This document shows, one piece after another, positions 1 to 52,383 of a stretch of DNA of 52,383 nucleotides. The number at the start of each line of letters is the position of its first letter. The first letter of the stretch is position 1. The stretch lies in NCBI RefSeq assembly GCF_009649175.1, contig NZ_WJPO01000028.1, forward strand, positions 1-52,383, in the 5' to 3' direction. Below the pieces are notes generated by a model that was not told where the DNA came from, did not search any database, and worked only from the letters and a program-made list of their open reading frames with translations. A program made the translations under genes and the position numbers. This stretch comes from Rhodovulum strictum (lineage in GTDB: Bacteria > Pseudomonadota > Alphaproteobacteria > Rhodobacterales > Rhodobacteraceae).

Positions 1-30
1 CGCGTCGGTCAGCCAGAAAAGGTTGCTCAT
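1..30 (-). CDS. IS5-family transposase, N-terminal 10 codons only (partial)
   Basis: The reverse strand reads ATG and then MSNLFWLTDA before leaving the window, with a purine-rich GGGGGTGGAG ribosome-binding site directly upstream. I recognise MSNLFWLTDA as the usual opening of IS5-family (IS427-type) DDE transposases common in Alphaproteobacteria. The element would extend leftwards beyond base 1. The matching end of such an element lies at the other end of the window. Only ten codons are visible, so the family call rests on recall of that N-terminus plus the adjacent inverted repeat. Confidence 0.75.
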   Translation of the reverse strand, partial: MSNLFWLTDA

Positions 31-86
31 CTCCACCCCCGTCAGTTCGGGAGCTTGAATCACGCAGGCCGGACAGCCTCAAGTAT

Positions 87-107
87 ATCAATGGGTCCTG
101 ACCCTAG
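87..107 (-). repeat. Terminal inverted repeat of left-edge IS5-type element, ending in CTAG
   Basis: Read on the minus strand this segment starts CTAGGGTCAGGACCC and continues ATTGAT. The element end at 52307-52327, read on the plus strand, starts CTAGGCTCCAGACTC and continues ATTGAT. The two agree at 17 of 21 positions. This is the pattern expected for the two imperfect terminal repeats of one IS. The shared CTAG probably includes the target duplication, so the element ends at about base 104. Confidence 0.65.
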
Positions 108-115
108 TCTTGGAA

Positions 116-829
116 ATGCTCAGTTTTCGAGGCACGGCCGCGATGACTGTGCTGGCGGTAAGCTTGGGGGGCATCGCGTTCGCTTCTCTCGCCGGATATT
201 TCGGAGACTGGCGCGTGGTTTCTGAAACTGTGCGGACCCTTTTCCTCTTCCTCGCCGTCTTCCCCCTCATCAACGCCCTGTTCGACGTCCTGTCCTATGC
301 CGTCACCCTGTCGCTCCTGCGCCGTGGCCTCCGCTCGCGCCTGCCTTTCCTCTGGGCGCTGCTGGACCTTGCCATTGCCTGCGTCCTGTTCCTTGCCCTC
401 GGTGCCACGCTGGTCGCCGTGATCCATGGGCTGAACCTGCTCGCGGGTGTGCCGCTGCTCGATCTGGGCGTGCTGTTTGCGGCTGTGCGCGAGGCTCCGG
501 GCGCCCATGTCTGGCTTTTCCTGATGCTGTTCTCGACCATCCTGCCCACCGCGTTGCACTTGCTGGTCAGTCTGCTCGGCCTTCAGGGCATCTGGCCGCG
601 CCGCCTGCGCCGTCCTGTTGCAGTCTGGATCGAGGGGGCGCCCGAAAGCCCCGGGCTTGCCGTGCGGGCCGCGCTTGCGCTGGGGCTTGTCTGGGCGATC
701 CCGCTGGGCGTTCTGGTGGCGGCGCTGTTCGGGCTCTGGGCCTTTGGCGGCGGTCTGGTCCTGGAGTTTCTCGACGGGTATTTCCGCTTGCTGCTCTGGA
801 TTGCCCATATCCCCGTCGGCGTGTTCTGA
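116..829 (+). CDS. Multi-pass membrane protein of unknown function, probably 5'-truncated by the IS
   Basis: About 237 residues from ATG 116; an in-frame TTG lies at 110 and an in-frame stop at 56. Long hydrophobic segments alternate with short Arg-rich loops (for example LSLLRRGLRSR), giving about five to six membrane spans. I recognise no family. The reading frame begins only about ten bases beyond the insertion-sequence end, with no room for a normal promoter. The first residues already look like the interior of a membrane protein. I infer that the IS inserted into or immediately in front of a longer gene. A genuine short gene read from an IS promoter is the alternative. Confidence 0.6.
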   Translation: MLSFRGTAAMTVLAVSLGGIAFASLAGYFGDWRVVSETVRTLFLFLAVFPLINALFDVLSYAVTLSLLRRGLRSRLPFLWALLDLAIACVLFLALGATLVAVIHGLNLLAGVPLLDLGVLFAAVREAPGAHVWLFLMLFSTILPTALHLLVSLLGLQGIWPRRLRRPVAVWIEGAPESPGLAVRAALALGLVWAIPLGVLVAALFGLWAFGGGLVLEFLDGYFRLLLWIAHIPVGVF

Positions 830-1051
830 TCCGCCGGATCGCCCGTGGCCGGACACCTGCGCCTTGCCACACGCATCCGGTATCCCGTTGCCATGCGTGC
901 GAAACCGGTGTGAAATCACCCCAGCCGACGCGCGAGGACCGCCCCCCTGGTGCTGTCCGACACCCCGCGTCCCTTCGGAGGCCTTGATGTCCGAAACCCG
1001 CATCCTCCCGCATGGCGTGGCCCCCGGCTGCGGCGGGCGGGGAACCGCGGG

Positions 1052-2746
1052 GTGAGCCCGGGCGTCGATCAGGCGGGCACCATCGCGGCGACGCTGGTGG
1101 GGGGGCTTGCGCTGTTCCTGTTCGGGATGGAGATCATGACCCGCGCGCTGAAGCAGGTCGCGGGCGAGTCGATGAAGACGATCCTGGCGCGGATGACCGG
1201 CAACCGCTTTGCCGGGCTGACTGCCGGGGCGGTCGTGACCGCGTTGATCCAGTCCTCGTCGGTGACGACTGTGCTGCTGGTGGGGTTCATCTCGGCCGGG
1301 CTGATGACCTCGGCGCAGAGCGTCGCGGTCATCCTGGGCGCCAATATCGGCACGACGCTGACCGCGCAGGTACTGGCCTTCAATGTCGATGCGCTGGCGC
1401 TGCCGATGCTGTCGGTGGGCTTCTTCGGCTCGCTTCTGGCGCGGCGCAGCCGCCATGCCGAGATCGGGCGGATCGTGCTGGGGATGGGGATGATCTTCTT
1501 CGGCATGGCGACGATGAAGGCGGCGATGGCGCCCTTGCGCGATGTTCCGGCCTTTCTGGACCTGCTGGGAACGCTCGACAATCTGCTGCTGGCGGCGCTG
1601 GCGGGCGCGGCGCTGACGGCGGTGTTGCAAGCCTCGGCGCTGACGGCGGGGCTGGCGATCGTGCTGACGGGGCAGGGGCTGATCGGGCTGGAAACCGCCA
1701 TCGCGATCGCGCTGGGGGCCAATGTCGGCACCTGCCTGACCGCGCTTCTGGCCTCGATCGGGCAGCCGCGCGAGGCGGTGCGGGCGGCGATGGTGCATGT
1801 CATCTTCAACGTCGCGGGCGTGCTGTTGTGGATCGGCTTTGTCGACCAGCTTGCGCTTCTGTCCCAGCTTGCCGCGCCCGAGGGTGCCTCGACCCCGCGG
1901 CATCTGGCCAATGCGCACACGATCTTCAACGTCGCCAATGCATTCCTGTTTCTGGGCTTCACCGGGCAGCTCAGCCGGTTGGTGGTCTGGCTGCTGCCCG
2001 ACCGGCCCGAAACGGTCGAGCCGGTCCATGTGCCGCGCCATCTGGACCCGAAATTCCTGGATGTTCCGGCCATCGCGCTGGATGCCGCGCGGCTGGAGGT
2101 GGTGCATCTGTGCGAACTGGTGCGCCGGATGCTGGATGCGGCGGTGCCCGCCGTGGTGTCGGGCAGCCCGTTCGAGATCGACCGTCTGCGGGTGATGGAT
2201 CGTCCCGTCGATCTGCTGCACCGCGAGATCGTCGGCTATCTGAGAGAGGCGGGCCTGCGCCGCTTGCCCGAGGAACAGTCGACGCGGCTGATCGCGTTGA
2301 TGCGGATCGCCAACGATCTGGAGCATCTCGCCGATCTTGTCGCGATCGGGCTGGTCACCTCGGCGCGCAAGCGGATCGAGGAGAACGTGATGATCAGCCC
2401 GCAGACCGCGGCAATGATCGGGCGGCTGCATCGCGAGGTGCTGCGGGCCTTTGACGGGATCGCGCTGGCGCTGACGGCGCAGGACGGGGGGGCGGCGCGT
2501 GACGTGCGCGAGATGAAGGCAGGGTTCTCCAGGCTGATGGAGGAAGCCGCCGCCCATGAGGTCGTCCGGCTCAGGGCCGATGCGCCGCGGCGGTTGCACA
2601 CCTATACCCGCGAGATCGAACTGACCCAGACCTTCGACGACATCTTCCGCATCCTGCGCCGCATTGCACGGACCGAACTGGGCGTCTTTGCGATCCGCCC
2701 CGAGCAAGCCGCCGCCCCGGCGGACAGCGCACCCGCGGCCGAGTGA
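1052..2746 (+). CDS. Na/Pi cotransporter family protein with PhoU-like C-terminal domain
   Basis: A 564-residue inner-membrane sodium-dependent phosphate transporter of the NptA/YjbB type. The two inverted transport repeats are visible: QSSS at about residues 67-70 followed by GANIGTT at 97-103, then LQASAL and GANVGTC in the second half. From about residue 370 to the end the protein is helical and soluble (RLEVVHLCELVRRML, RIANDLEHLADLV), as in PhoU-like regulatory tails. GTG 1052 is chosen because the family usually begins just before the first membrane helix; an open frame extends upstream to ATG 950, but those residues are Arg/Pro-rich and unlike the family. It is monocistronic by spacing. 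The family call is firm; the start is uncertain. Confidence 0.88.
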   Translation: MSPGVDQAGTIAATLVGGLALFLFGMEIMTRALKQVAGESMKTILARMTGNRFAGLTAGAVVTALIQSSSVTTVLLVGFISAGLMTSAQSVAVILGANIGTTLTAQVLAFNVDALALPMLSVGFFGSLLARRSRHAEIGRIVLGMGMIFFGMATMKAAMAPLRDVPAFLDLLGTLDNLLLAALAGAALTAVLQASALTAGLAIVLTGQGLIGLETAIAIALGANVGTCLTALLASIGQPREAVRAAMVHVIFNVAGVLLWIGFVDQLALLSQLAAPEGASTPRHLANAHTIFNVANAFLFLGFTGQLSRLVVWLLPDRPETVEPVHVPRHLDPKFLDVPAIALDAARLEVVHLCELVRRMLDAAVPAVVSGSPFEIDRLRVMDRPVDLLHREIVGYLREAGLRRLPEEQSTRLIALMRIANDLEHLADLVAIGLVTSARKRIEENVMISPQTAAMIGRLHREVLRAFDGIALALTAQDGGAARDVREMKAGFSRLMEEAAAHEVVRLRADAPRRLHTYTREIELTQTFDDIFRILRRIARTELGVFAIRPEQAAAPADSAPAAE

Positions 2747-3117
2747 TCGCGCAATGGCGGGGCGCTGCTGCGATCTTGCGGGGCAGGGACGGGTTTCGAA
2801 AGTGACCGCCCCTGCCGAACCTCGTCCCGGTGTCCCCATCGGTGGACGCAATCGGTTCGGTCAGGGGCGATCGCCCCCTCGCGGTCCTCCTTGCAACCCC
2901 GGTGCCGGTCAACGCCTCCCGGTGTCGAATTCCACCGCTCCACGTCTCTGGCGCCGGGATGCTCCTCCCGCCGAGAATTCCAGTTTATACCGTCGTGCCG
3001 CGGGCCGAATTGACGGGCGTCAACGGCGCCGGGCCTGCCGGGCCGGTTGACGGCTATCAATTACAGCCGCCCGGCGGCGTGGCAGAACATGCGTTCGGTC
3101 GGCCAGGGGGGCTTGGC
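2747..3117. other. 371-bp intergenic stretch, no gene recognised
   Basis: Short open frames run through this stretch because of its high G+C, but none has a plausible start with a ribosome-binding site or a recognisable product. I see no strong hairpin followed by a T-run. It presumably carries the end of the Na/Pi transporter transcript and the promoter of the host-attachment-family gene. Confidence 0.4.
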
Positions 3118-3546
3118 ATGGGAGACGGTCGAACCTGGGTTCTTGCGATGAACCCGACGCGGGCGCGCATCCTGCGCGGGCTTGGCGAACCGGGGGCGGC
3201 CGGGGCGGCGGCCGAACTTGTGATGCGGGCCGGTCACCGGCATCTTCTGGCGGCGATGGACCGTGCCGCTGCGGAGGGGCTGACCCATGACGCCGATCCG
3301 GTGGCGGCGGATCAGCGCGATTTCGTCCGGCAGGTGGTGCATCTGCTGGAGGCCCATCGCCTTGCCGGGGATTTCGAGCGGCTGGCGGTCTTTGCCAGCC
3401 CGGCCCTGCTGTGCGAGTTGCGCAGCCAGATGCCCGCCCGACTGGCGGCAACGCTGGCCGCCGAACGCGCGCGCAGCCTGATGCATCTGTCCGAAGCCGA
3501 CCTTGCCCGCGCCGCCCGAAGCGAATTGGGGGCGTCCTCGGTCTGA
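3118..3546 (+). CDS. Host attachment family protein (Host_attach/AtsE-like)
   Basis: A 142-residue protein. ATG 3118 is preceded by AGGGGGG at optimal distance, which fixes the start. The N-terminus, TWVLAMNPTRARILR, is typical of the Host_attach family. The middle DFERLAVFASPALLCELR and the tail RSLMHLSEADLARA also match the usual core of about 140 residues. The family name comes from an Agrobacterium protein needed for attachment to plant cells. The fold is related to the eRF1-like baeRF proteins, and the molecular role in free-living relatives is unknown. It is a single gene between the Na/Pi transporter and a convergent Crp/Fnr regulator. Confidence 0.8.
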   Translation: MGDGRTWVLAMNPTRARILRGLGEPGAAGAAAELVMRAGHRHLLAAMDRAAAEGLTHDADPVAADQRDFVRQVVHLLEAHRLAGDFERLAVFASPALLCELRSQMPARLAATLAAERARSLMHLSEADLARAARSELGASSV

Positions 3547-3699
3547 AACCGGCATCGGGCAAGGCACGCAGATCGCTATCGGGCAGGTGCGCAGCATGGA
3601 GAGGAACACCAGGGCGCTGCACAGGTCAATTCCCGCGCGCCCGGCGCAATGACGATCCCCCCCGGATTCAGTCCACCCCCAGGGACGCCTGTTCGGCTG

Positions 3700-4530
3700 T
3701 CAATCCGGCCGTCTGCCCCTCCATGCTGGCAGGATCGAGACTAGCGGCTCGCCCCCGCGGGCGGCATTGACGAGCGTCATCGGATCCGCCGGATCCTCGG
3801 GCGCGGCCGCGTGCGGCAGTCCCGCGCGTTCGGCCAATGCGTCGAGATCGAGGAACAGGATATGCGACGCATCCAGCAGGCGGATCAGCCCGTCGCGTTC
3901 AAGCGCCTTGAACACCCGGCAGATCGTCTCGACCGACGTGGCCAGCAGATCGGCGATGTCGCGCCGCCCGACCGACAGCGAGATCAGCCCGGCACCGTCG
4001 GGCAGGGGGCGATAGGGCAGGAAGCCGCGCGCGTTCAGCAGAAAGGCGACGATGCGTTCCTCGGGACGCAGCGCGCCGATGGTCCAGGTCAGCCAGCGCA
4101 GCCGCTCGAGCCGACCCGCGTTGAAGCGATAGAGCGCGCGGCGCAGCGTGCCGTCATCGGCCACCAGCCGGTCAAAGCTGCGCCGGTCGAAGCGGCACAG
4201 CCTGACCTCGGTGGCGGCTTCGAGGGTATAGCCCGCGCGGCCCTCGGTCTCCTGTCCGAAAAGATCGCCCGGCACCGTCAGGTTCAGGATCTGGCGCCGC
4301 CCCTCGCGGCTATAGCGCTGGAACCGCAGATAGCCGGTCAGTACGATTCCAACGGCCGTCTGCGGCGCGTCATCATGCCAGAGCACCTTGTCCGCGGGAA
4401 CGGTCTCGATCTGTGCCGTCTCGGCCAGCCGCCGACAGGCGGTCACGCCGATCTCGGCGCAAAAGCCGCTTGTGGCCAGCCCTGCGGCGCCTTGTGATAG
4501 CTCGTTCGCTGTCGCCCGTTCGTTCAGCAT
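3700..4530 (-). CDS. Crp/Fnr family transcriptional regulator (FixK/Dnr-like, no Fe-S cysteines)
   Basis: A 276-residue regulator. ATG 4530 has GGAAGGGGGGACAG upstream on the minus strand. The cyclic-nucleotide-binding-like beta-roll spans about residues 25-140, for example GIVLTGYLRFQRYSREGRR. The C-terminal winged helix contains SVETICRVFKALERDGLI. In the recognition helix the Glu and Arg of the FNR signature are present, but the Ser between them is Cys (E-T-I-C-R instead of E-T-I-S-R). Only two cysteines occur near the N-terminus, not the four needed for an FNR-type 4Fe-4S cluster. A perfect FNR-type box lies about 85 bases upstream and is shared with the divergent regulator at 4716. The exact subfamily and effector are not determinable here. 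Confidence 0.88.
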   Translation of the reverse strand: MLNERATANELSQGAAGLATSGFCAEIGVTACRRLAETAQIETVPADKVLWHDDAPQTAVGIVLTGYLRFQRYSREGRRQILNLTVPGDLFGQETEGRAGYTLEAATEVRLCRFDRRSFDRLVADDGTLRRALYRFNAGRLERLRWLTWTIGALRPEERIVAFLLNARGFLPYRPLPDGAGLISLSVGRRDIADLLATSVETICRVFKALERDGLIRLLDASHILFLDLDALAERAGLPHAAAPEDPADPMTLVNAARGGEPLVSILPAWRGRRPD

Positions 4531-4614
4531 TGGCTGTCCCCCCTTCCGGCGCACCTTCGGGGGCGTCCGATTCGCGCCGATATCCAAGGATGGCCGATTG
4601 CCGCTGCGGTAACA

Positions 4615-4628
4615 TTGACGATGGTCAA
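4615..4628. promoter_or_regulatory. FNR/Dnr/FixK-type operator, perfect palindrome TTGAC-N4-GTCAA
   Basis: The sequence TTGACGATGGTCAA fits the consensus TTGAY-N4-RTCAA perfectly in both half-sites. It sits almost exactly midway between the two divergent Crp/Fnr genes: 84 bases from the start at 4530 and 87 bases from the start at 4716. It could serve both promoters. Whether it binds a regulator encoded here, FnrL or a Dnr protein cannot be told from sequence alone. Confidence 0.8.
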
Positions 4629-4715
4629 TGCGATGAATATGCGTCCAGATTGGGAACTCCCGCAGCAGCGATCCCGGCCATCGCTGCCAAGACGGGTGAC
4701 GGAAGGGGGCAGCGC

Positions 4716-5465
4716 ATGGCAAGCCGCGAACCGGACGATCTGCCGTCACCGTCGCTTGCGGGCGGTTTCGCCGGGCTTCTGGCCAGGCTCATGCACAACC
4801 TGCCCGAAGACCAGATCCGCGCGCTGAGCGGGATCGCCCGGCTGCGCGACATCCCCCGCGGCACCGAGGTCGTCACCGAGGGTAGCCCGCCAGACGAGAT
4901 CGGCTATCTGATCGGCGGTGCGCTGGGGATGCAGAAATGCCTGCCCGACGGGCGCACCCACATCATCGGGCTTCTGGTGCCCAATGACATCTATGGACGG
5001 CTGTTCAACGGCCCCGCCGCCTATGACATCGTCGCCCTGACCGAGGCGCGGGTGCTGGCCTTTCCGCGCGCCCCGTTCGAGCGGATCCTCGAAGCCAGCC
5101 CCGAGATCGAGCGCCGCTTTCTGGTCAATGTGCTCGACGAACTCGACTCCGCCCGGGAATGGATCCTGCTGATGGGCGGGCACAAGATCATCGAGCGGCT
5201 AGCCTCGTTCCTGGTGATCCTGTTGCGGCGCACGCTGCGCGGGTCCGGGCCGCGTCCGGCCGAGGCACCGGTCCGGGTGCGCATCCCGATCCGGCGGACC
5301 GATCTTGCCCATTACCTGGGGACCACGCCGGAATCGATCAGCCGCGCGCTGCACGAACTTGAATCGCAGGCCATCCTGCGGCTGCTGAATGCCTATGAAA
5401 TCGAGATCGCCGATCTGCCGGGACTGGTGCGGATCTCTGGTGCCGACCATCTGGGGCCAGAGTAG
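4716..5465 (+). CDS. Crp/Fnr family transcriptional regulator (FNR-type helix-turn-helix, no N-terminal cysteines)
   Basis: A 249-residue regulator. ATG 4716 follows GGAAGGGGGC. The sensor domain includes PRGTEVVTEG, DEIGYLIGGALGMQK and DGRTHIIGLLVPNDIYG. This is followed by the dimerisation helix (LDELDSAREWILLMGG) and a winged helix with HYLGTTPESISRALHELE, which holds the Glu-x-x-Ser-Arg that reads TTGA half-sites. The resemblance to FnrL of Rhodobacter is clear in LDELDSAREW. However, the N-terminus has no cysteine at all, so it cannot carry the oxygen-sensing cluster. It is divergent from the Crp/Fnr gene at 3700 over a shared FNR box, and convergent with the Usp-like gene. Confidence 0.88.
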   Translation: MASREPDDLPSPSLAGGFAGLLARLMHNLPEDQIRALSGIARLRDIPRGTEVVTEGSPPDEIGYLIGGALGMQKCLPDGRTHIIGLLVPNDIYGRLFNGPAAYDIVALTEARVLAFPRAPFERILEASPEIERRFLVNVLDELDSAREWILLMGGHKIIERLASFLVILLRRTLRGSGPRPAEAPVRVRIPIRRTDLAHYLGTTPESISRALHELESQAILRLLNAYEIEIADLPGLVRISGADHLGPE

Positions 5466-5494
5466 GACTGAGCGGATCGCGCCGGGGCAGGGGA

Positions 5495-6109
5495 TCAGGC
5501 GCGCAGCACATGGATGCAGCGCGTCCCGGCCAGCAGCGCGGCAAGCCCCGGTGCCTCGTAGCGCGAAAACAGCACGCTGCCCGCACCAAGCCGCGCCAGA
5601 TCCGGCACGGCCATCCGGCGCAGCGGACGGCAGAGGCGGGTGGCGGCAGCCTCGGCCAGCGGTGCAAGTGCGGCATCCGCGCCCGCCGCCAGCACGATCT
5701 CGCGCAGCGGGGCGCGCAAGGGGCCAGCGGGCAGCACCAGAAGATCGCCGGGCGCGGCAAGGCCCGCCAGCGCCTCGGCCAGCCGCCCCTGCGTGTGGCG
5801 AAAGCTCCAGCTCAGCGCGGCAGCCGCCGCAGCCCTGGCCAGCAGCCGCTCGAAGCGGGCGGCATCACGGGCATAGGCCGCGCCCATCCGCGCAGGGTCA
5901 AGTCCGGTCAGCATGCGCCCCGCCGGATCGACAAAGCGCGCCGCCCCTGCCAGCGCCAGTGCGATATTGTCGGCATCCTCGATCAGCACGCCCGCCAGCG
6001 CCGCCCCCGCCTCGGCCGCCAGCCCCGTGGCCAGCGGCAGCGCCGCCTCGGCCTCGGCCAGGCAGGTGGCCGACAGGATCACCCGCGCGGAACCCTGCGC
6101 CGGGCTCAT
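5495..6109 (-). CDS. Usp-like protein, function unknown
   Basis: A 204-residue Ala/Leu-rich soluble protein. Its first half (ARVILSATCLAEAEAALPLA, then AALAGVLIEDADN) has the beta-alpha layout of universal stress proteins. I see no intact G-x2-G-x9-G ATP-binding motif, so the assignment is structural and tentative. Its ATG overlaps the stop codon of the Lon-like protease by four bases (ATGA), which means translational coupling and a shared transcript. The pairing suggests an accessory or adaptor role in stress proteolysis, which is inference. It is convergent with the Crp/Fnr gene ending at 5465. Confidence 0.7.
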   Translation of the reverse strand: MSPAQGSARVILSATCLAEAEAALPLATGLAAEAGAALAGVLIEDADNIALALAGAARFVDPAGRMLTGLDPARMGAAYARDAARFERLLARAAAAAALSWSFRHTQGRLAEALAGLAAPGDLLVLPAGPLRAPLREIVLAAGADAALAPLAEAAATRLCRPLRRMAVPDLARLGAGSVLFSRYEAPGLAALLAGTRCIHVLRA

Positions 6110-8544
6110 CCGCCCGCCTCCGGCGCACCCGGTTTCTGGCCGAAAAGCCGCCGCGCCTCGGCAAAGGCTATCAGCCGCGCCTCGACCCGGCCATTGACGC
6201 TGTCGGGCGGAAAGCTGCCATCGGCCCCCCGCACCCCCGCCAGTCGTCCGGTCAGAAGCGCGATGCCCTCGTCCACCGTTGCAATCGGGATCACCCGGAA
6301 ACGGCCCGCTTCCATCGCCGCACGCACCCGCGGGCGCAGCACCAGATGCGGCACGTTCGAGACCGGGATCAGCACGCCCTGCCGCCCGGTCAGCCCGCGC
6401 GCGGCGCAGGTGTCGAAGAATCCCTCGACCTTCTCGTTCACCCCGCCGATGGCCTGCACCTCGCCGAACTGGTTGACCGAGCCGGTCACCGCCAGCGACT
6501 GGTCGATGGGCAGATCGGCCAGCGCCGAGAGCAGCGCAAACAGTTCGGCCGCCGAGGCGCTGTCGCCCTCGACCCCGCCATAGCTTTGCTCGAAGACCAG
6601 GCTCGCCCAGAGCGAGAAGGGCAGATCGGGGGCGTAACTGCCCGCCAGATAGCCTGACAGGATCATCACGCCCTTGGAATGGATCGGCCCGCCCAGTTCG
6701 GCCTCGCGCTCGATGTCGACCAGCTTGCCCGCGCCCATCCGGACCCGCGCGCTGACCCGGCCGGGCCGGCCGAAGCGGGTCTTGCCGATTTCCAGCACCG
6801 ACAGCGCGTTGACCTGACCCACCCGCGCGCCATCGGTGTCGATCAGCAACAGGCCGCGCGAAATCGCCTCCTGGCTGCGTTCGCGCAGCCGTCCGGCGCG
6901 CCGGTCCGCCGCTTCGATCGCGGCCTCGACATCGTCGCGCCCGATCGCGTCCGCCGCTGCCGCGCGTGCAATGTGATCGGCCTCGCGCAGGATGTCGCCC
7001 AGCGCGGCAAGGTTCAGCCCGAAGCGTTCGCCGTCATCGGCCAGCCGCAGGCTTTCGGCCAGCAGCCGCGCCACGCCATCCGTCGCAACCGGCCGCAGCC
7101 CGTCGTCGCGCGCCATGGTGCCGATGAGCCGGGCCAGCAGCAGCGCGCTGTCGGCGCTGCGTTCCATCCGGTCGTCGAAATCGGCCTCAAGCTTGAACAG
7201 CCGCCCGAAATCGGGGTCAAGCTCGACCAGCAGGTAGTAAAGACGCCGGTCGCCCACCAGCACCACCCGCAGTTTCAGCGGCATCGGGTCGGGGTCTAGC
7301 GTCTCGGTCGAGATCAGGCTGAAGCGTTCCCCCGCGGAATAGATCGCCACCTCGCCCGCCTTGAGGCTGCGCTTGAGCGCGTCCCAGGCCAGCGGCTCGG
7401 TCAGCACCTGCATCGCGTCGAGGATCAGGAACCCGCCATTCGCACGATGCAGCGCGCCGGGCCGGATCATGGTGAAATTGGTGACCAGCGTGCCCTGGTC
7501 CGAGGCGTATTCGATCCGCCCGATCAGGTTGGCCAGTGTTGGCAGGCTTTCCTCGATCACCGGCGCGCCGCTGGCCTGATCGGGATCCTGCCCGACGATC
7601 ACATTGACCGCGTAGCGGCGGAATTGCGGCTTTAGGTGATGGCGCGAGGTCGCGACCGGGAAGGCGCCCGCCTGCGCCCCGTCCTCGCGGATCAGGAACA
7701 GTTCGGCATTGTCGATCAGATCCTCGCGCAGCGCCTGAAGATGGCGGGTGACCGCCGGGTGATCGGCAAAGCGGCCAAGGGCGTCGGCCAGTGCCGCATC
7801 GACACCTTCGCGCGCCATGGCGATGTTCAGGTCCTCGACCTCGGCGCGCTGCGCCTTGAGCCCGCGCGGCACGTCCTTCAGCACATCCTCAAGCTGGGCG
7901 CGCACCGCGTCGATGGCCGCGCCGATCCGTTCTCGTTCGGCCTGCGGCAGTTTCTCGTATTCGTCGGGGGGCAGGATCTCGTCGCCCTTGCGCGGCGCCA
8001 CGCCAAAGCCCATGGGCGTGCGCACGATCGCCACGCCGCGCGCCCGCGCCGCATCCGCCAGCACGCCCATCGCCTGTTCGTGCCGCTCGGAATAACTGTC
8101 CTCGATGGCGCGGCGGCGGGTCTGGTAATCCTCGGACTCAAAGATCGCGGGGATGTCGTCGGCCAGATCGTTCACCACCTTGCGCAGCGCGTCGCGCAAC
8201 TCGACCGCACGACCGGGCGGCAATTCGATGGCGATGGGCCGGCGCGGATCGTCGAAGCGGTTGACATAGACCCGGTCGGGGGGTGGCGGGCGCCGGGCAG
8301 CGGCCTCGGCCAGAACCTGACGGGTGGCGCTGTGCCGTCCGGTGCCGGGCGTGCCAAGGACATAGAGGTTGAAATCGCCGTGATCGGTGTCGGCCGCCAG
8401 CCGCAGCGCCTCGAGCGCGCGATCCTGACCGGGCCAGTCGCTCAGCGGGTCCAGATCGGCCGTGGTCGCAAAGCCGAGCGCGAAATCCTCCTCTCCCGCA
8501 AGATGGCGGGCCGACAGCGGCTGGCCGGTCGCGATCTGGTCCAT
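6106..8544 (-). CDS. Lon-related ATP-dependent protease (AAA_32/LonH-YcbZ type)
   Basis: An 812-residue protease of the Lon-related family, usually about 800 residues. The N-terminal nucleotide-binding motif is LGTPGTGRHSA near residue 60, the degenerate P-loop seen in this family, without the usual Lys. The C-terminal S16 protease domain carries GDSAS with the catalytic Ser at residue 662 and NEKVEGFF with the Lys at 705. This is the same 43-residue spacing as the E. coli Lon dyad. HYLKPQFRR-like and FTMIRPGALHRANGG-like segments between are typical of AAA_32 proteins. ATG 8544 (MDQIATGQ) is preferred over the upstream in-frame 8583. It is first in a coupled pair with the Usp-like gene. Cytoplasmic; natural substrates unknown. 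Confidence 0.9.
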   Translation of the reverse strand: MDQIATGQPLSARHLAGEEDFALGFATTADLDPLSDWPGQDRALEALRLAADTDHGDFNLYVLGTPGTGRHSATRQVLAEAAARRPPPPDRVYVNRFDDPRRPIAIELPPGRAVELRDALRKVVNDLADDIPAIFESEDYQTRRRAIEDSYSERHEQAMGVLADAARARGVAIVRTPMGFGVAPRKGDEILPPDEYEKLPQAERERIGAAIDAVRAQLEDVLKDVPRGLKAQRAEVEDLNIAMAREGVDAALADALGRFADHPAVTRHLQALREDLIDNAELFLIREDGAQAGAFPVATSRHHLKPQFRRYAVNVIVGQDPDQASGAPVIEESLPTLANLIGRIEYASDQGTLVTNFTMIRPGALHRANGGFLILDAMQVLTEPLAWDALKRSLKAGEVAIYSAGERFSLISTETLDPDPMPLKLRVVLVGDRRLYYLLVELDPDFGRLFKLEADFDDRMERSADSALLLARLIGTMARDDGLRPVATDGVARLLAESLRLADDGERFGLNLAALGDILREADHIARAAAADAIGRDDVEAAIEAADRRAGRLRERSQEAISRGLLLIDTDGARVGQVNALSVLEIGKTRFGRPGRVSARVRMGAGKLVDIEREAELGGPIHSKGVMILSGYLAGSYAPDLPFSLWASLVFEQSYGGVEGDSASAAELFALLSALADLPIDQSLAVTGSVNQFGEVQAIGGVNEKVEGFFDTCAARGLTGRQGVLIPVSNVPHLVLRPRVRAAMEAGRFRVIPIATVDEGIALLTGRLAGVRGADGSFPPDSVNGRVEARLIAFAEARRLFGQKPGAPEAGG

Positions 8545-8617
8545 GGCTCTGCCCCGCTCGGGTTGCCGAAGCCAAGCGAACACGGTTTCGGGGCGGGGCG
8601 CAAGCCTGCGGGCGGAC

Positions 8618-9184
8618 TCAGACCGGGTGCAGCACCGCGCGGCTGCCCAGCGGCACCTGTTCGTAAAGGTGGATCACATGGGAATTGACCATCCGCACGC
8701 AGCCATTCGAGGCGCGTTGTCCGATGCTGGCCAGATCATTGGTGCCATGGATGCGCAGCATGCTGTCCGCGCCGCCAAAGGTGAACAGGTATAGCGCGCG
8801 CGCGCCCAGCGGATTGTTGGGCCCGCCGGGCATCCCGTCCTCGTATTTCTTGTAAAGATGCGGCTGGCGCGCGATCATCTCGTCGGTCGGCCGCCACGAT
8901 GGCCATTCCTTCTTGACGTCGATGCGGAACACGCCGGAATCGTAAAGGCCGTCACGCCCGATCGCCACCGGATAGCGGATCGCCTTGCCCTCGGGCAGGG
9001 TCCAGTACAGCGCGAATTCCTTTGCAACGACATGGACTTCGCCCGGTTCAACATTGCGGATGCGCACGATCCGGGGGGCAAGCAGGTCGGTTTCCGGGGC
9101 GGCGGGTTTCGTGCCCTGGGCCAGCGCCGGGGCGCCGATCAGCCCGGCGGTCATGGTGCTGAGCAGGAAAGATCTGCGGTTCAT
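8618..9184 (-). CDS. L,D-transpeptidase (YkuD domain), exported
   Basis: A 188-residue protein. The N-terminus, MNRRSFLLSTMTAGLIGAPA then LAQ, is a signal peptide whose RR start could also use Tat. The YkuD catalytic signature is visible as HGTND at 146-150 and SNGCVRM at 159-165, with Cys162 as nucleophile. Such enzymes form 3-3 peptidoglycan crosslinks or attach proteins to peptidoglycan in the periplasm. The family is very numerous in Rhodobacteraceae. ATG 9184 is chosen because it places the signal peptide at the N-terminus; an in-frame start at 9217 adds eleven unlikely residues. It stands alone between the Lon-like gene and mtnA. Confidence 0.92.
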   Translation of the reverse strand: MNRRSFLLSTMTAGLIGAPALAQGTKPAAPETDLLAPRIVRIRNVEPGEVHVVAKEFALYWTLPEGKAIRYPVAIGRDGLYDSGVFRIDVKKEWPSWRPTDEMIARQPHLYKKYEDGMPGGPNNPLGARALYLFTFGGADSMLRIHGTNDLASIGQRASNGCVRMVNSHVIHLYEQVPLGSRAVLHPV

Positions 9185-9301
9185 CTTGGAAATGCCAAAC
9201 TTGCCAACGTCTTGCATAGGTTAACGCAGGATTTGGGCAAGACAAGGGCGAACTGCGCACCATGCGGGCCGATCCGCAGCCGGACCGGCCCCGGCCGCCA
9301 A

Positions 9302-10402
9302 TCATCCCGCGGCGCGCGCATGTTCGGGGAACATCGCCGCCAGCCCCTCGGCCGTGGCCGGGGCGACGCCGCGTTCGGTGATTAGTCCGGTCACAAGGCG
9401 GGCGGGCGTTACATCGAAGGCGGGGTTGCGTGCGGGCGTGCCCTGGGGCGAGATCAGCACCTGCCCGATGGCGCCATCGGGCATCCGGCCCTGGACATGG
9501 GTCACCTCGGCCTGGCCACGCTCCTCGATGGGGATCTCCTTGACCCCGTCCCACACCGTCCAGTCGATGGTGGGCGAGGGCAGCGCCACATAGAACGGCA
9601 CGCCATTGTCATGCGCGGCCAGTGCCTTCAGATAGGTGCCGATCTTGTTGCAGACATCGCCCTGCGCGGTGGTCCGGTCGGTGCCGACGATCACCAGATC
9701 GACCTCGCCATGCTGCATCAGATGCCCGCCGGCATTGTCCACGATCAGGTCATGGCTGACGCCGTGGTTCAGCATTTCCCACGCGGTCAGTTGCGCACCC
9801 TGGTTGCGTGGGCGGGTCTCGTCGACGAAAACATGCACGTCGATGCCCGCCTCGAGAGCGTGATAGATCGGCGAGGTGGCGGTGCCCCAGTCGACCGTGG
9901 CCAGCCAGCCCGCATTGCAATGGGTCAGCACGTTCACGCGCCCGCCGCCCTTGCGCGCGGCGATCTCGCGGATCAGCGCAAGGCCGTTCACCCCGATCCG
10001 GCGGTTGATTTCGACATCCTCATCGCAGATTTCGGCCGCGCGCCGGAACGCCGCCTCGGCGCGGTCGGCAGGGGATAGCGGTTTCAACAGCCGGGTCATT
10101 TCATCCAGTGCCCAGCGCAGGTTGATCGCGGTGGGCCGCGTCTCGTGCAGCACCTCGTAGGTTTCCGAGAGCGAAGCGTCCGAGGGATCCTCGGCCATCT
10201 GCACCGCCACGCCATAGGCTGCCGTCGCCCCGATCAGCGGCGCGCCGCGCACCCACATGTCGCGGATCGCGTCGGCAAAGTCCTTGCGGCTGCATAGGCT
10301 TACGATCCGAAGCTCATGCGGCAGCCAGCGCTGGTCGATGATCTTCACCGTGCCGTCGGCCTCGCGCCAGATGGAGCGGTAATGGGTTCCGTCGATCTTC
10401 AT
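9302..10402 (-). CDS. mtnA: Methylthioribose-1-phosphate isomerase
   Basis: A 366-residue enzyme of the methionine salvage pathway. It isomerises 5-methylthioribose-1-phosphate to the ribulose phosphate. Diagnostic segments are [27 protein letters not shown] (catalytic Cys), [16 protein letters not shown] and [20 protein letters not shown] (catalytic Asp). The length matches bacterial MtnA. ATG 10402 starts [11 protein letters not shown] as in relatives. It lies 77 bases downstream of the glucokinase gene on the same strand and may be cotranscribed. Other mtn genes are not in the window. In some alphaproteobacteria that lack the full salvage pathway this enzyme works in an anaerobic or isoprenoid-linked shunt, so the pathway context is not certain. 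Confidence 0.93.
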
Positions 10403-10479
10403 GGCCCTTGTGGTCCCTTGTCCTTGCGTTTGCGGTCTTTTGGCCGATTGCGGCGGGCAGCGAAAGGCAGTTCCTCGTC

Positions 10480-11421
10480 TCACGCGGTTTCGGCCAGATG
10501 CGCCGCACAGCCCCTGAGCGCGGCGAAATCGTCGGTGATAGTGGCGATCGCGAAACTCTCCATCAGCCCCGAGAACCGGCCCTTGGCGCGGAAGCTGTCG
10601 GCCAGACCCAGCCGCGCCAGATGCGGGGTCATCGCGCGGGCGACGCCTCCGATCAGGTAGATGCCGCCATAGGGCAGATGGTGCAGCGCAAGGTCGCCCG
10701 CAACCCGGCCCAGCATCGTGGCGTAGGTCCGCAGCGCCTCTTCGGCAGCGGGATCGCCCGGTGCGGCGGCGATGATCTCGGACCCCTCGATCCGCTGCGG
10801 CGGGCCTGTCCGGCTTGTCACCCAGGCATGAAGCGTTGCCAGCCCGCGCCCGGCCAGCACATCCTCGACCGCGGCAAAGCCATCCTCGCCGGCGGCAAAG
10901 CGGGCCAGCGACAGGTCATCCTCGCATGCCACGGGCAGGCTGACATGGCCGGCCTCGTTCGCGGTGACCAGCGTGCCCGTGCCGGTGCGGTGAACGACGG
11001 TGACATTGACCCCGGTCCCCAGCCCGATCACCAGCCGCACGCCGCCCGGCGCGCGCGGGCCATCCAGCACCGGAACCAGCGCCACGGGCGCAAGCTGGTC
11101 CAGCGCATGGCCCTGTGCCTGAAGATCGTTCAACAGCCGTACCCGGTCCGCGCCGGTAACACGCGCGATCTCGGCCTCGTCGATCAACCAGTCCAGATTG
11201 GTCAGCCGCCCCCGCCCGGCCTGCACCGGCCCGGCCAGCGCCGCGCAGGCGCCGTCGATCTGGGGGCTGCCCGCCTCGGCCAGATAGCGCATCAGGACTG
11301 CGGACAGCCCCGCAAAGCCATCGTTGCGGTAGCGCCGGACGCTGTCCTCGACGATGCGCGGCCCCTCGGCCAGCGCGGCGCGGGTGTTGGTGCCGCCGAT
11401 ATCCACGACAAGCCGGGTCAT
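10480..11421 (-). CDS. glk: Glucokinase
   Basis: A 313-residue glucokinase of the Glk (non-ROK) family that phosphorylates cytosolic glucose. The phosphate-1 motif [14 protein letters not shown] starts at residue 4. Further family segments are [33 protein letters not shown], the ANEAGHVSL stretch and the C-terminal [15 protein letters not shown] 11421 is the first plausible start. It is upstream of mtnA on the same strand and divergent from the lipoprotein gene at 11593. Confidence 0.9.
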
Positions 11422-11592
11422 GCGGCCACAATGCGGGGCAGGGGGCGGTCTTTCATCATGCTGCGCAGGTTCGGCGGGGCGGGGGGCTGCGTCAAGCGCG
11501 GATCGCGGCGCGGTGGCACCTTGCGGATCGGCGCGCGCCCGGCCAAGCTGGGCAGGGCAGGACAGGCAGGGCGCCTTGAGAGGAGAGCGGAA

Positions 11593-12132
11593 ATGACCGG
11601 ACGGATGGGCCGCGCGGTGGCGGTGCTGGCGATGGCGGCAGCCCTTGGCGGCTGCGTCCAGAACAGGGCGCCATCTGGGCCGGTGCCATCGGGCATCGTG
11701 CCGGTGTCGATGGGCAGCGCCCATAGCGGCATGATCGGCGCGGTGGTGCAGCCGGGCGGCGGCGCGTTGCCGGGCTGGGCGCCGGAACTGTCGGATGGCA
11801 CCTTCCGCGCGGCGCTGGAAAACGCGCTGCGTCAGGCCGGGATCCTGTCGCCGGGCGGGATCAGGACGCTTGAGGCGACGGTGTTGCAAGTCGACCAGCC
11901 GCCCAGCGAGACATCGACCACCAAGGTCGTGCTGACGGTGCAGTATCTCTTGCGCGATGTGTCGGGCCGCCCGCTTCAGGAGCGGCGCGTGACCTCGGGC
12001 TATACCGCCACCATTGCGCAGGCGGTTCAGGGGGTCGACCGGCTGCGCATCGCCCGCGAAGGCGCGATCCGCCAGAATATCGACGTGCTGCTGCGCGAAT
12101 TCGGCAGCGCCACCGCCGAAAGCGCGAATTGA
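11593..12132 (+). CDS. Lipoprotein of unknown function
   Basis: A 179-residue protein. The signal peptide MTGRMGRAVAVLAMAAALGG runs into Cys at position 21, giving the lipobox LGGC. The start is fixed by AGGAGAG at 11581-11587. The mature part holds a domain with SDGTFRAALENALRQAGIL and TTKVVLTVQYLLRDVSGRPL, which suggests an outer-membrane-assembly or surface-anchored beta fold. I cannot name a family. Convergent with the LysE/ArgO gene downstream. Confidence 0.8.
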   Translation: MTGRMGRAVAVLAMAAALGGCVQNRAPSGPVPSGIVPVSMGSAHSGMIGAVVQPGGGALPGWAPELSDGTFRAALENALRQAGILSPGGIRTLEATVLQVDQPPSETSTTKVVLTVQYLLRDVSGRPLQERRVTSGYTATIAQAVQGVDRLRIAREGAIRQNIDVLLREFGSATAESAN

Positions 12133-12144
12133 CCGACCAAGGGA

Positions 12145-12753
12145 TCAGAGCCCCGCGATCAGCCCGGCCGCAATCGTCCACATCACCAGCGCGATCCCCA
12201 GATCGAGCAACCGCCAGGCGCGCGCGCTGGCCATCAGCGGGGCCAGCAGCCGCGCCCCGTAGCCGAGCGTGAAGAAAAAGGCGAAAGACGCCGCCACCGC
12301 GCCGATCCCGAAGGCAAGCCGTTCATCGCCGGGCGCGAAGCGGGTCGAGACCGCCCCGATCAGCGCCAGCGTGTCCAGATAGACATGCGGGTTCAGCCAG
12401 GTCAGCGCGGCGGCCGTGCCCAGCACCGCCCAGACCGATCCGCCATTGCCCGCCGCCGCCAGCCCGTGCCCGCCCCGGATCGCCGCGCGCAGCCTGAGCG
12501 CGCCATAGACCACCAGAAAACACGCCCCGCCCAGCGTCATCGCCACAGGCAGCCAGGGCGCCGCCGCCGAGATCCGGCCGAACCCCGCCACCCCCGCCGC
12601 GATCAGCGCCGCATCCGAGACCGCGCAGAACAGGCAGAGCGCAAAGACATGGCTCTGCATCAGCCCCTGACGCAGCACAAAGGCATTCTGCGCCCCGATC
12701 GCAAGGATCAGCGAAAGCGACGTGGCAAATCCGGTGATCGCGGCGCCGGTCAC
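12145..12753 (-). CDS. LysE/ArgO family amino acid exporter
   Basis: A 202-residue inner-membrane protein with about six hydrophobic spans. The N-terminal SLILAIGAQNAFVLRQGL is the hallmark of LysE/ArgO exporters, and LTWLNPHVYLDTLALIGAV is the second conserved loop. These proteins export lysine, arginine or their analogues. The start is a GTG at 12753. It lies six bases after the stop of the DUF502 gene, which makes a two-gene transcript likely. Substrate not determinable from sequence alone. Confidence 0.9.
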   Translation of the reverse strand: MTGAAITGFATSLSLILAIGAQNAFVLRQGLMQSHVFALCLFCAVSDAALIAAGVAGFGRISAAAPWLPVAMTLGGACFLVVYGALRLRAAIRGGHGLAAAGNGGSVWAVLGTAAALTWLNPHVYLDTLALIGAVSTRFAPGDERLAFGIGAVAASFAFFFTLGYGARLLAPLMASARAWRLLDLGIALVMWTIAAGLIAGL

Positions 12754-12759
12754 GCGGGA

Positions 12760-13500
12760 TCACGCACCGATCTTCTGGCGCTGCGCGATTTCCGCCAGCG
12801 GTTCGGGGGCGGGCAGGGGCTTTTCGTCGGGCGAGACCAGCCCGGCCGAAATGATCAGCTTGGCGGCCTCCTCGACAGACATTTCCAGTTCGATCACGTC
12901 GCTTTGCGGCACGAACAGCAGAAAGCCCGAGGTCGGGTTCGGCGTCGTTGGCAGGAAGACCGCCAGCATCTGGTCATCGCGCGGGATGCGGCGGTTGATC
13001 TCGCCCCGCGCGCGGGTCGAGACGAAGGCGACCGCCCATATGCCCTTGCGCGGATATTCCACCAGCACGGCGCGGTCGAAACTGGTCTCGGTCTGGGCAA
13101 AGACGGTCTCGGCGATCTGCTTGAGCCCGTTATAGATCGAGCGGATGATCGGCATCCGGCCTACCAGACGCTCGCCCCAGCCGATGAAGGACCGGCCGAT
13201 CAGGCCCTTGGCGGTCCAGCCCACGACCAGCGTGAACAGCAGGAAGAAGATGACGCCAAGGCCGCGAATGTCGATGCCGATATACTGCTCGGGCTTGAAC
13301 TGGTTGGGCACCAGCGGCAGCACGAAGCCGTCGATCCAGCCGGTCACCGTCCAGATCAGCCAGACCGTAAGCCCGACCGGCGCGATCACCACCAGACCGG
13401 CAAGAAAGTTGTTCCTGAGCCGCGCGAAAAGGGAGCGCCCGATATGGCGTTGCTGCCCGTCCTGCGGGTCGTGCTGGTGCTGGTCGTCTTTCTCGAACAT
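12760..13500 (-). CDS. DUF502 family membrane protein
   Basis: A 246-residue protein. Its two N-terminal membrane segments (FLAGLVVIAPVGLTVWLIW and FFLLFTLVVGWTAKGLIG) are followed by the DUF502 core, including RSIYNGLKQIAETVF, GIWAVAFVSTRA and FLPTTPNPTSGFLLFVP. The Thr-Thr-Pro-Asn-Pro-Thr-Ser-Gly motif is the family signature. The function of DUF502 is unknown in bacteria; a plant homologue is linked to vacuolar trafficking, which tells little here. It is divergent from rpsB and upstream of the LysE-type exporter. Confidence 0.88.
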   Translation of the reverse strand: MFEKDDQHQHDPQDGQQRHIGRSLFARLRNNFLAGLVVIAPVGLTVWLIWTVTGWIDGFVLPLVPNQFKPEQYIGIDIRGLGVIFFLLFTLVVGWTAKGLIGRSFIGWGERLVGRMPIIRSIYNGLKQIAETVFAQTETSFDRAVLVEYPRKGIWAVAFVSTRARGEINRRIPRDDQMLAVFLPTTPNPTSGFLLFVPQSDVIELEMSVEEAAKLIISAGLVSPDEKPLPAPEPLAEIAQRQKIGA

Positions 13501-13607
13501 CGCTGGCGCCCCGATTGCCGGTCATAGCTAGGATCGGGCGGGTCGCTCTGCAATAGCGCGGTCCGGTCTCCGGCGCTTTCCCGCGCGGGCTGGCGCGCAG
13601 GCGGGGC

Positions 13608-13636
13608 TTGCATGCGCGGGCAAAACGCGCTAAGCG
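13608..13636 (+). promoter_or_regulatory. Candidate rpsB promoter
   Basis: TTGCAT at 13608-13613 is followed after 17 bases by TAAGCG at 13631-13636, about 120 bases before rpsB. The -35 element is reasonable and the -10 is weak. It lies in the only gap where an rpsB-tsf promoter could be. The call depends on position more than on match quality. Confidence 0.3.
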
Positions 13637-13753
13637 CGCGCCACTTCGACAGGCGGGGCTGGGCCCTTGCGGGCAGACATCCCGCTTGCGGTCCGCCGGT
13701 TGGGCAACAGCCCTTGTGCCCCGCCCAGGCGCAAACCGGAAAGGAAAAGGCAT

Positions 13754-14524
13754 ATGGCGCTTCCCGACTTCTCCATGCGTCAGCTTCTTGAAGCTGGCGT
13801 TCACTTCGGCCACCAGACCCAGCGCTGGAACCCGCGCATGGCCGAATACATCTATGGCGACCGCAACGGCATCCACATTCTCGACCTCACGCAGACGGTC
13901 CCGATGCTGGAAACCGCGCTGACCGTGATCCGCGACACCGTGGCCAAGGGCGGGCGCATCCTGTTCGTCGGCACCAAGCGTCAGGCGCAGAAGCCGATTG
14001 CCGATGCGGCCGAGAAATGCGCGCAGTACTACATGAACCACCGCTGGCTCGGCGGCACGCTGACCAACTGGAAGACCGTGTCCCAGTCGATCAAGCGTCT
14101 GAACGAGATCGACGAGTTGATGGCCACCGGCGCCGAAGGGCTGACCAAGAAGGAACGCCTGGGCATGGAGCGCGAGCAGGCCAAGCTGCAAGCCTCGCTC
14201 GGCGGCATCCGCGAGATGGGCGGTCTGCCGGATCTGCTGTTCATCATCGACGTGAACAAGGAAGACCTGGCCATCCTCGAGGCCAAGAAGCTCGGCATCC
14301 CGGTCGTGGCCGTGGTCGACACCAACTGCTCGCCCTCGGGCGTGGATTACGTGATCCCCGGCAATGACGACGCCGCGCGCGCGATCCAGCTTTACTGCGA
14401 TCTGGCTGCCCGGGCCGCGCTGGTCGGCATGTCGGCGCAGATGGATGCCGCCGGCGTCGATATCGGCGCGCTGGACGAGGCGCCCGTCGAAGAACTGACC
14501 GAGGCCGAGCCGGCCGACGCCTGA
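13754..14524 (+). CDS. rpsB: 30S ribosomal protein S2
   Basis: A 256-residue ribosomal protein of the small subunit. Diagnostic sequence includes [50 protein letters not shown] and [23 protein letters not shown] 13754 follows the purine-rich AAGGAAAAGG. The acidic C-terminal extension ([11 protein letters not shown]) is usual for alphaproteobacteria. It is followed 82 bases later by tsf, the conserved rpsB-tsf pair. Confidence 0.98.
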
Positions 14525-14606
14525 GCCGCGGCCGTCACAGACCTGACACCGGGCGCGGATATGGCCGCGTCCGGATGATCTATCCGTAATCGAGGAGAGC
14601 CGAACA

Positions 14607-15506
14607 ATGGCTATCACCGCTGCAATGGTGAAGGAGCTGCGCGACAAGACCGGCGCAGGCATGATGGACGCCAAGAAGGCGCTGACCGAAACCGATGGCG
14701 ACATGGAAGCGGCCATCGACTGGCTGCGTACCAAGGGTCTGGCCAAGGCCGCCAAGAAATCGGGCCGCACCGCGGCCGAGGGTCTGGTGGCTGTCGTGGT
14801 CGAGGGGGCCAAGGGCGTTGCGGTCGAGGTGAACTCGGAAACCGATTTCGTCGCCAAGAACGCCGAGTTCCAGGCGATGGTCGCGGGCATCGCCCAGGCG
14901 GCGCTGAAAGCGGGCGATCTGGACGCGCTGATGGCGGCCGATCTGGGCGGCAAGTCTGTCGCCGACACGCTGACCGACAAGATCGCCACCATCGGCGAGA
15001 ACATGACGCTGCGCCGGATGGCGGCGATCGAGGGCGAGACGGTCGTCAGCTACATCCACAACGTCGCGGCCGACGGCATGGGCAAGATCGGCGTTCTGGT
15101 CGCGATGACCGGCGGCAACGAGGCGTTCGGCCGTCAGGTGGCGATGCATGTCGCTGCGGCGAACCCGGCCGCGCTGTCCGAGGCCGACATGGACCCGGCC
15201 GTGATCGAGAAGGAGCGTGCCGTCCAGACCGCCAAGGCGCTGGAAGAAAACGCCACCTCTGCCAAGCCCAAGCCCGAGGCGGTGATCGAGAACAACATCA
15301 TCCCCGGCCGGATGAAGAAGTTCATCGCGGAATCGACGCTTCTGGGCCAGGCCTTCGTCATCAACCCCGATCTGACGGTCGAGGCCGCGGCGCAGGCCGC
15401 TGGCGCCACGATCACCGGCTTTGTCCGGCTCGAGGTCGGCGAAGGCATCGAGAAGGTCGAAGAGGATTTCGCGGCCGAAGTCGCGAAGGCCGCTCAAGGC
15501 GCCTGA
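14607..15506 (+). CDS. tsf: Translation elongation factor Ts
   Basis: A 299-residue nucleotide-exchange factor for EF-Tu. The N-terminal UBA-like domain reads [19 protein letters not shown], followed by [13 protein letters not shown], the EF-Tu contact motif TDFV. The C-terminal dimerisation part includes the family segment with LLGQAFV. ATG 14607 follows GAGGAGAGCC. It is the second gene of the rpsB-tsf operon, which ends at the hairpin starting at 15545. Confidence 0.98.
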
Positions 15507-15544
15507 TCGCCGCCCGGCTTCGGCCGTGCTGCCTGACAGAACGG

Positions 15545-15578
15545 GGGCGGTTCGGACCATGTCCGGGCCGCCCTTTTT
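15545..15578 (+). terminator. Rho-independent terminator of rpsB-tsf
   Basis: GGGCGG plus TT plus CGGAC pairs with GTCCG plus GG plus CCGCCC around a CAT loop. The two central UU/GG positions form wobble pairs, giving a 13-bp stem. It is followed immediately by TTTTT. It lies 39 bases after the tsf stop codon. Confidence 0.9.
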
Positions 15579-15719
15579 CCGTCTGCTGTCCGGGCGGGCG
15601 GGGCAGGCGGCGCAACGACAGATCGCAAACACGAAAGCGGCCGGAACGCCAACCCCTTGGACGTCCCGACCGCCACTTCCTACCGTTCCCCAGGCAACTC
15701 GTATCGCGCGAGGCTTATT

Positions 15720-15752
15720 GCACGGCACGGCCAAGAAAGGGCCGCACCGTGC
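15720..15752. repeat. Long intergenic inverted repeat, possible structured RNA
   Basis: GCACGGCACGGCC at 15720-15732 pairs with GGCCGCACCGTGC at 15740-15752 across the 7-base loop AAGAAAG. Eleven of thirteen positions pair; the other two form a CA/CA internal loop. No T-run follows on either strand, so it is not a standard terminator. Confidence 0.5.
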
Positions 15753-15944
15753 TGGTTCCGGTTTCCCGGTGGACCACCGCACCTTCGTAATCGCGAGGTT
15801 GCGTCGGCCCTTAAGTTCCTTGGCCCAAGGCCACCACTCACGGAACAAGCGAATTCTTGCCAGTTAACCGGCGGCAAAGGAAGTCAGGGAATCCTTACTC
15901 GCTGCAAGTGCAGCCTCGGTTCCGGCGCACTCGAATCGCGGGAG

Positions 15945-16697
15945 TCAGGTTGGGCCGCTGTAAATCTGGTTCTGGAACCACGCCTTTAGCACCGCCTGCG
16001 CCGTCGTTTCGACATTCAGCGCCTCGCGCGCAAGGCGCAGGTGCTTTTCGACAGTGGCCGCCGTCACGCCCAGGATCGTCGCGATGTCCTGCGCGGTCTT
16101 GCCATCGCCCACCCATTCCAGAACCTCGCGCTGGCGCTGGGTCAGCGGCGGGCGGGTCGAAAGGTTGGGCAGGTTCTGAAGCTTCAGGTGCATCAGCTCG
16201 TTCAGCAGCAGGATGTCGGCCCCGTGCTCGGACCAGATTCCGTCCGCATCCTCCTGGGTCAGCCCCGCGCGTACCACCAGACCGATCGCCCCCTTGGCGC
16301 GCACCGATATGCCCCGGAACGCTATGGTATAGCCCGCGATAACCCCCATGGCGCGGTTGAACTCCATCACCTTTTGCTCGGCCGCGGACAGTTCGCCGCG
16401 CGCCCGGCGTTCGCCCAGTTCGCGCCAACTGCACACGCCCTCGTTCTCGACCGCCCAGCGCACCATCGGCGCGTCGCGATACATTTCCTTGTCGACCATG
16501 GCACGGACATAGGCCGGGCCAATGTTCGAAAGCACGATGAAATCATCCTTGTCGCCCAGGGAATTGGCCGTTCGAAAGCGGGTAAAGCCATAGATCAGCC
16601 GGTCAAACCCATAGGCTGCCATCCTTTGGGTGTGCAGCGCCCAGAGCTCTTCCACGCTCCTTGCCGCGACGATGGCCTTGAGATGCTCAAGCGGCAT
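15945..16697 (-). CDS. LuxR family regulator with autoinducer-binding-like domain (LuxR solo)
   Basis: A 250-residue protein. Residues 10-165 align by pattern with the autoinducer-binding domain (FDRLIYGFTRFR, YRDAPMVRWAVENEGVCSW). The C-terminal LuxR helix-turn-helix reads LTQRQREVLEWVGDGKTAQD followed by VTAATVEKHLRLAREAL. No luxI-like synthase lies in the window. The pocket is atypical: in the P-x-x-W-x3-Y region a Tyr stands where the family has Trp (GPAYVRAMV), and the DP pair is DAP. It may bind a non-AHL ligand, which is inference. ATG 16697 follows GGGAGTGCC. It is divergent from the FAD oxidoreductase gene. Confidence 0.87.
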   Translation of the reverse strand: MPLEHLKAIVAARSVEELWALHTQRMAAYGFDRLIYGFTRFRTANSLGDKDDFIVLSNIGPAYVRAMVDKEMYRDAPMVRWAVENEGVCSWRELGERRARGELSAAEQKVMEFNRAMGVIAGYTIAFRGISVRAKGAIGLVVRAGLTQEDADGIWSEHGADILLLNELMHLKLQNLPNLSTRPPLTQRQREVLEWVGDGKTAQDIATILGVTAATVEKHLRLAREALNVETTAQAVLKAWFQNQIYSGPT

Positions 16698-16882
16698 GGC
16701 ACTCCCATGAAGAACAGGGGTGTCACAAGCCCGCACAGGTTACAACACCGCCATTCCGCGGGCCGATCGGCCCCGGTTTATCCGGATTCCATACGTCACG
16801 CCCCTTCGCGTGTCGAGAGGCCGCGCTTTCCGCCCCCCGGTCGGCACGCTACAGAGGCGGACGGCAACAATCGGAGCAGGGC

Positions 16883-18067
16883 ATGGACGAGCAGGCGGAT
16901 ATCGCGATCATCGGCGGCGCGGTGATGGGGGCGGCGGCGGCATTCTGGCTGTCGCGACTGGGCGGGCCTGCGCTGCGGATCGTCGTGATCGAGGCCGACC
17001 CAAGCTTTGCGCGGTCTTCAACGGCGCTGTCGGTCGCCTCGATCCGGCAGCAATTCACCAATCCGGTGAACGTGAGGATTTCGCGCTACGGAATTGACTT
17101 CATAAGGAATATAGCCCTCGAAACCGGGCCGGAACCTATGGTGCCCGATCTTGGTTTCACCGAGAATGGCTATCTGTTCCTCGCCGGCAGCGAAACCGCG
17201 GCCCAGGCGATGCGGAACGCGCAGGCGATGCAACTGGCCGAAGGCACCGCGACCGAATTGCTTGGCGCGGCCGAACTTGCCGCGCGCTTTCCCCATCTCG
17301 ATTGCGCGGATGTGGTGCTGGCCAGTTTCGGGCCGCGCAACGAGGGCTGGTTCGACAATATGGGACTATTGGCCGCATTCCGCGGCGCCGCCCGGCGCGC
17401 GGGCGTGCGCTTCGTCACCGGCCGGGTCAGCGGACTCGCGCGTGATGGCGCAAGGATCGCGGCGGTTCACCTGGACTCGGGTGCGCGGATCACGGCGGGC
17501 GCGGTGGTGAACGCCGCCGGTCCGCGCGCGGCCGAACTGATGCGGATGGCGCATGAGGACATGCCCGTAGAGCCACGCAAGAGAACGGTTTTCGTGATCG
17601 ACGCGCCCGAGGTTCACGCGCCGCGCGCGCCGCTGATGGTGGATCATCTGGGCTATTACCTGCGTCCCGAGGGGGCGCACTGGATCACCGCGACCGTGCC
17701 CGATACGGACGGCCCGGCCGATCCGGATGATTTCGAACCCGACTGGCATCTGTTCGAGGATGTCATCTGGGAACGGCTGTACCGCCGCTGCCCGGGTTTT
17801 GCCGCGGTCAAGGTGCTGCGCGCCTGGGCGGGCCATTACGCCTTCAACCGCTTCGACCAGAACGCCATCATCGGCCGCTGGCCGGGGCTCGACAATCTGT
17901 TCGTGATGAACGGGTTTTCCGGGCACGGCCTGCAACAGGCACCGGCAGTCGGGCGCGGCATCGCGGAACTGATCCTGCACGGGGGATATCGCAGCCTCGA
18001 TCTGTCCGATCTGGCGCCGGAACGTCTGTTCGCGAACCGGCCGGTTCTGGAAAAGGCCGTGGTCTGA
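16883..18067 (+). CDS. FAD-dependent oxidoreductase (DAO family)
   Basis: A 394-residue flavoprotein. The Rossmann dinucleotide motif is IAIIGGAVMGAAAAFWLS at the N-terminus, followed by VIEADP as the second ADP-binding element. The DAO core includes SVASIRQQF, VNAAGPRAAEL (the GG/ATG motif) and GFSGHGLQQAPAVGRGIAEL near the C-terminus, which binds the FAD pyrophosphate. Close relatives oxidise amino acids or N-methylated amines such as sarcosine or glycine. The substrate cannot be assigned here. It is divergent from the LuxR-type gene, which might control it, and is followed by the tRNA-Gly region. Confidence 0.88.
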   Translation: MDEQADIAIIGGAVMGAAAAFWLSRLGGPALRIVVIEADPSFARSSTALSVASIRQQFTNPVNVRISRYGIDFIRNIALETGPEPMVPDLGFTENGYLFLAGSETAAQAMRNAQAMQLAEGTATELLGAAELAARFPHLDCADVVLASFGPRNEGWFDNMGLLAAFRGAARRAGVRFVTGRVSGLARDGARIAAVHLDSGARITAGAVVNAAGPRAAELMRMAHEDMPVEPRKRTVFVIDAPEVHAPRAPLMVDHLGYYLRPEGAHWITATVPDTDGPADPDDFEPDWHLFEDVIWERLYRRCPGFAAVKVLRAWAGHYAFNRFDQNAIIGRWPGLDNLFVMNGFSGHGLQQAPAVGRGIAELILHGGYRSLDLSDLAPERLFANRPVLEKAVV

Positions 18068-18185
18068 ACGGGTTCGGTCATGGCTATGATTTTTACATAA
18101 TATTGATTATCGGACTTAAGGCCATGGCCGAAATGCAGACGCCTCTCGCCCCAACGGCGCTGATCGGTTCAAGGATTGGCTGGGA

Positions 18186-18259
18186 TGGAGCGGGTGAAGG
18201 GAATCGAACCCTCGTCTGGAGCTTGGGAAGCTCTCGCTCTACCATTGAGCTACACCCGC
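18186..18259 (-). tRNA. tRNA-Gly(CCC), CCA end encoded
   Basis: The minus strand gives acceptor GCGGGTG, D-arm GCTC-AATGGTA-GAGC, anticodon loop TTCCCAA, T-arm with GGTTCGATTCC, acceptor CACCCGC, discriminator T and an encoded CCA. The anticodon is CCC, reading GGG codons. It resembles E. coli glyU in almost every position. The anticodon stem has an A-C mismatch at 27-43. Confidence 0.95.
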
Positions 18260-18424
18260 AACGGCAAGACCAATACCGTCACCGACCGGCAGGAACAAGA
18301 GCGATTTCATCCGCAGCGGCTGGCCGCATCAACGGCATCGTCCGAATCCGGCGACATTCGTTAAAAGATTCGAAACCATGATCGTGCATGCTGCCATGCG
18401 GTGCGCCGATCAAGGAGACCTGTC

Positions 18425-18613
18425 ATGGGGTCCATGGCCCGAAGCCCCGAAACCGCAAGGCCCTGCCGCGGCGATTGCGCCGGATGCAGGAATGCGCACG
18501 ATGCTGCGCACGACGATATCGACGTGCATCACTTGACGCCCGTCGCCATCGTGCGCGCCGAGATCCTGGCCGCGGTCGACGAGTTGATGGAACCGTTGCG
18601 CCCGCATGCCTGA
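18425..18613 (+). CDS. Small Cys-containing hypothetical protein (62 residues)
   Basis: ATG 18425 is preceded by a strong AAGGAGAC at proper distance, and this is the main support for the gene. The product has a compact CRGDCAGC motif, with three cysteines spaced C-x3-C-x2-C, then an amphipathic helix in VAIVRAEILAAVDELMEPL. Such motifs can bind metal, but nothing proves that here. It sits convergent to the PhoR-like kinase gene, 22 bases from its stop. I do not recognise a family. Confidence 0.55.
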   Translation: MGSMARSPETARPCRGDCAGCRNAHDAAHDDIDVHHLTPVAIVRAEILAAVDELMEPLRPHA

Positions 18614-18635
18614 GACGCCGCCGCGGGGCACCGGC

Positions 18636-19676
18636 TCAACTTTCCGGCAGAAAGACCGTGAATGTGCTGCCCTGACCCTCGACGCTTTCGATGCGGAACC
18701 GGCCGCGATGGCGGTTCACGATATGCTTGACGATGGCCAGCCCCAGCCCGGTGCCGCCCATCTCGCGCGAGCGGTGGCTGTCGACGCGATAGAACCGTTC
18801 GGTCAGCCGCGGGATATGCACCGGGTCGAAGCCCTCGCCGCGGTCGATCACGTCGATCCGCAGGCCCGGCCCGCGAAACGCAAGTTCGCGCTCGCTTCGG
18901 GTCATCCGCACCACCAGACTGCCGCCCGAGGCGCCATACTTGATGCCGTTCTCGATCAGGTTGTGGAACACCTGCGTCAACTGATCCGAATCACCCAGCA
19001 CATGCACCGGCGCATCGGCCCCTTCAAGCTGCATCTCTACACCCGAATCGGTGGCAAGCGGGCGCAGCGTCTGGACCGAACTGCGCAACAGCGCGGCGAC
19101 ATCCACCCGCGCGCCCGGGCGCATGCGTTCTTCGGCCTCGACCCGGCTGAGCGACAGAAGGTCGCTGACCAGCCGGTTCATCCGCTTCGCCTCGCGCCCC
19201 ATGATCTCGAGAAACCGCGCCCGCGCCGCCGCATCGTCCCGCGCCGGGCCTTGCAGCGTCTCGATGAAACCCATCAGCGCGGTCAGCGGCGTCTTAAGTT
19301 CGTGGCTGACATTGGCCACGAAATCGCGCCGGATCTGGCCCATCTGCTCGCGCTCGGTGATGTCGGTAAAGACCACCACAACCCCCTCGGAGCCATCGGG
19401 GCCAAGCGGGCTTGCAACAACCTCATAGGTGACCTCGCGCGCGACCTCGGTGGTCAGATAGCGTACCTTGCGCGCCTGACGCAGCCGCAACGCCTCCTCG
19501 ACGCAATCCAGCAGCGCCGGTTGTCGCAAAACGGTGATGTAATGCCGCCCCGTGCCGGCCGGTCCGAACAGATTCGTGGCAAGCAGATTCATCGCCAGCA
19601 CGCGCTCGCTACTGTCGATCAGCAGGACCGGAAACGGCACGCCTGCGATGATCGAAGGGGCGAGGTCGGCAGTCAT
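18636..19676 (-). CDS. PhoR-like sensor histidine kinase (PAS, HisKA, HATPase_c)
   Basis: A 346-residue kinase. It starts with a PAS domain (LLIDSSERVLAMN, VVVVFTDITEREQM). The HisKA H-box FVANVSHELKTPLTALMGFI contains the phosphorylated His. The ATPase domain has the N-box VFHNLIENGIKYG, the G1 segment VIDRGEGF and the G2 box GGTGLGLAIVKHIV. Order and motifs match PhoR. There is no strong N-terminal membrane anchor, so it may be cytosolic. In relatives phoR heads a pst-phoU-phoB operon; none of those genes is adjacent here, so it is an orphan. ATG 19676 follows GGAGCCCGACC. It is divergent from the receiver-like gene at 19846. Confidence 0.87.
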   Translation of the reverse strand: MTADLAPSIIAGVPFPVLLIDSSERVLAMNLLATNLFGPAGTGRHYITVLRQPALLDCVEEALRLRQARKVRYLTTEVAREVTYEVVASPLGPDGSEGVVVVFTDITEREQMGQIRRDFVANVSHELKTPLTALMGFIETLQGPARDDAAARARFLEIMGREAKRMNRLVSDLLSLSRVEAEERMRPGARVDVAALLRSSVQTLRPLATDSGVEMQLEGADAPVHVLGDSDQLTQVFHNLIENGIKYGASGGSLVVRMTRSERELAFRGPGLRIDVIDRGEGFDPVHIPRLTERFYRVDSHRSREMGGTGLGLAIVKHIVNRHRGRFRIESVEGQGSTFTVFLPES

Positions 19677-19795
19677 GGTCGGGCTCCGCATGGGTCTGAG
19701 ATGCCCACCTACCGGAACAGAGCGCAACGTCAATCAAGTCGCATTGTGATCTGGGTTTGCCAGTGCGTCGGAATGACCCTATACGGACAATGTAG

Positions 19796-19815
19796 ACCTG
19801 CCTGAAAAGGCAGGT
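19796..19815. promoter_or_regulatory. Perfect hairpin with GAAA loop upstream of the receiver-like gene
   Basis: ACCTGCCT and AGGCAGGT form an 8-bp perfect stem around the loop GAAA, a GNRA tetraloop. It sits 30 bases before the TTG start at 19846. No T-run follows; TTGACA directly overlaps its end. It could be a leader RNA structure or an operator. Confidence 0.45.
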
Positions 19816-19845
19816 TGACAACCTGGAATTGATCAAAGGAACGCC

Positions 19846-20250
19846 TTGGCGTCATACAACGGAGCGGCATGGATGGAGCACCCCCACCTCGGCCTTGGCG
19901 CGACAATCAGTCGACCGATCATGTCGTCCATGGCCCTGCTTGTGGGGTTTCAGGACGATGACCGGCCAGAGCATTGCATGCCCTTCGCGGCTGCACGCTG
20001 CGAAACAGTGCCCTATGCGCTGGTGAACGCTGCGCTGTCCTGCGTGCCCTGGGTCGATTATGTGGTGGCGCCGCTGGTGAACGCGCAGTTCGATGCGCTG
20101 GACCTGGCCGCGCAACTGTCCAGCGCGGGCTATCGCGGACGCTTCATCGTGGTCACGCCCGCCCTGCCCGCGCCGAACGTGATCCGCCAAGAGATCGAAC
20201 AGCTCTGCCCGGGTCTGACGGTCGAACTGGTCCCGCGCGCCCGGATCTGA
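19846..20250 (+). CDS. Receiver-like hypothetical protein lacking the phosphoacceptor Asp
   Basis: A 134-residue protein from TTG 19846, which has AAAGGA upstream; ATG 19873 is the alternative. The pattern MALLVGFQDDDRP, then VDYVVAPLVNAQFDALDLAA, then GRFIVVTPALPAP resembles a response-regulator receiver: acidic patch, phospho-site strand, alpha4 and conserved Thr strand. At the usual phospho-Asp position (VVAPL) there is Ala. I call it a degenerate receiver with caution. It is divergent from the PhoR-like kinase across a 169-bp gap and may be its partner or inhibitor, which is inference. No DNA-binding domain is present. Confidence 0.6.
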   Translation: MASYNGAAWMEHPHLGLGATISRPIMSSMALLVGFQDDDRPEHCMPFAAARCETVPYALVNAALSCVPWVDYVVAPLVNAQFDALDLAAQLSSAGYRGRFIVVTPALPAPNVIRQEIEQLCPGLTVELVPRARI

Positions 20251-20254
20251 ACGG

Positions 20255-20785
20255 TTATCCCGCAGGCATCAGCCCGGCGCGGAAGCGGCGCATCGCGGCC
20301 TGATAGTTCAGCGCGGATCTGCGCAGCCCCTCGATCGCGGCGGTGTCAAGCTGGCGCACGACCTTGGCGGGGCTGCCCATCACCAGGCTGCCATCGGGAA
20401 TTTCCTTGCCCTCGGTGACCAGCGCGCAGGCCCCGATCAGGCAATTGTCGCCGATCACCGCGCCGTTCAGCACCGTGGCGCCCATGCCGATCAGGCTGTT
20501 GTTGCCGATGGTGCAGCCATGCAGCATCGCCTTGTGGCCGATGGTGCAGCCCGAACCGATGACCAGCGGAAAGCCCATATCGGTGTGGCAGACCGTGTTT
20601 TCCTGAATGTTGGTCCCTGCCCCGATGGTGATCGGTTCGTTGTCGCCCCTCAGCGTGGCGCCGAACCAGACCGACACGCCCTGCCCCAGGATCACCTTGC
20701 CAATCACGTTGGCGTCGGGGGCGACCCAGAAATCGCCATCTTCGGGAAGCGTCGGCAGAATGCCGTCAAGGGCGTAAAGCGTCAT
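20255..20785 (-). CDS. Gamma-class carbonic anhydrase family protein
   Basis: A 176-residue left-handed beta-helix protein with hexapeptide repeats ([18 protein letters not shown]). The three metal-binding histidines of the gamma carbonic anhydrase family are at 67 (ENTVCHTD), 84 (TIGHKAM) and 89 (LHGC). The length is usual for YrdA/PaaY/CaiE-like members, which are often inactive as carbonic anhydrases. Its ATG overlaps the stop codon of gmk (ATGA), so it is last in the yicC-gmk transcript. Confidence 0.9.
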
Positions 20786-21423
20786 GGCAGGGCCTCGAAT
20801 TCGGCCTGAAGCGCGCGGACATGGGCCGTCAGGTCCGGCTGCTGGCTGCGGCGCAGGCGGGTTGCGGTCAGGATCGTCTTCAGCTTTTCCTCGGTCGCGT
20901 CCAGATCGTCGTTGACCAGCACGAAATCATAGCCGTCCCAATGGCTGATCTCGTCCCAGCTTTTCTGCATCCGTTTCGCGATGGTCTCGGCATTGTCCTG
21001 GCCCCGCGCGACAAGCCGGCGGCGCAGCTCCGCGATGGACGGCGGCAGAAGGAAGATCGACAGCGTGTGCTGGCCCAGGGCCGAGTTGCGGATCTGCTGG
21101 GCGCCCTGCCAGTCGATATCGAACAGCACATCGCGCCCGGCCTCGATGGCGGCGCGCACCGGCGCCTCGGGCGAGCCGTAGAAATTGCCGAAGACATAGG
21201 CATGTTCCAGCATCGCGCCGCGGGCAACCTCGGCCTTGAAGGCGGGTTCGGTCTGGAAATGATAATCCTGCCCGTCCACCTCGCCCGGCCGGGGCGGGCG
21301 CGTCGTGGCCGAGACCGAGAACACGATATCCCGGTCCCAGTCGCGCAGCCGCCGCGCCAGCGTCGACTTGCCCGCGCCCGAGGGCGAGGACAGGATGATC
21401 AGTAGCCCCCGCCGCGCAGCCAT
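20782..21423 (-). CDS. gmk: Guanylate kinase
   Basis: A 213-residue enzyme that phosphorylates GMP to GDP. The P-loop [10 protein letters not shown] is at residues 12-21. The GMP-binding region contains [20 protein letters not shown] and [13 protein letters not shown], and [13 protein letters not shown] carries the conserved Asp. ATG 21423 is three bases after the yicC stop. The yicC-gmk order is widely conserved. Confidence 0.97.
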
Positions 21424-21426
21424 CGC

Positions 21427-22320
21427 CTACTCCACGTTCTGAACCTGCTCGCGCATCTGGTCGATCACATGCTTGAGGTCAAGCCCGATGCGGGTCAGCG
21501 GCGTGGACTGCGACTTGGAACAGAGCGTGTTGGCCTCGCGGTTGAATTCCTGCATCAGGAAATCGAGCTTGCGGCCGATGGGTCCGCCCGCGGCCAGCAG
21601 CGCGCGCGCCGCCGCGACATGGGCAGCCAGCCGGTCCAGTTCCTCGCGGATATCGGCCTTGACCGCGATCATCGCCAGTTCCTGGGCCACGCGGGCCGGA
21701 TCGGCGCCTTCGGAATTCTCCAGCACGCGGGCAAGATTGGTGCGCAGCGTCTCGGCCATCTGCGCGCGCCGGGCCTCGGCGGCCTCGGTCGCGGCCTCGA
21801 CCAGTTCGGCGATCTGGACAAGGTGATCGCGCAACAGCGCCTCCAGCGCCTCGCCCTCGCTGGCGCGCATCGCGGCGAAATCGTCGATCAGCGCGTCCAG
21901 ATCGGCCAGCAGCGCGGCGGTCAGCGCGTCGGTCGCGGCCTCGGGCAGCGTGTTGTCGGTCACGCCGCGCAGCGCCAGGATTTCGGCCGCGCTGGGCACG
22001 GCAAGCCGCAGGTTATGTTCGGCCGCCGCCGCCTCGACCTGCTTGAGCATCACGATGGCCGCGTCCAGTGCCTGCGGGTCCAGCACCGCCGCCCCCGCCC
22101 CGCCGGTCTCGCGCACCAGCTTCAGCCCCAGCGTCAGGCTGCCCCGCGCGATGCGCCCCTGCACCGCCGCCCGCGCCGACTGTTCCAGCCCGGGCAGCCA
22201 GTCGGGCAGCCGCAGCCGCAGGTCAAGCCCCTTGCCGTTGACGCCGCGCAATTCCCAGGTCCAGCCATGGCCGTGCCCCTGCCCGCCGCGCGCGGCGAAG
22301 GCGGTCATCGAATTAGGCAT
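21427..22320 (-). CDS. YicC/YloC family endoribonuclease
   Basis: A 297-residue protein starting MPNSMTAFAARGG, the usual SMTAFA-type opening. The C-terminal half has the DUF1732/YicC signature: ADIREELDRLAAHV, GRKLDFLMQEFNREANTLCS and the terminal DLKHVIDQMREQVQNVE. E. coli YicC is an RNase with a role in RNA decay. ATG 22320 has AGGG only two bases upstream, so ATG 22308 (MTAFAARG) is an equal candidate. First gene of the yicC-gmk-carbonic anhydrase run; divergent from the PAS_5 gene. Confidence 0.92.
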   Translation of the reverse strand: MPNSMTAFAARGGQGHGHGWTWELRGVNGKGLDLRLRLPDWLPGLEQSARAAVQGRIARGSLTLGLKLVRETGGAGAAVLDPQALDAAIVMLKQVEAAAAEHNLRLAVPSAAEILALRGVTDNTLPEAATDALTAALLADLDALIDDFAAMRASEGEALEALLRDHLVQIAELVEAATEAAEARRAQMAETLRTNLARVLENSEGADPARVAQELAMIAVKADIREELDRLAAHVAAARALLAAGGPIGRKLDFLMQEFNREANTLCSKSQSTPLTRIGLDLKHVIDQMREQVQNVE

Positions 22321-22482
22321 CCCTGTTAACCATTGGCAAAGACATCCCTCTGACTCGTGGCTTTTTTGTGGCAATGTTTGGCCCATGAGGGGTTGATCCG
22401 CAGTAGCACTTCCCACAGGCGCCCACAACGCCCGCAGATTGTGCCAACGGACAGCCGGGACAGGTGTGACCGGGGTAACGAG

Positions 22483-23100
22483 ATGTCGGAGAACGAGAAA
22501 AGCCTGAGAGCCGCGGTGATCGCGCTGGCGGGGTATCGTGCGGGGGGCGGCCTGTCCGCGCTGGACGAGATCGAATCCTACTGGCGCAGGCAGGTCGAGG
22601 CGAACGGCTACATTCCGAGCCGGGCCGAACTGGACCCGCGCGGCTTTTCCCGGGCGCTGTCGAATTGCTTCGTGGCCGAAGCGATCACGCCCCGCCACCT
22701 GCGGTTGCGGCTGACCGGCCAGCATCTGAGCGACGTGATGGGCATGGACATGCGCGGGATGCCGCTTTCCGCCCTGATCCTGCCCGATTCCCGCCCCCAT
22801 CTCGAACAACTGATCTCGGAGTCGCTGGCGGGCATGACCCGGCCGGTCAGGATCAGCCTGTTCGCGCCGCCCCGCTTCGGCCAGCCCGCGCTTTATGGCG
22901 GCATGGTGCTTCTGCCGCTGCGCGACGAGGCCGGGGCGCCGCGCCGGATGCTGGGCGCCTTTGCCACGGTCGGCAAGCCCGGCCGCGCGCCGCGCCGCTT
23001 CCGCATCCTGGGCGCGGGCGAGGTGGACCGCCCCGAGACCACGGCAACCGGTCGCCCGGCGCTGCGGGTGATCGAGGGCGGGTTGTCGGCCCGGGTCTGA
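22483..23100 (+). CDS. PAS domain protein (PAS_5/DUF1457 family)
   Basis: A 205-residue cytosolic protein with one PAS_5 domain. Conserved pieces are LDEIESYWRRQVEANGYIPS, LRLRLTGQHLSDVMGMDMRG and YGGMVLLPLRDEAG. The family is frequent in Alphaproteobacteria, often single-domain, and is tied to cell-cycle or envelope signalling in Caulobacter relatives. Here no partner is evident. The start ATG 22483 is weakly supported by GGGG about 10 bases upstream. It is convergent with the DAHP synthase gene over a bidirectional terminator. Confidence 0.82.
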   Translation: MSENEKSLRAAVIALAGYRAGGGLSALDEIESYWRRQVEANGYIPSRAELDPRGFSRALSNCFVAEAITPRHLRLRLTGQHLSDVMGMDMRGMPLSALILPDSRPHLEQLISESLAGMTRPVRISLFAPPRFGQPALYGGMVLLPLRDEAGAPRRMLGAFATVGKPGRAPRRFRILGAGEVDRPETTATGRPALRVIEGGLSARV

Positions 23101-23135
23101 GCCCCCGGCCCTGCCTGAACACGAAAACAACGTGA

Positions 23136-23160
23136 AAGAAGACGGTTATCCCGCCTTCTT
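23136..23160. terminator. Bidirectional terminator between the PAS_5 gene and DAHP synthase
   Basis: AAGAAGACGG (23136-23145) pairs with CCGCCTTCTT (23151-23160) around TTATC. On the minus strand the single odd position becomes a G-U pair, so the stem is complete in the direction of the DAHP synthase transcript. A T-rich tract follows there. Confidence 0.7.
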
Positions 23161-23168
23161 CATGTGGG

Positions 23169-24539
23169 TCAAACCGCCGCAGCCGCCGCGCTGTCGCCTG
23201 TCCGCGCCGACAGTTCCTCGGCCACGAGGAAGGCCAGTTCCAGCGCCTGAGACGCATTGAGCCGCGGATCGCAGGCGGTGTGATAGCGCGAGGACAGATC
23301 CTCGTCGGTCACGGCGCGCACGCCCCCGGTGCATTCGGTCACGTCCTTGCCGGTCATCTCGACATGCACCCCGCCCGGGATCGTGCCCTCGGCGGCATGG
23401 ACGGCAAAGAATTCCTGCACCTCGCGCAGCACCGAGTCGAAGGGCCGCGTCTTGTAGCCCGAGGCCGACTTGATGGTGTTGCCATGCATCGGATCGCAGG
23501 TCCAGACCACCTGCGCCCCCATCTCGCGCACCACGCGGATCAGCCGCGGCAGATGGTCGCCCACACTCCCCGCCCCGAACCGCGCGATCAGCGTCAACCG
23601 CCCGGCCACGTTCTTCGGGTTCAGCTTGTCGATCAGCACCTTCAGATCGTCATCGCTGATGCTCGGCCCGCATTTCAGCCCGACGGGGTTCATCACCCCA
23701 CGGCAGAACTCGACATGCGCGCCATCCACCTGCCGCGTGCGGTCGCCGATCCAGAGCATGTGCCCGGACCCCGCGATCCAGTTGCCCGACGTGGAATCGA
23801 CCCGGCACAAGGCCTCCTCGTATTCCAGCAGCAGCGCCTCGTGCGAGGTGAAGAAATCGACCGTCGACAGCCCGTTCATCGTGTCGCCGTTCACGCCCGC
23901 CGCGGTCATGAAGGCCAGCGTGTCCGAAATGCGGTTGGCCATGTCGCGGTATTTCTCGGCCTCGTCCCGGTCGGTAAAGCCCAGCGTCCAGGCATGAACC
24001 CGGTGAATATCGGCAAAGCCCCCCTTCGAGAAGGCGCGCAACAGGTTCAATGACGCCGCGGCCTGCGTATAGGCCTGCAACATGCGCGCCGGATCGGGGA
24101 TGCGCGCCTCTGGCGTGAACTCGAAACCGTTGATGATGTCGCCGCGATAGGCGGGCAGTTCGACCCCGCCCATGGTCTCGGTCGGCGCCGAGCGCGGCTT
24201 GGCGAACTGCCCCGCCATCCGGCCGACCTTGATCACTGGCAGCTTGGCGCCATAGGTCAGCACCACCGCCATCTGCAACAGCACCTTGAACGTGTCGCGG
24301 ATCGTGTCGGCCGAGAACTCCGAGAAGCTTTCGGCGCAATCGCCGCCCTGCAACAGGAACGCCTCGCCCCGCGCGGCCTGGCCCAACTTGGCGGTCAGGT
24401 TGCGCGCCTCGCCCGCAAAGACCAGCGGCGGATATTTGGCCAGCTGCGTCTCGACCGCATCGAGCGACGCCCGATCCTGATAGTCGGGCATCTGCACCCG
24501 GGGACGGGACCGCCAGTCGGATTTCTGCCAGGTCGTCAT
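23169..24539 (-). CDS. Class II 3-deoxy-7-phosphoheptulonate synthase (DAHP synthase)
   Basis: A 456-residue enzyme that condenses phosphoenolpyruvate and erythrose-4-phosphate, the first step of the shikimate pathway. Class II signatures include [12 protein letters not shown] (metal-binding Cys), [45 protein letters not shown] and [15 protein letters not shown]. The sequence matches the plant-like or AroA(II) type, not the E. coli AroF/G/H type. ATG 24539 begins [13 protein letters not shown] as in relatives. It is divergent from the GlxA-type regulator. Confidence 0.95.
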
Positions 24540-24682
24540 CTCATTCGCTCCGCAGGTCTTTCGCATTCCGTGGCGCTTATAGGGGCAAGCGCGCGCTGCC
24601 GCCACCATCAATTCCCCGCGCGCATACTTGATCCGTTCGGGCAAACCTGCTTTCGCTGGTCCGGCAGAGCGCGGAGGAGACG

Positions 24683-25693
24683 GTGACGGCAGGCACCCGG
24701 GACAGCGGCCTGATCAGGGGTACGGCGGAGGGAATGCGTCCGCAGGATCTCGTTTTCGTGCTGCTCGACCGCTTCACCATGATCAGCTTCGCCAGCGCCA
24801 TCGAACCCTTCCGCATCGCCAACCGCATGTCCGGCAGAACGCTCTACCGCTGGCGGCTGGCCGGCGAGGGCGGCGAATGGGCCACCTGTTCCAACGGCGC
24901 GCGGATCGCGCTCGACATGGATCTCGACGCGCTGGGGCGGGACGAAACCGTTCTGGTCTGCGGCGGCATCGACGTGCAGGCGGCAACCACCAAGCGGCTC
25001 GTCAGCTGGCTCAGGCGCGAGGCGCGCTCGGGCCGCATCATTGCCGGGCTCTGCACCGCGGCCCATGCGCTGGCGCGTGCGGGGCTGCTCGACGACCACC
25101 GCGCGACGATTCACTGGGAAAACCGGGACGGCTTCGCCGAGGATTTCCCCGAGATCGAGCTGACGAAATCCGTCTTCGTGATCGACGGCAACCGGATGAC
25201 CACGGCGGGCGGCACCGCGTCCATCGACCTCGCGCTGACCATGATCGCCGAGGCGCATGGCCCCGATCTGGCCAATGCCGTGGCCGATCAACTGATCTAT
25301 TCCTCGATCCGCACCGACCGGGACACCCAGCGGCTGTCGATCCCCACACGGATCGGCGTGCGCCACCCCAAGCTTTCCCAGGTCATCAACGCGATGGAGC
25401 GCAATCTCGAGGAGCCGATCTCGCCCGCGACGCTTGCCCAGGATGTGGGCATGAGCACGCGCCAGCTCGAACGGCTGTTCCGCCGTTATCTCGGCCGCAG
25501 TCCCAAACGCTATTACATGGAAATGCGGCTCGCCAAGGCGCGCAACCTGCTGCTGCAAACCGACATGAGCGTGATCAACGTTGCGCTCGCCTGCGGCTTC
25601 GCCTCGCCCAGCCATTTCTCGAAATGCTACCGCGCGCATTATGCCACCACCCCCTACCGCGAACGCGGCAGCCGGGGCGGCCCTGCGGATTGA
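24683..25693 (+). CDS. GlxA family AraC-type transcriptional regulator
   Basis: A 336-residue regulator. The N-terminal class-I glutamine-amidotransferase-like domain covers about residues 20-200 ([40 protein letters not shown]). The C-terminal AraC domain has two helix-turn-helix units; the second contains [20 protein letters not shown]. Members sense amine or quaternary-ammonium metabolites (for example GbdR and CdhR), but the effector cannot be assigned here. GTG 24683 is well placed after GGAGGAGAC. It is divergent from the DAHP synthase gene, and a dispersed Rhodobacteraceae-type motif follows it. Confidence 0.92.
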
Positions 25694-25701
25694 CCGCGCA
25701 T

Positions 25702-25727
25702 CTTCTTCTGGCCCCAAATATCCCCGC
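25702..25727 (-). repeat. Dispersed intergenic motif (TATTT..GCCAGAAGAAG type), copy 1
   Basis: Read on the minus strand it is GGATATTTGGGGCCAGAAGA followed by AG. The plus-strand stretch at 29802-29824 has the related core TATTTTTGCCAAGAAGAAG. I recall such AAGAAG-ending motifs being abundant near gene ends in Rhodobacteraceae. It begins shortly after the stop codon of the GlxA-type gene. Confidence 0.5.
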
Positions 25728-25915
25728 CGGAGGCACCGCGCGCCCGCGCGCGGCCACGCCCAACCCCAGACAAGCGGGGCGCCTGCGCCCTGCGCTGGAC
25801 GGGGGCGGGAGCGCCCCCTTGCACCGGACAGCACGACCGATGCGCTTCCCCCTTGCCAGTGTTCCCCGTCCCGGCCAGTCTTGCCCCGATGCCACCCCCA
25901 GGGGCCGCGCCAGCG

Positions 25916-26467
25916 ATGCAGTGCCTGTTCTTCGATGTCCGCCCGAAACCGGGCCATATGGACGCCTATTTCGCCCATGTCGACCGGCTGCGGCCGATCC
26001 TCGCGCGCCATCGCGGGCTGATCTATCTCGAACGCTTCCGCCCGCTCGACGACCCGGAGGCGCTTCTTTCGCATCAGTTCTGGGCCGACGAGGCGGCGAT
26101 CACCGCCTGGCGGCGCGACATCGCGCACCGCGCCAGCCAATGGGCCGGGCAAAGGCTGCATTTCGAAAGCTACCGCATCCGCGTCGGCCCCCAGGCAGTC
26201 CATTCGCCCGAGGGCGCGGCGCGCTGGCTTGTCGCCGCCTATGGCCCCGCCCCGGCGGCAATCGGGCGCGGTTATGAAAGCGTCACCCGGCCGGGCCGCT
26301 TCGTCACGCTGGCAGAGGCGTCCGGGGGCGCGGCGGCGCAGGCGCTTGCCGAGGGCATGGCCCCGGGTGCCGACGAGATCCGCGTCTTCGCGATCACCCG
26401 CGACTACACGATGACCGACCGGGCCGAGGCGCCCGGCTATTGCCCGGTCTCGGGCAGAAGCCGGTAA
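25916..26467 (+). CDS. Antibiotic-biosynthesis-monooxygenase-fold (ABM-like) protein
   Basis: A 183-residue protein. MQCLFFDVRPKPGHMDAYFA and GLIYLERFRPLDDPEALLSH show the dimeric alpha-beta barrel pattern of ABM domain proteins. SHQFWADEAAITAWRRD is the usual following part. ATG 25916 is chosen because it begins at the first barrel strand; an in-frame ATG at 25853 adds a Pro-rich stretch. The C-terminal half, with YGPAPAAIGRGYESV and IRVFAITRDYTM, may be a second copy of the fold. Substrate unknown. Its end overlaps the convergent sugar dehydrogenase by 31 bases. Confidence 0.75.
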   Translation: MQCLFFDVRPKPGHMDAYFAHVDRLRPILARHRGLIYLERFRPLDDPEALLSHQFWADEAAITAWRRDIAHRASQWAGQRLHFESYRIRVGPQAVHSPEGAARWLVAAYGPAPAAIGRGYESVTRPGRFVTLAEASGGAAAQALAEGMAPGADEIRVFAITRDYTMTDRAEAPGYCPVSGRSR

Positions 26468-27573
26468 AGCGCCCCGTTCGTCACCGACAGGAACCAGATC
26501 GCGCCGTCGGGCCCTTCGCGCACATCGCGCAGCCGGCCGGTCTGGGGTGCTTCCAGCCGTTCCTCGGCGAACCCGGAATCGGGGTCGAGCCGCGACAGGA
26601 AACCGGAATTCAGGCTGCCCGAGAACAGATGCCCCCGCCATTGCGGCCAGAGCGCGCCGGAATAGATCGCCAGCCCCGAGGGCGCGATCGAGGGATCCCA
26701 GTAGTGCCGGGGCTGTTCCATCCCCGGCTTCGCCGTCCCCTCGCCGATCTTCAGCCCCGAATAATGCCGCCCGTAGGAAATCACCGGCCAGCCGAAATTG
26801 GCCCCCTTCTCGATCAGGTTCACCTCGTCGCCGCCCCGCGCGCCATGCTCGTTGATCCACAGCCGCCCCTCCAGATCCAGCGCCGCGCCCTGCGGGTTGC
26901 GGTGGCCATAGGACCAGATCTCGGGCCGCGCGCCCGGCTGCCCCGCAAACGGGTTGTCGCCGGGCACCGTGCCATCGCGGTTCAACCGCAGGACCGAACC
27001 CTCGTGGCGCCCCAGATCCTGCGCGCTGCGATCCTCGCCGCGGTCGCCGATGGTCAGGAACAGATGCCCTTCCGGCCCCTCGACAATGCGCGATCCGAAA
27101 TGCCGCCCGCCTCGCGCCCCGGGCGCCATCGCAAAGATCTCGCGAAACCCCTCCAGCCGCGTGCCGTCCTCCGACAGCCGCCCGACCCCCAGCGCCGTGC
27201 CCTCGCCCCGCCCCTGCGCCCGGGCATAGGACAGGAAGATCTCGCGGCTTTCGGCGAAATCGCGCGGCACCATCAGATCAAGCAGCCCGCCCTGCCCCAC
27301 GGCCGCCACATCCGGCAGACCCGCGACCTCGGCCACCTCACCCCCGGCGATCCGCACAAGTCGCCCGCCCCGCTCGGTCACCAGCACGCTGCCATCGGGC
27401 AGAAAGCCGATGGCCCAGGGCTCGGTCAGCCCGGTGGCGATTGTCTCGATGCGCAGCGTCCCGGCGGAACTTTCCAGCGCGCGGGCGGGATCGGGGGCAT
27501 GCGTGGCCAGCAGGCCGATGCCAAGGACAAGCGCGCCAAGGCGCCGGATCGGTCGGGAAACAGACTGTTGCAT
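26437..27573 (-). CDS. PQQ-dependent aldose sugar dehydrogenase (soluble glucose dehydrogenase/YliI-like), exported
   Basis: A 378-residue secreted six-bladed beta-propeller. The signal peptide contains LGALVLGIGLLATHAPDPAR. The GSDH family signatures are GLTEPWAIGFLPDGSVLVTE, GGRHFGSRIVEGPEGHLFLT, SYGHRNPQGAALDLEGRLW and EHGARGGDEVNLIEKGANFG followed by WP. Family enzymes oxidise sugars with PQQ in the periplasm, but PQQ use is not proven for all members. ATG 27573 is chosen because it places the signal peptide first. Tail-to-tail overlap of 31 bases with the ABM-like gene. Confidence 0.9.
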   Translation of the reverse strand: MQQSVSRPIRRLGALVLGIGLLATHAPDPARALESSAGTLRIETIATGLTEPWAIGFLPDGSVLVTERGGRLVRIAGGEVAEVAGLPDVAAVGQGGLLDLMVPRDFAESREIFLSYARAQGRGEGTALGVGRLSEDGTRLEGFREIFAMAPGARGGRHFGSRIVEGPEGHLFLTIGDRGEDRSAQDLGRHEGSVLRLNRDGTVPGDNPFAGQPGARPEIWSYGHRNPQGAALDLEGRLWINEHGARGGDEVNLIEKGANFGWPVISYGRHYSGLKIGEGTAKPGMEQPRHYWDPSIAPSGLAIYSGALWPQWRGHLFSGSLNSGFLSRLDPDSGFAEERLEAPQTGRLRDVREGPDGAIWFLSVTNGALYRLLPETGQ

Positions 27574-27696
27574 GTGCGGAAACCTAGGGCGCAGAGGCGC
27601 CATGCCAAGCCCGGATGCGGCGCGGTTTCCCTTCCCTTTTGATACGGGCGCCACTAGTCTGCCCCCCGGATTTCATTCCAACACGGGAGTTCAACA

Positions 27697-28881
27697 ATGA
27701 AAAAACTGCTTCTGGCCAGCGCGGCCACGCTGGCCCTTGCCGGGACGGCGTCGGCCGACGAGGTGAAGATCGGCATCATCTTCGGCTTCACCGGGCCGCT
27801 CGAATCGATCACCCCGGCCATGGCGGGCGGCGCGGAACTGGCGATTGCCGAGATCAATGCCGCCGGAACCTTCATGAACGGCGCGACCGTAACCCCGGTC
27901 CGCGGCGACTCGACCTGTGTGGACGCCGCCGCTGCCACCGCCACCGCCGAGCGTCTGGTGACCTCGGACAAGGTGCATGCCATCGTCGGGGCCGATTGTT
28001 CGGGTGTGTCGGGCGCGATCCTTCAGAACGTGGCGCGGCCCAACGGCATCGTGATGATCTCGCCCTCCTCGACCTCGCCCGCTCTGTCGAGCGCCGAGGA
28101 TGACGGGCTGTTCTTCCGCACCGCGCCCTCCGACGCGCGTCAGGGCGAGGTGATCGCCGAGGTGCTGAAGGAACGCGGCATGAACTCGGTCGCGATTTCC
28201 TATACCAACAACGATTACGGCAAGGGGCTGGCGGATTCGATCCAGGCCGCGTTCCAGGCTGCGGGCGGCACCGTGACCATCGTTGCCGCGCATGACGACG
28301 GCAAGTCCGACTATTCGGCCGAGGTTGCGGCGCTGGCCTCTGCGGGCGGCGACATGCTGGTGGTCGCGGGCTATGTCGACCAGGGCGGGCGCGGCATCAT
28401 CCAGGCCTCGATCGACACTGGCGCGTTCGAAACCTTCTTCCTGCCCGACGGGATGTATGGCGAGTCGCTGATCGCGGCGATCGGCCCCGAGCTGAACGGC
28501 TCGTTCGGCACCGTGCCCGGCACCGACAGCCCCGGCGCGGCGACGATCCAGGAAATGGCGGCCGCGGCAGGCTTCGACGGCACCTCGTCCTATGTGGCCG
28601 AAAGCTATGACGCGGCGGCGCTGATCCTTCTGGCGATGCATGCCGCAGGCTCGACCGCATCGGCCGATTTCAAGGACCGGATCATGGAGATTGCCAACGA
28701 ACCGGGCGAGAAGATCTATCCCGGCGAACTGGGCAAGGCGCTTGAGCTTCTCGCGGCGGGCGAGCAGATCGACTATGTCGGCGCGATCGATGTCGACCTG
28801 ATCGGGCCGGGCGAAAGCGCGGGCAATTTCCGCGAATACACGATCACCGACGGCGCGTTCGTCACCGACCGCTTCCGCTGA
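27697..28881 (+). CDS. ABC transporter substrate-binding protein (branched-chain amino acid/HAAT type)
   Basis: A 394-residue periplasmic binding protein of the LivK type. The signal peptide is MKKLLLASAATLALAGTASA. The mature protein begins DEVKIGIIFGFTGPLES, followed by family segments such as SDKVHAIVGADCSGVSGAIL, IVMISPSSTSPALSS and ISYTNNDYGKGLADS. Two cysteines (in DSTCVD and GADCSG) could form the usual disulfide. ATG 27697 lies behind AACACGGGAG. First gene of a seven-gene importer run. The ligand cannot be read from sequence; relatives bind leucine-type amino acids, amides or aromatic compounds. Confidence 0.92.
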   Translation: MKKLLLASAATLALAGTASADEVKIGIIFGFTGPLESITPAMAGGAELAIAEINAAGTFMNGATVTPVRGDSTCVDAAAATATAERLVTSDKVHAIVGADCSGVSGAILQNVARPNGIVMISPSSTSPALSSAEDDGLFFRTAPSDARQGEVIAEVLKERGMNSVAISYTNNDYGKGLADSIQAAFQAAGGTVTIVAAHDDGKSDYSAEVAALASAGGDMLVVAGYVDQGGRGIIQASIDTGAFETFFLPDGMYGESLIAAIGPELNGSFGTVPGTDSPGAATIQEMAAAAGFDGTSSYVAESYDAAALILLAMHAAGSTASADFKDRIMEIANEPGEKIYPGELGKALELLAAGEQIDYVGAIDVDLIGPGESAGNFREYTITDGAFVTDRFR

Positions 28882-28911
28882 GGCGCGGCACGGCGACTGG
28901 CCAAAAGGACA

Positions 28912-28938
28912 GGCGGCCCGGGGCTTTTCCGGGCCGCC
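28912..28938 (+). promoter_or_regulatory. Stable hairpin between binding-protein gene and first ATPase gene
   Basis: GGCGGCCCGG (28912-28921) pairs perfectly with CCGGGCCGCC (28929-28938) around GGCTTTT. No T-run follows. A strong hairpin right after a binding-protein gene commonly limits read-through and protects its mRNA, keeping the binding protein in excess over the membrane parts. That role is inferred from position. Confidence 0.65.
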
Positions 28939-28981
28939 GCCTTGCGCTAATCACGCGCGCCAGAACGCGGGGGATGGGAAC

Positions 28982-29770
28982 GTGATCCGGGTAGAGAACC
29001 TGCACAAGCATTTCGGCGGCTTCCACGCGGTGGACGGCGCCTCGATCGAGATCGCCACAGGCTCGATCACCGGGTTGATCGGGCCGAATGGCGCGGGCAA
29101 GTCCACGCTGTTCAACGTGATCGCGGGCGTTCTGCCGCCTACCTCGGGCAAGGTCACGATGGCGGGCGAGGACATCACCGGGCTGAAGCCGCACGAGCTG
29201 TTCCACAAGGGGCTGCTGCGCACCTTTCAGATCGCGCATGAATTCAGCTCGATGACGGTGCGCGAGAACCTGATGATGGTGCCCGCGGGCCAGTCGGGCG
29301 AAACGATCTGGAACGCCTGGTTCGGGCGCGGCCGCGTGGCGGCCGAGGAACGCGCGCTGGCCGCGAAGGCCGACGAGGTGCTGGATTTCCTGACCATCGA
29401 CCACCTGGCCGACGAAAGGGCGGGCAACCTGTCGGGCGGGCAGAAGAAGCTGCTGGAACTTGGCCGCACGATGATGGTGGACGCCAAGGTGGTGTTCCTC
29501 GACGAGGTGGGCGCGGGCGTGAACCGCACGCTTCTGAACACGATCGGCGATGCCATCGTGCGGCTGAACAAGGAACGCGGCTACACCTTTTGCGTGATCG
29601 AGCATGACATGGATTTCATCGGCCGGCTTTGCGATCCGGTGATCGTGATGGCCGAGGGCAAGGTGCTGGCCAAGGGCAAGGCCGACGAGATCATGCAGAA
29701 CGAGGCGGTGATCGAGGCCTATCTGGGCACCGGGCTGAAGAACAAGCTGAAGGCGGAAGGCACGGCCTGA
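28982..29770 (+). CDS. ABC transporter ATP-binding protein (LivG-like)
   Basis: A 262-residue cytoplasmic ATPase. Walker A is GPNGAGKST at about residues 36-44, the signature is LSGGQKKLLELGR, Walker B is VVFLDEVGAGVN and the switch His is in FCVIEHDMDFI. In Walker B context the usual DEP is DEV. GTG 28982 begins VIRVENLHKHFGGF, typical of LivG, and is preceded by GGGGATGGGAAC. It should pair with the LivF-like ATPase at 29840. Confidence 0.93.
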   Translation: MIRVENLHKHFGGFHAVDGASIEIATGSITGLIGPNGAGKSTLFNVIAGVLPPTSGKVTMAGEDITGLKPHELFHKGLLRTFQIAHEFSSMTVRENLMMVPAGQSGETIWNAWFGRGRVAAEERALAAKADEVLDFLTIDHLADERAGNLSGGQKKLLELGRTMMVDAKVVFLDEVGAGVNRTLLNTIGDAIVRLNKERGYTFCVIEHDMDFIGRLCDPVIVMAEGKVLAKGKADEIMQNEAVIEAYLGTGLKNKLKAEGTA

Positions 29771-29801
29771 GCGGGGGCGCGCGGGCGGAAAGGGCGGAAT
29801 T

Positions 29802-29824
29802 GAGTATTTTTGCCAAGAAGAAGG
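29802..29824 (+). repeat. Dispersed intergenic motif (TATTTTTGCCAAGAAGAAG type), copy 2
   Basis: GAGTATTTTTGCCAAGAAGA followed by AGG lies between the two ATPase genes of the importer operon. It shares its core with the minus-strand motif at 25702-25727. The AAGAAGAAGGA end may also serve as the ribosome-binding area for a start upstream of ATG 29840. Confidence 0.5.
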
Positions 29825-29839
29825 ACGGGGCACGCGCGG

Positions 29840-30550
29840 ATGGCTGAACCTTTCCTGATCGGCGACCGGATGATCGGCGGCTATGGCGGCGCGGATATCC
29901 TGCATGGCTGCACCGTGGCAGTCGAGAAGGGCGAGATCGCGGTGATCGTCGGCCCGAACGGCGCGGGCAAGTCGACCGCGATGAAGGCGGTGTTCGGGAT
30001 GCTGAACGTCCATTCGGGCGCGGTGCGGCTGAACGGCGAGGACATCACCCGCCTGACGCCGCAAGCCCGCGTGGCCAAGGGCATGGCCTTCGTACCGCAG
30101 ACCAGCAACATCTTCACCTCGATGAGTGTCGAGGAAAACCTGGAAATGGGCGCCTTCCTGCGCCGCGACGACATTTCGGGCACGATCGAGGAGGTCTATC
30201 ACCTTTTCCCGATCCTCAAGGAAAAGCGCCGCCAGGCCGCGGGCGAACTGTCGGGCGGCCAGCGCCAGCAGGTCGCGGTAGGCCGCGCGCTGATGACGAA
30301 ACCCTCGGTGCTGATGCTGGACGAGCCCACGGCGGGGGTTTCCCCGATCGTGATGGACGAATTGTTCGACCGGATCATCGAGGTGGCGCGCACCGGCATT
30401 TCCATCCTGATGGTCGAGCAGAATGCCCGCCAGGCGCTGGAGATCGCGGACAAGGGCTATGTGCTGGTGCAGGGGCGCAATGCCTATACCGATACCGGCA
30501 AGGCGCTTCTGGCCGACCCCGAGGTGCGCCGCACCTTTCTGGGGGGCTGA
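29840..30550 (+). CDS. ABC transporter ATP-binding protein (LivF-like)
   Basis: A 236-residue ATPase. Walker A is GPNGAGKST at residues 39-47, followed by the LivF Q-loop region GMAFVPQTSNIFTSMSVEEN. The signature is ELSGGQRQQVAVGRAL, Walker B is LMLDEPTAGVSP and the switch His position is Gln (LMVEQNARQAL), normal for LivF proteins. ATG 29840 begins MAEPFLIGDRMIGGYGGADI. It partners the LivG-like ATPase. Two bases separate its stop from the next gene, which encodes a small secreted protein and not a permease. Confidence 0.93.
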   Translation: MAEPFLIGDRMIGGYGGADILHGCTVAVEKGEIAVIVGPNGAGKSTAMKAVFGMLNVHSGAVRLNGEDITRLTPQARVAKGMAFVPQTSNIFTSMSVEENLEMGAFLRRDDISGTIEEVYHLFPILKEKRRQAAGELSGGQRQQVAVGRALMTKPSVLMLDEPTAGVSPIVMDELFDRIIEVARTGISILMVEQNARQALEIADKGYVLVQGRNAYTDTGKALLADPEVRRTFLGG

Positions 30551-30551
30551 G

Positions 30552-30974
30552 ATGGGAAATGCCCTTCTTGTCATGGCATTGGCGGCCGTTGCTGCGGTTC
30601 CGGCCCAAGCCGCGCCGCGGCTTCTGGACTGCGTGGCGGACCTTGCCTGCGTGACACGGCTGGACAGCGTCTGCGATGCGGTCGGGCTGGGCTATGCGAT
30701 GGAGCTGCCGCGCAAGGCCGGGGACAAGCTGATCCTGACCACCGCCGAGGGCGAGCGGTTCTTCGAGTTCCGCCGACTGGAGGATGCGCCGGGCGTGCTG
30801 GTGCAGGCGGCGGGCGGTGCGCTGGAGCCCGGACAGGGCGCAGGCGCCATGACGGTGTTCGACGATCTCAGCTTCGTTCTGACCCGGCACAGCCTGGTGC
30901 CGCTCGATGGTGCCGAGGCGCCGTCAACCGCGGTCGCGATCACGATCCATGGCCGCTGCGAGCCGCGCCAATGA
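30552..30974 (+). CDS. Small secreted four-cysteine protein inside the importer operon (paralogue 1)
   Basis: A 140-residue protein. MGNALLVMALAAVAAVPAQA is a clear signal peptide. The mature N-terminus has LLDCVADLACVTRLDSVC, three cysteines spaced C-x5-C-x7-C, and a fourth Cys is near the end (HGRCEPRQ). The body is beta-rich with LILTTAEGERFFEFRR and MTVFDDLSFVLTRH. ATG 30552 is one base after the LivF-like stop, so it must be cotranscribed. The following gene encodes a protein of the same layout. No known family recognised. A periplasmic accessory of the importer is inferred from position. Confidence 0.78.
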   Translation: MGNALLVMALAAVAAVPAQAAPRLLDCVADLACVTRLDSVCDAVGLGYAMELPRKAGDKLILTTAEGERFFEFRRLEDAPGVLVQAAGGALEPGQGAGAMTVFDDLSFVLTRHSLVPLDGAEAPSTAVAITIHGRCEPRQ

Positions 30975-31050
30975 ACCGCCCCCTCCGATCCGATGGCGGT
31001 TCGCCGATCAACGCCCGGCCCCGCCGGCCGGCCTGTCTGGGAGAACAGTC

Positions 31051-31452
31051 ATGCTGAACCGCCGCACCCTCGCGCTTGCGGCCCTGTTGTCGGTGCTGGG
31101 CCTGCCCCTGCCCCTTGCCGCGCAGGAGCCGAACGAGAACGATTTCGCGCTGGAGTGCCGTTTCGACCGGGAATGCCGCGAGGCAGAGCCCTGCACGGCG
31201 ACCGGCTTCACGCTGGCGGTGGATGGGCGCGGCGGCGGGATGGGCGCGGGCGTCAAGCTGGCGCGGGTCGTGCTGTATTCGGCCGCGGGCAAGGTCGACG
31301 CCTTCGGCACATTGGGCGGCGACACGCTGTTCCTTCAGGGGGGCAATGACGCCGTCCGGTCCTATCTGGTCGTCACCGATGGCGCCGCCCGCTATACCCT
31401 GCACATGGCCCAAGGGCCGCAAGTTGTCAGCTATCTCGGAACCTGCGAGTGA
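31051..31452 (+). CDS. Small secreted four-cysteine protein inside the importer operon (paralogue 2)
   Basis: A 133-residue protein. MLNRRTLALAALLSVLGLPL then PLAAQ is a signal peptide. The mature part opens FALECRFDRECREAEPC (C-x5-C-x5-C) and ends in SYLGTCE, so the four cysteines have the same arrangement as in the protein at 30552. Between them lies a beta-rich region with VDGRGGGMGAGV and YLVVTDGAARYTLHMA. ATG 31051 follows GGGAGAACAGTC. Its stop overlaps the permease start by one base (TGATG), which couples it to the transporter. Function unknown. Confidence 0.78.
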   Translation: MLNRRTLALAALLSVLGLPLPLAAQEPNENDFALECRFDRECREAEPCTATGFTLAVDGRGGGMGAGVKLARVVLYSAAGKVDAFGTLGGDTLFLQGGNDAVRSYLVVTDGAARYTLHMAQGPQVVSYLGTCE

Positions 31453-32462
31453 TGGATGTCCTGAACGCCCTTGTGGCCCTTGCCAATTTCGTGCTGATCC
31501 CCGCAACCGCCTATGGCGCGCAACTGGCGCTGGGCGCGCTGGGTGTGACGCTGATCTACGGGATCCTGCGCTTCTCGAACTTCGCGCATGGCGACACGAT
31601 GGCGTTCGGAACCATGGTGACGATCCTCGCGACATGGGGATTGCAATCCTACGGGATTTCGCTCTCGCCCTTGCCGACCGCGCTTCTGGCGCTGCCCGTG
31701 GGGATCGCGGTCACCGCCCTGCTGTTGTTGGGCACGGATCGGGTGGTCTATCGCTTCTATCGCGAGCAGAAGGCCAAGCCGGTGATCCTGGTCATCGTGT
31801 CGATGGGGGTGATGTTCATCCTCAACGGGCTGGTCCGCTTCATCATCGGCCCGGACGATCATCGCTTTGACGACGGGGTGCGTTTCCTGATCGACGCGCG
31901 CACGTTCCGCGAGATGACCGGGCTGGCCGAGGGGCTGGCGATCCGCACCTCGCAGGCCATCACCATCGTGACCGCGGTGGTGGTCGTTGCGCTGCTGTTC
32001 TGGTTTCTCAACCGCACGCGCACCGGCAAGTCGATGCGCGCCTTTTCCGACAACGAGGATCTGGCGCTGCTGTCGGGCATCAATCCCGAACGGGTCGTGG
32101 CGATCACCTGGATCATCGTGGCGGCGCTGGCGACCACGGCCGGCGTTCTGTACGGGCTGGACAAGTCGTTCAAGGCATTCACCTATTTCCAGTTGCTGCT
32201 GCCGATCTTTGCGGCGGCCATCGTGGGCGGGCTGGGCAATCCGCTGGGCGCCATTGCGGGCGGTTTCCTGATCGCGTTTTCCGAGGTGACGATCACCTAT
32301 GCCTGGAAGAAGGTGCTGACCTATCTGCTGCCTGACGGCATGGCGCCTGACGGGCTCGTGCAATTGCTGTCGACCGAATACAAGTTCGCGGTCAGCTTCG
32401 TGATCCTGGTGATCGTTCTGTTGTTCCGTCCGACGGGGATTTTCCGGGGGAAATCGGTATGA
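31452..32462 (+). CDS. ABC transporter permease (LivH-like)
   Basis: A 336-residue inner-membrane permease with about eight hydrophobic spans. Family features are LGVTLIYGILRFSNFAHGDT near the N-terminus (the usual G-x-NFAHG-type motif), the loop with NPERVVAITWIIVAALATTA and the C-terminal AAAIVGGLGNPLGAIAGGFL. ATG 31452 overlaps the preceding stop; an in-frame GTG directly before it at 31449 is the alternative. Its stop overlaps the next ATG (ATGA). Confidence 0.93.
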   Translation: MDVLNALVALANFVLIPATAYGAQLALGALGVTLIYGILRFSNFAHGDTMAFGTMVTILATWGLQSYGISLSPLPTALLALPVGIAVTALLLLGTDRVVYRFYREQKAKPVILVIVSMGVMFILNGLVRFIIGPDDHRFDDGVRFLIDARTFREMTGLAEGLAIRTSQAITIVTAVVVVALLFWFLNRTRTGKSMRAFSDNEDLALLSGINPERVVAITWIIVAALATTAGVLYGLDKSFKAFTYFQLLLPIFAAAIVGGLGNPLGAIAGGFLIAFSEVTITYAWKKVLTYLLPDGMAPDGLVQLLSTEYKFAVSFVILVIVLLFRPTGIFRGKSV

Positions 32463-33757
32463 AGCCCAGAGACATGGCCCTTTTCGCGCTGGTTGCCCTG
32501 CTGATCGTCGGCACCGGCTATCTGCAAAGCTGGAACGCGGCGCTGAACATCCTGAACATGGGGCTGATCTCGGCCATCATGGCGCTTGGGGTGAACATGC
32601 AATGGGGCTATGCGGGCCTGTTCAATGTCGGCGTCATGGGGTTCGTGGCGCTGGGCGGGCTGGGCGTGGTCCTTGTCTCGATGCCGCCGGTGGGGGCGGC
32701 CTGGTCCGCGGGCGGGATGCAGGTTCTGTTCGCCCTGGCCATCGGGCTGGGCGTGATCGTCGGTGCGATCCAGCTCTGGCGGCGGATGGCGCGGGGCGCG
32801 CTGCGCGGGGTGGCGCTGGTGGTCTGGCTGGTTGCGGGCTTCTTCGTCTTCCGCGCGGTCTTTGACCCTGCCGTGGCCGCGATCGAGGCGGTGAACCCGG
32901 CCGCCACGGGCTATCTGGGCGGGCTGGGGCTGCCGGTGCTGTTCGGCTGGCCGGTGGGCGCGCTGCTGGCCGCGGGCGCGGCCTGGGTGATCGGCAAGAC
33001 CGCGCTGGGGCTGCGCTCGGACTATCTGGCGATTGCGACGCTGGGCATCGCCGAGATCGTGATCGCGGTCCTGAAGAACGAGGAATGGCTGACCCGCGGC
33101 GTCAAGAACGTCATCGGCATCCCCCGCCCCGTCCCCTATGAGGTCGAGTTGCAGGCCGATCCGGGCTTTGTCGAACGGGCTGCGGGCCTGGGTCTTGATC
33201 CGGTCACCGCCTCGACGCTTTATGTCAAACTGCTTTACGCAGGGCTGTTCGCGGCGGTGCTGATCGCGCTGATCTGGCTCAGCCAGATGGCGCTGCGGTC
33301 GCCCTGGGGACGGATGATGCGCGCGATCCGCGACAACGAGGTGGCGGCCGAGGCGATGGGCAAGGATGTCAAGGCGCGGCATCTGCAAATCTTCATCCTC
33401 GGCTCGGCGGTCTGCGGGCTTGCGGGCGCCATGATGATCACGCTCGACAGTCAGTTGACGCCCGCCAGTTATCAGCCGCTGCGCTTCACCTTCCTTGTGT
33501 GGGTGATGGTGATCGTCGGTGGTTCGGGCAACAATTTCGGTGCGGTTCTGGGCGGCTTCCTGATCTGGTTCCTGTGGGTGCAGGTCGAACCCTTTGGTGC
33601 CTTCCTGATGGAGGTGATGACCAGCGGCATGGCCGCCGACTCGGCCCTGCGGGCGCATCTGATGGACAGCGTGGCGCATATGCGGCTGCTGACCATGGGG
33701 GTGATCCTGCTTCTGGTGCTGCGCTTCAGCCCGCGCGGGCTGATCCCCGAACGCTGA
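32459..33757 (+). CDS. ABC transporter permease (LivM-like)
   Basis: A 432-residue inner-membrane permease. The N-terminal LNILNMGLISAIMALGVNMQ and WGYAGLFNVGVMGFVALGG match LivM. A conserved loop reads GLRSDYLAIATLGIAEIVI, and MRAIRDNEVAAEAMGKDV is the cytoplasmic EAA-like coupling loop. It is longer than E. coli LivM by having an extra hydrophobic region at about 75-165. ATG 32459 overlaps the LivH-like stop. It pairs with that permease to form the channel. Confidence 0.93.
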   Translation: MKPRDMALFALVALLIVGTGYLQSWNAALNILNMGLISAIMALGVNMQWGYAGLFNVGVMGFVALGGLGVVLVSMPPVGAAWSAGGMQVLFALAIGLGVIVGAIQLWRRMARGALRGVALVVWLVAGFFVFRAVFDPAVAAIEAVNPAATGYLGGLGLPVLFGWPVGALLAAGAAWVIGKTALGLRSDYLAIATLGIAEIVIAVLKNEEWLTRGVKNVIGIPRPVPYEVELQADPGFVERAAGLGLDPVTASTLYVKLLYAGLFAAVLIALIWLSQMALRSPWGRMMRAIRDNEVAAEAMGKDVKARHLQIFILGSAVCGLAGAMMITLDSQLTPASYQPLRFTFLVWVMVIVGGSGNNFGAVLGGFLIWFLWVQVEPFGAFLMEVMTSGMAADSALRAHLMDSVAHMRLLTMGVILLLVLRFSPRGLIPER

Positions 33758-33772
33758 CGGGCGGGGGCGGGA

Positions 33773-34369
33773 TTGGCAGAGCTGCTGATCCTGCTGCCGG
33801 CCGCGGGCGCCTCGGCCCGGATGCGCGGGCGCGACAAGCTGCTGGAACCGGTCGATGGCGTGGCGCTGTTGCGCCGTCAGGCGATGGCCGCGCTGGCCAC
33901 CGGGGCGCCGGTTCTGGTGACGCTGCCCAGGGGCGCGGGCACGGCGCGCGCATCGGCGCTGGCGGGGCTGGCCGCCCGCATCGCATGGATCGACGCTGCC
34001 GAGGGGATGGCGGCCTCGCTCCGCGCGGGGGCGGCGGCGGCGCAGGCGGCGGGCGCGTCCGGGCTGATGGTGATGCTGCCCGACATGCCAGAGATCACGA
34101 CCGAGGATCTGGCCATGCTGCGCGCGGCATTTCACGCAGCCCCGGATCATGCGCTGCGCGCCTGCACGTCGGGCGGCGCGGCGGGCCATCCGGTGATCTT
34201 CCCGTCCCGGCTGTTCGCCATGCTGGCCCGGGTGCAGGGCGATGCGGGCGGGCGGGCGGTGCTTGCAGGCGAAGCCGTTCAGCTTCTGCCCCTGAGCGGC
34301 GAGCGCGCGCTGACCGATCTGGACACGCCCGAGGACTGGGCCGACTGGCGTGCCCGGACAGGGCGCTGA
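33773..34369 (+). CDS. MobA/MocA-like nucleotidyltransferase
   Basis: A 198-residue protein. LLILLPAAGASARMRGRDKL is the nucleotide-binding motif of the MobA-like NTP transferase family (L-A-A-G-x-S-x-R-M-x-x-x-K-L). LMVMLPDMPEITTEDLAML contains the metal-binding Asp, and SGGAAGHPVIFP is the usual third motif. Such enzymes put CMP or GMP on the molybdenum cofactor, or transfer nucleotides to other small molecules. TTG 33773 follows GGGGGCGGG. It lies 15 bases after the LivM-like gene and is probably in its transcript, though the functional link is unclear. No xanthine dehydrogenase or other molybdoenzyme gene is near. Confidence 0.83.
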   Translation: MAELLILLPAAGASARMRGRDKLLEPVDGVALLRRQAMAALATGAPVLVTLPRGAGTARASALAGLAARIAWIDAAEGMAASLRAGAAAAQAAGASGLMVMLPDMPEITTEDLAMLRAAFHAAPDHALRACTSGGAAGHPVIFPSRLFAMLARVQGDAGGRAVLAGEAVQLLPLSGERALTDLDTPEDWADWRARTGR

Positions 34370-34384
34370 GCGCGCCCCGCCGCG

Positions 34385-34819
34385 CTATCCCAGCGCCCCG
34401 GCGATCCGCATCCGGCGGGCATAGAGGAAGAACAGCATCGCCACCCCCGCCGCCCCCGAGATCATCGCAACCCCGAACGCGCCCGACACGGCGGCAAGCG
34501 GCGGCGCGGCGAACAGGATCAGCCAGCCCGCCGAGCCCAGCATGGCCAGCGCCGCGATCCCCAGCACCACGGGCGCCGCACCCGAGCGCAGGAACAGAAG
34601 GATAGAGCCCAGAAGCCCGCCCCAGACCGCTATCGCCCAGGATCCGTCCAGCACCGAGGGCAGCGAGGTGAAGTAGTCGGCATTGCTCTGGGTCAGGATC
34701 TGAAGATAGGGCGCAACGCCGTATTGCGTCAGCACATAATCCGCGCAGCCCGCAAGATTCCAGAGGATAGCAAGGATCGCCACCGGCATCAGATGCCAGA
34801 TCTCCGTCTCGTCGGTCAT
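34385..34819 (-). CDS. Small integral membrane protein, function unknown
   Basis: A 144-residue protein with about four membrane segments, for example AILAILWNLAGCADYVLTQY and VALFFLYARRMR-like ends. ATG 34819 follows AGGGGATTGCG. The MPVAILAILWNLAGCADY start resembles small alphaproteobacterial membrane proteins that I cannot name further. Convergent with the nucleotidyltransferase gene over a 15-base gap. Confidence 0.7.
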   Translation of the reverse strand: MTDETEIWHLMPVAILAILWNLAGCADYVLTQYGVAPYLQILTQSNADYFTSLPSVLDGSWAIAVWGGLLGSILLFLRSGAAPVVLGIAALAMLGSAGWLILFAAPPLAAVSGAFGVAMISGAAGVAMLFFLYARRMRIAGALG

Positions 34820-35713
34820 CGCAATCCCCTTAATGCGCGCGTGGCCCTGACGCCAAACTGCCCGCAAGCCGCCCCGGCTGTCCAGCGGGGTGCGACATTG
34901 TGGGCCGATCCCTCACGCGGCCCGCGGATCCGTCCGATCCGGTCGAAATCGGCCGGGATACCGCGTCTTCACCCGCGCCGAAACCCGTGGAAATACACGG
35001 TCCGAACGCGGCACGGTCTCCCGGCCCTCTCGTGCGGCCACCCCTATTGGCCCTTCGCCAATGCCCCCGGCTTGGCACGATCAGATTACGTCCGCCCCCC
35101 GCCGCGCCAAAGGGAAATCGGGCAAGGACGCGGCAACAAGGGGGCAGAAGCCCGGCGGCGCCATGAGCGGGCGCGGGATATGCTGGTTGCGGCCGTTTCC
35201 GCTGCGCGCCCAACCCTGGCGGATGTCGTTCCGGGTTCGTCAACATTCACGGCCCTGGCGGGGAATTGATCTCGCTTCGGACCGATGCGACCCCCGGATT
35301 GTTTCCGTCCTTCCCCGCCTTGGGCAGCGCCGGGGGCGCGCTTCGCTGGCCGGGGGACCGGGTTCGATCCGTTTCCGGTTCGGCGCCATTTTCCACGATC
35401 TGCCACGATTGCAGGCAAGCGGGAAACCGGCACACGATTCCGCCACGAATCGAGCCCCTTTCTGACGCGATCTGGCGGTGCTTCGTCCGGGGCGGGTTCC
35501 GTCGGCTAGGCGGCGCGCCCTGCCAGATGATGCCTGCGACAATCGGGCACGCGCTATCCGTTGGGTTCAGCGGGGCTCCGGCGGAGTTTCGCATAACCGT
35601 CACACGCATTCCGAGAAACCTTTACACGCCGCGACGATGGTCTGCGCGTGCTCGGGCCGTGCCCTGTTCGGCCTGACCGCTCACCCTTTCGCAAACATAT
35701 CGACGAGGACAGA
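34820..35713. other. 894-bp stretch without a recognisable gene, upstream of the alkaline phosphatase
   Basis: Several open frames cross it on both strands, but their products are Arg/Pro/Gly-rich and show no domain. None has a convincing start. I find no tRNA, no ribosomal RNA segment and no strong terminator. A phosphate-regulated promoter would be expected at its right end, but I could not find two convincing Pho-box repeats. It is the longest gene-free stretch in the window. Confidence 0.4.
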
Positions 35714-37267
35714 ATGTCGTTCCACATCTCCCGCCGCGCGCTGCTTGCGGCCTCGGTCTGTGTGCCGCTTGCCGCCCCGATCGCCGCCCCCGCAGCCACG
35801 GTCGACACCGCCAAGAACGTGATCCTGTTCATCTCCGACGGCGCCTCCTGGGGCACCTGGGACATGGCCAGCTACTGGGAATACGGTGAAAAGGGCCAGC
35901 AGGCCTATGACAGCTTCGACGTCAAGCTGGGCATGATCACCACGCCGCTGAACACCGCCAGCACGCCGCAATACTCGGGCGAGCAAAAGGTGTTCTACGA
36001 TCCCGACAAGGCCTGGGACACCACCCCGATCAGCGGCAGCTACGGCGGCCGCACCAGCCATTTCGCGGGTTACGACTACATCAAGCGCGACTACACCGAC
36101 AGCGCAGCGGCGGGCACGGCGCTGGCCACCGGCGAGAAATCCTACAACAACGCCGTCGATTTCGACGATTTCGGCCAGCCGCTGGGCTTCATCACGCAGC
36201 AGCTCAAGGAAGAGCTCGGCAAGGCCGTGGGCGTGGTGTCCAGCGTTCCCTATTCCCACGCCACCCCCGCGGCCTTTGGCGCGCAGAACATCAGCCGCAA
36301 CAGCTATGGCGAGATCGCCAAGCAGATGGTGTTCGAAGGCACGCTGGACCTGATCATGGGCGGCGGCCACCCGCTTTACGATTCGAACGGCCAGCTGCGC
36401 GCCAACCCGTACTATGCCAACGAGACCGGCTCTGGCGGCGGCTACACGCCCGCAAGCGTCTGGAACGCGCTGAACGATGGCAGCGCGGGGATGTCGCTGA
36501 TCCAGACGAAAGAGCAGTTCGAGGCGCTGGCCTCGGGCGATCTGGTGATCGACGGCCGGCTTTTCGGCCTGGCCCAGGTTGCCGACACGCTGCAATACAA
36601 CCGCAGCGGCCTGAACACCCCGGCCAACGCCTTCGAGGTGGCGCAGAACACCAATGTGCCCACGCTGGAAACCATGACGCTGGGCGCGCTGAACCATCTG
36701 GGCAAGAACGACAACGGCTTCTTCGTGATGATCGAGGGCGGCGCGGTCGACTGGGCAGCCCATGCCAACCACACCGCCCGCATCATCGAGGAGCAGATTG
36801 ATTTCAACCGCTCGGTCGCGGCGGCGGTCGAGTGGGTGAACACCTTCTCGTCCTGGGAAGAAACCCTGATGATCGTGCTGACCGACCATGGCAACGCCAT
36901 GCCGATGGGCCCGAACTCCAACACCATCGCGTTCCAGCCGATCCAGAACAACGGCGCGGGCAACCTGCCGGGGGTTCGCTGGCACTATGGCACCCACACC
37001 AACGAGAACACGCTGATGTGGGCGCATGGCGCGGGGGCCGATCTGTTCCTGAGCCAGATCATCGGCACCGATCCGGGCCTTGTGCAGTTCACCGGCCACA
37101 ACGACACCGGTGCCTATATCGACAACACCGGCGTCTACCGCGTGATCGCGCAGGCCACCGGTCTTGGCCAGGACCTGGCGCCGGTGCCGCTGCCTGCGGG
37201 TGCGTGGCTGTTCGGCTCGGGCCTGCTGCTGCTGGCGGGTCTGCGCCGTCGCGCCCGCGCGGCGTGA
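35714..37267 (+). CDS. Alkaline phosphatase with VPLPA-CTERM sorting tail
   Basis: A 517-residue exported enzyme. The signal peptide is SRRALLAASVCVPLAAPIAA-like. VILFISDG places a metal-binding Asp at 42. YTDSAAAGTALATG holds the nucleophile Ser130. Later metal ligands are in MIEGGAVDWAAHANH, VLTDHGN and HYGTHTNENTLMWAHGAGAD. In the third motif the usual Glu of TADHE is replaced (DHGN). The C-terminus APVPLPAGAWLFGSG, then a hydrophobic run and RRRARA, is the VPLPA-CTERM signal read by an exosortase. Surface or exopolymer anchoring is inferred; no exosortase gene is in the window. ATG 35714 follows GAGGACAG. Confidence 0.9.
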   Translation: MSFHISRRALLAASVCVPLAAPIAAPAATVDTAKNVILFISDGASWGTWDMASYWEYGEKGQQAYDSFDVKLGMITTPLNTASTPQYSGEQKVFYDPDKAWDTTPISGSYGGRTSHFAGYDYIKRDYTDSAAAGTALATGEKSYNNAVDFDDFGQPLGFITQQLKEELGKAVGVVSSVPYSHATPAAFGAQNISRNSYGEIAKQMVFEGTLDLIMGGGHPLYDSNGQLRANPYYANETGSGGGYTPASVWNALNDGSAGMSLIQTKEQFEALASGDLVIDGRLFGLAQVADTLQYNRSGLNTPANAFEVAQNTNVPTLETMTLGALNHLGKNDNGFFVMIEGGAVDWAAHANHTARIIEEQIDFNRSVAAAVEWVNTFSSWEETLMIVLTDHGNAMPMGPNSNTIAFQPIQNNGAGNLPGVRWHYGTHTNENTLMWAHGAGADLFLSQIIGTDPGLVQFTGHNDTGAYIDNTGVYRVIAQATGLGQDLAPVPLPAGAWLFGSGLLLLAGLRRRARAA

Positions 37268-37309
37268 TCCGGGCCTGATCCCGGGCGGGGCGTCAGCGCC
37301 CTGCCCCCT

Positions 37310-37336
37310 GCGCCGCCGCCCCCCCTGCGGCGGCGC
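37310..37336. terminator. GC-rich hairpin between convergent genes (possible terminator)
   Basis: GCGCCGCCGC (37310-37319) pairs perfectly with GCGGCGGCGC (37327-37336) around a CCCCCCT loop. It sits between the alkaline phosphatase stop and the kinase stop. The absence of a T-run leaves its strength open. Confidence 0.5.
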
Positions 37337-37342
37337 ATCTGA

Positions 37343-38662
37343 TTAGCGCGCCAGCACCAGTTCTGCCTTCAGCCCGCCCAGCCGCGTGCTTTGCCCCAGC
37401 CGCAACTCTCCGCCATGCCCGCGCGCGATGTCGGCGGCGATGGACAGTCCAAGCCCGACCCCGCCGCCCTTGTCCTGACCCCGCGCCGGATCCAGCCGCT
37501 GGAACGGCTGCACCGCCTTGTCGCGCCGATCCGCCGGGATGCCGGGCCCGTCATCCTCGACCGAAAAGACCACCTGCCCCGGGCCGACCGACAGCCCCAG
37601 CGCCGCCATGCCGCCATAGCGCAGCGCGTTGTTCACAAGGTTCTGCAAGGCCCGCTCGACCGCCTGCGGACGCAGAAGAACCTGTTCGTCCCGGGGCAGA
37701 TCTCCGATCTCGACCGGCCCGCCCAGACCCTGCGCCCGCTCGGCCACCCGCATCACCAGTTCCGCCGGATCGCAGGGCTGGGGATCGTCCAGCACCTCTG
37801 AGCGGGCGAAATCGAGGAAGGTGTCGATCATCCGCTCCATATCGGCCAGATCGCGCAGCATCGCCTCGGTTTCGGGCGTCTCCTCGGCCATGGACAGTTC
37901 CAGCTTGAGCCGGGTCAGCGGCGTGCGCAGATCGTGGCTGACCCCCGACAGCATCAGCGTGCGCTGTTCGATCTGCCGCTCGATGCGCGCGCGCATGTCC
38001 AGAAAGGCCCGGCCCGCCGCCCGCACCTCGGTCGCGCCCGCGGGCCGATAGGGCATCGCCCGCCCCTTGCCGAACGCCTCGGCCGCGGCGGCCAGCCGGG
38101 TGATCGGGCGCAACTGGTTGCGCAGGAACAGCGCCGCGATCAGCGTCATCAGAACGCCCGTGACCACCATCAGCACCAGCAACTGGTGCGGATTCGAGGC
38201 CGACACCCGGCGGCGGTCGAACTCGACCTCCATCGGCCCGTGCTCCGTCTCGATTCCGACCCGCACCAGCCGCGTGTTGCCCGCAAGGTCGATGCCGCGG
38301 AAGCCGGGCAGCCCTTCGGCCAGGGTCGCGGTGACCGACTTGCCCGACAGGTCATAGAAAAGTCGCGTCTCGCCCTCGGGCACCGCCTCGGGAAACGCGA
38401 CCGACAGCGCCAGTGGCCCACCCACCGCGCGCGCCCGCGCCAGCGCCGCTTCGTGATCGGGCGCCGCGTCGACCAGTTCCGTCAGAAAGGCCAGTTCCAG
38501 CACGATGGCGCGCGACATCTGCCGGGTGACATCCGCAAAATGGCGCTGGATGAAGACAACCGAAACCACCAGTTGCAGCGTGACGACCGGCACCAGCAGG
38601 ATCAGCGCGGCCCGGCCATAAAGCCCCCGCGGCAGCATCCGTTTGATCGAGGCCCGCCACAT
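37343..38662 (-). CDS. EnvZ-like membrane sensor histidine kinase
   Basis: A 439-residue kinase. The N-terminal membrane helix is AALILLVPVVTLQLVVSVVF, a periplasmic domain follows to about residue 165, and the second helix is LLVLMVVTGVLMTLIAALFL. A HAMP segment with RPITRLAAAAEAFGKGR leads to the H-box LSGVSHDLRTPLTRLKLELS. The ATPase domain has LQNLVNNALRYG (N-box), EDDGPGIP (G1) and GGGVGLGLSIAADI (G2). The H-box and the MERMIDTFLDFAR helix match EnvZ. No OmpR-like regulator is adjacent, so it is an orphan in this window. Divergent from the MBL-fold gene. Confidence 0.9.
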   Translation of the reverse strand: MWRASIKRMLPRGLYGRAALILLVPVVTLQLVVSVVFIQRHFADVTRQMSRAIVLELAFLTELVDAAPDHEAALARARAVGGPLALSVAFPEAVPEGETRLFYDLSGKSVTATLAEGLPGFRGIDLAGNTRLVRVGIETEHGPMEVEFDRRRVSASNPHQLLVLMVVTGVLMTLIAALFLRNQLRPITRLAAAAEAFGKGRAMPYRPAGATEVRAAGRAFLDMRARIERQIEQRTLMLSGVSHDLRTPLTRLKLELSMAEETPETEAMLRDLADMERMIDTFLDFARSEVLDDPQPCDPAELVMRVAERAQGLGGPVEIGDLPRDEQVLLRPQAVERALQNLVNNALRYGGMAALGLSVGPGQVVFSVEDDGPGIPADRRDKAVQPFQRLDPARGQDKGGGVGLGLSIAADIARGHGGELRLGQSTRLGGLKAELVLAR

Positions 38663-38711
38663 GCTAAAGCCTTAGCGGCCCCGCGCCCGCTTAGGAAGAC
38701 CGCACAGAGGG

Positions 38712-39620
38712 ATGCCAGAAATGGACACCGACGCCTTCGCCCCGCCGCCCGGCGCCTGCGACCGCCTGCGCCCCGGCCTGCGCCGCGTGCTGGCGCCCAA
38801 CCCCTCGCCGATGACCTTTCGTGGAACGAACAGCTATATCCTCGGCGAGGGCCGGGTGGCGGTGATCGACCCCGGCCCCGCCGATCCGGCGCATCTGGCC
38901 GCGCTGCTGGCCGTGCTCGATCCCGGCGAGACGATCGGCCATATTCTGGTCACCCATTCTCATCTGGACCATTCCGCGCTGGCCCGGCCGCTGGCCCGGG
39001 CAACAGGCGCACCGGTGCTGGCCTTCGGAGACAGCGCGGCCGGTCAGCGCACCGATCTGGCCGCGCTGTCGGGGCTTGGCGGGGGCGAAGGCGTGGATGC
39101 CGGGTTCGTGCCGGACATCAGGCTTGGCCATGGCGATCGGATCGCAGGCGACGGCTGGCAGATCGAGGCGCTTCACACGCCCGGCCACATGGGCAACCAC
39201 CTCTGCCTTGCCTGGGAGGATGCGCTGTTCACCGGCGATCACGTGATGGGCTGGGCCAGTTCCATGGTCTCGCCCCCCGATGGCGACCTTGCCGCCTTCA
39301 TGGCCTCGCTCGATCTGCTGGCCGGGCGGCCCGAACGGGTGCTGTTTCCCGGCCATGGCGCGCCGGTGGCGGATGGCCCGGCCCGGATCGCCGAACTGAC
39401 CGCCCACCGGCAGATGCGCGCCGCCCGCATATCCGAGGCGCTGGCCGCCGGCCCCGCAACCGCCCAGGCCCTCGCCCGCGCGGTCTACACCGACACCCCC
39501 CCCGCCCTCCTGCCCGCCGCCACCCGAAACGTCCTCGCCCATCTCATTGAGATGGCAGACAAATCCCTGGCAGAACCCGAAGGCCAGATCACCGCCACGG
39601 CACTCTGGCACCGGCTCTGA
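38712..39620 (+). CDS. MBL-fold metallo-hydrolase (LACTB2-like)
   Basis: A 302-residue hydrolase. The metal-binding motif is VTHSHLDHS (H-x-H-x-D-H), preceded by VIDPGPADPAHL. Further ligands are in LHTPGHMGNHLCL and FTGDHVMGW, then PGHGAPV. The C-terminal part is a winged-helix-like tail as in LACTB2-type proteins, some of which cleave single-stranded RNA. The substrate is open here. ATG 38712 follows CAGAGG; ATG 38721 is also possible. It is followed by the tRNA-Asn. Confidence 0.88.
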   Translation: MPEMDTDAFAPPPGACDRLRPGLRRVLAPNPSPMTFRGTNSYILGEGRVAVIDPGPADPAHLAALLAVLDPGETIGHILVTHSHLDHSALARPLARATGAPVLAFGDSAAGQRTDLAALSGLGGGEGVDAGFVPDIRLGHGDRIAGDGWQIEALHTPGHMGNHLCLAWEDALFTGDHVMGWASSMVSPPDGDLAAFMASLDLLAGRPERVLFPGHGAPVADGPARIAELTAHRQMRAARISEALAAGPATAQALARAVYTDTPPALLPAATRNVLAHLIEMADKSLAEPEGQITATALWHRL

Positions 39621-39689
39621 CCGAGAGGCAATTTTCTCGCGCAATCCCTCTGGACGGCGCGGAATCGTCTTGCTATACGGCCCCCGTGT

Positions 39690-39764
39690 TCCGGCGTAGC
39701 TCAGCGGTAGAGCAGTTGACTGTTAATCAATTGGTCGTAGGTTCGATCCCTACCGCCGGAGCCA
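39690..39764 (+). tRNA. tRNA-Asn(GTT), CCA end encoded
   Basis: Acceptor TCCGGCG, D-arm GCTC-AGCGGTA-GAGC, anticodon loop CTGTTAA with anticodon GTT, T-arm with GGTTCGATCCC, acceptor CGCCGGA, discriminator G and CCA. All stems pair. tRNA-Asn genes often serve as integration sites; the accessory genes just downstream fit that. Confidence 0.97.
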
Positions 39765-39796
39765 GAAATCCCCTGTAAAACCAGAGGATTACGAGC

Positions 39797-39820
39797 AAGC
39801 CCCCGCAAGGGGGCTTTTCT
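39797..39820 (+). terminator. Rho-independent terminator after tRNA-Asn
   Basis: AAGCCCCC pairs with GGGGGCTT around GCAA, followed by TTCT. The strong G-C stem with a small loop lies 33 bases past the tRNA CCA. Confidence 0.85.
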
Positions 39821-39896
39821 CGTTCTGGCCGAAATCATCACTGAGTCATCACCGTGACGGAAATCGCCTGCCCGGTGAGGTGAACCCCTCTTCCGT

Positions 39897-40595
39897 TCAC
39901 GGTGCCACCCGCTGACGTATCCGCACGGGTCGCAGCTTCATCGCCGCAAGGTGTGCCGTCACAACTTCATCCGTCTTTCCCGCCAATCGTTCAATGAGGC
40001 CAACACCGGCACGAGCCTTGCTTTTCCCTACGGTTTCTTCACCGATGACACCGTGCGCGATGCGGTGCCGAAGGTTTAGCAGGTCATCCAGCTTTGCGAT
40101 GTAATCAGCCTCCGACCACCTTCTTGCCCCCCACTGAGCAGAAAAATTCTCAAGACCGACAAGAGAGGAATACGCCTTTCGTAGGTTGCCGTGGTTGGGC
40201 GTGTTTAGCGCGGCGATCTTAGCCTTGCTGTAGTCGATGAACTGCAAGCGCCAACCTTCACCGGCCAGCTTCCACAGAGACGATTTCGCCGTGTCGTTGA
40301 GCTTGCTCCAAGTGTGCTTTTCGTGGAGATGCGCGAGCATGGCTTGCCAAACCCGATCCGGCAGAGTCTCGGGGCCTTCCGCTCGTCGAGCAATTTCGGC
40401 AACTGCACGATCTAAGGAATCTTCGGAGAAGCCCTCCCAAGCGGCAACGGCCAAGATTACCGCGCTTCGGTTCAAGGCGTCATAGCCATGCCGACGCCCC
40501 CGGGCGTTGCCTGTGCATTCTTCATGAATTTCGATTAGTCTGCGAGCATCGGTGAGGCGAAGCCGAAGGCGTCGGATTGCGTTGCTTTCAGCCAT
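39897..40595 (-). CDS. HEPN-domain protein (RiboL-PSP/MAE-like), accessory gene
   Basis: A 232-residue protein. The N-terminal helices include RLTDARRLIEIHEECTGNAR followed by LNRSAVILAVAAWEGFSEDS, the pattern of HEPN proteins linked to restriction and defence loci. The R-x4-6-H catalytic motif of HEPN ribonucleases is present as LRHRIAHG, with Arg176 and His181. ATG 40595 (MAESNAIRR) follows GGAGAAAG on the minus strand. It lies 22 bases after the restriction endonuclease remnant on the same strand, with lower G+C than its neighbours. A defence or toxin role is inferred; no antitoxin (MNT-like) gene is visible. Confidence 0.75.
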   Translation of the reverse strand: MAESNAIRRLRLRLTDARRLIEIHEECTGNARGRRHGYDALNRSAVILAVAAWEGFSEDSLDRAVAEIARRAEGPETLPDRVWQAMLAHLHEKHTWSKLNDTAKSSLWKLAGEGWRLQFIDYSKAKIAALNTPNHGNLRKAYSSLVGLENFSAQWGARRWSEADYIAKLDDLLNLRHRIAHGVIGEETVGKSKARAGVGLIERLAGKTDEVVTAHLAAMKLRPVRIRQRVAP

Positions 40596-40617
40596 TCTAA
40601 CTTTCTCCTCAAAGTCG

Positions 40618-40911
40618 TCACGCCGCGCCCGGCACCAGAAGCCGCAGATCGCCCAAGAAGCTCTCAAGCGTCACAATACTCGTTCGGATGCTGGCGGGGA
40701 ACTTGGCAATCAGGGGCTCGGGCGCCACAAGCTGCACATTGGCCTGCGTCATCTCGCGGAACTGTGCCTCGGACACGCCCTCCTGCAAGGTCAGGAGGTG
40801 CTTCACAGGAATCCGGTCTGCCTCGTTGATCACCTGCCGCCAGCGGTCGCGGCATGTGGTCTTGGTAGCAAACATCCGCAGCCGGGCCTCGCGAACGGCC
40901 GACCCTTGTTT
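40618..40911 (-). pseudogene. C-terminal remnant of an EcoRII-type restriction endonuclease
   Basis: From a stop at 40912 the frame reads KQGSAVREARLRMFATKTTC, then RDRWRQVINEADRIPVKHLL and TLQEGVSEAQFREMTQANVQ, and ends LVPGAA. This is the catalytic C-terminal region of the EcoRII family (KTTCRDRWRQ with the conserved Lys, then LLTLQEGVS). Complete enzymes have several hundred residues; only about 97 remain here, and the DNA upstream of 40912 does not continue the protein. It is therefore a truncated relic. A 5' deletion on acquisition or decay is likely. A start at ATG 40875 would give an 85-residue peptide. Confidence 0.78.
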
Positions 40912-41151
40912 TTACAACAGGCCGGTTGCGCGGTCCAGTGTCGGCTGATCCGGGGCAACCCGTCTGGGTGGTGGGTGCGGGCTGAAATTCGCGCGCGTCG
41001 GGGTGGGCATCTTTCCATGCGCCCGTCCAGGAGCTATCATGCGCATCACAGGCAGCGCGAGCCGGTCCGGGCGTTCTGGCCACAGGGCGCGGACCGGAGA
41101 GCGGCAGAAAATCACATGACGCGGGACACCCGCGCGAACAGGGGGCAAGGC

Positions 41152-42060
41152 ATGGCGGGATACCGGATCGGGCGGCTTGCCCTGGCATTGGGCATGGCGG
41201 CGCTTGTCGCGGGGTGCCAGGATGGCAGCGGACCCTTTGCAACATTGCAGGAGCCGGCGCCGGAGGCCGGGACGGCCGCAGTCGCAAGTGTCGGGGGCGA
41301 AGTCGAGGCGCCCGAGGTCTTTGCGGTGGCTGAACCCGGGCTCTGGGACGGGCGGCCCTCGCTGGGCGGCGTCTGGGTGGCTCATCCCGACGCCCCCGGC
41401 CCCGAACGGGTGATCGTGCGCAATACCGAGAACGGCAAATCCGTGACCGCCGCGCTGTTCCGGCGCGAGCGTGACATGCCGGGTCCGCGGTTGCAGGTCT
41501 CCTCGGACGCCGCGGCCGCGCTTGACCTGCTGGCGGGTAAGCCGACGGCGCTGCGCGTGGTGGTGCTGCGCCGCCCGCAGGCCCCGTCGGCCGCCCCCGC
41601 CGCGGCAGCGCCCGCAGCAGACAGCAAGATTTCGGGCGGGACCGAGTCGCGGCCCCCGGCGCGCCGCCCGGATCGCGCGAATGCCGAAGCCGCCCCCCGC
41701 GCCCCGGCCATGGCGCCCGGGGATGTGGCCGCGCCCCCGGCCGGAACCCTGGCGATCCCCGGCGAGGCCGCCGCCGTCCGGGCCGCAGCCGCCCCCGTGC
41801 CGTCCCCTGCCCCGGCCGCGTCCAGGCTGGACCGGCCCTTCATCCAGGTCGGCATCTTCACGATCGAGGACAATGCCCGCGAGACCGCCGGCAAACTGCG
41901 CGAGGCCGGTATCCTGCCCTCGATCCGCGAACTGAAACGCGCCGAGTCCAGCCGCTATCGCGTTCTTGTCGGCCCTTCGCAAAGCCGTGACGAACAGGCC
42001 GCGCTGCTTGAGACGGTCAAGGGGCTCGGCTACACAGATGCCTATACCGTCACGAAGTGA
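41152..42060 (+). CDS. SPOR-domain lipoprotein
   Basis: A 302-residue envelope lipoprotein. The signal peptide GRLALALGMAALVAGC has the lipobox LVAGC. Residues 30-130 form a globular part with VTAALFRRERDMPGPRLQVS, followed by a long Ala/Pro-rich linker. The C-terminal SPOR domain (FIQVGIFTIEDNARETAGKL, YRVLVGPSQSRDEQAALLET) binds denuded peptidoglycan at the division site. ATG 41152 follows GGGGGCAAGG; the in-frame ATG 41116 is less likely. An RlpA-like double-psi barrel is possible in the first part but not proven. First gene of the dac-tmk-holB run. Confidence 0.85.
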   Translation: MAGYRIGRLALALGMAALVAGCQDGSGPFATLQEPAPEAGTAAVASVGGEVEAPEVFAVAEPGLWDGRPSLGGVWVAHPDAPGPERVIVRNTENGKSVTAALFRRERDMPGPRLQVSSDAAAALDLLAGKPTALRVVVLRRPQAPSAAPAAAAPAADSKISGGTESRPPARRPDRANAEAAPRAPAMAPGDVAAPPAGTLAIPGEAAAVRAAAAPVPSPAPAASRLDRPFIQVGIFTIEDNARETAGKLREAGILPSIRELKRAESSRYRVLVGPSQSRDEQAALLETVKGLGYTDAYTVTK

Positions 42061-42073
42061 GGCGCAGCGGACC

Positions 42074-43255
42074 ATGGGACAGAGCTTTCTGCGATCCGGA
42101 AGGATGACCGCGCTGGCCGGGCTGGCGCTGATCGGGGCGCTGCTTCTGGGCGGCCCCGCCCGCGCCGCGTTCGAGACGCGCGCGACCGCGGCCTATGTCT
42201 TCGATCCGGCCACCAACACGGTGCTGCTGGCCAAGAATGCGGACGAGTCGATGCCGCCCGCCTCGATGGCCAAGCTGATGACGCTGAACATGCTGTTCGA
42301 GGCGCTGCGCGACGGGCGCATCACGCTCGAGACGCGGTTCTCGGTGTCGTCGCGCGCCATGGCGATCGGCGGCTCGACGATGTTTCTGAATGACCGCGAC
42401 CGGCCCACGGTCGAGGAACTGATCCGCGGCATCATCGTGCAATCGGGCAACGATGCCTGCGTCGTGGCCGCCGAGGGGCTGGCGGGCACCGAGGAGGCGT
42501 TTGCGCGCCTGATGACCGAACGCGCCCGCGCGCTGGGGATGACCAGCTCGACCTTTGCCAATTCCACCGGCTGGCCGCATCCGAACCAGCGGATGAGCAT
42601 GCGCGATCTGGGCATCATCGCCGAACGTCTGATCGAGGAATTCCCCGAATATTACGGCTATTTCGCCGAACAGGAATATGCCTTCGACGGGCGCTCGCCG
42701 CAGAACCGGTTCAACCGCAACCCGCTGCTGCGGCTGGGGATCGGGGCGGACGGACTCAAGACCGGACACACCCGCGAGGCAGGCTTCGGGCTTGTCGGCT
42801 CGGCGGTGCAGGACGGGCGGCGGGTGATCTTCGTCATCACCGGGCTCGAAACCGAGGCGCAGCGCGCCGAGGAAGGCGAGCGGATCGTGAACTGGGCCTT
42901 TCGCCAGTTCGTCCAGCGCGAGATCCTGCGCAAGGGCGAGCAGGTGGCCGCGGCACGGGTCTGGATGGGCGAGATCGAGCGCGTCGGTCTGGTCGCGCCG
43001 GATGACCTGAAAATCCTGCTGCCCGCTCTGGCCCAGGGCGCGCTCGAGGCCGAGGTGATCTATCGCACGCCCATCCTCGCCCCGATCGAGGCCGGGCAGG
43101 AACTGGGCGAACTGGTCATCGCGCGCCCCGACATGGAACCGATGCGCGTGCCGCTGGTGGCCGAACGCTCTGTCGGGCGCGGCGGCTTCGTGCCGCGGCT
43201 GAGAACCGCGACCGAGGTTCTGATCGGGCTCGGGCGGGAGGCCACGGGCCTCTGA
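42074..43255 (+). CDS. D-alanyl-D-alanine carboxypeptidase (DacA/DacC type, PBP5/6-like)
   Basis: A 393-residue exported enzyme that trims peptidoglycan pentapeptides. A signal peptide (LAGLALIGALLLGGPARA) precedes the catalytic domain. The three penicilloyl-transferase motifs are present: SMAK at 64-67 with the nucleophile Ser, SGN at 124-126 and KTG at 229-231. The C-terminal PBP5_C-like beta domain includes VIYRTPILAPIEAGQELGEL. Thirteen bases after the SPOR gene and one base before tmk, so cotranscribed. Confidence 0.94.
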   Translation: MGQSFLRSGRMTALAGLALIGALLLGGPARAAFETRATAAYVFDPATNTVLLAKNADESMPPASMAKLMTLNMLFEALRDGRITLETRFSVSSRAMAIGGSTMFLNDRDRPTVEELIRGIIVQSGNDACVVAAEGLAGTEEAFARLMTERARALGMTSSTFANSTGWPHPNQRMSMRDLGIIAERLIEEFPEYYGYFAEQEYAFDGRSPQNRFNRNPLLRLGIGADGLKTGHTREAGFGLVGSAVQDGRRVIFVITGLETEAQRAEEGERIVNWAFRQFVQREILRKGEQVAAARVWMGEIERVGLVAPDDLKILLPALAQGALEAEVIYRTPILAPIEAGQELGELVIARPDMEPMRVPLVAERSVGRGGFVPRLRTATEVLIGLGREATGL

Positions 43256-43256
43256 C

Positions 43257-43883
43257 ATGGGCGGGGCCGCGCGGTTCATCACCTTCGAGGGTATCGACGG
43301 CTCGGGCAAGTCCACCCAGGCGCGGCGGCTGGCAGACGATCTGCGCGCGCAGGGCCGCGAGGTGGTGCTGACGCGCGAACCCGGCGGCAGCCCCGGCGCC
43401 GAGGACATCCGGCGGCTGGTGCTCGAAGGCGACCCCGACCGCTGGTCGGCCGAGACCGAGATCTTGTTGTTCACCGCCGCGCGGCGCGACCATCTGGAAA
43501 AGACGATTCAACCGGCGCTGGCGGCGGGCAAGGTGGTGATCTGCGACCGCTACGCCGATTCCACCCGTGTCTATCAGGGCATCACCCGGGGCGATCTGCG
43601 CGTGGTCGTGGACAGGCTGCACGCGCTGATGATCGGACGCGAACCGGATCTGACCTTCGTGCTGGACATGGATCCGGGCATCGGGCTGGCGCGCGCGCGG
43701 GGGCGCAACGGCACCGAGGAACGGTTCGAGGATTTCGGCGAGGCGATGCAGGTGCGGATGCGGGCGGGGTTTCTGGATCTGGCACAGGAATTCGCCACGC
43801 GCTGCCGGGTGATCGACGCAACCCGCGAGGCCGATGCCATCGCCGCCGAGATTGCCGCGCTGACCCAGGCGGCGCTGGCATGA
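43257..43883 (+). CDS. tmk: Thymidylate kinase
   Basis: A 208-residue enzyme that phosphorylates dTMP to dTDP. The P-loop is FEGIDGSGKSTQARRLADDL and LTREPGGSPGAEDIRRLVLE is the dTMP-binding region. The DRYADSTRVYQG motif carries the conserved Asp-Arg-Tyr, and the lid contains RARGRNGTEERFED. ATG 43257 starts one base after the dac stop. Its own stop overlaps the holB start (ATGA). Confidence 0.96.
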   Translation: MGGAARFITFEGIDGSGKSTQARRLADDLRAQGREVVLTREPGGSPGAEDIRRLVLEGDPDRWSAETEILLFTAARRDHLEKTIQPALAAGKVVICDRYADSTRVYQGITRGDLRVVVDRLHALMIGREPDLTFVLDMDPGIGLARARGRNGTEERFEDFGEAMQVRMRAGFLDLAQEFATRCRVIDATREADAIAAEIAALTQAALA

Positions 43884-45010
43884 GCGACGAGGCGATCCCC
43901 GAACCCGACCGCGTCGAGGGCGCCCCCCATCCGCGCGAAACCGCCCGGGTGATCGGGCAAGGCGCGGCCGAGGCGGCCTTCCTTGACGCCTTCACGGGCG
44001 GGCGGATGCATCATGGCTGGCTGCTGACCGGGCCGCGCGGGGTGGGCAAGGCGACGCTGGCCTGGGCGATTGCGCGGTTTCTGCTGGGCAAGCCCGCGGA
44101 TGCGGGCGGCGGGCTGTTCGCCGACGCCCCCCCTGCCCCCGACCGGCTGGACATCGCCCCCGATCATCCGGTCGCGCGGCGGATTTCGGCGCTGTCCGAA
44201 CCGGGGCTGATGCTGATCCGGCGCGGCTGGGATGACGACAAGAAGCGGCTGAAGACCGTCATCACCGTGGACGAGGTGCGCCGCTTGCGCGGCTTCTTCG
44301 GGATGTCGGCGGCCGAGGGCGGGCGGCGCGTGGTGATCGTGGACGCGGCCGACGAGATGAACCCGAACGCCGCGAACGCGCTGTTGAAGCTGCTCGAGGA
44401 ACCGCCCGCCAACGCGACGCTTCTGCTGGTCAGCCACCAGCCCGCGCGGCTATTGCCGACGATCCGCTCGCGCTGCCGCGAATTGCGGCTTGCCCCCCTC
44501 TCCCCCGCCGCGATGGCCGAGGCTCTGGCCGCAGCGGGACAGGAGGTGCCGGGCGATCCCGCGGCCCTGGCGGAACTCTCGGGCGGATCGGTGGGCGAGG
44601 CGATCCGGCTGGCCCGGCTTGACGGGCTTGCGCTTTATGCAGAGCTTGTCGCGCTGTTCGCCGACCATCCGCGGCTGGACCGCCCCCGCGCGATCCGGCT
44701 GGCCGAATCTGCCGCAGGCCGGGCCGCCGAGGCGCGGTTCGACCTGACGCTGCGGCTGATCGACCTGATGCTGGCCCGGCTGGCACGCACCGGCGCGACC
44801 GGCAGACCGCCGCCCGAGGCCGCAAGGGGCGAGGCGGCGATGCTGGCACGCCTTGCCCCCGGCCCCGCCGCCGCCCGCGCCTGGTCCGAGGCGGCGCAGA
44901 TCCTGACCGCGCGCGCGCGCCAGGGCCGGGCCGTCAACCTTGACCCCGCCTCGCTCATCCTCGATACGGTTCTCAGAATGGACGAGACCGCCGGCCGGCT
45001 GGCCGCCTGA
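43880..45010 (+). CDS. holB: DNA polymerase III subunit delta'
   Basis: A 376-residue clamp-loader subunit. HHGWLLTGPRGVGKATLAWA shows the AAA+ P-loop. VITVDEVRRLRGFFGMSAAE, VVIVDAADEMNPNAANALLK (the Walker B region) and LLVSHQPARLLPTIRSRCRE (SRC motif) are the hallmark parts. The C-terminal part is helical. It overlaps tmk by four bases. The tmk-holB-tatD order is the conserved alphaproteobacterial arrangement. Confidence 0.94.
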   Translation: MSDEAIPEPDRVEGAPHPRETARVIGQGAAEAAFLDAFTGGRMHHGWLLTGPRGVGKATLAWAIARFLLGKPADAGGGLFADAPPAPDRLDIAPDHPVARRISALSEPGLMLIRRGWDDDKKRLKTVITVDEVRRLRGFFGMSAAEGGRRVVIVDAADEMNPNAANALLKLLEEPPANATLLLVSHQPARLLPTIRSRCRELRLAPLSPAAMAEALAAAGQEVPGDPAALAELSGGSVGEAIRLARLDGLALYAELVALFADHPRLDRPRAIRLAESAAGRAAEARFDLTLRLIDLMLARLARTGATGRPPPEAARGEAAMLARLAPGPAAARAWSEAAQILTARARQGRAVNLDPASLILDTVLRMDETAGRLAA

Positions 45011-45016
45011 GGCGAG

Positions 45017-45826
45017 ATGACCCAAACCACCCCCCAGATCACCGACAGCCATTGCCACCTGGATTTCCCCGATTTCGGCCACGAGCTTGATCTTGTCGTG
45101 GGCCGGGCGGTTGCTGCCGGGGTGACGCGGATGGTCACGATCTGCACGCGCCTCAGGAACGAGCCGCAGGTGCGCGGCATCGCCGAAGCCTATGCCCCCG
45201 TCTTCTATGTCGCGGGCACCCATCCGATGAGCGCGGCCGAGGAACCGCTGGCCACGCTGGACGAACTGATCGCGCTGGCGCGGCATCCGAAGCTGGTGGG
45301 CATCGGCGAGACGGGGCTTGACTATCACTACACCGCCGACAGCGCGGCGGTGCAGCAGGACAGCCTGCGCATCCATATCGCCGCGGCGCAGGAAACCGGG
45401 CTGCCGCTGATCGTTCATGCGCGCGACGCCGATGCGGACATGGCCCGCATCCTGACCGAAACCTGTCGCGAACGCGCCTATGGCTGCGTGATGCATTGCT
45501 TCAGTTCCAGCGCTGATCTGGCCCGCACGGCGCTCGATCTGGGGTTCTACCTGTCGATGTCGGGGATTGCGGCCTTCCCGAAATCGCAGGAGCTGCGCGA
45601 GATCTTTGCCGCCGCCCCGCTGGACCGGATCCTTCTGGAAACCGACGCCCCCTATCTGGCCCCCCCGCCCCATCGCGGGCGACGCAACGAACCGGCCTAT
45701 ACCGTCCATACCGCCCGGGTCGGCGCAGAGCTTTTCGGCCTGGACTACGCCGCCTTTGCCGCGCAGACGCAGGCGAATTTCGACCGGCTGTTCTGGAAGG
45801 CCGCCCGTTGGCAGGAGGCCGCGTGA
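45017..45826 (+). CDS. TatD family hydrolase (DNase)
   Basis: A 269-residue metal-dependent hydrolase. The metal-binding motif DSHCHLD (His12, His14) is at the N-terminus, followed by GIGETGLDYHY, VHARDADADM, MHCFSSSADL and LETDAPYLAPPPHRGRRNEP. All match the TatD family, many of which act as 3'-5' DNases. ATG 45017 follows GAGGCGAG six bases after holB. Its stop is overlapped by the next GTG. Confidence 0.95.
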   Translation: MTQTTPQITDSHCHLDFPDFGHELDLVVGRAVAAGVTRMVTICTRLRNEPQVRGIAEAYAPVFYVAGTHPMSAAEEPLATLDELIALARHPKLVGIGETGLDYHYTADSAAVQQDSLRIHIAAAQETGLPLIVHARDADADMARILTETCRERAYGCVMHCFSSSADLARTALDLGFYLSMSGIAAFPKSQELREIFAAAPLDRILLETDAPYLAPPPHRGRRNEPAYTVHTARVGAELFGLDYAAFAAQTQANFDRLFWKAARWQEAA

Positions 45827-46623
45827 GCGGCGCGCTCAGGTTCACCATTCTGGGTTGCGGCTCGTCGGGCGGCGTGCCGCGGCTGGGCGGGCAATGGGGC
45901 GCCTGCGACCCCGACAACCCGCGCAACCGGCGGCTGCGCTGTTCGATGCTGGTCGAGCGCGAAACCCCCGAGGGCGTGACGCGGGTGCTGATCGACACCT
46001 CGCCCGACCTGCGCATCCAGCTTCTGCGCGCGGGGATCGGCGAACTGGATGCGGTGGTCTATACCCATTCCCATGCCGATCATGTCCATGGCATCGACGA
46101 TCTGCGCCAGATCGTGTTCAACACCCGCAAGCGGCTGGCGGTCTGGGCCGATGGCGCGACGCAGGACGCGCTTTATGCCCGTTTCGGCTATGCCTTCACC
46201 CAACCCGAGGGCTCGCCCTATCCGCCGATCCTGACCATGCACACGATCGACGGGCCGGTGCATGTGGACGGCGCGGGCGGGCGGGTGACGCTGATGCCGT
46301 TCCGGGTCAATCACGGTGCCATCGACGCGCTGGGCTTTCGCATCGAGGGGCTGGCCTATCTGCCCGATGTGGCCGAGATCTATGCCGAAAGCCTGCCGAT
46401 GCTTCAGGGGCTCGATATCCTCGTGATCGACGCGCTGCGACGGACGCCGCATCCCACGCATTTCCATCTGGAGCGCACGCTTGACTGGATCGCACGCCTG
46501 GCGCCCGCGCGCGCGGTGCTGACCAACATGCATATCGACCTCGATTACGAGACGGTGGCGGCCGAGACGCCCGCCCATGTCACCCCCGCCCATGACGGGA
46601 TGGTGCTGAGCCTGCCGGTCTGA
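45823..46623 (+). CDS. MBL-fold metallo-hydrolase (PhnP-like)
   Basis: A 266-residue hydrolase. FTILGCGSSGGVPRLGGQWG followed by CDPDNPRNRRLRCSMLVE is the PhnP-type opening, including the Cys-rich structural part. The HSHADHVHGIDDLR motif (H-x-H-x-D-H) binds the metals, and NHGAIDALGFRIEGLAYLPD follows. These enzymes are phosphodiesterases on cyclic phosphates or nucleotides; the true substrate here is unknown. GTG 45823 overlaps the tatD stop (GTGA) and is preceded by GGCAGGAGG, which decides the start. Confidence 0.91.
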   Translation: MSGALRFTILGCGSSGGVPRLGGQWGACDPDNPRNRRLRCSMLVERETPEGVTRVLIDTSPDLRIQLLRAGIGELDAVVYTHSHADHVHGIDDLRQIVFNTRKRLAVWADGATQDALYARFGYAFTQPEGSPYPPILTMHTIDGPVHVDGAGGRVTLMPFRVNHGAIDALGFRIEGLAYLPDVAEIYAESLPMLQGLDILVIDALRRTPHPTHFHLERTLDWIARLAPARAVLTNMHIDLDYETVAAETPAHVTPAHDGMVLSLPV

Positions 46624-47552
46624 TGCAGGCGCTGCTCGATGTCATCCTGCCGGTCTTTCTGGTTCTGGGCTTCGGCTATGTCGCGGTTTGGCGCGGGCTG
46701 TTCTCCGAGGCGGGCGTCGACGGGCTGATGAAGTTCACCCAGAACTTCGCCATTCCCTGCCTGCTGTTTCGCGCCGTCTCGACGCTGGATCTGGGGCAGG
46801 AATTCGACTGGCGGCTGTTGTCGAGCTTCTATGCCGGGGCGACCATCGGGTTCTTTCTGGGATTGTTCGGCGCGCGGCTCCTGTTCCGCCGAAGCTGGGA
46901 AGACAGCGTCGCCATCGGCTTTGTCGGGCTCTTTTCCAATTCGCTGCTGCTGGGCCTGCCGATCACCGAACGGGCCTATGGCGCGGATGCGCTGGCGCCG
47001 AACTATGCGATCATCGCGATGCATTCGCCCTTTTGCTACGGGCTGGGGCTGACCGCGATGGAGATCGTGCGCAATCGCGGCGCGGGCGTCCTGGGCACCG
47101 CGGGCGCGATCCTCAAGGCGATGTTCCGCAACGCGCTGGTGATCGGGATCGCGCTGGGGCTGGTGGTGAACCTGACCGGACTGGCGCTGCCCGGCGTGCT
47201 GACGGATGCGCTGGATCTGATGATCCGCGCCGCCCTTCCGGCGGCGCTGTTCGGGCTGGGCGGCGTTCTTTACCGCTACCGGCCCGAGGGCGATCTGCGC
47301 GTGATCGCCTATGCCTGCGCGATCTCGCTGGTGATCCACCCCGCCGTGGTCTGGATGCTGGGCACGCAGCTGCAACTTGAGACCGGGCAGTTCCGTTCGG
47401 CCGTGGTGACCGCCGCGATGGCGCCCGGCGTCAACGCCTATATCTTTGCCAACATGTATGGCGCGGCGCGGCGGGTCGCGGCGTCCTCGGTGCTGATGGG
47501 AACGGCCGCCTCTATCCTGACCGCGTGGCTGTGGCTGGCGGTGCTGCCCTGA
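46623..47552 (+). CDS. AEC family transporter (auxin efflux carrier-like)
   Basis: A 309-residue inner-membrane protein with about ten spans. The AEC pattern is visible as VFLVLGFGYVAVWRGLFSEA, KFTQNFAIPCLLFRAVSTLD and, near the end, AMAPGVNAYIFANMYGAARR. Bacterial AEC proteins export or import malate- or malonate-like acids. The ATG overlaps the preceding stop (TGATG). It is last in the operon that begins with the SPOR gene. Confidence 0.9.
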   Translation: MQALLDVILPVFLVLGFGYVAVWRGLFSEAGVDGLMKFTQNFAIPCLLFRAVSTLDLGQEFDWRLLSSFYAGATIGFFLGLFGARLLFRRSWEDSVAIGFVGLFSNSLLLGLPITERAYGADALAPNYAIIAMHSPFCYGLGLTAMEIVRNRGAGVLGTAGAILKAMFRNALVIGIALGLVVNLTGLALPGVLTDALDLMIRAALPAALFGLGGVLYRYRPEGDLRVIAYACAISLVIHPAVVWMLGTQLQLETGQFRSAVVTAAMAPGVNAYIFANMYGAARRVAASSVLMGTAASILTAWLWLAVLP

Positions 47553-47558
47553 CCGGCG

Positions 47559-48593
47559 TCAGGACCGCGCCGGCCAGTCGCGCACCAGCGCCAGCGAGCG
47601 TTCCAGCCCCGCGCGATGGGCGTCTTCCTCGGCGCGGCGGGCCAGATGCTCGTCGATCAGCATGCGCAGATAGCTGGCCGTGTCCTCGCCCAGGGCATCG
47701 GTCTTGCGCGGATCGGCACCGTAGTCGAGCAAAAGCCGCACCCGGCCCGTATCATGTCCAGCAATCTGAAGCGGCAGACGACCGGGGGTAAACCACGGCT
47801 CGGAACGGTCATCGAAGGGAATGTTGGGATCGGCCCCCGCCTGCAACAGCGCCTCAAGCTCGTCGTCAGAGCCTTCGAGAATGGCGCGATGCAGCGGCGT
47901 CCAGCCCCAGCTTTCGGTCCGCGCCTCGATATCGCCGCCCGCCTCGACCAGCATCTGCGCAAGCCGGGCCGAGGTCGATGGCGCCTCCCCGCCCCAGGGA
48001 TAGGCCGCTATGGCATGCAGCGGGCGATAGCCGCCCTCCATACCCGCGTTCGGATCGGCCCCTTCGGACAGCAGGAACGCGACCATCGCGGGGGAGCGCC
48101 CCTCGACCGACAGCGCATGATAAAGCGCGGTTTCCTGCAACGGCCCCTGCCGGGCGTCGATATCGGTTCCGGCAAGGCAGGCGCGCACCCGCTCGATATC
48201 GCCCGCCTCGATCGCCGCGAACAGCGCGCGGGTGGGTTCATCCAGCGGCGCTGCATCGTCTTCGGGGAGGCGCAGCGTCGCCATGATCGCCTTGCCGCGC
48301 CGGTAAAGCGCCTCGGACAGGCGGTGGGCTTGCAGGGTGTCGCCCATCCCCTCGGCCGCGGCCAGCGCCGCGCTGAGCCGCGCGCTTTCGTCGATGAAAC
48401 CCGGGCTGCGGACCAGTTCCCCGCGCAGCGCGGAAATCGTGCGCCGCGCCGCGCCCGCCTCGCGTGCCAGATCGGGCGTCAGCGCGGTAATTGCCGCCTC
48501 GGCCCGTATGACAAGCGTCTCGAACTCGTCGAATGCGCCCCTGCGGGCCGCATCCTCAAGCGCCGACAGAAACCCGGCCAGATCGTTACTCAT
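47559..48593 (-). CDS. Ankyrin-repeat protein
   Basis: A 344-residue protein. Residues 1-120 are helical, with RISALRGELV-like stretches. Ankyrin repeats follow from about residue 125, as in LFAAIEAGDIERVRACLAGT, GPLQETALYHALSVEGRSPA with FLLSEGADPNAG, WTPLHRAILEGSDDELEALL, and the last LLDYGADPRKTDALGEDT. Ankyrins bind partner proteins. No signal peptide is seen, so it is cytosolic. ATG 48593 is preferred; GTG 48605 also fits. It is convergent with the AEC transporter and lies downstream of rpoH on the same strand. Confidence 0.85.
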   Translation of the reverse strand: MSNDLAGFLSALEDAARRGAFDEFETLVIRAEAAITALTPDLAREAGAARRTISALRGELVRSPGFIDESARLSAALAAAEGMGDTLQAHRLSEALYRRGKAIMATLRLPEDDAAPLDEPTRALFAAIEAGDIERVRACLAGTDIDARQGPLQETALYHALSVEGRSPAMVAFLLSEGADPNAGMEGGYRPLHAIAAYPWGGEAPSTSARLAQMLVEAGGDIEARTESWGWTPLHRAILEGSDDELEALLQAGADPNIPFDDRSEPWFTPGRLPLQIAGHDTGRVRLLLDYGADPRKTDALGEDTASYLRMLIDEHLARRAEEDAHRAGLERSLALVRDWPARS

Positions 48594-48701
48594 ACCATCC
48601 ACCACATATAAACGAACACACGCCCCACGTGCATTCGCTCTAGTTGTGGATTCTGGCCGATTTGCTATCGAACTGAGACGAATTTTAGGCGTTTTGTTCG
48701 G

Positions 48702-49598
48702 TCAGACCGGCGTCAGCATGCCCTTTTCGCGCGCCAGATCGGTCATCCGCTTCTGCAATTTCTCGAAGGCCCGCACCTCGATCTGGCGGATGCGCTCGCG
48801 GCTGACATCATAGACGGCGGACAGATCCTCCAGCGTCACCGGCTGGTCCTGCAACCGCCGTTGCAGCAGGATGTCCTTTTCGCGCTCGTTCAGAACGTCC
48901 ATCGCCTGCACCAGAAGCGCCCGGCGGCTTTCCAGCTCGTCGCGCTCGGCATAGGCCTGGGCCTGGTCGGCATCCTCGTCCTCAAGCCAGTCCTGCCACT
49001 CGGTCGAGGTATCGCCATCGCTGCCCACCATCGCGTTCAGCGAGGCATCGCCGCCCGACAGGCGGCGGTTCATGGCAATGACCTCTTCCTCGGTCACGTT
49101 CAGGTCATGGGCGATTCGCGCCACATTCTCGGGGCGCAGGTCGCCCTCCTCCAGGGCACCGATTCGCGCCTTGGCCTTGCGCAGGTTGAAGAACAGCTTC
49201 TTCTGCGCGCTTGTCGTGCCCAGTTTCACAAGGCTCCAGGACCGAAGGATGTATTCCTGGATAGCGGCGCGGATCCACCACATCGCATAGGTCGCAAGGC
49301 GAAAGCCCTTTTCGGGATCGAACCGCTTGACCGCCTGCATCAGGCCCACATTCGCCTCGGAGATCACCTCGGCCTGCGGCAGCCCGTAGCCGCGATAGCC
49401 CATGGCGATCTTGGCCGCAAGCCGCAGGTGGCTGGTCACCATGCGATGCGCCGCCTCGGCATCCTGATGGTCGACCCAGCGCTTGGCCAGCATGTATTCC
49501 TCTTCGGGTTCCAGCAGCGGAAACTTGCGGATCTCCTGAAGATAGCGGTTCAGCCCCTGCTCCGGAGACGGGGCGGGAAGGTTGGCATATGTGCTCAT
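48702..49598 (-). CDS. rpoH: RNA polymerase sigma-32 factor
   Basis: A 298-residue heat-shock sigma factor. Region 2 has HLRLAAKIAMGYRGYGLPQA with AEVISEANVGLMQAVKRFDP, and then FRLATYAMWWIRAAIQEYIL. The RpoH box is QKKLFFNLRKAK. Region 4.2 is VTLEDLSAVYDVSRERIRQI followed by EVRAFEKLQKRM. ATG 49598 follows AGGGATAATC. rluD lies upstream on the same strand, the conserved rluD-rpoH order. A candidate promoter lies in the gap between them. Alphaproteobacteria often have two RpoH paralogues; which this is cannot be told. Confidence 0.97.
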   Translation of the reverse strand: MSTYANLPAPSPEQGLNRYLQEIRKFPLLEPEEEYMLAKRWVDHQDAEAAHRMVTSHLRLAAKIAMGYRGYGLPQAEVISEANVGLMQAVKRFDPEKGFRLATYAMWWIRAAIQEYILRSWSLVKLGTTSAQKKLFFNLRKAKARIGALEEGDLRPENVARIAHDLNVTEEEVIAMNRRLSGGDASLNAMVGSDGDTSTEWQDWLEDEDADQAQAYAERDELESRRALLVQAMDVLNEREKDILLQRRLQDQPVTLEDLSAVYDVSRERIRQIEVRAFEKLQKRMTDLAREKGMLTPV

Positions 49599-49633
49599 GA
49601 TTATCCCTGTTGCTCCCTCGTGCTTATCTTTTC

Positions 49634-49662
49634 GATCTAGGAAATGAACCGTTCGGTTCAAG
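49634..49662 (-). promoter_or_regulatory. Candidate rpoH promoter with embedded inverted repeat
   Basis: On the minus strand TTGAAC (49661-49656) is followed after 16 bases by TAGATC (49639-49634). The -35 with its preceding C also matches the sigma-32 -35 CTTGAA, and CCTAGAT lies 15 bases further. Within it, TGAACCG and CGGTTCA (plus-strand 49645-49651 and 49654-49660) form a perfect 7-bp inverted repeat around TT. The position, 36 to 64 bases before the rpoH ATG, is suitable for a promoter. Confidence 0.45.
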
Positions 49663-49776
49663 TTACGCCGATTCACTTCCCGACTTGCCTTGCACGCAGA
49701 ATGGACCGGATTCCGGCGAAAACGGGTAAAGATCCGGTAAAGATGTCAGCGGATCACGCAGGTTTGCGCGGATGTT

Positions 49777-50817
49777 TCAGCCTCGCAGCGTCGCAAGCAG
49801 CCGGACCATGTCATCGGGCAGCGGCGACGAGAAGCGCAGCGTCTCGCCGGTGGCCGGATGCACGAAGCCCAGCGTCGCGGCATGCAGCGCCTGGCGCGGA
49901 AATGCCGCCGCCGCCTCGACGGCCGCCGCCCCCACCGCCCGCTCGGACAGGCGCCGCCGCCCGCCATAGACCGGATCGCCGATCAGACCATGCCCGGCAT
50001 GGGCCAGATGCACCCGGATTTGATGGGTGCGGCCGGTTTCCAGCCAGCATTCCACCAGTGCGGCGGCCGGCGGCTGGCCGAAAGCCTCGACCACCCGAAC
50101 CCGCGTGACCGCATGCCGCCCGCCCGAGGCCAGCACCGCCTGACGCTGGCGGTCGGTGGGATGGCGGCCGATCCTGGTGGCGATCCGCAGCACCCCGCCC
50201 GGCTCGAAGGACAGCCCGGCAAGGCCATGCAGCCGCGGATCGCCCGCATCGGGCAGCCCGAAGACGATGGCGCAATATTGCCGCTCGACGCTGTGGGCCG
50301 CGAATTGCGCGGCCAGCGCGGCATGCGCCCGGTCGGTCTTGGCCACGACCAGCAGGCCGCTTGTCTCCTTGTCGATCCGGTGCACGATGCCCGGCCGCTT
50401 TTCGCCGCCGATCCCCGACAGGCTGTCGCCGCAATGGGCCAGAAGCGCGTTGACCAGCGTGCCCGAGGGCGCACCGGGCGCGGGATGAACCACCATGCCC
50501 GCGGGCTTGTCGATCACCACCAACTCGTCATCCTCATGGACGATGCTGAGCGGGATCGCCTGCGGCGCGGTCGCCACCTCGGCCGGTTCGGCAAAGGCGA
50601 TCTCGATCTCGTCGCCCTCGGCCACCCGCGCGCGCGGCTCGGTCAGCGGCTCGCCGCGCCGCGCAACGCCCCCCGCGGCGATCAGCTTGGCCAGACGCGA
50701 GCGGGTCAGCCCCTCGGCCTCTGGCGTATCGCGGACCAGCGCCTTATCAAGGCGGTCGGGCGGGTTCGGTCCGATGATGACCGTCAGCCGCCGCGGCGTG
50801 GAAATGGGCGTGGACAT
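49777..50817 (-). CDS. rluD: 23S rRNA pseudouridine synthase RluD-type
   Basis: A 346-residue RluA-family enzyme. The N-terminal S4 RNA-binding domain contains RLDKALVRDTP and LTRSRLAKLIAAGGV. The catalytic motif is GIVHRIDKETSGLLVVAKTD with the active-site Asp. LAGLSFEPGG-like and LETGRTHQIRVHLAHAGHGL followed by IGDPVYGG complete the family pattern. Uridines 1911, 1915 and 1917 of 23S rRNA are the usual RluD targets; RluA/C-type alternatives remain. ATG 50817 overlaps the divergent start codon of the DUF6476 gene. Confidence 0.93.
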   Translation of the reverse strand: MSTPISTPRRLTVIIGPNPPDRLDKALVRDTPEAEGLTRSRLAKLIAAGGVARRGEPLTEPRARVAEGDEIEIAFAEPAEVATAPQAIPLSIVHEDDELVVIDKPAGMVVHPAPGAPSGTLVNALLAHCGDSLSGIGGEKRPGIVHRIDKETSGLLVVAKTDRAHAALAAQFAAHSVERQYCAIVFGLPDAGDPRLHGLAGLSFEPGGVLRIATRIGRHPTDRQRQAVLASGGRHAVTRVRVVEAFGQPPAAALVECWLETGRTHQIRVHLAHAGHGLIGDPVYGGRRRLSERAVGAAAVEAAAAFPRQALHAATLGFVHPATGETLRFSSPLPDDMVRLLATLRG

Positions 50818-51118
50818 GAACGATTCCCCAAGGCCGGAGGCCCTGCCCCCGAACCTGAAACTCCTGCGCGTGCTGGTCACCCTGCTTCTGGTGACGATGA
50901 TCGCAGGCTTTCTAGTCATCGTCGCGTTGTTTGTCATCCGCATGCCGGGGGGCGGCTCGCTGCCGCTGCCCGAAGCGCTCAGCATGCCCGAGGGCGCGAC
51001 CGCCACGGCCTTTACCCGCGGGCGCGACTGGGTGGCGGTGGTCACCGCGGATGACCGCATCCTGATCTTCGACGCCGGAACCGGCGCGCTGCGCCAGACC
51101 GTCCGGATCGAGCGATAG
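50816..51118 (+). CDS. DUF6476 family small membrane protein
   Basis: A 100-residue protein. The single N-terminal membrane helix, [20 protein letters not shown] followed by VALFVI, is preceded by a Pro-rich cytosolic start and followed by a small periplasmic part with [38 protein letters not shown]. This is the layout I know as DUF6476 in Rhodobacteraceae. Function unknown. ATG 50816 shares two bases with the rluD start on the other strand; in-frame ATG 50804 would lie inside rluD. hisA follows on the same strand. Confidence 0.78.
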
Positions 51119-51191
51119 CGGGCTGCGTTGCATTCCGCCCGCTTTCGGGCATAACCGGCGCGCCAGCCGCAACAGCACCCGGAGCCTGCCC

Positions 51192-51911
51192 ATGATCCTC
51201 TACCCCGCCATCGACCTGAAGGACGGCCAATGCGTGCGGCTGTTGCGCGGCGAGATGGACAAGGCCACCGTCTTCGGCAACGACCCGGCCGCGCAGGCGC
51301 TGGCCTTCCAGCAGGCGGGCTGCGAATGGCTGCATCTGGTCGACCTGAACGGCGCCTTTGCCGGACGCCCGGTCAACGCCGCCGCGGTCGAGGCGATCCT
51401 GGCGGCGATCAGCGTGCCTGCCCAGCTTGGCGGCGGCATCCGCGACATGGCCACGATCGAAAGCTGGCTGTCGCGCGGCGTCAGGCGGGTGATCCTCGGC
51501 ACCGTCGCGGTCGAAAACCCCGCGCTGGTGCACGAGGCGGCGCGCGCCTTTCCGGGCCGCGTGGCGGTCGGCATCGACGCGCGCCAGGGCCGCGTTGCCA
51601 CCCGCGGCTGGGCCGAGGAAACCGATATGATGGCAACCGATCTGGCCCGCGCCTTCGAGGATGCCGGGGTTGCGGCGATCATCTACACCGATATCGACCG
51701 CGACGGCGCGATGGAGGGCCCGAACATCGCCGCCACCGAAGCACTGGCCCGCGCCGTGTCGATCCCGGTAATCGCCTCGGGCGGGGTGTCGTCGCTGGCC
51801 GATCTGGTCGCGCTGCGGGGGACCGGCGTGATTGCCGGGGCAATCTCGGGGCGCGCACTTTATGACGGGGCGCTCGACCTTGCCGAAGCGCTGGCGACGC
51901 TCAGGGACTGA
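51192..51911 (+). CDS. hisA: HisA, 1-(5-phosphoribosyl)-5-[(5-phosphoribosylamino)methylideneamino]imidazole-4-carboxamide isomerase
   Basis: A 239-residue TIM-barrel enzyme of histidine biosynthesis (ProFAR isomerase). [20 protein letters not shown] is the N-terminal HisA signature with the catalytic Asp8. [16 protein letters not shown] and [20 protein letters not shown] follow, then [16 protein letters not shown] with the second catalytic Asp, and [21 protein letters not shown] 51192 begins the conserved sequence. The other his genes are not in the window. Confidence 0.97.
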
Positions 51912-52306
51912 ACCGCATAGGGGGCGCTGCCCCCGACCTTCGGCCTTGCCGCCGGAAATCTACGGGCCTGGGTCGGTTCTCGAAGTCCGGCCAGGCTGAC
52001 ATCCGCAGGCTTCCGATCACCGGCGCCATGCCCGGGATCAACCGCTCAAGGCCAGAACGGCCAAGCGCGGGGTGTGGTCTATCGCCACCACATGAAATCC
52101 GCCCGCTTTGAGTTCACGGATGCCGCCGAGACAATCGTCCCGACCGGAGGCCCGTCACAGGAAACCCGGAGGTTGTGCGCGGGCGTTGTTCAGACCGGGG
52201 AAGCGGCCAGCGGAAGCAATAGACGCCATGCCGAGAGGGCGAGCGGCAGGCGGACAGTTTCATGGGCCTTGTGCTCCACTTGGTGTCGCACTTGCCTGTC
52301 CAGGCC
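51912..52306. other. Intergenic stretch before the right IS edge, no convincing gene
   Basis: After hisA comes a small hairpin, GGGGGC-GCT-GCCCCC (51921-51935), without a T-run. Further right, open frames are short and their products look random. On the minus strand a 34-codon stretch ending at a stop at 52038 reads DDCLGGIRELKAGGFHVVAI and DHTPRLAVLAL, which looks protein-like. It could be the tail of a gene cut by the adjacent IS, but this is weak. Confidence 0.35.
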
Positions 52307-52327
52307 CTAGGCTCCAGACTCATTGAT
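52307..52327 (+). repeat. Terminal inverted repeat of right-edge IS5-type element, starting CTAG
   Basis: CTAGGCTCCAGACTC then ATTGAT. It matches, in inverted sense, the left-edge repeat at 87-107 (17 of 21 positions). It lies just outside the transposase stop codon. Confidence 0.65.
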
Positions 52328-52329
52328 CG

Positions 52330-52383
52330 TCAAAGCCAGAACAGGACGGTTGCGGCGAGGGCGATGGCGGAAAGGAAGGTCTT
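52330..52383 (-). CDS. IS5-family transposase, C-terminal 17 codons only (partial)
   Basis: The minus strand entering at the right edge reads KTFLSAIALAATVLFWL and then a stop codon TGA at 52332-52330. I recognise this as the usual C-terminus of IS5-family transposases of alphaproteobacteria. It complements the N-terminus at the left edge and has the same orientation. Only 17 residues are visible. Confidence 0.78.
   Translation of the reverse strand, partial: KTFLSAIALAATVLFWL

Follow-up and report, generated by a model that had tools for sequence, protein, structure and literature searches.

HAAT importers are usually treated as five-gene units. In a stretch of 52,383 nucleotides of the Rhodovulum strictum genome (contig NZ_WJPO01000028.1; hereafter the window), the LivF-like and LivH-like genes of such an importer are separated by two small genes, gene 1 and gene 2, encoding putatively secreted proteins with four cysteine residues each. 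This raises the question whether these proteins are part of the transporter or are encoded in its operon without being part of it, two categories that are usually merged in operon-context annotation.

The two small genes are packed closely against their neighbors (Table 1). A single base separates the LivF-like stop codon (30548-30550) from gene 1, the spacing between gene 1 and gene 2 is 76 bases, and LivH starts either with GTG at 31449 or with ATG at 31452, both of which overlap the stop of gene 2. The fourth cysteine is located near the C-terminus of the gene 1 product and is the penultimate residue of the gene 2 product. Both N-termini, read by eye, contain a hydrophobic segment with a small-x-small motif at its end, and both proteins are probably secreted. 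The location of the pair between the LivF-like and LivH-like genes, the one-base gap, and the stop/start overlap had been described in the original prediction and were reproduced, as were the cysteine spacings of both proteins and their single C-terminal cysteine.

Table 1. Positions of the small genes, the host operon, and neighboring genes in the window
Feature	Position	Strand	Remarks
Class II DAHP synthase, locus marker	23169..24608	-	Pfam DAHP_synth_2 6e-207; open frame, start approximate
AraC/GlxA-type regulator (DJ-1/PfpI + HTH)	24683..25693	+	GbdR-like, under the cut-off of that model
Glucose/sorbosone-dehydrogenase-type protein	26437-27654	-	Pfam GSDH; between AraC-type regulator and importer
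HAAT-type substrate-binding protein	27697..28881	+	Pfam Peripla_BP_6 6e-42
LivG-like ATPase	28982..29770	+	Pfam / NCBIfam matches
LivF-like ATPase	29840..30550	+	Pfam / NCBIfam matches
Gene 1	30552..30974	+	putative secreted four-cysteine protein, 140 aa, C-x5-C-x7-C ... C; ATG at 30552, stop ends at 30974
Gene 2	31051..31452	+	putative secreted four-cysteine protein, 133 aa, C-x5-C-x5-C ... C; predicted eight-stranded beta-barrel; ATG at 31051, stop ends at 31452
LivH-like permease	31449..32462	+	Pfam / NCBIfam matches
LivM-like permease	32459..33757	+	Pfam / NCBIfam matches
MobA/MocA-like nucleotidyltransferase	33773-34369		about 15 bases downstream of LivM

According to Pfam, the host operon encodes a complete HAAT set (Peripla_BP_6, ABC_tran, BCA_ABC_TP_C, and BPD_transp_2), and sequence comparison gave leucine- and Leu/Ile/Val-binding proteins as the nearest solved structures of its binding protein. 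NCBIfam Liv/Urt models match the operon below their curated cut-offs, and the importer substrate is therefore not assigned. Within the family, 224 of 248 genomes (one genome per genus) contain a LivH match at E up to 1e-100. The order DAHP synthase - AraC/GlxA-type regulator - HAAT also recurs: among 20 compared loci, some of which are too short to cover all neighbors, the DAHP synthase was found in 13 and the regulator in 11, and the annotation of Paracoccus ferrooxidans has this order, too. Control of the small genes by the AraC-type regulator appears plausible. The GSDH-type gene has a homolog in seven of the 20 loci; a homolog of the MobA/MocA-like gene is present in three and lies behind LivM in one of them (L166).

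The pair had been predicted to be paralogous, a relationship that is invisible to BLASTP. Pairwise alignment of gene 1 with gene 2 gave E = 0.19, which was too weak for a test of paralogy, and profiles were used instead. A profile of gene 2 relatives (A1; 41 rows, gene 1 absent) detected gene 1 in the window's own genome with E = 4.2e-6 over positions 5-119 of 120. When all 104 candidates of this genome were scored with the joint profile A3, E-values up to 1e-3 were reached by genes 1 and 2 only. The profile-profile check proposed in the original prediction was carried out by aligning 15 gene 1 sequences from the genus (the window's counted; 13 after filtering) with 75 gene-2-type sequences using hhalign, which gave a probability of 95.8 and a score of 48.4 over the full length; an earlier comparison with two gene 1 sequences only had given a probability of 61. 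In a control with 100 shuffles of the non-cysteine columns, with the cysteines kept fixed, the maximum score was 19.2. As judged from sequence, the A1 profile match and the hhalign score above all shuffles identify the pair as distant paralogs of one family.

Profile members were found in 15 of the 16 genomes of the window's genus, its own genome counted, with the gene 1 type in 15 and the gene 2 type in eight of them, all between LivF and LivH. One genome of this genus (G251) has the importer with LivF adjoining LivH and gave no family match. Gene 1 and gene 2 behave as real genes, with same-genus orthologs at the same place and dN/dS values below 1. Values below 1 were obtained for both genes in 28 of 28 pairs from eight genomes of the genus, with a maximum of 0.76. 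In the pair G000-G259, the dN/dS values were 0.036 (LivF), 0.256 (gene 1), 0.552 (gene 2), and 0.083 (LivH). The small genes are constrained, yet evolve far faster than the transporter. All four cysteines are invariant in the 75 aligned gene-2-type members, 69 of which also have the 5/5 cysteine spacing.

Searches of Pfam, NCBIfam, and PHROGs gave no convincing match to the family; the best one was a lone match to fumarase C (E = 0.0037, one of 75 members). Sequence and profile searches against the PDB returned nothing usable (best E-values of 0.08-0.86, or no match), and a description of the family was not found in the open-licence literature, subscription journals being outside the scope of the search. 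At the level of sequence, the gene pair belongs to a protein family that is absent from the libraries searched. The AlphaFold2 model of gene 2 (pLDDT 89.5), which superseded a secondary-structure guess from residue propensities, has eight consecutive strands forming a beta-barrel, with Cys36 and Cys132 located in strands 1 and 8, respectively. A predicted disulfide bond between these two residues would close the barrel, and a second one between Cys42 and Cys48 would brace loop 1. Gene 1 probably encodes a barrel as well, given its homology to gene 2. Foldseek and VIA-align searches with the gene 2 model returned generic barrels only among the 50 matches listed for each.

Members of the A1 profile are present in at least 66 of 248 family genomes (one per genus), at least 55 of 196 order-level genomes, the listed ones all belonging to the same family, and at least one of 289 class-level genomes, which is the window's own; these tallies are lower bounds from at most 18, 22, and 15 scored candidates per genome, respectively. 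The small-protein family was found here only in Rhodobacteraceae, with family membership assigned by record titles. Carriers by record title include Lentibacter, Marimonas, Aliiroseovarius, Actibacterium, Litoreibacter, Roseivivax, Loktanella, Sagittula, Thioclava, and Tropicibacter. One carrier record titled Flavobacteriia and marked 'unverified' has the same contig number, length, and range as a Roseobacter record and is taken as mislabelled. No match was obtained by tblastn with gene 2 in a phage collection or with the relatives L014 and L027 in a plasmid collection.

The original prediction had also asked whether the genes recur at this place in other Rhodobacteraceae, which is the case. 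Among 86 profile members (matches at E up to 1e-3, a few of them partial or with two cysteines) at 40 loci, 82 are located between LivF and LivH, two between LivH and LivM, and two at an importer-less locus; the loci represent 40 of the 43 newly hit order-level genomes, with G393, G400, and G406 left out. A single LivF-LivH gap contains up to six copies (L234, L246). The pair in the window exemplifies an array that recurs with one to six genes. The notion of two paralogs thus holds with respect to their relatedness and is too narrow with respect to their number, since copy number ranges from 0 to 6. With gene starts picked by rule and LivH taken from its aligned start, the first small gene begins -4 to +8 bases from the LivF stop in 39 of 54 arrays, and LivH overlaps by exactly 4 bases in 24 of 54. 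These tight overlaps suggest a tie to transporter synthesis.

Many orthologous operons do not contain such genes, and LivF adjoins LivH in those read in Paracoccus ferrooxidans, P. denitrificans, and Rhizobium etli. Across 79 readable LivF-LivH intervals, no four-cysteine gene was found in 52, one in 18, two in seven, and four in two. This set is a non-random one, as its 80 regions were picked manually, from the top, among the best LivH matches listed with coordinates; one region (L089, without LivF) was dropped. It omits some listed LivH matches and the genomes already fetched through small-gene matches; because genomes chosen for their small genes are left out, 27 of 79 underestimates the prevalence. 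Among the 52 intervals without a four-cysteine gene, the gap is at most 10 bases long in 34 and 11-160 bases long in 10. Small membrane genes occupy another two (252 and 274 bases), and the remaining six, with gaps of 365-1403 bases, contain secreted genes whose cysteine layouts differ from that of the family and some of which are perhaps distant relatives. A LivF gene tree was rejected as a basis for counting gains and losses; it is uninformative because it required 24 changes vs a shuffled mean of 23.2 and only 11 of its 77 inner branches were well supported.

Several loci show further variations of this arrangement. Secreted proteins with other cysteine layouts are encoded in the LivF-LivH gap of L031, L052, L055, L068, L109, and L118, and several of them have just one cysteine near the mature N-terminus and one at the C-terminus, possibly representing a barrel without the loop-1 cysteines. 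The small predicted membrane proteins in the same gap of L078 and L097 have no apparent relation to the family. Members are also encoded between LivG and LivF (L164:7628-8032, minus strand; L171:3361-3822, plus strand; genomes G007 and G186), so that insertions are not restricted to the LivF-LivH gap. Both genomes with a member between LivH and LivM (L232:5126-5560 and L253:4867-5301) have four more between LivF and LivH. In G221 (L169:5611-8082), LivF is followed by two small secreted genes without LivH, the ortholog of which is on another contig, and a further secreted gene is located between LivG and LivF.

Family members are also found away from the importer. In the genus g146, 18 of 19 genomes, among them 11 of the 11 of high quality, have the first small gene directly behind the ortholog of the window's AraC/GlxA-type regulator, with 31-77 bases between the regulator and the aligned small-gene start, and a second small gene is also present in eight of these 18. 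Two of the 18 copies are incomplete (L286 ends early, L290 is at a contig end), and at least four cysteines are present in each of the other 16. According to profile scores, the second gene is a clear member (E = 2e-7) and the first one a weak member (E = 3e-4) with the four-cysteine layout kept. In nine hand-picked pairs, dN/dS was 0.09-0.25 where dS was computable, with the first gene saturated in four pairs and dS > 1 in several others. With all candidates scored, a LivH ortholog was not found in any of the 19 genomes; 18 of them have a 41-44% LivH paralog, and one genome, which is 61% complete, gave no match. Loss of the importer would be the simpler explanation for this genus and others without it, because 224 of 248 genera have the importer. 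The N-termini of the g146 proteins, read by eye, look like uncleaved membrane anchors, and because of this apparent anchoring the copies may have been re-used. The proteins could also serve the 41-44% LivH paralog.

The one-contig genome G123 has three small genes directly behind the regulator at the same locus. Importer genes were not found in the 16 kb read there, and the best LivH match in the genome was 42%. In G084, the LivF-LivH gap is empty (L056), and a member pair is located directly behind the DctP, DctQ, and DctM genes of a TRAP importer. According to the original prediction, occurrence of the genes apart from ABC importers would refute it, and such occurrence was observed in a minority of genomes, namely in g146, G123, and G084. 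In addition, a relative without the second and third cysteine is encoded in G104 (L167:6551-7054) close to genes for a phage-type integrase and a resolvase, which suggests possible mobility of family genes.

Slightly better than even chances are given to the explanation that the small genes encode fast-evolving secreted beta-barrel binding modules, which are hosted and expressed by the AraC-HAAT locus and are not obligatory transporter parts. Each family protein would form a closed beta-barrel of eight strands, the first and last of which contain cysteines, and its acidic first loop would be braced by cysteines. The proteins would be made from the AraC-HAAT locus, usually being translated together with the importer, and would act in the envelope as independent binding modules, the exposed loops of which may bind a ligand or a protein. 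By analogy, the likeliest activity would be the binding or inhibition of a periplasmic protein or a small ligand in the manner of MliC and ACP, and the paralogs would differ in target. The constant features are the predicted secretion or anchoring, the cysteine-held barrel, and the expression from the regulator-importer locus. An obligatory role in the transporter is unlikely because many importer operons are devoid of the genes, which in turn persist in genomes with no importer found.

A periplasmic accessory role, as originally predicted, would mean that the proteins are subunits that pre-bind or hand over substrate or tune the docking of the binding protein, with copies following the substrate range. 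This is considered rather unlikely, albeit conceivable. The part of the prediction that is supported is that the genes form one family in the same gap with tight spacing. Near-confinement to the importer operon, with 82 of 86 members in the LivF-LivH gap and two of 86 between LivH and LivM, and the stop/start overlaps in the arrays support an accessory role and speak against independent modules, and it is further supported by the pair behind a second binding-protein-dependent importer, the TRAP operon of G084, and by the precedent of AztABCD, in which AztD is described as handing zinc to AztC (PMC7463823, PMC6689063, PMC7731109). However, the genes occur neither only nor consistently with the importer: 52 of 79 intervals of the same conserved importer are without a four-cysteine gene, the genes are retained in g146 and G123, where a LivH ortholog was not found, and in G251 the importer is present without any family match, LivF directly adjoining LivH. 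In species having both the genes and the importer, an accessory role is possible by analogy. The g146 case itself may count for less against such a role, as its copies were possibly re-used, its first gene is a weak member, and some of its dN/dS values are saturated.

The proteins could also be lysozyme or protease inhibitors, either MliC/PliC/ACP-like or metalloprotease-inhibitor-like, which shield the envelope from predators, competitors, or hosts. Target diversification would fit fast-evolving, multi-copy secreted proteins, and the predicted eight-stranded barrel, in which strands 1 and 8 contain cysteines, has the layout described for MliC/PliC/ACP (PMC5507604), a layout from which alone an inhibitor role is taken as a lead. 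In contrast, the MliC motifs SxSGAxY and YxxxTKG, as given there, were found in one and none of 118 members, respectively, no MliC model was among the Pfam matches of 52 and 75 members (overlapping sets) at a threshold of E = 0.1, and there was no convincing match to other Pfam models. An MliC chain was not among the 50 matches listed by Foldseek or VIA-align, which does not imply exclusion, and a fold relation was not confirmed by these searches. No gene-wide dN/dS > 1 was obtained in the pairs computed. A function as inhibitors in this specific sense is regarded as quite unlikely. A similarly improbable variant would be lineage-specific sets of Rhodobacteraceae-specific, tandemly expanding secreted beta-barrel binders with the regulator-importer locus as expression site, acting in the envelope as inhibitors or decoys that counter enzymes from competitors, predators, or phages; in such sets, the barrel scaffold would be held by the cysteines while the loops diverge, so that each lineage would have its own set of binders. 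Finally, the genes might be passengers without a selected role that collect in a permissive gap of a highly expressed operon. The copy number of 0 to 6 and the apparently unrelated small predicted membrane genes sharing the gap in L078 and L097 fit this idea, but dN/dS is below 1 in both genera tested, the cysteines are invariant in 75 of 75 members, and the genes are retained in 18 of 19 g146 genomes, making it highly improbable.

A conserved importer of a type regarded as a five-gene unit here hosts a putatively secreted protein family with up to six copies. The guests without their host in one genus keep 'encoded in the transporter operon' apart from 'part of the transporter', and they provide a natural test in culturable bacteria. 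A new protein family is thereby defined, and its gene 2 branch is given a predicted fold of high confidence.

Among known systems, MliC/PliC and the Neisseria ACP are described as eight-stranded barrels whose first and last strands contain cysteines, and ACP is reported to inhibit lysozyme with <20% sequence similarity and without the MliC motifs (PMC5507604). The family described here would share with them the small secreted eight-stranded barrel, in this case a predicted one, and the cysteines in the first and last strands, and differs in having two extra cysteines near loop 1. AztD is, according to the reports cited above, an extra periplasmic protein encoded with the zinc importer AztABC. 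Both AztD and the present family are extra periplasmic proteins, putatively so in the latter case, which are encoded with a binding-protein-dependent ABC importer. Unlike AztD, the present family consists of small, four-cysteine, multi-copy proteins, which are absent from 52 of 79 orthologous intervals and present without this importer. Compared with the HAAT/Liv operon, the homologs of the binding protein, LivG, LivF, LivH, and LivM are the same and are encoded in the same order. The operon described here differs in that part of the genomes have one to six additional genes for putatively secreted proteins in the LivF-LivH gap, and also by the two profile members between LivH and LivM.
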